Shown: positions 1 to 51,964 of the stretch, piece after piece | Layout: the number at the start of each line of letters is the position of its first letter | Numbering within the stretch: position 1 is the stretch's first letter | DNA from: Acidimicrobiaceae bacterium | GTDB lineage: Bacteria; Actinomycetota; Acidimicrobiia; Acidimicrobiales; RAAP-2 | Length of the DNA stretch: 51,964 bases | Direction of reading: 5' to 3' | NCBI GenBank assembly: GCA_003155915.1 | Contig: PMFA01000018.1 | Coordinates: 1 to 51,964 of the forward strand | Translations under genes and position numbers: made by a program | The notes under the pieces: generated by a model | Database searches by the model: none | Told to the model about the DNA's origin: nothing | Seen by the model: the letters and a program-made list of their open reading frames with translations, nothing else

Positions 1-804
1 TTCGGCGACGTCATTTATGAGGTCGCCGAGGGGATCGCCCGTATCACGATCAATCGCCCCCAGGTCCGCAACGCCTTTCGCCCCCAGACGCTCTTCGAGC
101 TTTCACGAGCCTTCGAACTCGCTCGCGACGACGTCACGGTCGGCGCGATCATCCTGACCGGTGCGGGACCCGACGCTTTCTGTTCCGGCGGCGATCAGCG
201 CATTCGCGGCGACGACGGGTACATCGGTGACGACGACGTCGCGCGCCAGGGCGTCGGTCGACTCAATGTCCTCGACCTGCAGATCCAGATTCGCCGACTC
301 CCGAAGCCGGTGATCGCACAAATTGCCGGCTACGCCATCGGGGGAGGGCACATCCTCCACTTGGTATGCGACCTCTCAATCGCCGCGGAGAACGCGCGCT
401 TCGGCCAGACCGGACCAAAGGTCGGGTCCTTCGATGGCGGGTACGGGTCATCGCTCCTGGCGCGCACGATCGGCGTGAAGCGGGCCAAGGAGATCTGGTT
501 CCTCTGTCGCCAGTACGACGCGAATCAAGCGCTGGAGTGGGGACTCGTCAATACCGTCGTCGCGCTCGATCAACTGGAGAACGAAACCGTGGCGTGGTGC
601 CGTCAGATCCTGACCCTTTCGCCGATCGCCCTTCGCATGCTGAAGGCCGGCTTCAACGCGGCCGAGGACGGCATGGCCGGCATCCAGCAGTTGGCCGGGG
701 ACGCGACCATGCTCTTCTACATGTCCGAAGAGGGCCAGGAGGGTCGCAACGCCTTCGTCGAACACCGCCAGCCGGATTTTTCGAAGTTTCCCAAGCGTCC
801 ATGA
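1..804 (+). CDS. menB: 1,4-dihydroxy-2-naphthoyl-CoA synthase (MenB), 5' end cut by the window
   Basis: Crotonase-fold enzyme that closes the ring of o-succinylbenzoyl-CoA to DHNA-CoA in menaquinone synthesis. The frame is open from base 1, so the true start lies upstream; 267 codons are present. Visible MenB signatures are SGGDQ near base 184, GYAIGGGH near base 330, the MenB-specific [14 protein letters not shown] (about 409-450), [24 protein letters not shown] and the C-terminal PDFSKFP. Together these separate it from ordinary enoyl-CoA hydratases. Its TGA overlaps the menA ATG (ATGA at 801), so the two should be cotranslated. Confidence 0.95.
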
Positions 805-1676
805 GCGAGGCTCCCGGGCCGCTCCGGCGCTGGGTGCTCGCGGCGCGTCCGCGCACGTTGCCCGCGGCGATGGTGCCGGTCGTCGTGGGCGTCGCGCTCA
901 TTCGACCGCGCACGATCAACTGGGGTAATTCGGCACTCTGTCTCATCGTGGCCCTCGCCTTACAAGTCGGCACGAACTACGCCAACGATTACTCCGACGG
1001 TATCCGCGGCACTGACGAGATGCGCGTGGGACCCTTTCGTTTGACGGCGTCGAAGCTCGTGTCCTCGTCGAGGGTTCGAAACGCCGCCTTCGCGTCATTC
1101 TTGCTTGCCGGTGTGGCGGGACTGTTCCTCGCGTCGAGGACCTCGTGGTGGCTGGTCGCGATCGGCGCCACGGCGATCTTGGCCGGATGGTTCTACACCG
1201 GGGGGCCGCGACCGTACGGGTACTTCGGCTTCGGTGAACTGTTCGTGTTTGTCTACTTCGGCCTTGTGGCGACGGTCGGCACCGCCTACGTCCAACACCT
1301 CACCGTGCCGAATCGGTCGTGGTGGCTGGGCGTCGCGACGGGCTTCATGGCGTGTGCGCTGCTCGAAGCGAACAACTTGCGCGACGTCGAAGGCGATCGA
1401 TCCTCCGGCAAGAAGACGTTGGCCGCGCGAATGAATCGTGGACACGCGCCGTGGCTGTTCGCGACGTGCGTGCTCGGCGTGTTGGTCGCGATCGCCGGGG
1501 CCGGACACGTCGTGGTCGGCATCGTGGCGATCCTGCTCTACATTCCTGCGGTCCGCCTGGCGTTCTCGAACAAGAACGGACGAGAGCTCTTGCCGATGTT
1601 GAAGTATTCGGCGCGAGCCCAGTTGCAACTCGGCGCGTTGCTCGCCGTCGTGCTCGTGTTCAGAATTGGTCTGTGA
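801..1676 (+). CDS. menA: 1,4-dihydroxy-2-naphthoate polyprenyltransferase (MenA)
   Basis: Integral-membrane UbiA-family prenyltransferase that attaches the isoprenoid tail to DHNA, giving demethylmenaquinone. The 291-residue protein has several hydrophobic helices and both Asp-rich motifs that bind the Mg-diphosphate: NDYSDG at residues 62-67 and NNLRDVEGD at 191-199. The ATG at 801 is chosen because it overlaps the menB stop; the open frame continues upstream, but there it only shadows menB. The 3' end overlaps convergent menH by 17 bp (1660-1676). Confidence 0.93.
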
Positions 1677-2412
1677 AGCCCTGGACGAGCGCCGCCGTTG
1701 CTTCGGCCTGCTCGAGGTGAGCGGCGTGGTGCGCGTCAGGGACGAACTGCGCGCTCGCGTCGGCCGCTCCTTCGGCGATCGCCGTCGCCTCGAGGGAGAA
1801 CTTCTGGTCGAGGGCGCCGGCCAGAGCCAAGGTCGGCACTTCTAAGGACGCGAGTTCCGGCGCGAGCCAGCGCTGCGTTCCAGTTCCCGCGAATCGAAGC
1901 GAGTTCGCCAGTCCCGCGGCGTCGGTGCTTCGCGCGGCGCGCTCGAGTGGGTCCTTCGGCAGTGAGGCGAACATCTTTCGCGCGAGCCATTCGTCGAGGA
2001 AGGCGTCGGCGCCGATCGATTCGATTCGATCGGCGAGCGCTTCATCGCTTCGTCGCCTCTCTTCGCGGTCGCTGAGGTCGTGGATGCCGCGCGTCGCGCC
2101 GAGCACGACCAGAGCGCGCACGCGATCGGGGTAGCGAAGTGTGAAGTGGAGTGCCACACGAGCCCCGAAGGAGTAGCCGCCCAATATAAATGGATCGGGG
2201 GGGAGGACGTTGGCGAGTAAGTCAGTGGTCTCGTCGAGCGACGCCGAAATACCAGCGTTTCGGCCGTGTCCCGGCAGGTCCACAGTCAGAAGCTCGTACG
2301 TTCCTGCCAGAATGGAACGAAACTGATGTGCCGAGTCCTGGGTCTGCGTGAAGCCGTGCAGCCACACGAGGGGTGGGCCCGAGCCGCAACGTTGGATACC
2401 GAGGAGTGACAT
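1660..2412 (-). CDS. menH: 2-succinyl-6-hydroxy-2,4-cyclohexadiene-1-carboxylate synthase-like alpha/beta hydrolase (MenH)
   Basis: Alpha/beta-hydrolase of about 250 residues. It has an oxyanion-hole HGF motif, the nucleophile elbow GYSFGA (Ser about 81), a late Asp (ALDQKFS) and a catalytic His in DAHHAAH. MenH eliminates pyruvate from the MenD product; the assignment rests on this fold plus the position between menA and menD. I place the start at ATG 2412-2410. A GTG at 2418 is in frame but would lie only 2 nt after the candidate -10 (TACGCT, 2426-2421). The start shares base 2412 with the divergent menD start. A generic esterase role cannot be excluded from sequence alone. Confidence 0.8.
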   Translation of the reverse strand: MSLLGIQRCGSGPPLVWLHGFTQTQDSAHQFRSILAGTYELLTVDLPGHGRNAGISASLDETTDLLANVLPPDPFILGGYSFGARVALHFTLRYPDRVRALVVLGATRGIHDLSDREERRRSDEALADRIESIGADAFLDEWLARKMFASLPKDPLERAARSTDAAGLANSLRFAGTGTQRWLAPELASLEVPTLALAGALDQKFSLEATAIAEGAADASAQFVPDAHHAAHLEQAEATAALVQGFTDQF

Positions 2413-4082
2413 TGCCACAGAGCGTACCGAGCCCGAGCGAGGTGCAGGCCACGTACGCGGCGACGTTGTTCGACGAGTGGATCCGGTTGGGACTTCGCGA
2501 CGTGGTTGTCTGTCCTGGTTCTCGCTCGACGCCGCTCGCTCTGGCGTGCGCCAGTCGTCACGAACTACGTGTGCACGTACGAATTGACGAACGAAGCGCC
2601 GGATTCTTTGCGCTCGGGCGTGCTCTCGTCACGCGAGAGCCGGTCGCGATTGTGGTGACGAGCGGAACTGCCGCGGCGGAGTTGCACGCCTGCGTGGCCG
2701 AAGCGTCGCAGGCCTTCGTGCCCCTCCTGGTGCTCACCGCCGATCGTCCGCCCGAACTTCACGGTGTCGGCGCGCCCCAGACGATCGATCAACACGAACT
2801 CTTTGGCGAGATGGTCCGTCGCTTCGAGGATCCCGGCGTCGCGCGCGCCGACGACGCGTCAACGTGGCGAGACCTCGCGCAGCGCCTCTGGGCCAGTGCG
2901 ACGCAAGAGACGACGGAGCTACCGAGTCCCGGTCCAGTCCATCTGAACGCCGCGTTCGTTGAGCCGCTCGTCGCTGAAGCGCGCGAACTCCCGGCGCCCT
3001 CACCCTCGACGCCGGCGCCAGTCTCTCACTCGAGTGCGATAGGCATCGCCGATCTACGAGACCTTCGCGTGTTGTGCGTCGCTGGTCACGGCGTGTCGGC
3101 GCGAATGGTCGAGGACTGCGGTTCGATGAACTGGGCGGTTGTGGGTGATGCCACCGCGATCGGAACGATCTCGTACTTCGACCCACTGCTACGAGACGCG
3201 CGATTCGCCGAGCGCGTCAAGCCCGACGTGGTCGTCCGTCTCGGGGGCCTGCCCGCTTCTCGGGTGCTCCAAGAGCGCCTTCGCGACTGGCGCGTGCGTA
3301 CCATTGCCTTCGACGGGGCCGGATTCGTGTCCGATCCCGATCGGCTGGTGACGATTCGCGTGCGTGGTGTGCCCGATTCGCTGCGCGAACCCAAGGCGGA
3401 CGGCGAGTACTTGCGACTCTGGAGCGAGGCTTCGACGCACGTCAGTGAATGGCTGGCGAAGTTGGACCGTGAGGATGACACGCTGCACGAGCTCTCCGTC
3501 GCACGTTGTGTGGTCGAGGCGAGTTCACGACGAGACGTTCCTCTGGTCATCGGATCATCGATGCCGGTGCGTGACGTCGAGTGGTGGACGCCGGCGCGCA
3601 CGTCACCCACGTATTCAAATCGAGGCGTGAACGGCATCGACGGCGTCGTGTCCACCGCGCTGGGCGTGGCCGCGGGCTCTCGAGCCATTGGTCTGGTCGG
3701 TGATATCACGATGTTGCACGACGTGTCGGCGCTCGTCGACGGGCTGGGTGACGCGGGCGGTACGTGCGCCTTGGTCGTGGCCGACAATCACGGGGGAGGG
3801 ATTTTCTCGTTTCTCTCCCAGCGCACTTCGGTCGACGAAGTCCGCTTCGAACAACTCTTCGGCACACCACGTCCGCACGACCTGGTCGCGATCGCAAACG
3901 CCTTCGGTCACGAGGGCCAGCGAGTGACGACGCTGTCCCAACTACGCGCCGCGCTCGACGGGGCCCTGGGTCGAGACGGACTGGCGGTGATTGTGGCCGA
4001 CGTACCGTCTCGTGACGAGAACGTGCAGCTCCACGACGCGTGGAATGAGAAAGTGAAGAGCATGCTCGACGGTGTGCAATGA
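2412..4082 (+). CDS. menD: 2-succinyl-5-enolpyruvyl-6-hydroxy-3-cyclohexene-1-carboxylate synthase (MenD)
   Basis: Thiamine-diphosphate enzyme, about 556 residues, that joins 2-oxoglutarate-derived succinic semialdehyde to isochorismate. MenD marks are the N-terminal CPGSRSTPLALA, TSGTAAAELHACVAEA, LTADRPPELHGVGAPQTIDQ, the central SNRGVNGIDG, the cofactor-loop GDITMLHDVSAL and NHGGGIFSFL. TTG 2412 is the preferred start because GAGGAG (2401-2406) lies 5 nt upstream. GTG 2406 would overlap that site, and GTG 2373 lies deep in menH. The stop overlaps the ccdA start (ATGA, 4079-4082). Confidence 0.93.
   Translation: MPQSVPSPSEVQATYAATLFDEWIRLGLRDVVVCPGSRSTPLALACASRHELRVHVRIDERSAGFFALGRALVTREPVAIVVTSGTAAAELHACVAEASQAFVPLLVLTADRPPELHGVGAPQTIDQHELFGEMVRRFEDPGVARADDASTWRDLAQRLWASATQETTELPSPGPVHLNAAFVEPLVAEARELPAPSPSTPAPVSHSSAIGIADLRDLRVLCVAGHGVSARMVEDCGSMNWAVVGDATAIGTISYFDPLLRDARFAERVKPDVVVRLGGLPASRVLQERLRDWRVRTIAFDGAGFVSDPDRLVTIRVRGVPDSLREPKADGEYLRLWSEASTHVSEWLAKLDREDDTLHELSVARCVVEASSRRDVPLVIGSSMPVRDVEWWTPARTSPTYSNRGVNGIDGVVSTALGVAAGSRAIGLVGDITMLHDVSALVDGLGDAGGTCALVVADNHGGGIFSFLSQRTSVDEVRFEQLFGTPRPHDLVAIANAFGHEGQRVTTLSQLRAALDGALGRDGLAVIVADVPSRDENVQLHDAWNEKVKSMLDGVQ
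2421..2426 (-). promoter_or_regulatory. Candidate -10 (TACGCT) for menH
   Basis: TACGCT read on the minus strand, 8 nt before the menH ATG. It lies inside the first codons of menD, so the two divergent genes have no free intergenic space. No clear -35 hexamer is visible. Confidence 0.35.
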
Positions 4083-4822
4083 TCGCCACCCTTCCGAGTT
4101 CGCTGCTGGCCGCTTTGCCCATAGCGGTCGCCGCCGGATTCGTCTCGTTCATCTCGCCGTGCGTCCTGCCTCTCTTGCCCGGATACCTGGCGTTCCTCAG
4201 TGGCGCCGCCGGGTCGCTCGAGGGGCGATCGGGACGCGGTCGTGCGGTCGTCGGGGCGATCGCCTTCATCTTCGGATTCGCCATTGTGTTCGTGAGTTTG
4301 GGTGCCCTCTTCGGGGGTTTCGGGGCGCTACTGAAGGACCACGAGCGAGGGCTCTCGATCGTGTTCGGGTCGGTCACGATCTTGCTGGGAATGTTCTTCG
4401 GCGGATGGTGGCCCTCGAGGTGGCTCAACACCGAACGACGAGTCCATCACCTGCCCCGGGTCTCGATTCTCGGAGCCGGTGCGTTGGGCTTTCTGTTCGC
4501 GCTCGGATGGACACCGTGTATCGGTCCGACCCTCGGGGCGATCCTGGCTCTCGCCGGGATGAATTCGGACGCGACCGCACTGCGCGGTTCGATCCTCGCG
4601 CTCTTCTACTGCTTAGGACTCGGCATCCCGTTCGTCGTCGCCGCGTTGGCGACCGAGTGGGTGTCCACCGCCTCATCGTGGCTACGCCGTCACCAACGCA
4701 CGATCGGTCGAATCGGTGGAGTGTTTTTGATCGTCATCGGGATTCTCGAGGTCACGGGCGCGTGGCACTCGTTCGTCCTCTGGTTGCAAGACAACTTTCC
4801 GTCGGGGCGAGCAATTATGTAG
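4079..4822 (+). CDS. ccdA: Cytochrome c biogenesis protein CcdA (DsbD transmembrane-domain family)
   Basis: A 247-residue membrane protein with about six hydrophobic helices in two related halves. Each half carries one redox Cys in a Pro-rich context: SPCVLPLLPGY (Cys28) and GWTPCIGPTLG (Cys147). This is the CcdA arrangement that passes electrons from cytoplasmic thioredoxin across the membrane to keep apocytochrome c or other exported thiols reduced. It is joined by ATGA to menD, so the unit links quinone and cytochrome assembly. Related family members serve methionine sulfoxide or mercury systems, but nothing here suggests those. Confidence 0.88.
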   Translation: MIATLPSSLLAALPIAVAAGFVSFISPCVLPLLPGYLAFLSGAAGSLEGRSGRGRAVVGAIAFIFGFAIVFVSLGALFGGFGALLKDHERGLSIVFGSVTILLGMFFGGWWPSRWLNTERRVHHLPRVSILGAGALGFLFALGWTPCIGPTLGAILALAGMNSDATALRGSILALFYCLGLGIPFVVAALATEWVSTASSWLRRHQRTIGRIGGVFLIVIGILEVTGAWHSFVLWLQDNFPSGRAIM

Positions 4823-4836
4823 CCATCGTCGCCTCG

Positions 4837-4842
4837 TAGACT
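4837..4842 (+). promoter_or_regulatory. -10 element TAGACT, leaderless tyrS promoter
   Basis: TAGACT ends exactly 6 nt before the tyrS ATG at 4849, so transcription should start at or next to the A of ATG. No Shine-Dalgarno sequence is present. Confidence 0.65.
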
Positions 4843-4848
4843 GGGTCG

Positions 4849-6132
4849 ATGAAACTACGTGACGATTGGCAGTTTCGTGGTCTGGTGCACCAGACCACGG
4901 ACGATGCGGTGCTCGACCGCCTCTCTTCGGGCGGCGTCACGGCCTATATCGGGTTCGACCCGACCGCCCGATCGCTGCATTTGGGCCATCTCATGCAACT
5001 CTGTACGCTCCGTCGCCTCCAGGGAGCCGGCAATCGCCCCATCGTGCTGGCCGGCGGGGGCACCGGGCTGATCGGGGACCCCAGCTTCAAGGCGGTCGAA
5101 CGACCCCTCCTCACGATCGAGCAGATTGACGACAACCTAGTGGGGATTCGCGAGCAGTTGGGACGATTCCTCGATTTCTCCGAGGACGCGGGCCCTACGC
5201 AGGCCCTGTTGTTGAACAACGCCGATTGGCTCACGACGGTGTCGCTGACCGATTTCTTGCGTGACGTGGGCAAGCATTTCACCGTGAACCAGATGATCGC
5301 CAAGGACACGGTGAAGAGCCGGCTCGATCGAGACGACGTGGGGCTCTCCTTCACCGAGTTCTCGTACATGCTGTTGCAGGCCTACGATTTCTTGCGATTG
5401 AACCTCGATCACGACTGCACGCTGCAACTCGGCGGGTCCGACCAGTGGGGCAACATCACGGTCGGCACCGAACTCGTACGTAAGGCCACCGGTCACCACG
5501 CCGACGGAGTGACGACGCCGTTGCTCTTGCGCGCGGACGGACAGAAGTTTGGCAAGTCCGAGGGCGGAAACGAGCACGTGTGGCTGGACGCCTCGATGAC
5601 GTCGCCGTTCGCGATGCACCAGTTCCTCTTGAACGCCGATGACGTCGCGGCGCCGGCGATGCTGCGATTCTTCACCTTCCTCGATCATGAGACCATTCTC
5701 GAAATCGACGAAGCGACCAGAACCGCTCCACAAGAACGTCGAGCGCAACGCGCCGCGGCCAACGCGATCGTGACCTTGGTGCACGGCGAGGACGCGGCGC
5801 TGCGCGCCGAGCGCGCCGGCGAGGCGCTCTTCGCCGAGACGATTGCTGAACTCGACGAAGTGACGTTATTGCAGGTCGTCGCCGACGCACCGTCGTCGAA
5901 GGTCTCGCGCAGTGAGCTGGACGACGGAATCGACGTCGCCGAACTCTTGGTGCGGGCCGAACTCGCGACGTCGCTCGCTGAGGCGAGGCGCTACGTCGAG
6001 CAAGGCGGCGCCTACGTGAACAACGTTCGCGTCGAGGCCGGCGCGAAGGTACGGGCCACGCAGTTGCTGCACGGTCGATACGTGATACTTCGACGCGGAC
6101 GTCGCCAAATGCACCTGGTGGTCGCTGCGTGA
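4849..6132 (+). CDS. tyrS: Tyrosyl-tRNA synthetase
   Basis: Class I aminoacyl-tRNA synthetase that charges tRNA-Tyr. The 427-residue protein has HLGH (residues 44-47) as the HIGH motif and KFGKS (233-237) as the KMSKS motif. The tyrosine-pocket signature GGSDQWGNI lies between them. An S4-like RNA-binding domain occupies roughly the last 70 residues (VAELLVRAELATSLAEARRY onward). Start ATG 4849 is supported by the leaderless -10. The stop overlaps the next gene's GTG (GTGA, 6129-6132). Confidence 0.97.
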   Translation: MKLRDDWQFRGLVHQTTDDAVLDRLSSGGVTAYIGFDPTARSLHLGHLMQLCTLRRLQGAGNRPIVLAGGGTGLIGDPSFKAVERPLLTIEQIDDNLVGIREQLGRFLDFSEDAGPTQALLLNNADWLTTVSLTDFLRDVGKHFTVNQMIAKDTVKSRLDRDDVGLSFTEFSYMLLQAYDFLRLNLDHDCTLQLGGSDQWGNITVGTELVRKATGHHADGVTTPLLLRADGQKFGKSEGGNEHVWLDASMTSPFAMHQFLLNADDVAAPAMLRFFTFLDHETILEIDEATRTAPQERRAQRAAANAIVTLVHGEDAALRAERAGEALFAETIAELDEVTLLQVVADAPSSKVSRSELDDGIDVAELLVRAELATSLAEARRYVEQGGAYVNNVRVEAGAKVRATQLLHGRYVILRRGRRQMHLVVAA

Positions 6133-6560
6133 TCCGACGCGTCGCGACGCTGCTCGCGGCGGGCCTGTTGCTCTGCGCGTGTGGCTCGATCAGTGCGGGC
6201 ACGGCGATGTCGGGGTGGGTGAAACAGAGTGGGTTCACGGGTAACGCCCGGTCGCTTTTCTCGGACGTGAAGAGCTCCGCGAAGGACCTCCGCAATCACT
6301 CACTGACGAGCAATGACCTTCACACGTTCTGCAACGTGCTCTACGTCGACGACGGCTCGATGCAGTCGTCCCTGCCGACGCCTGATCGTCAAGCGACGAA
6401 TCTTCTCGACGAGGCGTACCGGGACTTCGCGAGCGCCGCGGTTGAGTGTTACAGCGCCATCGCGGTGCCGGCCGATCGAGCGAAGGCGCTGACGACGTTG
6501 AGTGACGGCGCGGCGCTGTTCTCCGAGGCACGGGCCCGCGTGGCGGCGGCCCAGAGTTAA
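6129..6560 (+). CDS. Putative secreted lipoprotein of unknown function
   Basis: A 143-residue protein with a short basic N-terminus (MIRR), a hydrophobic stretch and a lipobox LCAC with the acylated Cys at position 18. It is therefore probably exported and anchored to the outer face of the membrane. The mature part is mostly helical in character and holds two further Cys (FCNV and VECY) that could form a disulfide. I do not recognise the family. It is translationally coupled to tyrS by GTGA but has no obvious link to it. Confidence 0.75.
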   Translation: MIRRVATLLAAGLLLCACGSISAGTAMSGWVKQSGFTGNARSLFSDVKSSAKDLRNHSLTSNDLHTFCNVLYVDDGSMQSSLPTPDRQATNLLDEAYRDFASAAVECYSAIAVPADRAKALTTLSDGAALFSEARARVAAAQS

Positions 6561-6567
6561 GAAGGTC

Positions 6568-6792
6568 CTAAGAACTCGGTGGTCGTAGGTCGATTTCGAG
6601 TCGCAAGACGCCGTCTTCGAGCGTGGCCGTCGCGTCGCCCAGCATCGCGAAGTCCTGGAAGTCGAGGTTGGCGGCCTCAATGAAGCGCTGACGCTCCGGT
6701 CCTTCGACCGGCGGGAATCCCCGCCGTTTGACCGCTTCGGCCCGCTCGCGAAACCGAAGCACCATTTCATTGGGATCGAAGGCAGGGCTCAC
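6568..6792 (-). CDS. Small conserved-looking protein, unknown function (74 aa)
   Basis: A short charged protein with an amphipathic N-terminal helix (VLRFRERAEAVKRRG) followed by FPPVEGPERQRFIEAANLDFQDFAM and an acidic C-terminal strand region. I do not recognise it. GTG 6792 is chosen because a TATCAT -10 lies exactly 6 nt upstream, matching the leaderless pattern of this window. An ATG at 6822 would give a longer protein but lies upstream of that -10. The gene is convergent with the tyrS/lipoprotein unit. Confidence 0.65.
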   Translation of the reverse strand: MSPAFDPNEMVLRFRERAEAVKRRGFPPVEGPERQRFIEAANLDFQDFAMLGDATATLEDGVLRLEIDLRPPSS

Positions 6793-6798
6793 AACGCG

Positions 6799-6804
6799 AT
6801 GATA
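6799..6804 (-). promoter_or_regulatory. -10 element TATCAT, leaderless promoter
   Basis: Minus-strand TATCAT, 6 nt before GTG 6792. Together these decide the start of the 74-aa gene. Confidence 0.6.
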
Positions 6805-6906
6805 GGGGCTTCGAGCGAGCATCGAGTTGGTAATATGGAAACTCAGCTCAGTACTCCTGGGTTGTGGTCGCCGCCAGTTATGGACTGCGGCCAGTGAGGA
6901 GTGGAC

Positions 6907-7119
6907 GTGAAAAAAGGCCGCCATCGTCGGTTTGTTGAAGCTCGCGAACTCAAACGCTCGACCGGCCCCCGCGCCACCACCTGTGTGGAATGTGGCGCCG
7001 CGCCCGAAGACGTCCACGCGGAGTGGTGTCTCGCCGAAGAGGACCGTTACGACGAGATTCTGGGTTCGTTGCCCCGAACGTCGTTCAATGAAGAGGACCC
7101 CCTCGCCGCCGAGAGTTAA
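6907..7119 (+). CDS. Small three-cysteine protein, unknown function (70 aa)
   Basis: A basic N-terminus (VKKGRHRRFVEARELKR) is followed by a Cys cluster TTCVECGAAPEDVHAEWC and an acidic tail. The Cys pattern could bind a metal, but three Cys alone do not prove it. GTG 6907 is preferred to GTG 6901 because TGAGGAG (6895-6901) sits 5 nt upstream. The TAA stop (7117-7119) interlocks with the TAA of the convergent Cys-rich gene at 7116. Function unknown. Confidence 0.6.
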   Translation: MKKGRHRRFVEARELKRSTGPRATTCVECGAAPEDVHAEWCLAEEDRYDEILGSLPRTSFNEEDPLAAES

Positions 7120-7856
7120 GCCCGCTTTCGCATAACGGGGTGGGGAAGTCGGGTGCCCTTGGGCTGTGCTGAGCGCTTGTCCATGTAGGCCCGTAATTGG
7201 TCGTAGACGTGTTGACCGACCATCGCGACCAGCTCTTCGGACATCGAGTCGACGACGCGGTCCTTGCCGACGAAGGCGTTCGGGTCTTCGGTGCACCACC
7301 AATGGAAATCCGCGCCGCCGGCGCCCCAGTGGCTTCGGTTCCACTGCGAGATGCGGGTGATGACGTGTCCGTCGTCTTCGACCTCGTCGTCGCGTCGAAG
7401 CGGCAGCTGCCAGCAGACCTCGGGTTTTAACGGGATGTAGCTCTCCTCGTTGTCGATCGCCATGACGTGTAACGCACATCCCGGTCCGCGATGAAAGTCG
7501 GGGCGATTGAGGAAGATGCACGCGTCCTGGACGAGCCGGGTGACGATCTCGCCGTTCTTCTTCACGCGCGTCGTACCCTGACGACCTTTGGACTTGAACT
7601 GCCACTGGTCGGCGGTCAGGCGCTTCGCCGCTTTTTCCACCCGCCGCTGGTCCTTTTCGTCCGAGAAGTGCGCTCCGTAACTACAACAGCCCTGGACGAG
7701 CTCGGGGGTGGCTTCGGTCAGCACGCCCTGGCACCCGGCCCCGAAGATGCACTTCCAATTGCTCTCGAGGAAGGTGACGTCGAACATCCACGTGCGTTGG
7801 CGCTTCGTATCTTCAAAGCTGATCCACTCGTGGGTGTCAGAAGGTATTGAACTCAC
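7116..7856 (-). CDS. Cysteine-cluster protein, YkgJ/DUF3109-like, unknown function
   Basis: A 246-residue soluble protein with Cys36, Cys42, a Cys57-Cys58 pair, Cys113, Cys127, Cys148 and about Cys189. The order C-x5-C ... CC ... C-x-F-L ... C-x-L-H ... K-P-E-V-C resembles the YkgJ/DUF3109 metal-binding cluster proteins; this is pattern recognition, not a search. A metal or Fe-S cluster is likely. The leaderless promoter lies back-to-back with that of nfuA, an Fe-S carrier, which fits an Fe-S link but does not prove it. GTG 7856 is fixed by TAAGTT 6 nt upstream. Confidence 0.7.
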   Translation of the reverse strand: MSSIPSDTHEWISFEDTKRQRTWMFDVTFLESNWKCIFGAGCQGVLTEATPELVQGCCSYGAHFSDEKDQRRVEKAAKRLTADQWQFKSKGRQGTTRVKKNGEIVTRLVQDACIFLNRPDFHRGPGCALHVMAIDNEESYIPLKPEVCWQLPLRRDDEVEDDGHVITRISQWNRSHWGAGGADFHWWCTEDPNAFVGKDRVVDSMSEELVAMVGQHVYDQLRAYMDKRSAQPKGTRLPHPVMRKRA

Positions 7857-7862
7857 AGTGAG

Positions 7863-7868
7863 AACTTA
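7863..7868 (-). promoter_or_regulatory. -10 element TAAGTT, leaderless promoter
   Basis: Minus-strand TAAGTT, 6 nt before GTG 7856; divergent from the nfuA promoter. Confidence 0.6.
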
Positions 7869-7896
7869 CTTCGTGTAAATGCCAGCGTTGGACCCC

Positions 7897-7902
7897 TACA
7901 CT
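7897..7902 (+). promoter_or_regulatory. -10 element TACACT, leaderless nfuA promoter
   Basis: TACACT ends 6 nt before ATG 7909. The upstream in-frame ATG at 7879 lies before this -10 and would not be transcribed from it. Confidence 0.65.
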
Positions 7903-7908
7903 TGGGAC

Positions 7909-8559
7909 ATGACTACCGTCGATACATTTGAAGTTCTGACACTGACCGACGAGGCTCGAAATGTCGTGCTCGATGCCCTCAACGCCGAGGAGCATTCGGA
8001 GACGCTCGCGCTCTACGTTGAGGTCACCGGCACCCGCGGCGCCGGCTACGCCTACGACCTCTACTTCTCGGACCGCGCCGACGCCCCTGAGGGCGCCGCG
8101 ATCGGGAGCGACGGCGGCGTGACGATCGTGGTGCCACTGAAGAGCGTCGAACGTCTGCGCGGGAGCCGCCTGGAGTTCGCCAACGAAGGCGGCGGGGGAC
8201 TGGTCCTCGTGAACCCGAACGCACCGACGCCCGAAGAGATGAACCCCGGCGTACCGGCCGACATTCTCGCGTTGGGTATTGAAGGCCCTCTGGCGACGTT
8301 GGCGATCGAAGTCCTCGAATCCAGTGTCAATCCGGCGATCGCCTCACACGGTGGTCGCGCCGACCTGATCGCGCTCGACGAAGAGAAGAAGGTCGCGTAC
8401 TTGAAGCTCTCCGGCGGCTGCCAGGGTTGCGCGATGAGTCGTTTGACGCTGTCCCAGGGCATCGAGACCCAACTCATCGAAGCCATTCCGGAACTGACCG
8501 GTGTCATCGACGTCACGGACCACGCCTCGGGAGAGAATCCCTTCTACGCCAAAGAGTAA
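7909..8559 (+). CDS. nfuA: NfuA-like Fe-S cluster scaffold/carrier
   Basis: A 216-residue two-domain protein. The first half resembles a degenerate A-type (IscA-like) domain without the Cys ligands (AGYAYDLYF). The last third is a NifU C-terminal domain with the cluster-binding CxxC in GGCQGCAMSRLTL (Cys171, Cys174). Such proteins hold a 4Fe-4S cluster across a dimer interface and pass it to client enzymes. Start 7909 is chosen from the leaderless -10. It precedes aroC but is separated from it by that gene's own promoter. Confidence 0.85.
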   Translation: MTTVDTFEVLTLTDEARNVVLDALNAEEHSETLALYVEVTGTRGAGYAYDLYFSDRADAPEGAAIGSDGGVTIVVPLKSVERLRGSRLEFANEGGGGLVLVNPNAPTPEEMNPGVPADILALGIEGPLATLAIEVLESSVNPAIASHGGRADLIALDEEKKVAYLKLSGGCQGCAMSRLTLSQGIETQLIEAIPELTGVIDVTDHASGENPFYAKE

Positions 8560-8578
8560 GGACGCCCGCGCGTCGTTC

Positions 8579-8584
8579 TAGAAT
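8579..8584 (+). promoter_or_regulatory. -10 element TAGAAT, leaderless aroC promoter
   Basis: TAGAAT ends 6 nt before the aroC ATG (8591); no Shine-Dalgarno sequence lies in the TACCAG spacer. Confidence 0.65.
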
Positions 8585-8590
8585 TACCAG

Positions 8591-9781
8591 ATGTTGCGCT
8601 TCCTTACGGCCGGAGAGAGTCACGGTCCTTCCCTCAGTGTCATCGTCGAAGGACTACCCGCGGGACTCGATATTGGCGTCGAAGAGATCGCTGACGAGTT
8701 GGCTCGCCGTCGTCTCGGCTACGGACGCGGACCTCGAATGCGATTCGAGCGAGACGAGTTACGACTGATCGGGGGCGTGCGCCACGGGCGCACACTCGGC
8801 TCGCCGGTCGCGGTCGAGATCTTGAACTCCGAATGGCCCAAGTGGGAACAAGAGATGTCCGCGGCCCCGGGCACGCCGGCACAAAAGCAAACGAAACCTC
8901 GGCCCGGTCACGCCGATTTAGCCGGCATGCAGAAGTACAACTTCGACGACGCGCGCGACGTGTTGGAGCGAGCGAGCGCCCGAGAGACCGCGGCACGAGT
9001 CGTGGCCGGTGCACTCGCTAAGGCGCTGCTCTCCACGATCGGGGTGGCGATCGTGAGTCACGTGATTCGAATCGGCGAGGCCGCTACGCCGAGTGACGTG
9101 CGACCGCTCCCGAGTGACCTCGACGCGGTCGACGAAAATGAGGTTCGCTGCTTCGATCCCGAGAGTTCCGCAGCCATGGTCCTCGAGATCAAGGCCGCCG
9201 CGAAGGTCGGCGACTCACTCGGCGGCATCGTCGAAGTCATCGCCTACGGAGTGCCGGTGGGACTCGGCAGCCACGTGCACTGGGATCGCAAACTCGACGG
9301 ACTACTCGCCGGCGCACTCATGAGCATTCAGGCGGTGAAGGCGGTCGAGATCGGGGACGGATTCTCCCAGGCCTCCCAGCGCGGCAGTGTCGCGCACGAC
9401 GCCATCGCCGTGGACGACTCGTTCGACCAAGGCGGCGGCTACATTCGGCGCACCGATCACGCGGGTGGCACGGAAGGGGGGATCTCTTCCGGCGCGCCGA
9501 TCATCGCCAAGGTAGCGATGAAGCCACTCTCGACGCTGAATCGACCGGTGCTCGAGACGGTGGACGTCGTGACGCGCGAGAGCGCGGTCTCGTTCAAGGA
9601 ACGCACCGACGTGACGGCCGTCCCGGCGCTCGGTGTCGTGAGCGAAGCGATGATGGCACTCGTCCTGGCCAACGAGGCCCTACGAAAGTTCGGCGGCGAC
9701 TCCGTGGAGGAGTTCGCGCGAAACCACGCGTCGTACATCGCGAATCTCGGTTCGACCTCATCGGCCGCTCGTCCCGGCTAA
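8591..9781 (+). CDS. aroC: Chorismate synthase
   Basis: Last step of the shikimate pathway: trans-elimination of phosphate from EPSP to give chorismate, using reduced FMN. The 396-residue protein begins with the signature RFLTAGESHGPSL and contains RPGHADLAGMQKY, RASARETAARV, and TEGGISSGAPI near the C-terminal third. It heads a tight aroC-aroK-aroB-aroQ cluster. Chorismate also feeds the menaquinone genes at the start of this window. Confidence 0.97.
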   Translation: MLRFLTAGESHGPSLSVIVEGLPAGLDIGVEEIADELARRRLGYGRGPRMRFERDELRLIGGVRHGRTLGSPVAVEILNSEWPKWEQEMSAAPGTPAQKQTKPRPGHADLAGMQKYNFDDARDVLERASARETAARVVAGALAKALLSTIGVAIVSHVIRIGEAATPSDVRPLPSDLDAVDENEVRCFDPESSAAMVLEIKAAAKVGDSLGGIVEVIAYGVPVGLGSHVHWDRKLDGLLAGALMSIQAVKAVEIGDGFSQASQRGSVAHDAIAVDDSFDQGGGYIRRTDHAGGTEGGISSGAPIIAKVAMKPLSTLNRPVLETVDVVTRESAVSFKERTDVTAVPALGVVSEAMMALVLANEALRKFGGDSVEEFARNHASYIANLGSTSSAARPG

Positions 9782-9783
9782 CC

Positions 9784-10290
9784 GTGAGCCGCCTCATCCT
9801 CGTCGGTCTCCCCGGCACCGGAAAGACCACGGTCGCTCGAGCGCTCGCTTCGCTCTGGCACTGCGAGGCCGTCGACACCGACGACATTCTCGCCACCACC
9901 ACGGGCGTGGCGGCGGCGCAGTATCTGCGTGAGGCCGGCGAGATCGATTTTCGTTCGCGTGAACTCGAGTCGTTGCGAGCGGCGCTCGATGAAGCGACCG
10001 ACGCGGTCATCGCGACCGGCGGCGGCATCGTCTGTTCGCCGGACGCGCGAGAGGACCTGGCGCACGAGTTCACGCTGTGGCTCGACTGTGACGACGAGGT
10101 AATACTCGCGCGACTCGGTGACGTCGAGCGACCGCTGCTGGCCGAGCGACCAGCGGAAGCACTCGCGAAGCTTCGGCGCGATCGAGTCGAGTGGTACCGC
10201 GAAGTTTCGCGTTCCCGGATCGACACTTCAGCATCACTCGACGAAGTGATCGCGCGCGTCACGCGTGAAGTCGGTAGGTTGACGCGATGA
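9784..10290 (+). CDS. aroK: Shikimate kinase
   Basis: A P-loop kinase of 168 residues that phosphorylates shikimate. The Walker A motif GLPGTGKTT covers residues 8-16. DTDD follows as the shikimate/Mg-binding region, then GGGIV and RPLLAE (lid region). The GTG start at 9784 comes 2 nt after the aroC stop, and the gene overlaps aroB by 4 nt (ATGA). Confidence 0.95.
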   Translation: MSRLILVGLPGTGKTTVARALASLWHCEAVDTDDILATTTGVAAAQYLREAGEIDFRSRELESLRAALDEATDAVIATGGGIVCSPDAREDLAHEFTLWLDCDDEVILARLGDVERPLLAERPAEALAKLRRDRVEWYREVSRSRIDTSASLDEVIARVTREVGRLTR

Positions 10291-11336
10291 ACGTGGGTGT
10301 CGAACTAGGGGAACGGAGCTACGACGTAGTCCTCGCCGACGGCGCACGAGAGCAACTCGCCGAGCTGATCGCCGCGCGCGCGTCGCGAGCCCGCGTCGCG
10401 TTGATTGTGACCACCCCCACGATTGCCGCGCAACCGTGGTTCCAAATGACGAGCGGCATTGAACAACACGTGCTCACGGTTCCCGACGGCGAAGTCGCGA
10501 AATCACTCGACGTGCTCGAAGGTCTTCTCGAGGAGGTCGCGAAGTTCGAACTGTCGCGCCACGACGTGCTCGTCGGCGTCGGCGGCGGTGCCTTGACCGA
10601 CCTCGTGGGATTCGCGGCGGCGACGTACCTTCGCGGCATTGCCCTCGTGCAGATACCGACGTCGCTCGTCGGCCAGGTCGACGCCGCGATTGGCGGGAAG
10701 ACGGGCGTCAACTTGCGTTCCGGCAAGAACCTCGTCGGCGCGTTTCACCAGCCGATCGGTGTGTTGTGTGACTTCGAGACGATCGCCACGCTGCCCGAAC
10801 GCGAACGCGTCGGCGGTCTCGGTGAGGTGGCGAAGTGTTGGCTCTTGGAAGGTGGGTTCGCCGCGGAGTTGAACGACGTCTCGCTGCACGACCTGATCGT
10901 GATGTCGGTGACATTGAAGGCCGCGATCGTCAGTGCCGACGAACACGAGGGAGGCCGACGCGCCCTCTTGAACTACGGCCACACGTTGGCCCACGCCCTC
11001 GAGAAAGTGGCGCTGGCTCGCGACGGTGACGAGTTACGCCATGGTGAAGCGGTCGCGATCGGCCTGGCCTTCGCCGTCAGGTTGGCGGAGGCGTTGGGTC
11101 GGGTCGACAACAGCGAAGTGGTGCGACACGACGAGGTGCTGGACTTTTTTGGTCTCAATCGTCGAGTCCCCGAGGACTTTCGAACGTCATCACTCTTGGA
11201 AGCCATGGCGCACGATAAAAAGGCGCACCACGACCTGACCTTCGTGCTCGCGGGCGCCGAGGGCTTCGAGACCGTGAGTGGTGTCGACCCACAACTCGTG
11301 GGCGACGTGTTGGAGAGATTTCGAGGAGAACAATGA
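10287..11336 (+). CDS. aroB: 3-dehydroquinate synthase
   Basis: NAD- and metal-dependent cyclase that turns DAHP into 3-dehydroquinate. The 349-residue protein has the NAD-binding GVGGGALTDLVGFAAATYLRG, the substrate-loop QVDAAIGGKTGVNL, and metal-ligand regions around GHTLAHALE and LRHGEAVAIG. It is coupled to aroK and aroQ by ATGA overlaps at both ends. Confidence 0.96.
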   Translation: MNVGVELGERSYDVVLADGAREQLAELIAARASRARVALIVTTPTIAAQPWFQMTSGIEQHVLTVPDGEVAKSLDVLEGLLEEVAKFELSRHDVLVGVGGGALTDLVGFAAATYLRGIALVQIPTSLVGQVDAAIGGKTGVNLRSGKNLVGAFHQPIGVLCDFETIATLPERERVGGLGEVAKCWLLEGGFAAELNDVSLHDLIVMSVTLKAAIVSADEHEGGRRALLNYGHTLAHALEKVALARDGDELRHGEAVAIGLAFAVRLAEALGRVDNSEVVRHDEVLDFFGLNRRVPEDFRTSSLLEAMAHDKKAHHDLTFVLAGAEGFETVSGVDPQLVGDVLERFRGEQ

Positions 11337-11779
11337 GTAACGAGATTCTGCTGTTGTCGGGTCCCAACCTCGATTTACTGGGTACGCGCAATCCCGAGAT
11401 CTACGGGACGACCACGCTGGCCGAGCACGTCGAGCGCTTTACGAAGCTCGCGAGTGACGCCGGTTTCAGCGTTCGACACGTGCAGTCGAACTTCGAAGGC
11501 GACCTCATCGAAGCGGTGCACGGCGCACGCGAGAGTGCCGTGGCGATCGTGATAAATGCCGGTGCGCTCACCCACTCGTCGTGGGCCCTCGCCGACGCCC
11601 TCGACACCTTCAACGGAATAAAGGTGGAGGTCCACCTCTCGAATCCCGCGGCGCGAGAGCCCTTTCGTCACCTCAGCACGCTCGCCGGTTCGGTCAGTGG
11701 TTCCATTGCCGGATTCGGCGCCACGAGCTACGAACTCGCGCTCGACGCCGTTCGGCGTTTGACGTCACCGTCGTCGTAA
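11333..11779 (+). CDS. aroQ: 3-dehydroquinate dehydratase, type II
   Basis: A 148-residue type II dehydroquinase, unrelated to the Schiff-base type I enzyme. Signatures are GPNLDLLGTRNPEIYG with the catalytic Tyr, the Asn-rich NAGALTHSS loop, and EVHLSNPAAREPFRH with the catalytic His. It closes the aro operon. No pepQ separates it from efp, unlike the mycobacterial order. Confidence 0.95.
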   Translation: MSNEILLLSGPNLDLLGTRNPEIYGTTTLAEHVERFTKLASDAGFSVRHVQSNFEGDLIEAVHGARESAVAIVINAGALTHSSWALADALDTFNGIKVEVHLSNPAAREPFRHLSTLAGSVSGSIAGFGATSYELALDAVRRLTSPSS

Positions 11780-11793
11780 TCGGGCACCGAAGC

Positions 11794-11816
11794 GCGTTGC
11801 CTAGACTAGGCAACGC
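11794..11816. promoter_or_regulatory. Perfect 23-bp palindrome over the efp -10
   Basis: Arms of 11 bp, GCGTTGCCTAG and its exact complement, flank a single central A at 11805. The efp -10 TAGACT (11802-11807) lies in the centre. A dimeric regulator bound here would cover the promoter. As RNA it could fold into an 8-bp stem with a 7-nt loop, but no U-tract follows, so a terminator for aroQ is less likely. Confidence 0.6.
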
Positions 11817-11842
11817 ACGATTCGCGAAAGGTCCCCACGCCC

Positions 11843-12406
11843 ATGGCTGCAATTTCAACGTCGGACATTAAGAACGGCATCACGATAAAGCTCGACGACG
11901 GTCTCTTCACGGTGATCGAGTTCCAACACGTCAAGCCGGGCAAGGGTGGCGCGTTCGTGCGCACCAAGTTGCGCAATGCCCGTTCGGGTGCCGTCATCGA
12001 ACGCACGTACCGATCGGACGAACGCCTGGAGCAGGCGATGATGGACAAGCGCGACACCCAGTTCCTCTACCGTGACGGCGACGACTACATCTTCATGGAT
12101 CAGTCGACCTACGACCAGGTGCCGGTGTCATCCAAGAGCCTCGGTGAAGCGGCCAACTTTCTCAAAGAGACCGGCAAGGCCATGCTCATCCTCCACGACG
12201 ACGAGATCATCGGGGTGGAACTCCCGGCGTCGGTCGAGTTGACGATCACCGAGACCGAACCGGGCATCCAGGGCGATCGTGTGTCGGGCGCGCGCAAGTC
12301 CGCGACGTTGGAGACCGGTCTCGTCGTGCAGGTCCCGTTGTTCGTGGGACCGGGAGAACTCATCAAGGTCGATACGCGCACCGGTGAATACATGACCCGG
12401 GCCTAA
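11843..12406 (+). CDS. efp: Elongation factor P
   Basis: Relieves ribosome stalling at polyproline codons. The protein has 187 residues in the usual three beta-barrel domains. The tip loop KPGKGGAFVRTKLRN places Lys34 at the position that is post-translationally modified in other bacteria. The C-terminal end (GPGELIKVDTRTGEYMTRA) is typical. It has a 5' leader of about 28 nt with a GAAAGG ribosome site, unlike its leaderless neighbours, and nusB follows after 1 nt. Confidence 0.97.
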   Translation: MAAISTSDIKNGITIKLDDGLFTVIEFQHVKPGKGGAFVRTKLRNARSGAVIERTYRSDERLEQAMMDKRDTQFLYRDGDDYIFMDQSTYDQVPVSSKSLGEAANFLKETGKAMLILHDDEIIGVELPASVELTITETEPGIQGDRVSGARKSATLETGLVVQVPLFVGPGELIKVDTRTGEYMTRA

Positions 12407-12407
12407 A

Positions 12408-12809
12408 GTGAGCGAACTCGGTGTCCAACGGCACCACTCTCGCGAACGCGCCTTGGAGATCATGTACGAAGCGTCGATGAAGGAGCGTCCGGTCCTCGTC
12501 GTGGTGGAAGAACTCAATCTGCGACCGGACGAGTACGCGCTCGCACTTCTGAGGTCGAGTGAGCTCAATGAGTCTCGCGCCAACGAGCTCATCAGCGAGT
12601 TCTCCATTGACTGGCCCCTCGATCGAATCGCCCTGGTCGATCGCTTGGTCATGACGTTGGCGGTCGGCGAAATGATGATGCAGGACGCGCCGCCCAAGGC
12701 CGTGATCCTCGACGAAGCCGTCGAGCTGGCGAAGGTGTACTCCACCGACGCGTCGCCTAAATTCGTCAACGGAGTGTTATCTTCGATCGCTGAGCACATA
12801 CTCAGCTGA
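12408..12809 (+). CDS. nusB: Transcription antitermination protein NusB
   Basis: A helical RNA-binding protein of 133 residues that pairs with NusE (S10) on boxA of rRNA transcripts. The N-terminal RHHSRERALEIMYEA stretch (here QRHHSRERALEIMYEAS) and the C-terminal LDEAVELAKVYSTDASPKFVNGVL are family signatures. GTG 12408 follows the efp TAA by 1 nt. The efp-nusB pair is the usual actinobacterial order. Confidence 0.93.
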   Translation: MSELGVQRHHSRERALEIMYEASMKERPVLVVVEELNLRPDEYALALLRSSELNESRANELISEFSIDWPLDRIALVDRLVMTLAVGEMMMQDAPPKAVILDEAVELAKVYSTDASPKFVNGVLSSIAEHILS

Positions 12810-12826
12810 ACAGGGGAGTTCCACGG

Positions 12827-14563
12827 ATGCCGGGTATGGGTGGTTCGTCGTTCTCGAGCACCAATCCGCTCGTCGTGTCACTCTTTCGTCACAGTGGTTT
12901 CGAGACCAGTGTGTCGTGGATCATCGCGATCGCCCTCGTGATGCTGGTCGTCGCGAGCGTCCTTCGCCGGGTGAACACCTTCAATCTGTCCGCGGGCGGA
13001 CTGGGCGAAGCGCGCAGCCGGACGTACCTTCGCATGGCCTTCGGGGCCATCTGGCTCATCGACGGGATTTTGCAGTTCCAGGCGTCGATGCCGTTGGGCA
13101 TGGCCAATGGCGTCGTCGCACCGGCCGCCGCGGGCACGCCGAGTTGGCTACACGCGCTGATGTTCGATGGCATCGGCATATGGAACAACCATCCGATCGC
13201 CTTGGCAGTGGGCACGGCGTGGATACAGGTGGGCATCGGGCTCCTCTTGATCGTCTCGAACGCGACGATCGGGCGGATCGCGGCCGCGGTGTCCGTGGGC
13301 TGGGCCGGACTTATCTGGTTGGTCGGCAACGGTGCGGGCGGAATCTTCCAATCGACCAACTCAATTCTGTTCGGCTGGCCCGGCGCGTCGTTGTTCTATC
13401 TCGTGGCCGGTTTATGGCTTGCGTTGCCGACGGTGAACTTCCCCGAACGATTCTCGCGTTACACGCTGCGGGGTTTGAGCGTGCTGGCCGCCGTCGGCGC
13501 ACTGTTGCAGTGTCTGCCGTCGCGGGGATTTTGGCACGGCGGCGACACCAACGCGATGACCGTGATGACCTCGACCATGACGGCGACGCCACAGCCACAC
13601 GCACTGGCGTGGATCGTGCGACACTTCGGTGACTTCGCCGGCACCCTGGGCGGGGGCTTCAACGTCATGGTCATCATCTGGCTGGGCGTGTGTGCGGCCG
13701 GGCTGTGGATCGCGAGCGAGCGGGATCTGCGATGGCCGACCAGAGCGTTCGTGATCGGCTGCCTCTTCTTCTGGGTGGTGGCCCAGGACGTTCCCTTGTG
13801 GGGAGGGCTCGCGACGGACGTGAACTCCTTGATCCCCATGGCGCTACTGGCGTGGTGCGCGAGTCCGGCGCGCGCGACACCGACAGCGCTGCGCCGACGG
13901 CTACCGGTCGAGATGCGTTCGAGTTCGGGCGCCGTGGTCGCGTCATTCGCGTCGGCGATGCTGGTGTTCTCGGTCGTCTCGATGAGTTGGGCCTCGGGCG
14001 CGTCGGCCGAAAGTACGTTGTACCTCGCCCAGAATGGTCCCGCGTCGTCGGTCAATACTCCCGCACCACGCTTCACGCTCACGGATCAAGACGGTACGAC
14101 CTATTCATTGAACGAGCACGCCGGACATTACACATTGCTCACATTCCTCGACCCCGAGTGCTGGACCGACTGTCCACTCCTGGCGGCCCAATTGCGTCAG
14201 GTGCGAAGCGACCTTTCACCGGGCGCCAAACTCGACATCGTTGCGGTCGCGGCTGATCCGTACCACGAGACCCTGGCCAACGTAAATCACTTCATCGATA
14301 TTCATGGTCTGAAAAGCGTGAAGGACTTCTACTTCGTGACCGGGCCACTGCACTCGGTCCAGAAGGTCTGGGGCGCGTACGGCATCGGGGTCTCGATGGT
14401 ACCGACGGACAAGATGAGCATCCACTCGGACCTCATGTTCATCATCACGCCGCACGGCCGTCTCACGTGGATCATTCCCGACGAGCCGCTCGCGAACTGG
14501 GCCGGTCAACATTCGGCGGAAAGCGAACTATTGAGCCTGCTCCATCAGTCCGGCGTGCACTGA
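12827..14563 (+). CDS. Multi-pass membrane protein fused to a C-terminal SCO1/SenC redoxin domain
   Basis: A 578-residue fusion. Residues 1 to about 345 hold roughly eight hydrophobic helices with a DoxX-like flavour (AFGAIWLIDGILQFQ, residues 71-85). Another hydrophobic segment (about 368-390) precedes an exported-looking domain. From about 410 the domain is SCO1/SenC-like: APRFTLTDQDG, the CxxxC copper/thiol site Cys445-Cys449 (ECWTDC) and the downstream His533 in IHSDLMFI. SCO proteins load copper into cytochrome oxidase CuA or act as thiol reductases. GGGGAG lies before the ATG at 12827. I do not recognise a named family for the whole protein. Confidence 0.75.
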   Translation: MPGMGGSSFSSTNPLVVSLFRHSGFETSVSWIIAIALVMLVVASVLRRVNTFNLSAGGLGEARSRTYLRMAFGAIWLIDGILQFQASMPLGMANGVVAPAAAGTPSWLHALMFDGIGIWNNHPIALAVGTAWIQVGIGLLLIVSNATIGRIAAAVSVGWAGLIWLVGNGAGGIFQSTNSILFGWPGASLFYLVAGLWLALPTVNFPERFSRYTLRGLSVLAAVGALLQCLPSRGFWHGGDTNAMTVMTSTMTATPQPHALAWIVRHFGDFAGTLGGGFNVMVIIWLGVCAAGLWIASERDLRWPTRAFVIGCLFFWVVAQDVPLWGGLATDVNSLIPMALLAWCASPARATPTALRRRLPVEMRSSSGAVVASFASAMLVFSVVSMSWASGASAESTLYLAQNGPASSVNTPAPRFTLTDQDGTTYSLNEHAGHYTLLTFLDPECWTDCPLLAAQLRQVRSDLSPGAKLDIVAVAADPYHETLANVNHFIDIHGLKSVKDFYFVTGPLHSVQKVWGAYGIGVSMVPTDKMSIHSDLMFIITPHGRLTWIIPDEPLANWAGQHSAESELLSLLHQSGVH

Positions 14564-14569
14564 GCGAGT

Positions 14570-14598
14570 CGCTGATCTGCGTCGAGGACGCATCAGCG
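14570..14598. terminator. Hairpin between convergent genes
   Basis: CGCTGA (14570-14575) and TGCGTC (14578-14583) pair with GACGCA (14587-14592) and TCAGCG (14593-14598), with a 2-nt bulge and a GAG loop. It sits exactly between the two convergent stops. No U-tract follows on either strand, so efficiency is uncertain. Confidence 0.4.
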
Positions 14599-14922
14599 TC
14601 AAACGTCGTGTTTGTCCGGCGAGGCCGATTGATCGCTCTGGTGCACGGAGGCGAGGTACGCGTTCCACGCGTCGAGCTTGGGGTCCTCGTCGTCGAATAC
14701 GACCGGGTGTCGGGAACCGTCGCCGCGCTCTTCCTGGAGCAGTTTGTGCCACATGTACACCGCGTAGAGGCCGAGTAGCGGCCACTCAAAGACGTAGGCC
14801 CACGAAAGTGTGTTGCCGCCGAGCGCGCGTTTCATTTCGAAGATGAAGGCCGGTACGCAAATCAATTCGGCGAGGAAAAGGCCGACATTGATCCTGAACG
14901 TGGTCTTGGTGCGAGCCGCCAT
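14599..14922 (-). CDS. Small membrane protein, unknown function (107 aa)
   Basis: Two hydrophobic segments, roughly residues 11-30 (INVGLFLAELICVPAFIFEM) and 39-58 (LSWAYVFEWPLLGLYAVYMW), then a charged cytoplasmic tail. I recognise no catalytic motif. ATG 14922 lies 7 nt after a TAAAAT -10, so this gene is also nearly leaderless. It is convergent with the SCO1-fusion gene. Confidence 0.65.
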   Translation of the reverse strand: MAARTKTTFRINVGLFLAELICVPAFIFEMKRALGGNTLSWAYVFEWPLLGLYAVYMWHKLLQEERGDGSRHPVVFDDEDPKLDAWNAYLASVHQSDQSASPDKHDV

Positions 14923-14929
14923 TGAAGAA

Positions 14930-14935
14930 ATTTTA
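14930..14935 (-). promoter_or_regulatory. -10 element TAAAAT, near-leaderless promoter
   Basis: Minus-strand TAAAAT with a 7-nt spacer to ATG 14922. Confidence 0.5.
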
Positions 14936-15167
14936 GACCCGATCTGTCGTGGTCCACCACCACGTCGTGCGCGGGCAACCTTCGTCGGTTCGCTCGTGGA
15001 TTATCTCGACGGTGCACTTCGTGGCACCGAGTTTCGTACGATTCGTGCTCACATTCCGTAGTTCGAGGAGACCGATTCCCCAGCGAACGCTGTTTCGCGA
15101 CCGACTCGGCACGGCTGTTCTCAGTACGGATCGCCGGGTCCTCAACGATTGTGGCGTCCACAACGAC

Positions 15168-15173
15168 TACGAT
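15168..15173 (+). promoter_or_regulatory. Candidate -10 (TACGAT) of the pyr operon
   Basis: Would start transcription near 15180, giving a leader of about 98 nt that includes the PyrR-binding loop. No -35 match is seen. Confidence 0.4.
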
Positions 15174-15234
15174 GAACACGATTCATTAAGACAACACGGC
15201 CCGGACACAGGCTCACATGAGCAAGGTACGGGGT

Positions 15235-15275
15235 CGTCGTGAAGCGGGTCCAGTGAGGCTCGTACGACGGGAGAG
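15235..15275 (+). promoter_or_regulatory. PyrR-binding RNA loop overlapping the pyrR ribosome site
   Basis: GTCCAGTGAGGCT (15248-15260) matches the conserved PyrR recognition loop known from Bacillus and mycobacterial pyr leaders (UCCAGnGAGGCU). It is enclosed by a stem of CGTCGT (15235-15240) with ACGACG (15264-15269). The 3' side runs into GGGAG (15269-15273), the ribosome site for ATG 15278. UMP-bound PyrR should stabilise the loop and block translation, as described for mycobacteria. No terminator-antiterminator pair is obvious. Confidence 0.78.
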
Positions 15276-15277
15276 CG

Positions 15278-15847
15278 ATGGGCAACGAGGACGAACGCCA
15301 GGCGCGAACACGCGGCCTGGCGTTCACTGCGAAGAGCCAGCTGATGACGACCGACGACGTGACGCGCGCCGTGCGTCGCATGGCACACGAGATCGTCGAG
15401 CGCAATCACGACGTGGCGTCACTTTCGATCATCGGACTGCAGACGGGCGGTACGGCGCCCGCGTCTGCGCTCGCGTCGATTCTCACCGAGGTCTCGGGAC
15501 AATCGGTCAGTGCCGGAGTGCTCGACGTCTCGTTCTACCGCGACGACCTGTCGCGCAACCCCTTACCGACGTCATCGGCGACGGACATCGACCACGACCT
15601 CACCGATCGCACCGTCGTGCTCGTGGACGACGTTCTCTTCACCGGCCGAACCATCCGCGCCGCGCTCAACGCGCTCTCCGACTGGGGCCGACCCCGCGCG
15701 GTGCAACTCGCGGTGTTGGTGGACCGCGGTCATCGCGAATTGCCGATCCGCCCCGACTACGTCGGCAAGAATCTCCCGACGTCCAAGGATGAAGCCATTG
15801 TCGCCACGCTCGAGGGCGTGTGGATCGGCACGAGGGAAGGGTCATGA
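15278..15847 (+). CDS. pyrR: Bifunctional pyr operon regulator / uracil phosphoribosyltransferase
   Basis: An RNA-binding regulator of 189 residues that senses UMP against PRPP and controls the pyr operon. The type I phosphoribosyltransferase PRPP loop is VVLVDDVLFTGRTIRAAL (about residues 111-128). The N-terminal SIIGLQTGGTAPA and the flexible DVSFYRDDLSRNP are typical of PyrR. ATG 15278 has GGGAG 4 nt upstream, inside the PyrR-loop stem, which suggests autoregulation. The stop overlaps pyrB by ATGA. Confidence 0.94.
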   Translation: MGNEDERQARTRGLAFTAKSQLMTTDDVTRAVRRMAHEIVERNHDVASLSIIGLQTGGTAPASALASILTEVSGQSVSAGVLDVSFYRDDLSRNPLPTSSATDIDHDLTDRTVVLVDDVLFTGRTIRAALNALSDWGRPRAVQLAVLVDRGHRELPIRPDYVGKNLPTSKDEAIVATLEGVWIGTREGS

Positions 15848-16830
15848 TCGAGTCCATCCGGGGTCGCAGCCTCCTCTCGCTCGACGAGCTCTCCAAGGCA
15901 GCGATGGTCGAAGTCCTCGACACGGCCGAATCGTTCGTCGAGGTGAATCGTCGGAGCATCAAGAAGGTGCCCGCCCTCAAGGGCCGCGTGGTGGCCTCGC
16001 TCTTCTTCGAAGAGTCGACGCGCACCCGGCTCAGTTTCGAAACCGCGGCGAAGCGACTCAGCGCGGACGTCCTCTCGTTGGCGGTGGCGTCGAGCAGCGT
16101 CAAGAAGGGTGAGTCGCTGCGTGACACCATCGCGACGATCGACGCGTTGGGCATCGACGCCGTGGTGATGCGTCACCGTTCGAGCGGTGCCGCGCTCCAG
16201 GTCAGCCGCTACGTGCCGCACGTGCGAGTCATCAACGGTGGCGATGGTCAACACCAGCATCCGACTCAGGGACTATTGGATGCCTTCACGGTTCGACAGG
16301 TCTTGTGCGAGCGCCACGACACGACCGGCCTCGAGTCCGGGGCGGCGATGTTCGAAGGTCTACGAATCTTGATCGTGGGCGACATCCGCCACAGCCGAGT
16401 CGCTCGTAGTGACGTCGCGGCCTACGCCACTCTCGGCGCTGAGGTTCGCCTCTGTGCTCCGGGCACCCTGCTACCCGAGGAGGTCGCGACCTGGCCCGTC
16501 ACGGTGGTGCATGACTTCGACGAGGCGCTCGCGTGGGCCGACGTCGTCGGCCTCCTTCGACTTCAGAGCGAACGAGGTTCGGGTGCGTTCGTCGCCAGCC
16601 TGGATGAGTTCACCTTCACCAACGGACTGACGGTCGAGCGCGCACGACTGATGAAACCCGAGGCCTTGATCATGCATCCTGGTCCGATGAACCGCGGCGT
16701 GGAAATCGATTCGCGCGTCGTCGATTCGAGCCGCGCGGTCGTCGAGCGACAGGTCAGCAACGGCGTACCGATCCGAATGGCGGTGTTGTACCTGAGCGTC
16801 GCGGGATCGGGGGAGGGGCAGACACTATGA
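15844..16830 (+). CDS. pyrB: Aspartate carbamoyltransferase catalytic subunit
   Basis: Joins carbamoyl phosphate and aspartate. The 328-residue protein has the carbamoyl-phosphate site ESTRTRLSFE, VMRHRSSGAA, HPTQGLLDAFT and the C-terminal HPGPMNRGVEI. I start it at ATG 15844 (overlap with pyrR) rather than 24 nt upstream. No pyrI regulatory subunit follows, which is normal outside proteobacteria. Confidence 0.96.
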   Translation: MIESIRGRSLLSLDELSKAAMVEVLDTAESFVEVNRRSIKKVPALKGRVVASLFFEESTRTRLSFETAAKRLSADVLSLAVASSSVKKGESLRDTIATIDALGIDAVVMRHRSSGAALQVSRYVPHVRVINGGDGQHQHPTQGLLDAFTVRQVLCERHDTTGLESGAAMFEGLRILIVGDIRHSRVARSDVAAYATLGAEVRLCAPGTLLPEEVATWPVTVVHDFDEALAWADVVGLLRLQSERGSGAFVASLDEFTFTNGLTVERARLMKPEALIMHPGPMNRGVEIDSRVVDSSRAVVERQVSNGVPIRMAVLYLSVAGSGEGQTL

Positions 16831-18137
16831 GTGCCATCATCATCCGTCAGGGGCTCGTCGTCGGCGAGCACTCCAGTGCCGTCGCCGACGTCCTGATCGT
16901 CGCGGGTCGGATCGCTGAGGTCGCCGCGACGATCGACGCCCCGAGCGACGCCCACGAGCTCGACGCGCGCGACTGCTGGGTGGGACCGGGCTTCGTGGAC
17001 TTGCACGCGCACCTTCGAGAGCCCGGACGCGAAGCCGCCGAAACGATCGAGAGTGGCGCACGGGCCGGCGCCCTGGGGGGCTACTGCGCGCTGGTCGCGA
17101 TGCCCAACACCGAGCCGGCTCTCGACAACGTCGCGCTCGTTTCCTACGTGCTCGAACGCGGCGCTCGTACGGCGCTCGACGTCGCGGTCGCCGGGGCGAT
17201 AACGAAGGAGCGTCGAGGTGAGTCGCTCGCGCCCATGGCCGAGATGGCCGCCCTCGGTGTTCGACTCTTCACGGACGACGGCGTCGGCGTGCAAGACCCG
17301 TCGGTGATGCGACGCGCCCTCACGTACGCCAAACCCCTCGGTGTCCGTCTCGCCCAGCACTGCGAGGACGAACGGTTGGCCGCTGGCGGAACGATGAACG
17401 AAGGGGCCCTCAGTGGCCGCCTCGGCCTCATTGGACGTCCGGCGTTGGCCGAAGAGCTGATGGTGTTGCGCGATATCGAACTTGTTCGCCTGACCCTCGC
17501 GCCGCTGCATTTCCTGCACCTCTCGACGAGTCGCTCCATCCAGATGGTGATCGGTGCTCGCGAGGAGGGTCTGCCGGTCACCTTCGAACTCGCGCCGCAC
17601 CACTTCACGCTCGACGAGAGCGCCTGCGCCAACTTCGACCCGATCTTCAAGGTCCATCCGCCGTTGCGCGCCACCAGTGACGTCGAGGCGTTACGCGACG
17701 CCCTGCGTCGTGGGGTGATCGACGCCGTCGCGACCGATCACGCGCCCCACGCGCCCGAACTGAAGGACCTCGCCTTCGACGAGGCACCGGCCGGGATGCT
17801 CGGGCTCGAGCACTGCGCCGCTCTCACCTTCGAAGCCCTCGGGCCGACGGCCGATCCGAGGACCTTCTTCCAGGTCCTCAGCCGTGGCCCGGCGCGAATC
17901 GCGCAACTGCGCAGTAGTGACGTTCGTGTGCGACACAGCGCGCACGGTGGGTCGATGGTCGCTGGCGACGACGCCAACGTCACGGTCTTCGATCCGGGAG
18001 CGCGCTGGCGCGTCGATCGCAACACTCTCGAGAGTCGTTCGATGAACACCCCGTACGACGGTCGGGCCATGTCGGGTCGCGTGCGCTCAACCATTGCCAA
18101 GGGACGCCTCGTTGTCGATGAGGGTCGCCTCACGTGA
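16827..18137 (+). CDS. pyrC: Dihydroorotase
   Basis: Metal-dependent amidohydrolase that cyclises carbamoyl aspartate. The 436-residue protein is of the long class I type. It has metal ligands in DLHAHLREPG, the active-site TDDGVGVQ loop, FELAPHHFTLDE, and the catalytic Asp in VATDHAPHAP. It overlaps pyrB (ATGA) and carA (GTGA). Confidence 0.95.
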   Translation: MSAIIIRQGLVVGEHSSAVADVLIVAGRIAEVAATIDAPSDAHELDARDCWVGPGFVDLHAHLREPGREAAETIESGARAGALGGYCALVAMPNTEPALDNVALVSYVLERGARTALDVAVAGAITKERRGESLAPMAEMAALGVRLFTDDGVGVQDPSVMRRALTYAKPLGVRLAQHCEDERLAAGGTMNEGALSGRLGLIGRPALAEELMVLRDIELVRLTLAPLHFLHLSTSRSIQMVIGAREEGLPVTFELAPHHFTLDESACANFDPIFKVHPPLRATSDVEALRDALRRGVIDAVATDHAPHAPELKDLAFDEAPAGMLGLEHCAALTFEALGPTADPRTFFQVLSRGPARIAQLRSSDVRVRHSAHGGSMVAGDDANVTVFDPGARWRVDRNTLESRSMNTPYDGRAMSGRVRSTIAKGRLVVDEGRLT

Positions 18138-19224
18138 TCCGTCAACCCTCCGTGCTCGTGCTCAACGACGGCGCCACCTTCGAGGGTTACGCCGCCGGTC
18201 ACCTGCCCGACGAGGGCTTCACGAGCGGTGAGTTCGTCTTCAACACCGCCCTCTCGGGTTACCAGGAGGTCATCACGGACCCCAGTTACGCCGGACAGAT
18301 CATCAGCTTCACGTACCCACACATCGGCAACTACGGTGTCACGCCGCTCGACGACGAGTCGTTGCGCCCGTGGTGCCAGGGCGTCGTGATGCGCGAGCTC
18401 TCGCACGTACCCTCCAACTGGCGATCGGTGGGACCGCTCGAGGGCTTCTTGCGCCAGCACCGCGTCGCGGCGATCGTGGGTGTCGACACCCGCCGGCTGA
18501 CCCGTCACCTTCGCGCGCACGGCGCTCTGCCGGGCGCCTTCGGCCACGGTGATCCCTCGGTCGTGGCCGCGGCCGCTCGAACGGCGCTCGGCACTGACAA
18601 CACCGATATGGTCGGCCGGGTTTCGACGAGCGAGATCTATACGCGCGGAGCCGGTGCGCACCACGTGGTGGCTCTGGATTACGGCATCAAGACGACGATG
18701 GTGCACCAACTCGCGAAGCGATTTCGCCTCAGCGTCGTGCCGGCCGCGACCAGCGCCGAGGAGATTCGTTCCTTGAACCCCGATGGCGTGTTCCTGTCCA
18801 ACGGCCCCGGGGACCCCGCGGCGCTCGGCGAACAGGTTCGGGTGCTCGAGCAGTTGTTGGGCACTGTCCCGATTTTCGGCATCTGTCTCGGTCATCAATT
18901 GCTCGCCCAAGCCCTCGGCGGTTGCACGTTCAAACTCCCCTTCGGACACCACGGCAGCAACCACCCGGTCTGTGACCTAGCGACTGGACGAATCGAGATC
19001 ACGGCGCAGAATCATAATTACGCGGTCGAGCCGGACTCACTGGTGCGCGGCGTCGTCAGCCACGTGAACTTGAACGACGGGGTCATCGAGGGCGTGTCGG
19101 CGCCGAGCGAACGGTGCTTTTCCGTGCAGTACCACCCCGAGGCCGGCCCGGGACCTCACGACGCGCGTTACCTCTTCGAACGATTCGACGACGCCCTACG
19201 CGACGGCGCGACGACGGGCGTGTA

Positions 19225-19225
<1 letters not shown>
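18134..19225 (+). CDS. carA: Carbamoyl-phosphate synthase small (glutaminase) subunit
   Basis: Releases ammonia from glutamine for CarB. The 363-residue protein has an N-terminal CarA domain ([30 protein letters not shown]). A class I glutaminase domain follows, with the nucleophile Cys in FGICLGHQL and the His-Glu pair in [15 protein letters not shown] 18134 overlaps the pyrC stop. Its product serves both the pyrimidine genes here and the arginine genes at the end of the window. Confidence 0.96.
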
Positions 19226-22514
<3,289 letters not shown>

Positions 22515-22518
<4 letters not shown>

Positions 22519-23423
22519 GCGATCTCTCGACCACCGTCGGCGCCGTGGCGTTGCGTTCGGCGATTCTGACGGCCGCCGGGACCTCGGGCTACGGCGACGA
22601 ACTCGCCGGCTACGGCGACCTTCGCGCGCTCGGCGCGGTCGTCGTAAAGTCACTCGCCGCCTTCGCGTGGGAGGGCAACCCCGCGCCGCGCGTGAGCCAC
22701 TCGGACGAACACATGCTCAACGCCGTCGGGCTCGAGGGCCCCGGTGTGGCGGCGTGGCGCGCGCGTGATCTGGCGGACCTGGAACGGCGAGGGTGCGACG
22801 TCGTGGCGTCGATTTGGGGTCGCACGGTCGCGGAGTTCGCTCAAGCGGCCGAAGCGATGCGTGGCGCCCACGTCGTGGCCCTGGAAGTGAACGCGAGCTG
22901 TCCCAACCTCGAGAGCCGTTCGTCGATCTTCGCGCACTCGGCGCTCGCGACCGCGGAGATCGTTCGCGCGTCGAAGAGCGCCGAACTGCCGCTGTGGATC
23001 AAGCTCAGTCCGAACACGCCGGACCTCGTGGAGATCGCCGGCGCGGCGATCGACGCCGGCGCCGACGCACTGGTGCTCGTCAACACCGTGCTCGGACTCG
23101 CCGTCGACATCGAACAGCGACGAGCGTCTCTCGGTAACGGTGGGGGCGGCGTGAGTGGACCGGGGATCTTGCCGGTCGCGCTGCGCTGCGTCTTCGAATG
23201 TCGGGCCGCCTTCCCCGACACGCCAATCGTGGGCGTCGGGGGAGTGAGCAGCGGTGAGGACGCCGTCGCGATGATCATGGCCGGCGCGAACGCGGTCGAG
23301 GTGGGCACGGCGACGTTCGCCAATCCGCGTGCCCCGTGGCTGGTCCAGCAGGGGCTGGCGCGCTGGATGCAACGACACGACGTGATTCGAGTGAGCGACA
23401 TGGTGGGAGCGGTCCATGGATGA
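22515..23423 (+). CDS. pyrD: Dihydroorotate dehydrogenase, class 1 (1B-like)
   Basis: FMN enzyme that oxidises dihydroorotate to orotate. The 302-residue protein has the class 1 catalytic Cys in [33 protein letters not shown] and the FMN-phosphate [11 protein letters not shown]. It lacks the membrane-targeting N-terminal helix of the class 2 enzyme common in actinobacteria. Class 1B enzymes normally pair with PyrK, and no pyrK is next to it. Start ATG 22515 overlaps carB; it overlaps pyrF by 8 nt. Confidence 0.9.
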
Positions 23424-24252
23424 GACCTTCGGTGCGCGACTGCGTGATCGGATTCGGGCCCTCGGCCCACTGTGCGTCGGCGTCGACCCCAGTCGAGAGT
23501 TACTAGAGTCCTGGGACCGCACGGACACGGTCGAGGGATTGGAGTTCTTCTCGCGCGCGACCCTGGAGGCCGTCGTCGGCACCGCCTGCGCCATCAAACC
23601 GCAGGTCGCCTTCTTCGAGCGTTTCGGATCCGAGGGCTACCGCGTGCTCGAGCAACTCATCGCCGACGCGCGCGACGCCGACGTGCTGGTCGTCGCCGAC
23701 GCGAAGCGCGGCGACTTCGCGGTGACGAACGCCGGCTACGCCGAGGCGTGGTTGGCCGAGCGCTCTCCGCTGTGCGTCGACGCGGTGACGGCGAGTCCGT
23801 ACCTCGGTGTCGACGCACTCGCGCCGCTCTTCAGCCTCGCTCAGGAAAACGCGCGCGGCGTGTTCGTCCTCGTGGCGACGTCGAACAAGGAAGGGCGCGT
23901 CCTCCAACGAGCGCGCACCCCCGAAGGCGAACGGGTCGAGGACCTCGTGCTTCGCAGTGTCGCGGAACTGAACAATCGCGAGGACGGACTCGGATCATTG
24001 GGCGTCGTGATAGGCGCGACGCGCGACGCCCCGGAGTTCGATCTGGCACATCTGGGAGGTCCATTTCTGGTGCCGGGCGTCGGTGCGCAGGGGGGAAGTG
24101 CGGAGGACGTTGCGCGATTGTTCGCTCGCTGTCCTAAGGACACCGTGCTTGTGAATGTTGCACGATCCGTTCTGCAGACCGGTCCGGAGCGCGCGGCACT
24201 GCGCGACTCGGCGCGTCGTTGGCGTGATGATCTCAATCAGGCGTTGGCCTGA
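23416..24252 (+). CDS. pyrF: Orotidine-5'-phosphate decarboxylase (type 2)
   Basis: Completes UMP synthesis. The 278-residue protein is of the longer mycobacterial-type PyrF family, with LCVGVDPS near the N-terminus, the catalytic VVADAKRGDF, SPYLGVDALAP and the phosphate-binding LVPGVGAQGG. It ends the pyr operon; the next gene, mihF, has its own leaderless promoter 21 nt downstream. Confidence 0.95.
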   Translation: MDETFGARLRDRIRALGPLCVGVDPSRELLESWDRTDTVEGLEFFSRATLEAVVGTACAIKPQVAFFERFGSEGYRVLEQLIADARDADVLVVADAKRGDFAVTNAGYAEAWLAERSPLCVDAVTASPYLGVDALAPLFSLAQENARGVFVLVATSNKEGRVLQRARTPEGERVEDLVLRSVAELNNREDGLGSLGVVIGATRDAPEFDLAHLGGPFLVPGVGAQGGSAEDVARLFARCPKDTVLVNVARSVLQTGPERAALRDSARRWRDDLNQALA

Positions 24253-24273
24253 ACAAAAGTCGGCCCAGGGGAC

Positions 24274-24279
24274 TAATCT
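24274..24279 (+). promoter_or_regulatory. -10 element TAATCT, leaderless mihF promoter
   Basis: TAATCT ends 6 nt before GTG 24286. Confidence 0.65.
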
Positions 24280-24285
24280 GACATC

Positions 24286-24606
24286 GTGACTCCCACTCCG
24301 CCAAACCTCTCGCAAGAACAGCGTGTAGAGGCATCGCGTTTAGCGGTCGCGAACCGTCGGCGCCGCGCCGAAGTCAAGCGTCAGGTGAAGTCCGGTGAGC
24401 TATCGCTCGAGGAACTTTTCGAACTCGCGGCCCGTGAGGAGTGCGTGGCGCAGATGCGCGCCTACGACCTCATCAGTGCGCTGCCGGCCATCGGCGAGGT
24501 GAAGGCCGAACGGATCATGAACAACGCGTCGATCGCCAAGACCCGAAGGATTCGGGGTCTCGGTCCCAAGCAGCGCGCCGAACTGTTCCGAGCCCTTGTC
24601 CGCTGA
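24286..24606 (+). CDS. mihF: Actinobacterial integration host factor (MIHF)
   Basis: A nucleoid-associated DNA-binding protein of 106 residues, unrelated to proteobacterial IHF. The N-terminal helix is strongly basic (ANRRRRAEVKRQVKSGE). The C-terminal helix-two-turn-helix DNA-binding part holds LPAIGEVKAERIM and RRIRGLGPKQRAEL, both family signatures. It is found next to gmk in actinobacteria, as here; gmk overlaps its end by 11 nt. This gene is one of the best markers that the window is actinobacterial. Confidence 0.93.
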   Translation: MTPTPPNLSQEQRVEASRLAVANRRRRAEVKRQVKSGELSLEELFELAAREECVAQMRAYDLISALPAIGEVKAERIMNNASIAKTRRIRGLGPKQRAELFRALVR

Positions 24607-25168
24607 ACCCTTCATTGCGGTTCTCATCGGTCCCGGCGGCGTTGGCAAAGGCACTCTGGCTCGACGACTGGTCGACGCGGACGAACGACTATGGCTCTCC
24701 AAGAGTTGGACGACGCGACCAGTGCGCGACACCGAGGACGGTACGGAGTACCACTTCGTTGATCGAGCGACGTTCGAGAAGGCCATTGAGGACGACGCGT
24801 TCTTGGAATGGGCCGAGTTCCACGGCAACCTCTACGGCACACCGCGTCCCGCGGCCGGTGATCGTGACGTGCTGCTCGAGATCGAGGTCCAGGGCGCCGA
24901 GCAGGTCCTCGCGCACGATCCCTCGGCCGTGGTCGTTCTCGTCGTCGCTCCTTCGATGGAACAACTCGAGGATCGACTCCGGGGTCGCGGCGACGCCGAA
25001 GAGAACGTGCAAAAGCGCCTTTCGAGCGCACCGCACGAACTGGCGAAAGGCCATGCGATTGCTACGCGCGTCGTCGTCAATGACGACGTGGACCGAGCAA
25101 CGAGCGAAATCCTCTCTATACTGGAAGAACTCCGCCCGCCTGGGCGATCCCCCTCGAAAAAGGACTGA
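24596..25168 (+). CDS. gmk: Guanylate kinase
   Basis: Phosphorylates GMP to GDP. The 190-residue protein has the P-loop GPGGVGKGTL (residues 12-21), the GMP-binding SWTTRPVRDTEDGTEYHFV and the following EWAEFHGNLYGTP. The only reasonable start is TTG 24596, inside mihF, because the P-loop lies just downstream; a TTG start may keep expression low or tie it to mihF. The last codons contain a TATACT that may serve rpoZ. Confidence 0.93.
   Translation: MSAEPFIAVLIGPGGVGKGTLARRLVDADERLWLSKSWTTRPVRDTEDGTEYHFVDRATFEKAIEDDAFLEWAEFHGNLYGTPRPAAGDRDVLLEIEVQGAEQVLAHDPSAVVVLVVAPSMEQLEDRLRGRGDAEENVQKRLSSAPHELAKGHAIATRVVVNDDVDRATSEILSILEELRPPGRSPSKKD
25117..25122 (+). promoter_or_regulatory. Candidate -10 (TATACT) for rpoZ
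   Basis: TATACT inside the end of gmk; it would give a leader of roughly 45 nt before ATG 25174, which has AAAAGGA upstream. No -35 match was found. Confidence 0.35.
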
Positions 25169-25173
25169 ATACC

Positions 25174-25527
25174 ATGGCCGAACGCCCCACCCTCGTTGAT
25201 CCGCCGATCGAGACCCTCCTCAACAAGGTGGGCGACTCGAAGTTCACGCTCGTGGCCGTCTCGGCGATCCGGGCTCGTGAGATCAACGAGTACTACAACG
25301 GACTTGGTTCGGGCCACGGCGCCTTGATCCCGCCGCAGGTGACGTCGCTGTCAAACAAGTCACTGTCACTGGCGATGGAAGAGCTCTACCAGGGCAAGCT
25401 GGAGTTCCACCGTCCGACGCCGGAAGAACTCGAAGATGAGCGCCTCCAGGCAGTCGCGTTGGAAGAGGCCCGTCAGGACGCCAACAACGACCTGGACGCC
25501 TTCACCGATGCCCTCCGCGACGCCTGA
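25174..25527 (+). CDS. rpoZ: RNA polymerase omega subunit
   Basis: A 117-residue omega subunit that binds the beta-prime C-terminus and aids assembly. The conserved core is PPIETLLNKVGDSKFTLVAVSAIRAREIN (seen as PPIETLLNKV, KFTLVAVSAIRAREI) with a long acidic C-terminal tail as in other actinobacteria. It overlaps coaBC by 20 nt, so the two are probably cotranslated. Confidence 0.94.
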   Translation: MAERPTLVDPPIETLLNKVGDSKFTLVAVSAIRAREINEYYNGLGSGHGALIPPQVTSLSNKSLSLAMEELYQGKLEFHRPTPEELEDERLQAVALEEARQDANNDLDAFTDALRDA

Positions 25528-26743
25528 GTCGTCGACCCCTCGCATAGTCCTCGGCGTGGCCGGCGGCATCGCCGCCTACAAGTCGGTCGAACTGCTTCGG
25601 TTACTTCGTGACGCGAACTACTACGTCGCCCCGATCCTCACTCCCGACGCCACCCGGTTCGTCGGTGAGCTGACCTTCAGCGCGCTCGCGAGCGAGCCGG
25701 CGCGTACAAAGCTCTTCGCTGATCCGACGACGCCGATACCGCACACCTACCTCGGGCAACACGCCGACCTGATCGTCGTGGCGCCCGCGACGGCGCACCT
25801 CATCGCGCGCTACGCCACCGGTCTCGCCGATGACCTCTTGTGCGCCACGCTGTTGGCGACCAAGGCGCCGGTGCTGCTGTGCCCGGCGATGCACTCCGAG
25901 ATGTGGGCGCAACCTTCCGTACAAGAGAATCTCGCGACGCTACGACACCGCGGCGTCATGGTGCTCGAGCCCGAGACGGGTCACCTCGCGGGCGGTGACG
26001 TCGGGATAGGTCGAATGGCCGAGCCGGCTGCGATATTCGAGTTGATCGAGCGGATCGTTCGCGGGTACCGTGGCCCGCTCAGCGGACGCCATATCCTCAT
26101 CAGCGCGGGCGGGACCCGCGAAGCGATCGACCCGGTACGCGTGATCGCCAATCGATCCTCTGGTCGACAGGGCTACGCCCTCGCCGAAGTGGCCCGTCGC
26201 TTGGGCGCCACGGTGACACTCGTGTCAACGGCTGAACGAGACCTGGCGCTCGACGTGGCCGCCTCGATTGAGGTCGTGCGCGTTGAGAGCGCGGCGCAGA
26301 TGCGCGAGGCCATGCTCGAGAGGTTCGCGGCCCAGGACTGCGCGATCATGGCGGCGGCCGTGGCCGACTTCACGGTGATACCCGCGAGCGAGAAGATCAA
26401 GAAGGACGCGGGGATTCCCACGTTGAACTTCGAAACCACGCCGGACATCGTCCTCGATCTCGTCGCGGCGCGCACCCAGGCCCAAATCGTGGTCGCGTTC
26501 GCGGCCGAAACCACGAACGTCGTGGAGAACGCCCGGGCGAAATTGCTACGCAAAGACGTCGACCTGTTGGTGGTGAACGACGTGTCGGCGCCCGGCGCGG
26601 GCTTCGAACACGAGACGAACGAGGTGATCGTGCTCGGGCGCGATGGCGTCGGCGAATCGGTGTCGTTACGATCGAAAGAGGCCGTCGCGCTGGCGATCTT
26701 GGCTAGGGTGGCCTCATTGTTATCCAAGGAGCCCCATGAGTGA
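25508..26743 (+). CDS. coaBC: Bifunctional phosphopantothenoylcysteine decarboxylase / synthetase
   Basis: Two steps of coenzyme A synthesis in one 411-residue protein. The flavin-dependent CoaC domain (about 1-185) carries [27 protein letters not shown] and PAMHSEMW. The nucleotide-dependent CoaB domain (about 190-411) carries [29 protein letters not shown] and AAAVADF. The region that holds an essential Cys in the E. coli enzyme reads [12 protein letters not shown] here, with Gly in place of Cys. ATG 25508 lies inside rpoZ, and the gene overlaps metK by 8 nt. Confidence 0.93.
26704..26709 (+). promoter_or_regulatory. Candidate -10 (TAGGGT) for metK
   Basis: TAGGGT within the end of coaBC would give a leader of about 20 nt with AAGGAG (26726-26731) before ATG 26736. 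The leader is too short for a SAM riboswitch. Confidence 0.4.
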
Positions 26744-27932
26744 TCGCACGCTCTTCACTTCGGAGTCGGTGACCGAAGGACACCCCGACAAGGTCGCCGA
26801 TCAGGTCTCGGACGCCGTCCTCGACGCCATCCTCGCTCAAGACCCGTTCGCGCGCGTCGCCTGTGAAACGCTGCTCACCACGGGACTGTGCGTCGTGGCG
26901 GGAGAGATCTCCACCAGCGCGTACGTCGATATCAATCACTTGGCGCGCCAGACGATCATCGGGATCGGCTACGACGACGGGGCGATGGGATTTGACGGTC
27001 GCAGCTGCGGCATCCTGGTCTCGCTCGACAAGCAGAGTCCCGACATCGCCGAGGGCGTCGACGTGGCGTTCGAACAACGATCGGGCGCCGGCGGCGAAGA
27101 CGTGCTGAACGCCCAGGGTGCCGGTGACCAGGGAATGATGTTCGGCTACGCCTGCAGCGACAACGACGACTTCATGCCCCTACCGATCTGGCTCGCGCAT
27201 CGACTCTCGATGCGTCTCGCCCAGGTGCGTCGCTCCGGGCTCTTGCCGTATCTGCGACCCGACGGCAAAACGCAAGTCACCATTGTGTACGAAGACGGCA
27301 AACCGGTGGCGGTCGATACCGTGCTGATCTCGACCCAACACGAAGAGGGCGTCGACTCGATGACGACGATCAAGAACGACGTGATCGAACACGTCATCAC
27401 GCCGATGCTGCCCACTGATCTCGACGCCAGTTCGATGCGGGTCTTCGTGAACCCCTCCGGGAAATTCGTGCTCGGCGGACCCCACGCCGACACCGGTCTC
27501 ACCGGTCGCAAGATCATCGTCGACACCTACGGCGGGATGGCCCGTCACGGCGGGGGCGCGTTCTCGGGTAAGGATCCCTCCAAGGTCGACCGCTCGGGTG
27601 CCTACGCCGCGCGCTGGGTCGCGAAACACGTGGTCGCCTCCGGCGCCGCGGAACGTTGCGAAGTCCAAGTCGCTTACGCCATCGGCGTCGCGCGGCCCGT
27701 GTCGGTGCTCGTCGACACGTTCGGGACCGAACGCGTGGATCGCACCAAGATCGCCAAGGCCGTGGACGCCCTCTTCGATCTTCGCCCGGCGGCGATCATC
27801 CGCGACCTAGACCTGCGCCGTCCGCTCTACCAACGCACCGCGGCCTACGGCCACTTCGGCCGCAGCGACCAGGGCTTCACCTGGGAGCAGACCTCACGGG
27901 TGAACGACCTGCGCCGAGAACTGTCGCTCTAG
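26736..27932 (+). CDS. metK: S-adenosylmethionine synthetase
   Basis: Makes SAM from methionine and ATP. The 398-residue protein has the N-terminal [41 protein letters not shown] and the P-loop-like [19 protein letters not shown]. The ATG at 26736 follows AAGGAG at 4 nt; longer upstream frames run through coaBC. priA starts 2 nt after its stop. Confidence 0.97.
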
Positions 27933-27934
27933 CG

Positions 27935-29647
27935 GTGGGCGCCGCGCGCGCTGTTCGAATCGTCACCGAAGTCGCGGCGGTTGATCGTCCGTTCGACTAC
28001 CTCGTCACCGAACGTACCGATCGCGTCGCGGTTGGTGACCGTGTCCGCGTTGACTTCAACGGCCGCTCGGTTCGCGGCTGGGTCACCGGCGAAGCGACGT
28101 TCGCCACCGACCTCAAGCCCCTCACGAAATGGCTGGGCTACGGTCCGCCGGCGTCATTACTCGAGCTGTTGACGTGGGCGAGTGAGCGTTGGTACAGCCC
28201 ACTGAGTCGGTTCCTCGTGTCGAGCTCTCCCAAGCGACTCATCACCGATCTTCCCCCCGCGCCCGAGGCGAAGGCCCTGGCGACGGCCGTGTTGAGCGGC
28301 GTCTACGACGTCGAGCCCGGGGTCCTCGAAGTCGCGCCGACGACGGACCCCTTGGCGTTGATCCTCGCGGCCTACGAAACGACCCGTGAGAAGGAGGGCT
28401 CGTTACTGGTGCTCGTGCCGACCGAATCATGGGCCGGTCGACTCCGAGGTCGCTTAGAGCAGCGCGGATGCGACGTCGCGTCAGGCGACGATCAGTGGGA
28501 CCGCATGCGCGCCGGTTGGCCCGTCGTCGTCGGCGCCCGTGGCACGGCCCTCGCGCCGGTACCCAAGGTCTGTGGCGCGGTCGTCATCGATGCTGACGAC
28601 GAGGCCTACCGCAGTACCGCGGCGCCGACGTGGGACGCCGTGACGATGCTTCGTGAGCGCTGCCGTCGTGACGGGGCACCCCTGTGGTTGACGTCGAGCG
28701 TGCCGTCGCCGACACTCTTGAACGATGGCGCCTATCGCTCGTGGGGCGACGTGGCGGGGGCGTGGCCGAAGATTATCGTCGTCGACCGACGCCAGAGCGA
28801 TCCGCACGACGGGGTGCTCGCGCGCGAGTCCCTCGACGCCGCGCACCGCGCACTCCAGGGTGGCGATCCGGTCGCGGTCGTCGTCGTCTTGCAACGTCTC
28901 GGCGACGGACGGCTCTTCGCGTGCGCCAAGTGTGGCGAGCTCGCGCGCTGTGGCCAGTGCGGGCAGGCCGAAGAAGAAGTGGACGACCGACTGGTGTGTC
29001 GGGAGCGACACGAGCCGCGGGCGAACTTCTGTCGCGCGTGCGGCGCGACGAACTTGAAGCGGTTGCGAACAGGCGTGACGACATTGGCGCGCGACGTCGC
29101 GGCACAACTCGGCCAAGAGGTGAGCGAGGTCACGGCGACCAATGATCTGGTCGGGACGCTGGAGCGCGTCGTCGTGGGAACCGAGGCCGTGTGGCAACGC
29201 GTTCGTCACTGCGGCGTCGTCATCTTCGTCGACTTCGATCAGTACTTGTTGGCGCCACGCTCGTCGGCGCGTCGTGGCGCCATCACCGCCGTAGGGAAGG
29301 CCGGTCGACTGGTCGGACCGCGACGAGAGGGTGGTGGTGAAGTCGTGCTGCAAACCCGCCGTAGCGAGGACCCGGTCGTGGACGCCCTCGTGAAGGGCAA
29401 TTTCGACGAGATCATCGACGATGACGTGAAGATTGCTCGAATGCTCGAATTGGCTCCGTACGGCGCCGAAGCCGACGTGTCCGGTGAGGGCGCCGTCGCC
29501 TTCGTCGACGGTCTGCGTGGTGCCAAGATTTCGATCAGCTCTTCGACGTCGGGATTCCTCGTTCGCGCGAGCGACGTCGCGACGCTGACCTCCGCACTTC
29601 GAGCGGCGCCGCGACCACTGGCCAAGGTGCGCGTGGCGGTGCACTAG
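27935..29647 (+). CDS. priA: PriA-like primosomal protein N' without helicase motifs
   Basis: A 570-residue PriA homologue with the N-terminal DNA 3'-end-binding domain (DRPFDYLV, GDRVRVDFNGRSVRGWV). It keeps the Cys-rich zinc region at about residues 328-370 (CAKCGELARCGQCG, then CRERHEP and CRACG). The ATPase motifs are degenerate: no Walker A GxGKT is present, and DADDEAY stands where DEEH is expected. It is also shorter than the roughly 730 residues of E. coli PriA. This inactive-helicase form is known in actinobacteria, where restart probably uses it as a DNA-binding platform. GTG 27935 follows the metK stop. Confidence 0.85.
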   Translation: MGAARAVRIVTEVAAVDRPFDYLVTERTDRVAVGDRVRVDFNGRSVRGWVTGEATFATDLKPLTKWLGYGPPASLLELLTWASERWYSPLSRFLVSSSPKRLITDLPPAPEAKALATAVLSGVYDVEPGVLEVAPTTDPLALILAAYETTREKEGSLLVLVPTESWAGRLRGRLEQRGCDVASGDDQWDRMRAGWPVVVGARGTALAPVPKVCGAVVIDADDEAYRSTAAPTWDAVTMLRERCRRDGAPLWLTSSVPSPTLLNDGAYRSWGDVAGAWPKIIVVDRRQSDPHDGVLARESLDAAHRALQGGDPVAVVVVLQRLGDGRLFACAKCGELARCGQCGQAEEEVDDRLVCRERHEPRANFCRACGATNLKRLRTGVTTLARDVAAQLGQEVSEVTATNDLVGTLERVVVGTEAVWQRVRHCGVVIFVDFDQYLLAPRSSARRGAITAVGKAGRLVGPRREGGGEVVLQTRRSEDPVVDALVKGNFDEIIDDDVKIARMLELAPYGAEADVSGEGAVAFVDGLRGAKISISSSTSGFLVRASDVATLTSALRAAPRPLAKVRVAVH

Positions 29648-29693
29648 ATCTCGTCGTGAGTCCACTCGATGACTTTTGGCGAAGGGCCAGCGG

Positions 29694-29699
29694 TAACGT
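29694..29699 (+). promoter_or_regulatory. -10 element TAACGT, leaderless def promoter
   Basis: TAACGT ends 6 nt before GTG 29706. The spacer AGGGGA resembles a ribosome site but directly abuts the start codon, so it cannot work as one. Confidence 0.6.
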
Positions 29700-29705
29700 A
29701 GGGGA

Positions 29706-30239
29706 GTGACGACGCTCCCTATCCGTTTCTACGGCGATCCGGTCCTGACCCAGGCCACGACCGAGATCGAGAACATCGACGGTCGAATTGCGGCCCTCGC
29801 CCAGACCATGATCGAGACGATGAACGAGGCGCCCGGCGTGGGACTGGCCGCCAACCAGGTCGGTGTGCAAAAGCGTCTCTTCGTCTACGACAAGGGTGAC
29901 GGCCCCTACGTGGTGGTCAATCCCAAGATTCTCGAGACCGACGGCGAGTGGACCTACGAGGAGGGCTGTCTCTCGGTGCCCGGACTCAGTTGGGAGATCA
30001 CGCGGGCTAACGCAGTCCATCTCGTCGGCTTCGACCTCGACGGCAACGAGCTCGACCTCCAGACTGATGAGTACGAGGGCCGCATCTTCCAGCACGAGAT
30101 GGACCATCTCGACGGCGTCTTGCTGATCGAGCGGCTCGACGCTGATCAGCGACGCGAGGCCAAACAGATTCTGCGTCAGCGCAATCTTGAAATCTCCGCC
30201 ACTGATCCCGACGGATTGCACTTACTGCTGGGTGAGTAG
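29706..30239 (+). CDS. def: Peptide deformylase
   Basis: Fe/Zn hydrolase that removes the N-formyl group from nascent proteins. The 177-residue protein has all three family motifs: GVGLAANQVG, EGCLSVPG with a metal Cys, and HEMDHLDGVL with the metal-binding His pair and catalytic Glu. fmt begins at the very next base, so the formylating and deformylating enzymes are produced together. Confidence 0.96.
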   Translation: MTTLPIRFYGDPVLTQATTEIENIDGRIAALAQTMIETMNEAPGVGLAANQVGVQKRLFVYDKGDGPYVVVNPKILETDGEWTYEEGCLSVPGLSWEITRANAVHLVGFDLDGNELDLQTDEYEGRIFQHEMDHLDGVLLIERLDADQRREAKQILRQRNLEISATDPDGLHLLLGE

Positions 30240-31115
30240 GTGCGTCTCGCGTTCCTCGGCACTCCCGAGGCATCGGTGCCGTCGCTTCGCGCGCTCATCG
30301 ACGCCGGTCACGACGTCGCTCTCGTCATCACGCGACCCGATCGCAAGCGCGGTCGCGGCGGCCGACTCTCACCGAGCCCGGTGAAAGAGTGTGCCCAGGA
30401 GTTGGGTCTGCGCGTCGGTCATCGCCTGGGCGACTTGGACGGCGTGAAGGTCGAACGTGGTGTCGTCGTCGCCTACGGTCGATTGGTTCCCTCCGAGCTG
30501 CTGGAACGGATTCCGATGCTGAACGTTCACTTTTCGCTCCTGCCGAAGTGGCGTGGCGCGGCGCCCGTCGAGCGCGCGATGCTCGCCGGCGACGAAGAGA
30601 CCGGTGTCAGCATCATGACGCTCGAACCGGAATTGGATACCGGCCCCGTGCACCTGGAAAAAAGAGTCGCGATCGACGACAAGACGCTCGCGACGCTGCT
30701 CGATGAACTGGCCACGTTAGGTGCTCAAGCGCTCACCGAGGTCCTCGGGTCGCCGCAATTACTAGCGAACCCCCACGCGCAAGGAGGCGACGCGACGTAC
30801 GCCGCGAAACTCACCAAAGAGGACTTTCACCTCACGTCCTCTTTGTCGCCCACGCAGCTACTTCGAATAGTTCGATTGGGCCAGGCGTACCTCGAAGTGG
30901 GGAGTCGTCGGATTCTGGTCGAGAGTGCGGCGTCATTCGACGGCGACGAAGTGGCGAGTGGTTCGATCACGCTGCGAAACGGTCGGGTCGCGCTGGGCGC
31001 TTCGGGGGGAGCGATCGTGCTGGAGCGGGTGCGCCCCGAAAGCGCGAAATCCATGAGTGCGTTGTCGTGGTGGTCCGGTGCGCGTTTCGATCACGACGTC
31101 GCGCAATGGACCTGA
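30240..31115 (+). CDS. fmt: Methionyl-tRNA formyltransferase
   Basis: Formylates initiator Met-tRNA. The 291-residue protein has an N-terminal Rossmann-like formyltransferase domain with the catalytic segment LNVHFSLLPKWRGAAPVERA and the second motif DTGPV. The C-terminal OB-like domain is shorter than in E. coli. GTG 30240 directly follows the def TAG. No rsmB/fmu lies between fmt and rpe, unlike the mycobacterial order. Confidence 0.94.
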   Translation: MRLAFLGTPEASVPSLRALIDAGHDVALVITRPDRKRGRGGRLSPSPVKECAQELGLRVGHRLGDLDGVKVERGVVVAYGRLVPSELLERIPMLNVHFSLLPKWRGAAPVERAMLAGDEETGVSIMTLEPELDTGPVHLEKRVAIDDKTLATLLDELATLGAQALTEVLGSPQLLANPHAQGGDATYAAKLTKEDFHLTSSLSPTQLLRIVRLGQAYLEVGSRRILVESAASFDGDEVASGSITLRNGRVALGASGGAIVLERVRPESAKSMSALSWWSGARFDHDVAQWT

Positions 31116-31132
31116 ACAAACCCGACCGCGAA

Positions 31133-31138
31133 TAGGCT
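31133..31138 (+). promoter_or_regulatory. -10 element TAGGCT, leaderless rpe promoter
   Basis: TAGGCT ends 6 nt before GTG 31145; it starts the rpe-rib unit separately from def-fmt. Confidence 0.65.
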
Positions 31139-31144
31139 GCCGTT

Positions 31145-31834
31145 GTGACTTCCATCGATGCTGGCCCCTCTGGAGCGCTCCGCGTCGCCCCGTCCATTCT
31201 GGCCGCCGACTTTGGGTCCTTAGCCAGTGCGGTTCGCGAGATCGACGCGGAAACGGACTGGCTACACGTCGACGTGATGGACGGTCACTTCGTTCCGAAC
31301 GTATCGATCGGCCCGCCCGTCGTGAAGTCCCTGCGCCAGTACAGCGACCGATTCTTCGACTGCCACTTGATGATGAGCGAGCCCGGACGCTACCTCGAGG
31401 CCTTCCGAGCGGCCGGGGCTGACGGCTGCACCGTCCACGTCGAGGTGGGCTCGACCGCGACCCTGATTGACGAGGCGCATTCGTTGGGACTGCGCGTCGG
31501 TTTGGCGGCGAATCCTGATACGCCCTTCTCCAAGGTCGCGCCGTTTCTCGGCGATATCGACCTCCTTCTGCTGATGACCGTGTTTCCGGGCTTCGGCGGT
31601 CAATCCTTTATCGGCGACGTGATGAGCAAGGTCAACGAGGCTCGACGTGAAGTCGACGCCAATGAGTTGGCGCTCGATATCGAAGTTGATGGCGGGATCG
31701 ACGTGGTGACTGCCCCGATCGTCGTCGAGGCGGGCGCCAACGTGCTCGTCGCCGGTTCGGCGATCTTCAACCGCCCCGATCCCCTCGAAGCGGCGCACGA
31801 ACTACGGGTCGCCGCGAGGTCCGGTCGAGCGTGA
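31145..31834 (+). CDS. rpe: Ribulose-phosphate 3-epimerase
   Basis: TIM-barrel epimerase that interconverts ribulose 5-phosphate and xylulose 5-phosphate. The 229-residue protein has APSILAADFGSL, the metal-binding HVDVMDGHFVPN, FDCHLMM, TVFPGFGGQSF and EVDGGID with the catalytic Asp. It leads the riboflavin genes, and its ribulose 5-phosphate is a direct substrate of the RibB domain of RibBA. GTG 31145 is fixed by the leaderless -10. Confidence 0.95.
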   Translation: MTSIDAGPSGALRVAPSILAADFGSLASAVREIDAETDWLHVDVMDGHFVPNVSIGPPVVKSLRQYSDRFFDCHLMMSEPGRYLEAFRAAGADGCTVHVEVGSTATLIDEAHSLGLRVGLAANPDTPFSKVAPFLGDIDLLLLMTVFPGFGGQSFIGDVMSKVNEARREVDANELALDIEVDGGIDVVTAPIVVEAGANVLVAGSAIFNRPDPLEAAHELRVAARSGRA

Positions 31835-32817
31835 GGTTCTCCAACACTGAACTGATGACCATGGCGATTGGCGCGGGCGACAAGGCGCGATTCCTCTCGC
31901 CACCGAACCCGTGGGTCGGGGCACTGGTCGTCAGTGAGCGCGGCGTCGTCGTGAGTGAGGGCCACACGCAGGTGCCGGGTGAGTCCCACGCCGAGATCGA
32001 GGCCCTTCGACGCGCCGGTGACGGCGCGCGGGGCTCGACCATGGTCGTCACCCTGGAGCCCTGCTCGCACCAAGGGCGAACGGGTCCCTGCGTCGAGGCG
32101 ATCATCGAGGCCGGGGTGTCACGAGTCATCGTCGGCACGATCGACCCGGATCCTCGCGTCTCGGGCGCGGGCGTGGAACTCTTGAAGGCCTCGGGCGTCG
32201 ACGTCGAAGTGGGGGTCGAAGAGACGGCCGTACGCGCCCAACTCGCTCCCTATATATGGCATCGGGTGACGGGCCGGCCCTACGTCGTGTTGAAGGTCGC
32301 GAGCACCCTCGACGGCGTCGTCGCGATGGCTGACGGCACGAGCCAGTGGATCACCGGGGAAGAGGCCCGCCGCGACGCGCACGTCTTGCGAGCGCAGAGT
32401 CAGGCGGTCCTGGTCGGTGCCGGGACCGCGCGAAGTGACGACCCCGCCCTCACGGCGCGTCTCGGGGACCTGGTGGTCGAGCCCCTGCGCGTCGTCCTCG
32501 GTTCCGCGCCCAAGGGAGCGAAGATGCGACCCTGTCTCGAACTGAGCGGTGATCTCTCGCACGTGCTCGACGAGATCGCGAGTCACGACGTCTTGCAACT
32601 CCTCGTCGAGGGCGGTCCCACGACCGCGAGTTCGTTCCTCGAGGCCGGACTGGTGAACCACATTGTCTGGTACCAATCGGCGTCCTTCGCCGGCAGCGAC
32701 GGTACGCTCGGCGCGCTCAAGGGTCTCTCGACATCGACGATCGCGGCGTTGCGCCGCGGACGCATTGTCAGCGTCCAAAGAGTCGGAGAAGATATTCGAA
32801 TAGACGTGGAGGTCTAA
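31831..32817 (+). CDS. ribD: Bifunctional riboflavin deaminase / reductase
   Basis: Second and third steps of riboflavin synthesis from GTP. In this 328-residue protein the N-terminal zinc deaminase domain has the HAE motif (ESHAEIEAL) and EPCSHQGRTGPC. The C-terminal reductase domain begins near VVLKVASTLDGVVA and includes LLVEGGPTTASSFL. It overlaps rpe by GTGA and ribBA by 1 nt (TAATG). Confidence 0.93.
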   Translation: MRFSNTELMTMAIGAGDKARFLSPPNPWVGALVVSERGVVVSEGHTQVPGESHAEIEALRRAGDGARGSTMVVTLEPCSHQGRTGPCVEAIIEAGVSRVIVGTIDPDPRVSGAGVELLKASGVDVEVGVEETAVRAQLAPYIWHRVTGRPYVVLKVASTLDGVVAMADGTSQWITGEEARRDAHVLRAQSQAVLVGAGTARSDDPALTARLGDLVVEPLRVVLGSAPKGAKMRPCLELSGDLSHVLDEIASHDVLQLLVEGGPTTASSFLEAGLVNHIVWYQSASFAGSDGTLGALKGLSTSTIAALRRGRIVSVQRVGEDIRIDVEV

Positions 32818-34037
32818 TGGCATTTTCATCCATCGAAGAGGCGATCGATCAGTTGCGACACGGCGGCATGGTCGTCGTGGTCGACGACGCCGACCGCGAG
32901 AACGAAGGTGACCTCATCATGCCGGCCGAGGACGTCACGCCGGAGAGCATGGCGTTCTTCCTCGAGTACACCTCGGGTGTGTTCTGCGTGCCGATCGAGG
33001 CGGCGCGCGCGGACGCGCTCGACCTTCCGCTCATGGTCGTGGCCAACACCGAGGCGCAACGCACGGCCTTCACCGTGACCGTCGACTACCGTCACGGCAC
33101 GTCAACGGGTATCTCGGCCGGCGACCGTGCTGCGACGGTGAGAGCGCTGATCGATCCCGAGACGCGACCCAACGACCTCAATCGCCCGGGACACATCTTT
33201 CCGCTGCGCTACCGAGCTGGCGGCGTCTTGAAGCGCGCGGGCCATACGGAGGCGACGGTCGACCTCTGTCGTCTGGCCGGCAAGCAGCCCTCCGGCGTAC
33301 TCTGTGAGATCGTCACGGACGACAAGTCCGGGATGGCCCGTCTGCCCGAACTCGAAGCCTTCGCCGAGAAGCACCGGCTGCCGATCGTCTCGATCGCCGA
33401 CCTCATCCGCTACCGGCGTCGTCACGAGAAACTGGTCAAGCGCATCGCCGAGGCGTCACTGCCCACCGAGCATGGTCAGTTCCAGGCCTACGTATTCGAG
33501 AACGTCCTCGACGGCGAACAGCACATGGCGTTGGTCTACGGTGACATCTCGACGACGCCCGACGTGCTCGTGCGGGTTCACTCCGAGTGCCTGACCGGCG
33601 ACGTGTTCGGTTCGATGCGCTGTGACTGCGGACCTCAGTTGGAAACGGCGCTCGCGAAGGTCGCGGCCGAAGGCGCCGGCGTCGTCGTGTACTTGCGAGG
33701 TCACGAGGGCCGCGGCATCGGACTCGGACACAAGATCCGCGCGTACGCCCTGCAAGAGGAGGGCCGAGACACCGTCGACGCGAATCTCGAGCTCGGTCTC
33801 CCGGTCGACTCGCGCGAGTACGGCGTCGGCGCACAGATCCTCGTCGACCTCGGCGTCACCTCGATGCGGGTGATGACGAATAACCCCTCGAAGTACGGCG
33901 GCCTGGAGGGCTTCGGCTTGAATATCGTCGAACGCGTGCCGCTCGAGAGCAGCCCTACGGCGTTCAACATCGACTATCTACGAACGAAGCGAGAGCGACT
34001 CGGTCACTTGCTGGGAGGACTCGATGACGTCGACTGA
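32817..34037 (+). CDS. ribBA: Bifunctional DHBP synthase / GTP cyclohydrolase II
   Basis: Feeds both branches of riboflavin synthesis. The N-terminal RibB domain (about 1-200) has DDADRENEGD and HGTSTGISAGDRA and acts on ribulose 5-phosphate. The C-terminal RibA domain (about 207-406) has the zinc site VHSECLTGDVFGSMRCDCG and RGHEGRGIGL and opens GTP. The last 14 nt overlap ribH. Confidence 0.96.
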   Translation: MAFSSIEEAIDQLRHGGMVVVVDDADRENEGDLIMPAEDVTPESMAFFLEYTSGVFCVPIEAARADALDLPLMVVANTEAQRTAFTVTVDYRHGTSTGISAGDRAATVRALIDPETRPNDLNRPGHIFPLRYRAGGVLKRAGHTEATVDLCRLAGKQPSGVLCEIVTDDKSGMARLPELEAFAEKHRLPIVSIADLIRYRRRHEKLVKRIAEASLPTEHGQFQAYVFENVLDGEQHMALVYGDISTTPDVLVRVHSECLTGDVFGSMRCDCGPQLETALAKVAAEGAGVVVYLRGHEGRGIGLGHKIRAYALQEEGRDTVDANLELGLPVDSREYGVGAQILVDLGVTSMRVMTNNPSKYGGLEGFGLNIVERVPLESSPTAFNIDYLRTKRERLGHLLGGLDDVD

Positions 34038-34563
34038 CGAGACCCAGTTGGACCCTCGGCGCGTCCAGGAGTTAAAGATACGTGTCGGTGAGCATCTCGA
34101 GGGATCGCTCGTCGGTCGCGGTATTCGCGTGGCATTGGTCTGCAGTCGCTTCAACGGCGCCGTCACGACGCGGCTCCTCGAAGGAGCGCTCGACGTCTTG
34201 CGCGACGCCGGCGTCGATCGCAGCGACATCGCCGTCGGTTGGGTTCCTGGCGCCTTCGAGGTCCCGTTGATGGCGCTGGCCTTCGCCGACGGCGACCGGC
34301 CGGTCGACGCGGTGATCACGCTCGGAGCCGTGATTCGCGGCGAGACGACGCACTACGAAATCGTGTCGGGCGAATGTGCCCGCGGCGTGCAGGACGTCCA
34401 GTTGAGCACCCGCGTGCCGGTCGTCTTCGGCGTGCTCACCGTCAACACCCTCGATCAGGCGCTCGAACGTTCGGCCAAGGATGAGAGCAACAAGGGTCGT
34501 GAGGCAGCCGCCACCGCTCTCGAAATGGTGTCGGTCCTGCGCCAGGGATCGTTGGGTTCGTAG
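34024..34563 (+). CDS. ribH: 6,7-dimethyl-8-ribityllumazine synthase
   Basis: Condenses DHBP with the RibD product; it usually forms 60-mer shells. The 179-residue protein has VALVCSRFNGAVTTRLLEGA, WVPGAFEVPL, GAVIRGETTHYE and VFGVLTVNTLDQA, all RibH signatures. A 30-residue N-terminal extension precedes the conserved core. The riboflavin synthase (ribE) that would complete the pathway is not in this operon. Confidence 0.95.
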   Translation: MTSTDETQLDPRRVQELKIRVGEHLEGSLVGRGIRVALVCSRFNGAVTTRLLEGALDVLRDAGVDRSDIAVGWVPGAFEVPLMALAFADGDRPVDAVITLGAVIRGETTHYEIVSGECARGVQDVQLSTRVPVVFGVLTVNTLDQALERSAKDESNKGREAAATALEMVSVLRQGSLGS

Positions 34564-34568
34564 CGGCG

Positions 34569-34775
34569 ATGAAGGGTCGGATAGAGGCGTTCGACGACCA
34601 TCGCGGTGACGGATTCATGGTATCTGAGAAGGGCGATCGTTTCTTCTTTCACTGTGTGAGCATCGCCGACGGGTCACGGACGATCACTCCGGGCCAAAGC
34701 GTCACGGCGCAGCGCGGCGTCGGACATCTCGGTCACGACGAGGCCTTTGAGATTGAGAAGGAAACTGACGCCTAG
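34569..34775 (+). CDS. Divergent cold-shock-domain protein (68 aa)
   Basis: The size and layout match a single cold-shock OB-fold. It starts KGRIEAFDDHRGDGFM where CspA has the RNP1-type KGFGFI, and continues with FFFHCVSI for RNP2 VFVHxSAI, then a GQSVTAQRGVG strand and EAFEIE near the end. The Trp and one RNP1 aromatic residue are lost, so nucleic-acid binding may be altered. It lies 5 nt after ribH and probably belongs to the same transcript. RNA/DNA binding is inferred from fold only. Confidence 0.75.
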   Translation: MKGRIEAFDDHRGDGFMVSEKGDRFFFHCVSIADGSRTITPGQSVTAQRGVGHLGHDEAFEIEKETDA

Positions 34776-34777
34776 CG

Positions 34778-34795
34778 CCAACGAGGCGACGTTGG
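34778..34795. terminator. Weak hairpin between convergent genes
   Basis: CCAACG and CGTTGG form a 6-bp stem around AGGCGA, between the cold-shock gene and the convergent secreted-protein gene. There is no U-tract. Confidence 0.3.
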
Positions 34796-34812
34796 TCGGC
34801 GAAGAACTCGGA

Positions 34813-35244
34813 CTAGAGCGTCGTCGTGGTGACGGCGGGCTTCTTGCCGGGTTTCAGCGGTGGCTCGCCCAGCAGCGTCAGGGCGTTCGAGCGCGCGATC
34901 GTGGCCTCGGTAATCGCGAAGCGGTACGTCGCGCGGGCGCTGATGCGCGCGGTGGCGTTGCTGGCCGAACCGATCGATGTCGACAGGTTCATCTTGGCGG
35001 TCGCGGCGGCGGCGAGAAACGTCAGATTGATCACTTTCAGCTTGGCCAGGTAGAGCCGGTCCGCGGCTCGCCACTGCTTCATCGTGGTGATGACGGGTGT
35101 CTTGGTCGCGATTGTCGTCGTGGTCGAAGACGTCGTGGTCGTGGTCGTGCTCGAGGTGCTCGCGAGGGCCACGACGGGCGTACCGAGACCGAGTATCGCC
35201 ACGATCGCCACCGCGGCGATGGTGCGCTTCGCAATACTCGTCAT
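34813..35244 (-). CDS. Secreted Thr-rich protein, one-domain paralogue (143 aa), unknown function
   Basis: A signal peptide (basic start, hydrophobic core, probable cut after VALA) is followed by a Thr/Ser-rich linker. One helical domain of about 68 residues follows, running from YLAKLKVINLTF to ARSNALTLLGEPP, then a Lys/Pro/Thr tail. The motif KQWR..(A)..YLA.LKVIN.TF is shared with the larger paralogue at 35449-36153. ATG 35244 is chosen because GAAAGG lies 6 nt upstream. No catalytic motif is visible; the build suggests a cell-wall or surface protein. I recognise no family. Confidence 0.8.
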   Translation of the reverse strand: MTSIAKRTIAAVAIVAILGLGTPVVALASTSSTTTTTTSSTTTTIATKTPVITTMKQWRAADRLYLAKLKVINLTFLAAAATAKMNLSTSIGSASNATARISARATYRFAITEATIARSNALTLLGEPPLKPGKKPAVTTTTL

Positions 35245-35270
35245 GGCTGACCTTTCAAAGGAATACATAA

Positions 35271-35276
35271 ATCGTA
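35271..35276 (-). promoter_or_regulatory. -10 element TACGAT of the one-domain secreted gene
   Basis: Minus-strand TACGAT exactly 22 bp downstream of a TTCACA box, giving a leader of about 20 nt with a ribosome site. Confidence 0.55.
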
Positions 35277-35298
35277 CCGAGCAATCCTTGGAAATTCC

Positions 35299-35326
35299 TG
35301 TGAATCGATTGAATATCGGTTGTGAA
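35299..35326 (-). promoter_or_regulatory. Paired TTCACA boxes upstream of the one-domain secreted gene
   Basis: Two TTCACA copies on the minus strand (35304-35299 and 35326-35321), 22 bp apart start to start, with a weak half-match midway. The same arrangement occurs before the paralogue at 36210-36237. The spacing fits the 11-bp direct-repeat sites of OmpR/PhoP-type regulators. Confidence 0.6.
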
Positions 35327-35390
35327 GATCGTTCTCGTGATCATCAATCCCGCACGACGACGATGACCAACGTGTCGCACGTAACGCCGA

Positions 35391-35432
35391 AAAGCAATCG
35401 GCGCGCTGTTCCCGAGAGAACAGCGCGCCGAT
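35391..35432 (-). terminator. Rho-independent-type terminator of the two-domain secreted gene
   Basis: A perfect 15-bp stem (arms 35397-35411 and 35418-35432, loop of 6 nt), followed on the minus strand by TGCTTTT. It lies 16 bp past the stop at 35449. Confidence 0.75.
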
Positions 35433-35448
35433 CAAGGACAGCGTGTGA

Positions 35449-36153
35449 CTAGGCAGTGGTGGTCGTAGACGGCACTGTCGTCGTCGTGGTCGCAGTGGTG
35501 CCACCCGATGAGGCGGGAGGCGGTCCCAGGGCGACCAACGCAGCGGCGCGAACAACGGCAGCCTGGGCAACGGCCAGGTTCAAGGCGTCGCGAACTACGA
35601 GTCGCTCAGCCGCAGTCGTGGCACTCGGGAAGGCTGCGGCGAAGGCCGCGTCAGCCGTGGCGACTGAGTTGCGATAGGTCTGATTGATTGCCTGAAGAGC
35701 GACGATGTACGTCGAACGGGGGGTACCGGCCGGAGGCGCCGGGGGAGCACCAAGCGTGGTGAGCGCCGTGGAACGGGCTTCCATCGCGTTGGCGATCGAT
35801 AGCGTCAAGGCAGCACGGGCCGCGGCACGGGCCGCCTGGCGATTACCAGAGCCCTTGGAAGCCTTGATGGCCGCCCAGTACTCTTGGCGAGCGACGTCAA
35901 CCGTGGCCCGAAAGGTCTTGTTAATGACCTTCAACTGCGCCAGGTAGGCGTTCTCGGCCTTGCGCCACTGCTTCCACGGGGTGTTCGAACCGGCGTGGAT
36001 CGTCGTGGTCGTGGTGGCAACGGTGGTGGTGGTGGTGGTTGGTGCGGTCGTGGTCGTGGTGGTGGTGTCTGCGGTCGCAACGGCCGGGGCGCTTATGCCC
36101 AGGGCTGCAATCATGGCCACCGCCACAACGCCTCGTGTACTGAACTTCATCAT
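35449..36153 (-). CDS. Secreted Thr-rich protein, two-domain paralogue (234 aa), unknown function
   Basis: A signal peptide (probable cut near AVATA) is followed by a long Thr tract and then two copies of the same helical domain. Copy 1 runs from YLAQLKVINKTF to ARSTALTTLGAPP and copy 2 from YIVALQAINQTY to VRAAALVALGPPP. Pro-rich joints follow each copy, and the protein ends in a second Thr tract. ATG 36153 has GAAAGGGG 5 nt upstream. It ends at a strong terminator. The domain is unknown to me; Thr tracts on both sides suggest a glycosylated or stretched surface protein. Confidence 0.8.
   Translation of the reverse strand: MMKFSTRGVVAVAMIAALGISAPAVATADTTTTTTTAPTTTTTTVATTTTTIHAGSNTPWKQWRKAENAYLAQLKVINKTFRATVDVARQEYWAAIKASKGSGNRQAARAAARAALTLSIANAMEARSTALTTLGAPPAPPAGTPRSTYIVALQAINQTYRNSVATADAAFAAAFPSATTAAERLVVRDALNLAVAQAAVVRAAALVALGPPPASSGGTTATTTTTVPSTTTTA
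36001..36068. repeat. Imperfect trinucleotide repeat coding for the Thr tract
   Basis: Runs of GGT/GTC triplets on the plus strand (ACC and ACG codons on the minus strand) encode the N-terminal Thr linker of the two-domain secreted protein. Changes in copy number would alter linker length without shifting the frame. Confidence 0.7.
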
Positions 36154-36181
36154 GTGGACCCCTTTCAAAGGAACAAGGTCA

Positions 36182-36187
36182 ACTGTA
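36182..36187 (-). promoter_or_regulatory. -10 element TACAGT of the two-domain secreted gene
   Basis: Minus-strand TACAGT, 22 bp downstream of a TTCACA box; leader of about 22 nt with a ribosome site. Confidence 0.55.
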
Positions 36188-36209
36188 AAATTCGAGATTT
36201 TGAAAACCC

Positions 36210-36237
36210 TGTGAAGTGCTTGTTTATTCGCTGTGAA
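36210..36237 (-). promoter_or_regulatory. Paired TTCACA boxes between the secreted gene and the response regulator
   Basis: TTCACA on the minus strand at 36215-36210 and 36237-36232, again 22 bp apart, with TAAACA at the midpoint giving a near-regular 11-bp repeat. It lies 46 bp upstream of the -10 of the divergent response-regulator gene, so it could also act on that promoter. Confidence 0.6.
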
Positions 36238-36282
36238 GTTGGCCGAGCGAACAACTCCTCATCAAGGGCTAGAAATGGGCGG

Positions 36283-36288
36283 TACGCT
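36283..36288 (+). promoter_or_regulatory. -10 element TACGCT, leaderless promoter of the two-component operon
   Basis: TACGCT ends 6 nt before ATG 36295, which opens a five-codon ORF rather than the regulator itself. Confidence 0.6.
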
Positions 36289-36294
36289 CACAAC

Positions 36295-36312
36295 ATGCGA
36301 GCAGTGCTATGA
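36295..36312 (+). CDS. Five-codon leaderless ORF coupled to the response regulator
   Basis: Reads Met-Arg-Ala-Val-Leu-stop. Its TGA overlaps the regulator's ATG as ATGA at 36309-36312. A ribosome loading on the leaderless mRNA at 36295 would end exactly on the regulator start and could restart there. No good Shine-Dalgarno sequence precedes 36309, which supports this role. The peptide itself need not have a function. Confidence 0.55.
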   Translation: MRAVL

Positions 36313-36998
36313 CGACCATTCTGGTTGTCGACGACGAACCGGGAGTGCGCGACTTACTTCGCGACGCCCTCGAAGTTGCCGGCTACCAGACCGAACTCGC
36401 CTCCAACGGCGCCGAGGCCCTGGATCTGCTGCGCCGACACGACTGTGACCTGTGCATCGTCGACATCAACATGCCCACGATGGATGGATTCGAGTTTCTC
36501 GCCAAACTACGCGAACACGACACGAAAACGCCGGTGCTGATGCTCTCGGCGCGAGATTCGCCGGTCGACGTCGCCAAAGGCCTTCGTTACGGTGCGGATG
36601 ACTACGTGCGCAAACCTTTCAGCCTGGAGGAGATCTTGCTGCGGATAACGGCGATCCTTCGCCGTTCCCACGCCGAATCGACCGACGACCTCATACTCGC
36701 TTCGGGTCCGATCGAGATGAACGTTGACACCCACGAGATCACGGTGGACGAAGAACCCATCACCCTGTCGGCGACCGAATTTCGTCTCCTAGAAGTGCTC
36801 CTCGAGCGCAAGGATCGCCTCGTCACTCGAGAACTGCTGTTGCGTGAGGTCTGGAACATCGACTTTGACTCCGAAACCTCGGTGCTCGACACGTATATCT
36901 CGTACCTGCGACGAAAGATCCACCACGACGGCTTCGCCCCGATCACGACCGTGAGGGGAGTGGGGTTCAAGCTCGTTACGTGGACCCCTGGAAAGTGA
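36309..36998 (+). CDS. OmpR/PhoB-family response regulator
   Basis: A two-component DNA-binding regulator of 229 residues. The receiver domain (1 to about 120) has the acidic pair DDE, the phosphorylated Asp52 (VDINMPTMDG), the switch Thr/Ser in LSARD and Lys in VRKPF. The winged-helix domain (about 130-225) has LSATEFRLLEVLLERK and the recognition-helix region SVLDTYISYLRRKI. It overlaps the histidine kinase gene by 4 nt (if that gene starts at 36995). Paired TTCACA sites before both neighbouring secreted genes are good candidate targets. Confidence 0.93.
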   Translation: MTTILVVDDEPGVRDLLRDALEVAGYQTELASNGAEALDLLRRHDCDLCIVDINMPTMDGFEFLAKLREHDTKTPVLMLSARDSPVDVAKGLRYGADDYVRKPFSLEEILLRITAILRRSHAESTDDLILASGPIEMNVDTHEITVDEEPITLSATEFRLLEVLLERKDRLVTRELLLREVWNIDFDSETSVLDTYISYLRRKIHHDGFAPITTVRGVGFKLVTWTPGK

Positions 36999-38344
36999 AG
37001 ATTGCCACCCGACTAACGATCCTCCTCGTCGTTCTGACGGTGTTGGTGGCGTTGACGGTCGGATGGTTCGCGGTGGATGCCAGTACCCGCTCGCTCTACT
37101 CGTCGCTCGACCAGCAGATCAACGCCGTGATCCGAAGCGGCGTGGGACATCCGGACGCGGCACTGAGTGACGCGCTCAACGTTGTCCAGGAGAACGAGTA
37201 CCCCTTGACCCTTGACGTCGTGGACCCGTCGGGTGCGGTGGTGCAGGTCAACACGCCAGACGTTCCACTTCGAAAGAAGCCGACCCTGGCGAACGTTCAC
37301 GAGACTCTCACCAAGGTGGGCGTCCAGTCGAATCTGCCCGGATTTCGAATCCGCTCTATCTACGTGGGCGGCGGCGACTACCTCGTGGTCGCCGGATCCA
37401 CCAGTGCGATAGCACAACAAGGTCGGCGACTGGCCTTGGACGTGGCGCTCATCGGCTTCATCGTCGCCCTCGTGATGTTGGTTCTCGCGCGCCTGGTGAT
37501 GCGAAAGGACCTTCGCACCATGGAGAACCTGATCGGCTTCGCCAGTGAAGTCGCGCGCGGCGACGAACGTGGCGAGATTCCCCCCAGCGCGGGCAGTCGC
37601 GACGTGCGCGAACTCCAGGCGGCGCTCGCCACCATGGTGGTGGCGCTACACGAACGCATCGCGATCGAGGCGAGGTCCGTCGAAGTGATGCAGCAGTTCG
37701 TGGGCGACGCGTCGCACGAACTGCGCACGCCCCTCACGGTGATCAAGGGCTACAACGAACTGCTGACGAACCCGTCGATCAATGACGAACAGCGTGCGCG
37801 CGCCGTCGAGCGGGTTCGTCGTGAGATCGACCGGATGGATCTGTTGGTAGCCGACCTACTACTCTCGGCCGAGGTTCGAGAAGCGCCCCAACACCTGAAC
37901 ACACGAGTGGAGCTGAGCGCACTGGTCGAATCACGCGTGGACGAGTTCCGCAACGACCACCCCGAACGCGACGTGAGCAGCGAACTGGCGAGCGGACTGG
38001 CGGTGCGCGGACGTGAGGACCTGCTCGAACGCTTGCTGGTCAACTCGTTCTCCAACATCGTTCGTCACACGCAAAGTGACGCGGCCGTGCGTGTCACGTT
38101 GCGGCGTGACGGTTCGCGGGCCGTGTTGGTCGTCGAAGACGCCGGTGGGGGGCTACCCGAGTACGGGGTGCGTCCCCAACGATTCCGACGATTCGATCAG
38201 TCGCGCTCGCGCGAAACCGGCGGCTCGGGTCTCGGCATGAGCATCATGGCCGATATCGCTGATGGCCTTGGCGGCTCGATGGCGACTTCTGCGAGTTCGC
38301 TCGGCGGCCTCGCCCTGACGTTCAACTTCGCGCTCGAGTCCTAA
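36995..38344 (+). CDS. Membrane sensor histidine kinase
   Basis: Partner of the regulator above, about 449 residues. TM1 lies near residues 6-26. An extracytoplasmic sensor of about 120 residues without a recognised fold follows, then TM2 near 147-167 and a HAMP-like linker. The HisKA domain has His241 in DASHELRTPL. The ATPase domain has the N box NSFSNIVRH, VEDAGGGLPE and GGSGLGMSI. I prefer GTG 36995 (GTGA overlap, then KIATRLTILL) over GTG 36980, which adds five residues. The signal sensed is unknown. Confidence 0.92.
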   Translation: MKIATRLTILLVVLTVLVALTVGWFAVDASTRSLYSSLDQQINAVIRSGVGHPDAALSDALNVVQENEYPLTLDVVDPSGAVVQVNTPDVPLRKKPTLANVHETLTKVGVQSNLPGFRIRSIYVGGGDYLVVAGSTSAIAQQGRRLALDVALIGFIVALVMLVLARLVMRKDLRTMENLIGFASEVARGDERGEIPPSAGSRDVRELQAALATMVVALHERIAIEARSVEVMQQFVGDASHELRTPLTVIKGYNELLTNPSINDEQRARAVERVRREIDRMDLLVADLLLSAEVREAPQHLNTRVELSALVESRVDEFRNDHPERDVSSELASGLAVRGREDLLERLLVNSFSNIVRHTQSDAAVRVTLRRDGSRAVLVVEDAGGGLPEYGVRPQRFRRFDQSRSRETGGSGLGMSIMADIADGLGGSMATSASSLGGLALTFNFALES

Positions 38345-38357
38345 GCCGAGCGTGCGC

Positions 38358-38651
38358 CTACTCCGTGGGGGGAGTTGCCGCTCGAACGTAGAGCTGTTGA
38401 ACTTCGGCCAGCGCGTTGCGATACAGCGCGACGTGTTCGCCCAGTCGTTCACCACCGGCTTGGAGCATCGCGGCAATGGTGTCGATGACCAGTTGGGCAC
38501 CCGGCAGGTTCGGGGGTGTCGTGGAGAGCTGTAGGGCCGCTAACTGCAAGAGGACGAAAAAATGGTTACCGAGTACGGTCTCGACGGGCGTCGAGCGCAG
38601 GTACGCGATCTCGTCAGACTCATCAATGGGTTGATCATTCGAATCGCTCAC
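38358..38651 (-). CDS. DUF1844-like small protein
   Basis: A 97-residue helical protein with an acidic N-terminus and the core NHFFVLLQLAALQLSTTPP followed by LVIDTIAAMLQ and LRGR-like helices. It resembles the DUF1844 family, whose members often sit next to infC in actinobacteria, as here. Function unknown. GTG 38651 is fixed by TACGTT 6 nt upstream. It is convergent with the kinase gene and divergent from infC. Confidence 0.7.
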   Translation of the reverse strand: MSDSNDQPIDESDEIAYLRSTPVETVLGNHFFVLLQLAALQLSTTPPNLPGAQLVIDTIAAMLQAGGERLGEHVALYRNALAEVQQLYVRAATPPTE

Positions 38652-38657
38652 CGGAAC

Positions 38658-38663
38658 AACGTA
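38658..38663 (-). promoter_or_regulatory. -10 element TACGTT, leaderless promoter of the DUF1844-like gene
   Basis: Minus-strand TACGTT, 6 nt before GTG 38651. Confidence 0.6.
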
Positions 38664-38715
38664 GCGCTGAGCGCGCGAAGCGCGAGGTCCGAAATCACCT
38701 CGCGACCAGTTCTGC

Positions 38716-38721
38716 TAACGT
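38716..38721 (+). promoter_or_regulatory. Candidate -10 (TAACGT) of the infC operon
   Basis: Would give a leader of about 130 nt before infC, far longer than usual in this window. Confidence 0.5.
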
Positions 38722-38744
38722 AATTGGGCAGTTCAGCAAGTGAG

Positions 38745-38839
38745 GTTGGCAAGGCCAACGTCCACCTGGCCACCGATGTGCGCCGGGTTCCCAGGAGTTT
38801 TGCGCCCCGCTTGCCGTGGTGACGCCATAGAGGCGTCAC
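38745..38839 (+). promoter_or_regulatory. Structured infC leader
   Basis: Two clean hairpins: GTTGGC with GCCAAC (38745-38759, 3-nt loop) and GTGACGCC with GGCGTCAC (38819-38839, 5-nt loop). The second ends 7 nt before the infC ribosome site AAGGAG (38847-38852). This is the place where ribosomal-protein or IF3 leaders act in other bacteria; L20 is encoded downstream and is the obvious candidate ligand. I cannot match it to a named RNA family. Confidence 0.5.
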
Positions 38840-38858
38840 GAAGAGCAAGGAGAGAGTT

Positions 38859-39470
38859 ATCGCAACAGTGCCTGGAGACCACCGCGTCAATGAACGAATT
38901 CGCGTGGAGACCGTACGTCTGATCGATCACGAGGGCAACCAGCGTGGCGTGATGGCGACCCGTGAAGCATTGGCGTTGGCCCGAAGCCTCGACCTTGATC
39001 TCGTAGAGATCGCGCCCACCGCGCAACCGCCCGTCTGTCGCATCATGGACTACGGGAAGTTTAAGTTCGACGAGGCGCAAAAGGCCAAGGAGTCACGTCG
39101 AAAGACCCTCAACGTGGGAGTCAAGGAGATGAAGTATCGCCCGAAGATCGGACCCGGTGACTTCGACACCAAGACTCGTCTCGTGGAGAAGTTTCTCAAC
39201 GAGGGGCACAAGGTGAAAGTCACCATTATGTTTCGCGGACGAGAGTCGGCTCACCCCGAACTCGGAAGGAAGATCCTGGACCGAATCATCGAGAAGTTGG
39301 ATGACGTCGCCAAGGTCGAGTCGGCCGCGAAGCTCGATGGTCGCAACATGATCATGGTCCTCGGACCAGAAAAGAAGGCGAAGCCGAAGTCGGCCGAGAG
39401 CCCGAAAGTCGAAGAACCACAAGAAATCGCGCCGAGTGTTTCGGCCGAAGTATCGGTAGAGGAGGGCTGA
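38859..39470 (+). CDS. infC: Translation initiation factor IF-3, probable AUC start
   Basis: Binds the 30S subunit and rejects non-standard start codons. The 203-residue protein has [19 protein letters not shown], the linker [12 protein letters not shown], and the C-domain [16 protein letters not shown] and [11 protein letters not shown]; a charged Lys/Glu/Pro tail follows. AAGGAG (38847-38852) is 6 nt from ATC 38859 but 15 nt from GTG 38868, so I choose ATC. An AUU/AUC start lets IF3 repress its own synthesis. rpmI begins 1 nt after the stop. Confidence 0.9.
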
Positions 39471-39471
39471 A

Positions 39472-39666
39472 ATGCCAAAGATGAAGACTGACAGCGGGGC
39501 GAAGAAGCGCATCAAGGTGACCGGCAGCGGCAAGCTGCGCCGGGGCAAGGCCTTTCGGGGTCACCTCATGGAGAAGAAGTCGTCGGTTCGCGCCCGTCGA
39601 CTCGGTCGCGAGACCGACCTCTCTCCCGCGATGGAAAAGAAGACCAAGCGCCTGATGGGCATATAG
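39472..39666 (+). CDS. rpmI: 50S ribosomal protein bL35
   Basis: A 64-residue strongly basic protein: [20 protein letters not shown] at the start and a KRLMGI end are typical of bL35. It stands in the standard infC-rpmI-rplT order. Confidence 0.97.
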
Positions 39667-39691
39667 AGATCGAGTCGAAAGAGGAACTGTT

Positions 39692-40051
39692 ATGGCACGA
39701 GTCAAGAGGGCGGTCAACGCCAAGAAGCACCACAAGGCGATTCTGGAAGAGGCGAAGGGTTACTACGGTGACCGCAGTCGCACGTTCCGAGCGGCCAACC
39801 AGGCCGTCCAGCACTCCGGCGTGTACGCGTTTCGCGACCGCCGCGCGCGCAAGGGCGACATGCGTCGGCTCTGGATCCAAAGGATCAACGCGGGCACACG
39901 GGCCCACGGCATGAGTTACAGCCGGTTCATCGCCGGGCTCAACGCCGCGGGCATTGAAGTGGATCGTCGGATCCTGGCGGACTTGGCCGTGAGCGACAAC
40001 GCCGCCTTCGCGAGCATCGTCGCCCAGGCTGGCGCCGCGCTCTCCAAGTAG
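39692..40051 (+). CDS. rplT: 50S ribosomal protein bL20
   Basis: A 119-residue basic protein that binds 23S rRNA early in 50S assembly. Signatures are [32 protein letters not shown], and the globular C-domain [11 protein letters not shown] and [20 protein letters not shown]. In several bacteria L20 represses its own operon by binding the leader. GAGGAACTG lies before the ATG. Confidence 0.97.
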
Positions 40052-40069
40052 GCCGCCCTGATCGAGGCG

Positions 40070-40879
40070 TTGGGATCGTCACACCAACGAGTTCGTCGGC
40101 TCCGACGACTCGTCCAGAAGCGTTCACTGCGATGGAGCGAGGGCGTCTGCGTCCTCGAAGGCCCCGACCTGGTTGACGCCGCTCTCGAGAGCGGCGTCGA
40201 GTTCGAAGCCGTCTACGTCGACAGCGCGGCGCTCGACGTGGCGTCGATCAAGGCCCTGACCCAAAAGGCGAGTGCGTCAGGCGTACGGGTCTTCGCCCTC
40301 GACGTCGGCGTCTTGGAGAAGATCGCCGACGCCCAGACACCCCAGCCGGTCCTCGCGGCCGTGCGTTTCGAGCAACGTGACGTCACTTCGATTCCGAAAG
40401 TGGGACTGGTCCTCGTCCTCCACGACCTTCGAGATCCCGGCAACGTGGGGACGATCATTCGCTCGGCCGACGCCGCCGGGGCCAACGCGGTCATCTTGAG
40501 CGGACAGTCGGTCGACCCCTTTAACCCCAAGACCCTTCGCGCCAGCGCCGGGTCCATCTTCCATCTGCCGGTCGTGGTCGCTTCCTTCGACGAGACCGTC
40601 GCGTACTTCGGCGCGGACACGCACCTGCTCGCGACCGTCGTGCGCGGGGGGCGCAGTCACCGCGCCGTGGACTTCACCAAGGCGTGCGTGGTCGTGATCG
40701 GTAACGAGGCCGACGGTCTGGACGCCGCGACTATCGAGCGTTGCAACGAGACGATCTCGATCCCAATGGAGGGACGAAGTGAGTCCCTCAACGCTGGCGT
40801 CGCCGCGTCGTTGATCGCCTTCGAGGCCCTGTGGCAACGCAGCGACGCCGCCGCGTCCTCTCGACCCCGTAGCCTTTAA
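40070..40879 (+). CDS. TrmH/SpoU-family RNA 2'-O-methyltransferase
   Basis: SPOUT methyltransferase of 269 residues. The N-terminal substrate-binding domain (FVLEG-type motif CVLEGPDLVDAAL) is followed by the knotted SAM domain with LHDLRDPGNVGTIIRSADAAG split as DPGNVGTIIRSADAAG, IGNEADGL and ISIPMEGRSESLNAGVAASL. It probably modifies 23S rRNA, but tRNA cannot be excluded. TTG 40070 is the first usable start after the in-frame rplT stop at 40049. Genes of this family commonly sit between rplT and pheS in actinobacteria. Confidence 0.87.
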   Translation: MGSSHQRVRRLRRLVQKRSLRWSEGVCVLEGPDLVDAALESGVEFEAVYVDSAALDVASIKALTQKASASGVRVFALDVGVLEKIADAQTPQPVLAAVRFEQRDVTSIPKVGLVLVLHDLRDPGNVGTIIRSADAAGANAVILSGQSVDPFNPKTLRASAGSIFHLPVVVASFDETVAYFGADTHLLATVVRGGRSHRAVDFTKACVVVIGNEADGLDAATIERCNETISIPMEGRSESLNAGVAASLIAFEALWQRSDAAASSRPRSL

Positions 40880-40884
40880 ACGTC

Positions 40885-41955
40885 ATGACCTCTCCGCTCG
40901 CCAATCTCGCCGATCAGACGGCCGACCTGCTTGCCACCATCACCGGCCTCGCGAGCATCGAGCAGTTGCGCGAGGCGGAGCCGTCGATCACCGGGAAACG
41001 CTCGATCCTGTCGGCGCTGCAGAAGTCCTTTGGCGTGCTGGCGCCGGAGGATCGAAGAGAGGCCGGGGCCCAGTTGCAAGAGGCCCGGCGAGTCGTGGAA
41101 GCGGCGTTGGACGCGCGCCGGCGAGAGTTGAGTCATCTCGCGCGCGCCCAGAGCCTTCGTGAAGACGGGCTGGATTTGGGCGACGTCGTCGTCGGTGACG
41201 TGCGCTGGCCGGCTTCGGTCGGACACCCGAGTCTGGTCGCCATCACGCAACGCGAACTCGAGGACGTGTTTGTCGCCATGGGTTTCACGGTGTCCGAGGG
41301 ACCCGAGGTCGAAAGCGACTGGTACAACTTCGAAGCCCTCAACATTCCACCGGCGCACCCCGCCCGTGGTCTCTGGGACACGTTCTACGTTGACCTGGGT
41401 GAGCCCGAAACGGTGGTCCTTCGCACGCACACGTCGCCGACGCAGATCCATTTGATGGAAGAGGGCGTGGCGAACGACTCGCTGCCGATTCACTCGGTGA
41501 TGCCGGGACGTTGCTACCGACGCGATACGCCCGATTCGCGCCACCTTGCGACCTTCCATCAGATCGAGGGACTGGTCGTCGATCGCGGCATCACGTTCGC
41601 GGACTTGGCGGGCGTGATCGAGACGTTCACGCGCGCCTATTTCGGGCCCGACATCGAGTCGAGACTCCGTCCGGGGTACTTCCCGTTCACCGAACCGTCG
41701 GCGGAGTTCGAGGTGACTTGCACGATCTGTCGGGGCGAAGGCTGTCGAACGTGTTCCCACACCGGTTGGATCGAGCTCGGCGGATGCGGCGTTCTCGACC
41801 CGGCGGTACTCGCGGCCGTCGGCATCGACGGTGAAGAGTGGAGCGGATTCGCGTTCGGTTTCGGCATTGACCGCTGCGCCCAGATGCGCCACGAGATCGC
41901 CGACATGCGCGCGCTCATTGAGAACGACACGCGATTCTTGGAGCAGTTCTCGTGA
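40885..41955 (+). CDS. pheS: Phenylalanyl-tRNA synthetase alpha subunit
   Basis: Catalytic subunit of the heterotetrameric class II enzyme, 356 residues. An N-terminal coiled coil precedes the class II core, which has FEALNIPPAHPARG, LRTHTSPTQIH, RCYRRDTPDSRH, HQIEGLVVD and GFGIDRCAQMRH. A four-Cys cluster (CTICRGEGCRTC) near residue 275 precedes GWIELGGCG, as in some other bacterial PheS. It overlaps pheT by GTGA. Confidence 0.96.
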   Translation: MTSPLANLADQTADLLATITGLASIEQLREAEPSITGKRSILSALQKSFGVLAPEDRREAGAQLQEARRVVEAALDARRRELSHLARAQSLREDGLDLGDVVVGDVRWPASVGHPSLVAITQRELEDVFVAMGFTVSEGPEVESDWYNFEALNIPPAHPARGLWDTFYVDLGEPETVVLRTHTSPTQIHLMEEGVANDSLPIHSVMPGRCYRRDTPDSRHLATFHQIEGLVVDRGITFADLAGVIETFTRAYFGPDIESRLRPGYFPFTEPSAEFEVTCTICRGEGCRTCSHTGWIELGGCGVLDPAVLAAVGIDGEEWSGFAFGFGIDRCAQMRHEIADMRALIENDTRFLEQFS

Positions 41956-44426
41956 AGATCTCGCTGTCGTGGTTGCGCGAATTCGTCGACATCACTGAGT
42001 CGACCGAAGAACTTCGCGTGATCCTCGACGACCTCGGTCTGGTCGTCGAAGGCGTCGAGCGCGTGGGCGAGGGGCTTGAAGACGTGGTCGTCGCTCGGAT
42101 CGACGAGATTCGCGCCATTGAGGGCGCTGACCGAGTGCGACTCGTCGTCGTGGACGCCGGTCACGGTCCCCTCGAGATCGTCTGTGGCGCCATGAACATC
42201 GACCTGGGCGATCACGTACCACTCGCTCCCGTCGGTGCCGTCTTACCGGGCGGATTCGAGATCGCCCTTCGCCAGATGCGCGGCGTCACCTCCAACGGAA
42301 TGCTGTGTTCGGCGCGTGAATTGGGACTCGGCGACGACCATCACGGGCTCATGCTGCTTGATGAAGTGATCGATCCCGTGGTCGGCGTTAATTTGCTCGA
42401 GGCACTGTCGATCACCCCCGACGTCGTCTTCGAGATCACGGTCGAAGGGAATCGTCCGGACGCGTGGTCCGTGGAGGGTGTCGCGCGCGACCTCGCGACG
42501 CGCCTCGGGCGGCCGCTCACGGCGCCCGCCTTGGCCGAACCGAATGGGGACGAGCTCAGCGCGTCATTCGCGAGCGCGGGTGTCGACGATCCGGACCTCT
42601 GCGGGCGACTCACCGTGTCGGTCCTTCGCAACGTGCGCGTTGGTCCGTCGCCGTCGTGGGTGAGGGCACGAGTTCAGGGCGCCGGCATGCGCCCGATCTC
42701 CAACGTGGTCGACGCCTCGAACCTGGTGATGCTCGAACTGGGACAACCCACGCACCCCTACGACGCGGCGCACGTCGCCCAGCGGACGCTTCGAGCCCGA
42801 CGAGCGCGGCCCGGTGAGACGATCGTGACGCTCGACGGCGTCGAGCGCAAACTGGCGGTGGCCGGTCGAGGATTAGGCGACACCGGCGAAGACTGCGTCA
42901 TCGTCGACGGGGACGACCAGGTCCTCGGGCTCGCCGGCATCATGGGCGGCGCGTCGAGCGAAATCAGTGACGCGACCACCGACGTCCTGCTCGAAGCGGC
43001 GTACTTCGACCCCATGAGCATCGCGCGCAGCTCCAAACGACACGGACTTCGCAGCGAAGCGTCGAATCGCTTCGAACGCGGCGTCGATCCCCAGTTGGGT
43101 CTTCGCGCGGCCGCTCGCTTCGTGCAGATACTCCACGAGAGCTGCCCCGAGTTGGAGTGGCTGGGCAGTCCGCTCGACGTTCACGGCACGACGCCGACGC
43201 CGCCGACGATCCGGTTGTCCGCGGGCGACATCGAGCGCGTGCTCGGCGTCACGATCGACGGCGACGAGGTGGCCTCGATCCTTCGGGGACTTCGATTTGA
43301 CGTGAGTCTCTCCGACGGCGACCTCACGGTCACCGCGCCCACGGCGCGACCCGACGTGCGAAGTGGTGTGGCGGGCCGGGCCGACGTCATCGAGGAGATC
43401 GCCCGACTCTACGGTTATCGTCGCTTGCCCCGTCACGTGCCGACGTGGCCCGAACCGGGCGGACTGAGCAATCGCCAGAAGTTACGCCGTCACGTGCGCG
43501 ACGTGGTCGTCGACCTCGGCGCCGTCGAATGCTGGACGCCGACCCTCGGCAGTGATGGCGACTTCGATCTGTTGGAGCCCGGTGTGGCGCGAGTGCGGAT
43601 CACGAATCCTCTCGCGGCCGACGAGTCGGTACTTCGCGCGACGATGATCACCGGCCTCGTTCGCGCGTGGGGTAAGAACCTCGAGCGGGGCACCGGCGAC
43701 GTCGTGCTCGCCGAGCTGGGCAACGTCTTCGTCCACCCCGGCATCGCGTCGTGGCCGCGAACGACCAAGGGTGGCGTCGGCGGTTCGGTGACGCTGTCGC
43801 TGCCGCTCGAGAGCGAACGACTCACTGTGGTGCTCGGCCGTCCAGGTGACGACGCCGCGAGCGCGGTGGCGCTGTGGAGCACGTTGGCCGAACGACTAGG
43901 ACTGGCCGACGTCGTCGTTCGAACCAGCGAGACGCCGGCGCGAGGTTTTCACCCGACGCGTTGCGCGCAGCTCGTCGATCGGGCCTCGGGCGCCGTGCTC
44001 GGATCAGTCGGCGAGGTCGACGCGGTCCTCATCGAAGACGTCGTCGCCTCGGCGTCGACTCGTCGCCTCGGTCTCCTCGACGTCGACTTCGACGCGTTGT
44101 GTGATGCGGGTCGTGCGACTCGGCGCAGTGAATTCGCCAAGGTGCCCAGTCGTTTCCCCAGTGCCGCCATCGATCTGGCGTTCGTCACGCCGCGGAGCGT
44201 GCACGCCCAAGACCTCGCGCACGAGTTGCGCGGCGCGTCAGAGTTCGTCGAGCGCGTCGCGCTCTTTGACGTGTACCAGGGGAGCGCTCTGCCCGACGGC
44301 ACGCGCAGTCTCGCCTACAACGTCCGCTTCAGTGCCGATGATCGCACGCTCAGCGAAAGCGACGTGGCGAGCGCCCGCAGTCAGCTGATCGCACGCGCCG
44401 AGTCGCTCGGCGCGACGCTTCGCTGA
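41952..44426 (+). CDS. pheT: Phenylalanyl-tRNA synthetase beta subunit
   Basis: An 824-residue subunit that binds tRNA-Phe and edits misacylated tRNA. Domains in order: N-terminal MKISLSWLREFVDI; the tRNA-binding OB domain (about 40-155) with GAMNIDLGD; the B3/B4 editing domain (about 205-400); B5 (about 410-490) with RPDVRSG; the catalytic-like core; and the C-terminal anticodon-binding FDX-ACB domain beginning at FPSAAIDLAFV. GTG 41952 overlaps the pheS stop. Confidence 0.96.
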   Translation: MKISLSWLREFVDITESTEELRVILDDLGLVVEGVERVGEGLEDVVVARIDEIRAIEGADRVRLVVVDAGHGPLEIVCGAMNIDLGDHVPLAPVGAVLPGGFEIALRQMRGVTSNGMLCSARELGLGDDHHGLMLLDEVIDPVVGVNLLEALSITPDVVFEITVEGNRPDAWSVEGVARDLATRLGRPLTAPALAEPNGDELSASFASAGVDDPDLCGRLTVSVLRNVRVGPSPSWVRARVQGAGMRPISNVVDASNLVMLELGQPTHPYDAAHVAQRTLRARRARPGETIVTLDGVERKLAVAGRGLGDTGEDCVIVDGDDQVLGLAGIMGGASSEISDATTDVLLEAAYFDPMSIARSSKRHGLRSEASNRFERGVDPQLGLRAAARFVQILHESCPELEWLGSPLDVHGTTPTPPTIRLSAGDIERVLGVTIDGDEVASILRGLRFDVSLSDGDLTVTAPTARPDVRSGVAGRADVIEEIARLYGYRRLPRHVPTWPEPGGLSNRQKLRRHVRDVVVDLGAVECWTPTLGSDGDFDLLEPGVARVRITNPLAADESVLRATMITGLVRAWGKNLERGTGDVVLAELGNVFVHPGIASWPRTTKGGVGGSVTLSLPLESERLTVVLGRPGDDAASAVALWSTLAERLGLADVVVRTSETPARGFHPTRCAQLVDRASGAVLGSVGEVDAVLIEDVVASASTRRLGLLDVDFDALCDAGRATRRSEFAKVPSRFPSAAIDLAFVTPRSVHAQDLAHELRGASEFVERVALFDVYQGSALPDGTRSLAYNVRFSADDRTLSESDVASARSQLIARAESLGATLR

Positions 44427-44445
44427 TCGCGTGACGGTCAGGCGC

Positions 44446-44451
44446 TAGGTT
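44446..44451 (+). promoter_or_regulatory. -10 element TAGGTT, leaderless thioesterase promoter
   Basis: TAGGTT ends 6 nt before GTG 44458. Confidence 0.6.
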
Positions 44452-44457
44452 GCCCTC

Positions 44458-45162
44458 GTGATTGAGTTCGTGGCACCGAGCGGGCGGGGCCGTCAATTCA
44501 GCGGACAGTTTCGCGTGCGCTTGGGTGACGCCGACGAGAGCGGCGTCATTCGTCTCGACGGGGTCGCGGGCATCCTCCAGGACGTGGCGACCGACGACTG
44601 GGAGGAGACTGGTCTCGAATCGACCGACACCTGGGTCGTACGGCGAACGACGATTCGCGTCGCCGACGGCGGGCGTTGGCCGCGCTACACCGAGGTACTC
44701 ACGGTCACGACGTGGTGCGGCGGCGTGGGTGCGGCCTGGGCCGAACGTCGAACGAACATCTCCTCACGCGATGGACTCTCAATCGAAGCGGTCGCCTTGT
44801 GGGTACCGGTCGACCCATCGGGCCATCCCGTTCGAATCAAGCCGGCGTTCTACGACGTCTACGGCGAAGCAATGCAGGGAAGAAAGGTATCAGGTCGGGT
44901 GCCGTCGCCCGAAGTGGCCGACGGCGCGTCGACGCTGGCGTGGCCGCTTCGTCGCGCCGATCTCGACGTGGTCGGTCACGTGAACAACGCCGCCGTGTGG
45001 CAGGCCGTGACCGAAGTCGTGACGACACCGGTGTCGTGGGTGAGCATCACTCACCACGGGGCGATTGCGAGTGCCGACGACGTCAGCATCGCCCATGTGC
45101 CGGGTTCACTCTGGCTGGTGGTCGACGATCACGTCCGAGTCGCCGCTGAGTACGCCCAGTAG
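44458..45162 (+). CDS. Acyl-ACP thioesterase-like double-hotdog protein
   Basis: A 234-residue protein with two hotdog halves. The first begins FRVRLGDADESGVIRLDGV. The second holds the thioesterase signature RADLDVVGHVNNAAVW. The layout resembles acyl-ACP thioesterases, which release fatty acids from acyl carrier protein; substrate and physiological role are not evident from the neighbours. Its last 57 bp overlap the convergent transporter gene. Confidence 0.75.
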   Translation: MIEFVAPSGRGRQFSGQFRVRLGDADESGVIRLDGVAGILQDVATDDWEETGLESTDTWVVRRTTIRVADGGRWPRYTEVLTVTTWCGGVGAAWAERRTNISSRDGLSIEAVALWVPVDPSGHPVRIKPAFYDVYGEAMQGRKVSGRVPSPEVADGASTLAWPLRRADLDVVGHVNNAAVWQAVTEVVTTPVSWVSITHHGAIASADDVSIAHVPGSLWLVVDDHVRVAAEYAQ

Positions 45163-46029
45163 TTCGGACGACGCGGGCTCCTTCGATCGACTGGTGGCGA
45201 AGATGCACCCCACCAGGACGAGGGGAAAGCCGAAGATAATGCCCGAGGTGAGCGTCTCGTGGAGCCCGACGACGCCGAGCACGACGGCGAGAGCGGTATT
45301 GAAGTAGGTGACGACCACCGATCGCGACGAACCAACTTCTTTCACGAGTTCGAAGAAGACCAAGAACGCCGCAGCGGTGCACACGACCGAGAGCACGGCC
45401 ATGCAGCTCCACGTCTCGCCCGAAACGTGGGTCGGCCAGTGGGCCACGGACCAGGGGATCCAGCAGATTGCGACGAACGCGGTCGCGCCCGCGACGACAA
45501 CGACGCCGGGGACGTGCGCCAACTTCGTCGCGAGGATCATCGGACCGAAGCAGTACCCGAGACAGACGACCATCATCAGAGCGATCCACGTGATCGATCC
45601 GCCGCGCAGGTCCAGCCCCACCAAGAGGGCCACCCCGATGGCGCCCACGCCGAGGCCCAAGTAACGACGTCGCGAGATGCGCTCTTCGGTTCTGCGTATT
45701 TTTTGGACGAGGACCGCGAAAAGCGGCACGCAACAGATCAAGAGACTCGTCAGGGAACTCGAGATATGTCGTTCTGCCGTTGCCATGCAGTACCACGGGA
45801 TCCCGAATTCCACGACGCCAAAGAGGATGATCCAGCGCAGATTCTTGATGAGCACGGGAATCTGTCGCCGCGTGATGACCAGCGGTGCCAAGAGCAGTGA
45901 CGCCGGACCGGTGCGAAGCAGCACCATGACACCGGGGTCGAGCTGGCGCACGGCCACGCGAATCAGCAAATAGGGGATACCCCAGATCACGGCCATCGCC
46001 AAAAAAAGAGTCCAACCGCGTCGGGACAT
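45106..46029 (-). CDS. EamA/DMT-family membrane transporter
   Basis: A 307-residue protein with about ten hydrophobic helices in two repeated halves, as in drug/metabolite transporters of the EamA family. It begins WTLFLAMAVIWGIPYLLIRVA, and the second half starts near SITWIALMMVVCLGYC. Substrate unknown. ATG 46029 is chosen from the initial helix and from TAGAAT 7 nt upstream; the open frame extends further but into argC sequence on the other strand. It is divergent from argC and shares its short control region. Confidence 0.85.
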   Translation of the reverse strand: MSRRGWTLFLAMAVIWGIPYLLIRVAVRQLDPGVMVLLRTGPASLLLAPLVITRRQIPVLIKNLRWIILFGVVEFGIPWYCMATAERHISSSLTSLLICCVPLFAVLVQKIRRTEERISRRRYLGLGVGAIGVALLVGLDLRGGSITWIALMMVVCLGYCFGPMILATKLAHVPGVVVVAGATAFVAICWIPWSVAHWPTHVSGETWSCMAVLSVVCTAAAFLVFFELVKEVGSSRSVVVTYFNTALAVVLGVVGLHETLTSGIIFGFPLVLVGCIFATSRSKEPASSELLGVLSGDSDVIVDHQPE

Positions 46030-46036
46030 GGCGTTG

Positions 46037-46042
46037 ATTCTA
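46037..46042 (-). promoter_or_regulatory. -10 element TAGAAT, near-leaderless transporter promoter
   Basis: Minus-strand TAGAAT with a 7-nt spacer to ATG 46029. Confidence 0.55.
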
Positions 46043-46060
46043 GTGCCGGAAAATATTACT

Positions 46061-46094
46061 TGCGTTTTTATGTCTTGGTGTGCATAAAATGTCA
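46061..46094. promoter_or_regulatory. Tandem ARG boxes overlapping the argC promoter
   Basis: TGCGTTTTTATGTC (46061-46074, 9 of 14 matches) and TGCATAAAATGTCA (46081-46094, 11 of 14) fit the ArgR consensus TGAATwwwwATTCA. Their centres are 20 bp apart, close to the paired-box spacing known for ArgR. The second box covers the argC -10. argR lies in the same operon. Confidence 0.5.
46085..46090 (+). promoter_or_regulatory. -10 element TAAAAT, leaderless argC promoter
   Basis: TAAAAT ends 6 nt before ATG 46097, inside an ARG-box-like sequence. Confidence 0.65.
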
Positions 46095-46096
46095 TT

Positions 46097-47113
46097 ATGC
46101 GTGTTGGAGTCGTTGGCGCCACTGGGTACGCCGGGTCAGAGGTTCTTCGCCTCTGCGTGTCCCACAGCGACCTCGAGGTCGTTCTCGCCACCGCAGATAC
46201 CAACGCCGGCCGGAAAGTCGCCGAGCACGTGCCGGCCCTCGCCGCGGCCTATCCGACGATGGTCTTCGCCGAGACGAACCAGGTCCTCACCAGCGACGTT
46301 GACGTCGTTTTTTTGGCCCTGCCCCACGGCCAGAGCCAGAAGTTGGTGCCGCAACTCCTCGAGCGCAACGTGAGCGTCGTCGACCTGGGCGCCGACTTTC
46401 GTTTGAGGGACAAAGAGGACTATCGCGAATGGTACGGTGCGGCCCACGTGGCACCGGCGCTGCTGTCCGCTTCGGTCTACGGACTGGTCGAGCGTCACCG
46501 CAAGGAACTGGTCGGGGCGACGTTGATCGCCGTGCCGGGCTGTTATCCGACGGCGAGCATCCTCGCCCTGGGTCCCTTCCTCGACGCCGAACTCATTGAG
46601 CGCCACGGCATTGTCGTGAACGCCCTCAGCGGAACCTCGGGCGCCGGTCGGGCCACGAGTGACCGATTGCATTTCTCGCGCCTGGCTGGCAACGCCGAAG
46701 CGTACGGACTGTTGTCCCATCGTCACACCCCGGAGATCCAACAAGAACTCGACGCCGAGTTGCTCTTCACGCCACATCTGGTCGCGACGAGTCGGGGGAT
46801 GCTGGTGACGGCCTACGGTCGCGTGACGGACCCGTCACTGACCACGGAGTCCGCGCTCAACCTCCTTCGCTCGACGTACGCCGAAGATCCCTTCGTCGTC
46901 GTGGTCGATGAGCCACCGACGCTCAAGGACCCCGTTGGGAGCAATCTCTGTTTCGTGAGTGCGCGCGTCGACGCGCGAACCGGATGGCTGATCGCCATGA
47001 GTTCGATCGACAATCTGATCAAGGGCGCCGCCGGTCAGGCCATCCAAGCCTGGAACGTCGCGAGTGGTCGCGACGAGACTTGCGGGCTCCCGATGACCGG
47101 CGTGACGCCGTGA
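46097..47113 (+). CDS. argC: N-acetyl-gamma-glutamyl-phosphate reductase
   Basis: NADPH-dependent third step of arginine synthesis. The 338-residue protein has the N-terminal Rossmann motif GVVGATGYAGSEVLRL, the catalytic Cys in VPGCYPTASIL, and the active-site region HRHTPEIQQEL. It is leaderless and overlaps argB by GTGA. Confidence 0.95.
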   Translation: MRVGVVGATGYAGSEVLRLCVSHSDLEVVLATADTNAGRKVAEHVPALAAAYPTMVFAETNQVLTSDVDVVFLALPHGQSQKLVPQLLERNVSVVDLGADFRLRDKEDYREWYGAAHVAPALLSASVYGLVERHRKELVGATLIAVPGCYPTASILALGPFLDAELIERHGIVVNALSGTSGAGRATSDRLHFSRLAGNAEAYGLLSHRHTPEIQQELDAELLFTPHLVATSRGMLVTAYGRVTDPSLTTESALNLLRSTYAEDPFVVVVDEPPTLKDPVGSNLCFVSARVDARTGWLIAMSSIDNLIKGAAGQAIQAWNVASGRDETCGLPMTGVTP

Positions 47114-47901
47114 ACTGCGTGGTCGTGAAGCTGGGCGGTCACGCGCTGGATTCGCTCGCGCCTTCGTCGTCGGTGTTGATTGACCTCGCCCACGACGTTG
47201 CCCAACTCCACGAACAGGGCGTGAACGTCGTGGTCGTGCACGGCGGCGGACCGCAGATCGCTGCGCTGCTCGATCGCGTGGGCCTCGAGAGCAAGTTCGA
47301 AGACGGACTTCGCGTCACCGACCCCGAGACGATGCGCTACGTCGTGATGGCCCTCAGTGAGGTCAACGTCCGCATCGTCGCGGCGCTCAACGACGCCGGA
47401 TTGGCGAGCGTCGGTCTCTGTGGATCCGACGCGACGCTACTTTGCTCGGAGTCCGTCGGCGAAGCACTCGACCGTGTCGGCCACGCGCCCTTGGTCCATC
47501 GAGCCGTCATTGATTCGCTGTGGTCGGCCGGTTTCACGCCCGTCATCAATCCCGTCGCTCTGGACAAGTGCGCGGAACCGCTCAACTGCAACGCCGATAC
47601 GGTCGCGGGTGCACTCGCCGCGCAGTTGAGCGCCGACGTACTCGTGCTCCTCAGCGACATCGATCAACTGCTCGGGCACGTGGACGACCCGACCTCGGCG
47701 AAGTCATCGGTGACCGGCACCGAGATCCAGGCGATGAAGCGTTCGGGTGCGGCCCGAGACGGGATGAATCCCAAACTGACCGCCGCCCTGGACGCCCTGC
47801 ACGGCGGCGCCGAGAAGATCCTCTTGGCCAACGGAACTCGACGCCACGCCCTACGCGACGCACTGGCTCATTCAATTCCCACGACGGAGGTCGTGCGGTG
47901 A
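47110..47901 (+). CDS. argB: Acetylglutamate kinase
   Basis: Amino-acid kinase-fold enzyme that phosphorylates N-acetylglutamate, 263 residues. Signatures are VVKLGGHALD (nucleotide site, with His where Asn is common), VVHGGGPQI, LNCNADTVAGALAAQ and DGMNPKLTAALDAL. GTG 47110 overlaps the argC stop; the upstream open frame runs through argC. It lacks the N-terminal helix linked to arginine inhibition, so feedback may act elsewhere. No argJ precedes it. Confidence 0.87.
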   Translation: MNCVVVKLGGHALDSLAPSSSVLIDLAHDVAQLHEQGVNVVVVHGGGPQIAALLDRVGLESKFEDGLRVTDPETMRYVVMALSEVNVRIVAALNDAGLASVGLCGSDATLLCSESVGEALDRVGHAPLVHRAVIDSLWSAGFTPVINPVALDKCAEPLNCNADTVAGALAAQLSADVLVLLSDIDQLLGHVDDPTSAKSSVTGTEIQAMKRSGAARDGMNPKLTAALDALHGGAEKILLANGTRRHALRDALAHSIPTTEVVR

Positions 47902-48821
47902 CGCGCCATTTCTTGACGATCGAACAACAAGGTCCCGCCGATTTGGATTCGATCTACGAACTGTCGACGTCGCCCATCGATGACGAGACGTTGAAGGGGC
48001 AGGGCGTCGCACTGTTGTTCGAGCGACCTAGTCTGCGGACGCGGGCGTCGAGCTCGGCCGCGGTGCACGAACTCGGCGGTTACGCCACGTTCTTCAATGA
48101 CGAAGAGATTGGTCTTGACACTCGCGAGTGCGCCGAGGACGTCGGTCGGACGTTAGCCGAAATGTACGCGATTGCCGGACTTCGCGTGCGCAACCACGCG
48201 GTCTTCGAGCGGATGCGCGCCGCGACGAACGACCGGATGTCGCTGATCAACCTCCTGAGCGGTGTCGCGCACCCGACCCAGGCGGTCGCGGACGTGCTCA
48301 CGATCGCCGACCAGTTCGCCAAGGGTGACGTCCACGGTCTGGCGGGACTCGACGTGGCGTACGTCGGCGACGCGACGAACGTGACACGCTCGCTCGCGGT
48401 CGCGTTGCTTCGACTCGGCGTGAACGTGACGATCGGCGCGCCGCCGAACTACCAGTTGGTCGCCGGGGGAGCCGAGGACCCCTCGGCCGTCGAGGGACCG
48501 GGATTGCTCCGTCTCACCGCGTCGCCGAGCGAAGCCGTGAAGGGCGCTGACGTGATCTACACCGACGCCTGGGTCTCGATGGGCATGGAACCCGAGACCG
48601 ACAAACGCCGTCGCGACCTCTCGGCCTTTCGGGTCGAAGAAAACCTTCTCAAGCTCGCCAAGCGGCGCACCGTGCTGATGCACTGTCTGCCGGCGCATCG
48701 CGGCGACGAGATCACGAACGCGGTGCTCGATAGTGCGCAGTCGCTCGTGTGGCGTCAAGTGTTTCACCGCCGTTCAGCAATGATCGGCGTCTTACGTTGG
48801 ATTAAAGAGGAGAGTTCATGA
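47898..48821 (+). CDS. argF: Ornithine carbamoyltransferase
   Basis: Makes citrulline from ornithine and carbamoyl phosphate. The 307-residue protein has the carbamoyl-phosphate motif FERPSLRTRASS (SLRTR instead of the commoner STRTR), HPTQAVADVLTI, the ornithine-site YTDAWVSMGME and the catalytic HCLPAHRGDEI. GTG 47898 overlaps the argB stop. No argD lies between argB and argF. Acetylornithine or succinylornithine carbamoyltransferases are related, but argG and argH nearby favour the standard route. Confidence 0.9.
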   Translation: MTRHFLTIEQQGPADLDSIYELSTSPIDDETLKGQGVALLFERPSLRTRASSSAAVHELGGYATFFNDEEIGLDTRECAEDVGRTLAEMYAIAGLRVRNHAVFERMRAATNDRMSLINLLSGVAHPTQAVADVLTIADQFAKGDVHGLAGLDVAYVGDATNVTRSLAVALLRLGVNVTIGAPPNYQLVAGGAEDPSAVEGPGLLRLTASPSEAVKGADVIYTDAWVSMGMEPETDKRRRDLSAFRVEENLLKLAKRRTVLMHCLPAHRGDEITNAVLDSAQSLVWRQVFHRRSAMIGVLRWIKEESS

Positions 48822-49312
48822 CCAAGACCCAGCGCCAACACCGTATTGGCGAGTTAATCGAGCGAGAGAGAATCTCGACGGCCGCCCAGTTGGTGACGCG
48901 CCTGCAGTCCGAAGGGATCTCCGCCACCCAGGCGACGGTCACCCGCGACCTCCAAGAGCTCGGCACCATCAAGGTGCGTGACGAGAACGGCGTTCGACGC
49001 ATCGTGGCCGCCACCGCGTCGACGTTCACGCACGCCCCCTTGGACCACCTGCGTCGGATGATGGGCGAGTGGGTGGTGTCGGTCGAGAGCTCCGAGAACC
49101 TCGTGGTCGTTCGAACACCCCCGGGCTGCGCGCACGTCGTGGCGTCGGCGCTTGACCGCAGCGCGCTCGACGGCGTGCTCGGCAGCGTCGCCGGTGACGA
49201 CACGGTCCTCGTGATCGCCGACGAGAAGCGCGGCGGCATGTCGCTCGCCACCGAGTTTCGCTCCCTCGCGGGACTCGACGACTCACTCGTGCCGATCAAG
49301 ATGGAAAAGTAG
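48818..49312 (+). CDS. argR: Arginine repressor
   Basis: Hexameric arginine-sensing regulator, 164 residues. The N-terminal winged helix has QRQHRIGELIERERISTAAQ split as RQHRIGELIERE, and QATVTRDLQELGTIKV. The C-terminal arginine-binding and oligomerisation domain has TPPGCAHVVASALD and AGDDTVLVIA. ARG-box-like sequences at 46061-46094 suggest that it controls its own operon. It overlaps argF by ATGA. Confidence 0.94.
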   Translation: MTKTQRQHRIGELIERERISTAAQLVTRLQSEGISATQATVTRDLQELGTIKVRDENGVRRIVAATASTFTHAPLDHLRRMMGEWVVSVESSENLVVVRTPPGCAHVVASALDRSALDGVLGSVAGDDTVLVIADEKRGGMSLATEFRSLAGLDDSLVPIKMEK

Positions 49313-49314
49313 CC

Positions 49315-50538
49315 ATGACGAAGCGAGTCGTGCTCGCCTATAGCGGAGGACTCGACACGTCGGTCGCCATTCGCTGGATGATCGAGGAGTGGGGCGTCGA
49401 AGTGGTCGCCGTGTTGGTCGACGTCGGTCAGGACGTGGAGGGCGCCGAGAGCTTCGAAGACATTCGTGCGCGCGCCCTCGTCGCCGGCGCCCTCGACTTC
49501 GTGCTCGTGGACGCGCGCGACGAGATGGCCGAGGAGTTCTGCGCCAAGGCCATCGCCGCGAACGCGCGCTACGAGAACAAATATCCGCTCGTCTCGGCGC
49601 TGTCGCGTCCGGTGATAGTGCGTCACCTCGTGGCGCAGGCCCGGGCGTTCAACGCCCACGCCGTGGCGCACGGCTGCACGGGCAAGGGGAACGATCAGGT
49701 GCGCTTCGAAGTCGGCACGCACGCGTTGGCCCCGGACCTCGAGGTGCTCGCGCCCGCGCGCAACTGGGGGATGACGCGCGCGGATTCGGTCGATTTCGCC
49801 GAGAAGTGGGAGATCCCGATCAAGGCGACGAAGGAGAAGATCTACTCGATCGACGAGAACCTCTGGGGACGGGCCATCGAGTGCGGCGCCATCGAAGACC
49901 CGTGGGCCGCACCGCCCGAAGAGCCCTACACGTTCACGCGCGTGACGAATCGTGAGCCCGTCGAGCTCACCGTGAGCTTCGCAGAAGGCGTACCGGTCGC
50001 CCTCGACGGCGTGAACTTGAAACTGGCCGACCTGATACAGATCCTCAACGCTCGAGCCGGCGCGACCGGTTTTGGACGCCTCGACATGGTGGAGAACCGA
50101 AGGGTCGGCATCAAGAGTCGCGAAGTCTACGAGTGTCCGGGCGCCCTCGCTCTCATCGCGGCCCACTCGGATTTAGAGGACCTCGTGCTCGAACGCGACG
50201 TCCATCACGAAAAGGGCCGCCTGGAGACGCGCTGGTCCGAGTTGGTCTACGACGGCATGTGGTTCTCGCCGCTGAAAGAGGCGCTGGACGCGTTCATCGC
50301 CGAGACCCAGCGACACGTGAGTGGGGACGTGCGTCTGCGCTTCGAGGCCCCGGGCCTACTGCGGATCGTTGGACGCCGCAGCCCCAAGGCGCTCTACGAC
50401 TACGGACTTGCGACCTACGACGCCGCTGACACCTTCCGCCACGCCGATTCTGAGGGCTACGTCCGAATCTACGGACTCGGGGTCAAGACGTGGGCGCAGC
50501 GCCAAGGTGCCAAGCACGCCACGCCTCCGACGCCATGA
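49315..50538 (+). CDS. argG: Argininosuccinate synthase
   Basis: ATP-dependent ligation of citrulline and aspartate. The 407-residue protein has the PP-loop LAYSGGLDTSVAIRW (residues 6-20), the citrulline/aspartate-site HGCTGKGNDQVRFE, and SIDENLWGRAIECG. It overlaps argH by ATGA. Confidence 0.97.
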   Translation: MTKRVVLAYSGGLDTSVAIRWMIEEWGVEVVAVLVDVGQDVEGAESFEDIRARALVAGALDFVLVDARDEMAEEFCAKAIAANARYENKYPLVSALSRPVIVRHLVAQARAFNAHAVAHGCTGKGNDQVRFEVGTHALAPDLEVLAPARNWGMTRADSVDFAEKWEIPIKATKEKIYSIDENLWGRAIECGAIEDPWAAPPEEPYTFTRVTNREPVELTVSFAEGVPVALDGVNLKLADLIQILNARAGATGFGRLDMVENRRVGIKSREVYECPGALALIAAHSDLEDLVLERDVHHEKGRLETRWSELVYDGMWFSPLKEALDAFIAETQRHVSGDVRLRFEAPGLLRIVGRRSPKALYDYGLATYDAADTFRHADSEGYVRIYGLGVKTWAQRQGAKHATPPTP

Positions 50539-51950
50539 CGTTGTGGAGCGGACGATTCTCCTCGGCCATGGGGAGCGGCCTCTGGGACCTCTCGGAGAGT
50601 TACTCGTTCGACCACGTGCTCTACCCCTACGACATCGTCGGGTCGAAGGCGCACGTACGCGGCCTCGTGCGAGCCGAGCTCGTCAGCGCCGACGAGGGCA
50701 CGACGCTCATCGCGGCGCTCGATGAGGTCTTGACCGAGTTCCGCGATGATCGATTTACGCGCTCGGCGAGCGACGAGGACATCCATATGGCGATCGAACG
50801 TCGGGTCATCGAACTGGCCGGCGACGTGGGAGCGAAGCTCCACACCGCTCGCAGTCGTAACGACCAAGTCGCCACCACGTTTCGCCTCTTTACGTTGAAC
50901 GCCGTCGCGCACGTCGCCACAGCGACGTTGGATTTGATCGACGTGCTGGTGGGAATTGGCGAGCGCAACCAGGACGTCCACCTGCCGGGCTACACCCACT
51001 TGCAGCGCGCGCAGCCGATTCTGCTCAGCCACCATCTGAACGCGCACGCGTGGGCGCTCCTTCGTGACGTCGACCGACTTCTGGACGCACACGACCGCAT
51101 GAACGTCTCGCCACTCGGCGCCGGCGCCCTGGCGGGCACGTCGCTGTTCATCGATCCGTCGTACGTTGCCCAAGAGTTGGGATTCGAGTCGGCCTTCACG
51201 AACTCCCTGGACGCCGTGAGCGACCGTGATTTCGTGGCCGAGACGCTCTTTGACATTGCTCTGTTGGGCGTGCACCTCTCGCGCATGGGCGAGGAGCTCG
51301 TCTTGTGGACGACCGCGGAGTTCAACTTCGCCACTTTGAGCGACGATTACGCGACCGGTTCATCGATGCTGCCGCAGAAGAAGAACAGCGACGTGGCCGA
51401 ATTGGCCCGCGCGAAAAGTGGACGGCTCGTCGGCAACCTCACGGGACTGTTGGTGATGTTGAAGGGTCTACCGCTTTCGTACAATCGCGACTTGCAAGAG
51501 GACAAGGAGCCCCTCTTCGACTCGTACCGCCAGGTGATGATGGTTCTCGCGGCGTTAGGCGGTGCCTACGATTCAATGACCTTCAACGGTGACGTCGCGG
51601 CGGTCGCGGCCGATGATCCGTTCATGGTCGCAATCGACATCGCCGAGGAACTGGTCAGTCAGGGCGTGCCGTTTCGACAGGCGCACGAACAGGTTGGTCG
51701 CTTGGTGGGAGAGGCGGTCACGAGTCAGCGCACGTTGTGCGACGTCGTGAGAGAACATCCGGACTTCGAACGATTCGTCGGTCTCTTCGAGCCGGGCGTC
51801 GCTCTTTCGCGTCGCCGTTCGCCGGGCTCATCGGGACCACAGAGCGCGGGCGCCCAACGCGATCTCCTGGCCCGGACGCGGGCGCGGCTCGAAGAGCGAC
51901 TGGCGCACGACATCGACGCTCTGCCGGACGAGATCAGGTCGTCCACCTAA
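50535..51950 (+). CDS. argH: Argininosuccinate lyase
   Basis: Fumarase-superfamily enzyme that splits argininosuccinate into arginine and fumarate. The 471-residue protein has LWSGRFSSAM at the start, HTARSRNDQVATTFRL, GYTHLQRAQPILLSHH and the catalytic-loop GSSMLPQKKNSDVAEL. ATG 50535 overlaps argG, so the earlier in-frame start is rejected. It completes the arginine operon 14 bp before the window ends. Confidence 0.97.
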   Translation: MTLWSGRFSSAMGSGLWDLSESYSFDHVLYPYDIVGSKAHVRGLVRAELVSADEGTTLIAALDEVLTEFRDDRFTRSASDEDIHMAIERRVIELAGDVGAKLHTARSRNDQVATTFRLFTLNAVAHVATATLDLIDVLVGIGERNQDVHLPGYTHLQRAQPILLSHHLNAHAWALLRDVDRLLDAHDRMNVSPLGAGALAGTSLFIDPSYVAQELGFESAFTNSLDAVSDRDFVAETLFDIALLGVHLSRMGEELVLWTTAEFNFATLSDDYATGSSMLPQKKNSDVAELARAKSGRLVGNLTGLLVMLKGLPLSYNRDLQEDKEPLFDSYRQVMMVLAALGGAYDSMTFNGDVAAVAADDPFMVAIDIAEELVSQGVPFRQAHEQVGRLVGEAVTSQRTLCDVVREHPDFERFVGLFEPGVALSRRRSPGSSGPQSAGAQRDLLARTRARLEERLAHDIDALPDEIRSST

Positions 51951-51964
51951 CAGCGTGTGTCCTA

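Follow-up and report, generated by a model that had tools for sequence, protein, structure and literature searches.

A regulator–kinase pair beside two genes for secreted proteins

In the stretch of DNA analysed here (51,964 nucleotides in full, hereafter the window), the genes of a response regulator and a sensor histidine kinase adjoin two minus-strand genes, A and B, which encode related secreted proteins; gene A is divergent from the regulator gene at 36309 (Table 1). Profile A2 matches gene A in two segments (35716-36153 and 35470-35715). The module is flanked, at 31831-34563 and 38868-40051 of the window, by riboflavin-like genes (ribD-, ribAB- and ribH-like) and by infC- and rplT-like genes, all named from their translations only. 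A short plus-strand frame at 34569-34775, flanked by gene B and the ribH-like gene, resembles a cold-shock-type protein.

Table 1. Genes, predicted promoter elements and box arrays of the module, in window positions.
Feature	Position	Strand	Description or basis
Gene B, secreted single-repeat paralog of A, 143 aa	34813-35244	-	ORF list; signal peptide and Thr-rich linker
Predicted -10 of gene B, TACGAT	35271-35276	-	sequence
Array B, four boxes	35288-35326	-	TTCACA 35321-35326, TATTCA 35310-35315, TTCACA 35299-35304, TTCCAA 35288-35293
Gene A, secreted protein of ~234 aa	35449-36153	-	ORF list; signal peptide, Thr-rich linker and two helical repeat copies
Alternative start of gene A, TTG	36168 (in frame, upstream)	-	would yield 239 aa
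Predicted -10 of gene A, TACAGT	36182-36187	-	11 bp past last box
Array A, four boxes (predicted regulator sites)	36199-36237	-	TTCACA 36232-36237, TAAACA 36221-36226, TTCACA 36210-36215, TTCAAA 36199-36204
Likely -10 of regulator gene, TACGCT	36283-36288	+	sequence
OmpR/PhoP-family response regulator, 229 aa	36309-36998	+	PF00072, E 3.7e-34; PF00486, E 1.1e-23
Sensor histidine kinase, 454 aa	36980-38344	+	PF00512 and PF02518 (HisKA, HATPase_c)

Four boxes at an 11-bp period precede both secreted genes

An earlier note on this DNA had described two TTCACA hexamers separated by 16 bp, with TANNNT 22 bp beyond the second, upstream of both secreted genes. Both promoters have this layout (35299-35326 on the minus strand, with TACGAT; 36210-36237 on the minus strand, with TACAGT). 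The note had also seen a partial third copy midway between the hexamers; TAAACA in A and TATTCA in B bear this out, but three boxes are too few, and a fourth copy (TTCAAA in A, TTCCAA in B) had been overlooked. With that copy counted, the boxes in each promoter number four and recur every 11 bp, with 11 bp between the last one and TANNNT. Set in lines of 11 bases, promoter A reads TTCACAGCGAA / TAAACAAGCAC / TTCACAGGGTT / TTCAAAATCTC, then GAATTT TACAGT, and promoter B reads TTCACAACCGA / TATTCAATCGA / TTCACAGGAAT / TTCCAAGGATT, then GCTCGG TACGAT. Neither array is accompanied by a consensus -35 element. When TTCACA-N16-TTCACA was sought throughout the 2.52-Mb draft genome, as the note had suggested, exactly two matches were returned, those at genes A and B, and the pattern read backwards returned none. 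Within the window, the two exact matches compare with a mean of 0.00 in 100 shuffles.

Genes A and B are paralogs with a common leader around CCTTTGAAAGG, and the likeness of their promoters might reflect only a tandem duplication of gene A together with its promoter, the repeats themselves having no regulatory meaning. We regard this as very unlikely. Of 24 box positions the two promoters share 21, whereas elsewhere they share only 9 of 26, so that the intervening bases differ, as had been noted. Moreover, the same geometry occurs upstream of a second secreted family (family C, related to gene A in its N-terminal part only), and box arrays also stand before genes for an L,D-transpeptidase and an Na/H exchanger (see below). 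Gene B probably did arise by duplication, its boxes being kept by selection, as the contrast between box and non-box positions suggests. A tandem array at the B position is also found in three other genomes (G034, G003 and G010).

Arrays recur at regulator loci with fixed spacing and direction

We fetched 80 loci with a regulator homolog and scanned 61 of them (L016-L077 minus L022, from which the gene start is absent). A score for four boxes plus TANNNT reached at least 22 in 48 of the 61 divergent regions. Random windows taken from these loci reached it in 3 of 3421 cases, and opposite-strand regions in 1 of 61. The spacing was also examined in a hexamer distance test that is independent of the score by which the promoters were placed. 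Directed toward the secreted gene, box-like hexamer pairs were 11 bp apart in 28 cases, 22 bp in 22 and 33 bp in 24, giving 74 pairs in total; the next commonest distances were 2 bp (8 pairs), 13 bp (5) and 20 bp (2). The plus strand of the 61 loci held one pair at 33 bp and none at 11 or 22 bp, which means that no 11-bp boxes are directed at the regulator gene, and 212 kb of control DNA, counted on both strands, held none at 11, 22 or 33 bp. In all 28 of the 11-bp pairs, TANNNT stands 11 bp past the second hexamer, with no other distance within 4-24 represented. Spacings of 11, 22 and 33 bp thus dominate these loci, which is the 11-bp (7 + 4) direct-repeat period of an OmpR/PhoP-type operator.

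The earlier note had placed the regulator gene beside one of the two sites. Regulator 36309 does adjoin array A, and the array recurs beside its orthologs across the genus, at a distance from the regulator start that is mostly about 60-75 bp, with 38-54 bp in other loci. Box 2 is poorly conserved. AGCGTAC, the reverse complement of the regulator -10, is found at the equivalent position in the six relatives compared. Even among distant homologs whose regulator is 54-60% identical (L068, L071, L072, L073 and L075), a hexamer pair 11 bp apart points toward a divergent small secreted ORF. By the score scan of the 61 loci, the array is absent from L061, L074, L076 and L077. At the last three of these no divergent secreted gene was seen, and an Ala/Lys-rich-looking ORF lies upstream on the same strand as the regulator.

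The regulator resembles M. tuberculosis PhoP

Regulator 36309 belongs to the OmpR/PhoB family, as both PF00072 and PF00486 score above their curated cut-offs. Its best solved relatives are M. tuberculosis PhoP chains (E about 2.5e-47). Read off the alignment, three of six PhoP contact residues (N212, V213, E215, S216, Y217 and Y220) are identical and three are replaced (N212 by S, E215 by D and S216 by T). None of the best 25 of 102 matched NCBIfam families reached its cut-off. TIGR02154, the model for the PhoB/PhoP phosphate regulator, scored 179.6 bits, below its cut-off of 296.2, and that identity was rejected.

The earlier note had likened the boxes to the 11-bp repeats of two known regulators, and excerpts from the literature agree with it on both counts. 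An excerpt of PMC4832192 describes 7-bp TCACAGC repeats with a strict 4-bp spacer, on which M. tuberculosis PhoP sits as a tandem dimer; the spacer is needed, and tri- and tetra-repeats are bound more tightly than two. PHO boxes, bound by E. coli PhoB and Streptomyces PhoP, consist of two or more 11-nt direct repeats with seven conserved and four less conserved positions, GTTCACC being the Streptomyces form, according to an excerpt of PMC4415409. M. tuberculosis PhoP (PDB 3r0j and 5ed4) is the closest solved relative of the regulator, the half-site TTCACAG overlaps TCACAGC, and the 11-bp period is the same; in contrast, lineage and targets differ, and the substitutions noted above affect half of the base-contacting helix residues. 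The arrays share 11-bp direct repeats with PHO boxes as well, whereas the apparent targets here are secreted and envelope genes. Among the open-access literature matches listed, we found no earlier description of this system; in the excerpt of PMC3848588, TTCACAG occurs only within a primer.

The predicted model of the kinase (AlphaFold2, of moderate confidence; mean pLDDT 83.3, pTM 0.46) has two long helices around a small alpha/beta domain (~residues 76-140), followed by HisKA and HATPase_c. The alpha/beta domain is presumably extracytoplasmic.

Arrays away from the regulator precede secreted-protein genes

We built a sequence-only profile, R1, from 42 promoters of other genomes, with the window excluded. 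Its invariant columns are partly built in, because the score used to place those promoters favors TTCACAG and TANNNT. In the genome that carries the window, R1 gave array A 31.7 bits (E 3.8e-7, whole genome) and array B 30.0 bits (E 1.3e-6), followed by C10:322562 (family C, secreted; 18.2 bits) and C10:49676 (secreted, DUF5666-like; 14.9 bits). The product at C10:49676 matches DUF5666 with 19.8 bits, below the cut-off of 27. The profile match points to C10:322562 and, less surely, C10:49676 as probable unlinked targets in this genome. A match at C22:196632 (14.6 bits) was treated as chance, with no signal-peptide ORF recognised close downstream.

Across 61 genomes, R1 gave at least 56 matches at E<=0.05, found in 29 of 37 genomes of the same genus and in 1 of 24 from other families. 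Some matches were possibly missed because 93 first-look candidates were scored per genome, and those near E 0.01-0.05 may include chance hits. Sorted by hand, 27 of the 56 adjoin a regulator ortholog, 4 occupy the tandem B position and 25 lie elsewhere. Because many of the 27 coincide with training promoters, it is the 25 matches elsewhere that provide an independent test, and 23 of them precede signal-peptide-like ORFs; among random positions in those loci, 60 of 1000 did so. The 23 include an Na/H exchanger, a membrane protein, whose counterpart in a second genome was left uncounted. By the same manual sorting, the 25 comprise seven members of family C (with a GLATGGYTGS end), six of a two-repeat secreted family resembling gene A, eight other secreted proteins (several DUF5666-like), one L,D-transpeptidase (G030), two Na/H exchangers (G002 and G026) and one different regulator gene (G057). 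No phosphate-transport promoter was recognised by eye among the R1 matches in the window's own genome and the 61 genomes.

The array-like sites before the L,D-transpeptidase (L144, G030) and the Na/H exchanger (L146 and L149; G002 and G026), some of them without a clear TANNNT, hint at a cell-wall or ion/pH theme. In G057, which belongs to another family of the order, an array-like pair (L125, G057:C209:13948-13991, plus strand) lies just upstream of the different OmpR-family regulator gene, possibly representing a related self-regulated circuit.

Family C occurs in 8 of the 61 genomes, all of which have the regulator, and an array with the same spacing precedes it in 8 of 8. The DUF5666-like family D gives a more mixed picture. 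Of its 30 loci we examined 29, setting aside a second segment from a gene of G010. Among the 26 loci from regulator-bearing genomes, 7 have an 11-bp pair within the 100 bp that precede the aligned start and 2 more (G012 and G031) have one farther away; of the 3 loci from regulator-less genomes, none has such a pair. These counts suggest that only some family D members are targets, and leave the member in the window's own genome uncertain.

The earlier note had proposed a local circuit in which regulator 36309 controls both secreted genes through the boxes. Conservation and co-occurrence lend comparative support to that control; the circuit is not only local, however, because similar arrays precede other secreted-protein genes elsewhere.

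The regulator might bind the arrays and yet repress the secreted genes, or might chiefly govern its own promoter 46 bp further along. OmpR-family proteins can repress, and the array does lie upstream of the regulator promoter. Against this, box 4 sits 11 bp upstream of a -10 that has no -35, which is the layout of an activator, the boxes are oriented toward the secreted gene, and unlinked targets have the same layout with no regulator gene adjoining. We therefore consider repression or chiefly autogenous control improbable, though worth keeping in view, and favor activation of the secreted genes.

Regulator and arrays occur together in the genus

Regulator orthologs of at least 54% identity are present in 31 of 37 same-genus genomes; the 24 other genomes have none, only a single 43% match. 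In all 31 regulator-bearing genomes an array stands at the divergent promoter, that of G018 being weak (its score of 19 is reached by 43 of 3421 random windows). Inspection found the array beside the ortholog in 30 of 30 loci, down to 65% identity, and additionally in G015 at 54%. G004 and G033 have the regulator and no R1 match, yet their arrays were seen on inspection; TANNNT stands one base further off in these two genomes and in G001 and G032. Across the genus, the array thus persists beside the regulator as the bases between the boxes drift. These are raw counts from within one genus, uncorrected for relatedness, and rest on draft genomes, many of them metagenome bins.

The six genomes lacking the regulator, four of them small (1.3-1.5 Mb), yielded no R1 match at E<=0.05 (0 of 6) among the 93 candidates scored in each. 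In a laxer search at E<=1, which scored 150 candidates per genome out of roughly 210-240, four of the six gave nothing, and G019 and G022 gave two weak matches each. A site in G022 (L294, G022:C31:2682-2732, plus strand; R1 E 0.086) has three boxes at exact 11-bp spacing with TATCCT in place, and precedes a 430-aa ORF without a signal peptide. The G022 assembly, in which a contig end truncates the secreted homolog, is 89% complete; the regulator gene may be missing from the assembly, or else this genome may be an exception to the pairing of regulator and array. The three-box site slightly lowers our confidence that the arrays are operators of 36309. The secreted family itself occurs in 31 of 31 regulator-bearing and 3 of 6 regulator-less genomes (G013, G016 and G022). 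Two of the latter three homologs could be inspected, those of G013 and G016, and neither has an array. In both genomes (L225 and L224, respectively) the lone homolog lies between acetyltransferase-like genes.

This distribution bears on whether the boxes belong to a different OmpR-family regulator, the neighborhood of 36309 being incidental. The genome has 11 Trans_reg_C genes, among them a RegX3-like one (L005), three PhoP-like ones (L008, L010 and L011) and L014 and L015. Several recognition helices are similar, and with L008, L010 and L011 also PhoP-like, helix comparison does not single out 36309; the GTTCACC repeats of Streptomyces PhoP have an equal period (excerpt of PMC4415409). When orthologs were traced in the six regulator-less genomes, using those regulator matches (30 of 39) for which a locus was available, L005 (70-77% identity), L008 (75-84%) and L013 (66-78%) were retained in 6 of 6. 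L006 and L009 each persisted in four of the six, L011 in two and L007 in one. Because they are retained where arrays are missing, these seven fit the array distribution poorly. For L010, L014, L015 and 36309 itself (L012), nothing above 43% was found in the six. L010 also fits poorly, because it is rare: only 5 of the 37 genomes of the genus, its own included, have an ortholog (at least 62% identical). L014 and L015 share with 36309 the absence of a match in all six regulator-less genomes; by eye, their recognition helices look least PhoP-like. It is next to orthologs of 36309, moreover, that the arrays recur. Another regulator as the owner of the boxes is, in our judgement, a decidedly unlikely explanation, and we favor 36309.

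The divergent gene encodes a small secreted protein predicted to be helical

In 51 of 53 loci, the array side carries a divergent ORF that spans 90 codons or more and has a hydrophobic N-terminus. These 53 were drawn from L016-L075, with L022, L032, L045, L048, L061, L065 and L074, some of which are cut short, outside the count. When aligned, most of these ORFs have a common core ending in an ALxxLGxPP-like motif, and the divergent secreted gene is apparently the most constant target of the regulator/kinase pair. The core of protein B is predicted to form a helical hairpin (residues 55-93 and 97-125; AlphaFold2, block-mean pLDDT 93-98 over residues 61-130).

Neither secreted protein reaches the cut-off of any Pfam or NCBIfam family. 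Matches to Asr (E 0.008) and New_glue (E 0.00047) fell below cut-off, probably reflect composition and were rejected as identities. Foldseek returned nothing for the hairpin at E<=0.001. A second structure comparison returned generic helical hairpins, ZraP (3lay; Z 7.8, rmsd 3.6 over 76 residues) appearing alongside numerous unrelated ones; CpxP and Spy were not among its best 50 rows.

In the Cpx and Zra systems, an accessory gene is divergent from the regulator and kinase genes. CpxP, Spy and ZraP form a family of LTxxQ-type sequences, which neither secreted protein matched (Pfam to E 1, NCBIfam to E 0.01). According to an excerpt of PMC4985592, the periplasmic accessory protein CpxP of E. 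coli inhibits CpxA in negative feedback and, during envelope stress, ranks as the strongest of the CpxR targets. Like CpxP beside CpxRA and ZraP beside ZraSR, a small secreted helical protein is encoded here beside a regulator and a kinase. Unlike them, it has no sequence or Pfam link to those proteins, and its structural resemblance to ZraP is no better than that to unrelated hairpins. By analogy, we tentatively raise the possibility, itself somewhat doubtful, that the divergent hairpin could be a CpxP-like accessory sensor, controlled by the regulator, exported, and acting back on the extracytoplasmic domain of the kinase.

A model for control of a secreted and envelope regulon

Taken from the sequence comparisons, our preferred reading is that the four-box arrays are very probably operators of the adjacent PhoP-like regulator, which would activate a regulon of secreted and envelope genes with its core in the window. 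In this model, the membrane kinase would sense an extracytoplasmic signal and phosphorylate the regulator, which would then bind the 11-bp repeats head-to-tail, each comprising a 7-bp site and a 4-bp spacer. The last repeat lies at the would-be -35 place, 11 bp from TANNNT, and a regulator bound there could stand in for the missing -35 contact and activate transcription, as in the class II arrangement of PhoB. Besides gene A and its tandem paralog B, the targets would include a set of secreted or envelope genes that are not linked to them. The comparisons show the anatomy of the arrays, their conservation, their co-occurrence with this regulator within the genus and the class of gene that they precede; direct binding, dependence on phosphorylation, activation rather than repression, and signal sensing are the parts of this model that we infer.

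The system is a further instance of the known PhoP-type operator and regulator design, not a new kind. For a two-component system of uncultivated actinobacteria, it provides an operator that can be tested and a predicted regulon; the bacteria are known here from draft genomes only, many of which are titled as peat and permafrost bins. A secreted family without a Pfam match at cut-off would thereby be tied to a signalling pathway. Were the divergent hairpin indeed an accessory sensor, it would have evolved independently as a counterpart of CpxP and ZraP, commanding an envelope regulon in this actinobacterial lineage. More generally, promoter grammar alone (the box, its 11-bp period and the 11 bp to TANNNT) may serve to find candidate regulon members in organisms where genetics is impossible.
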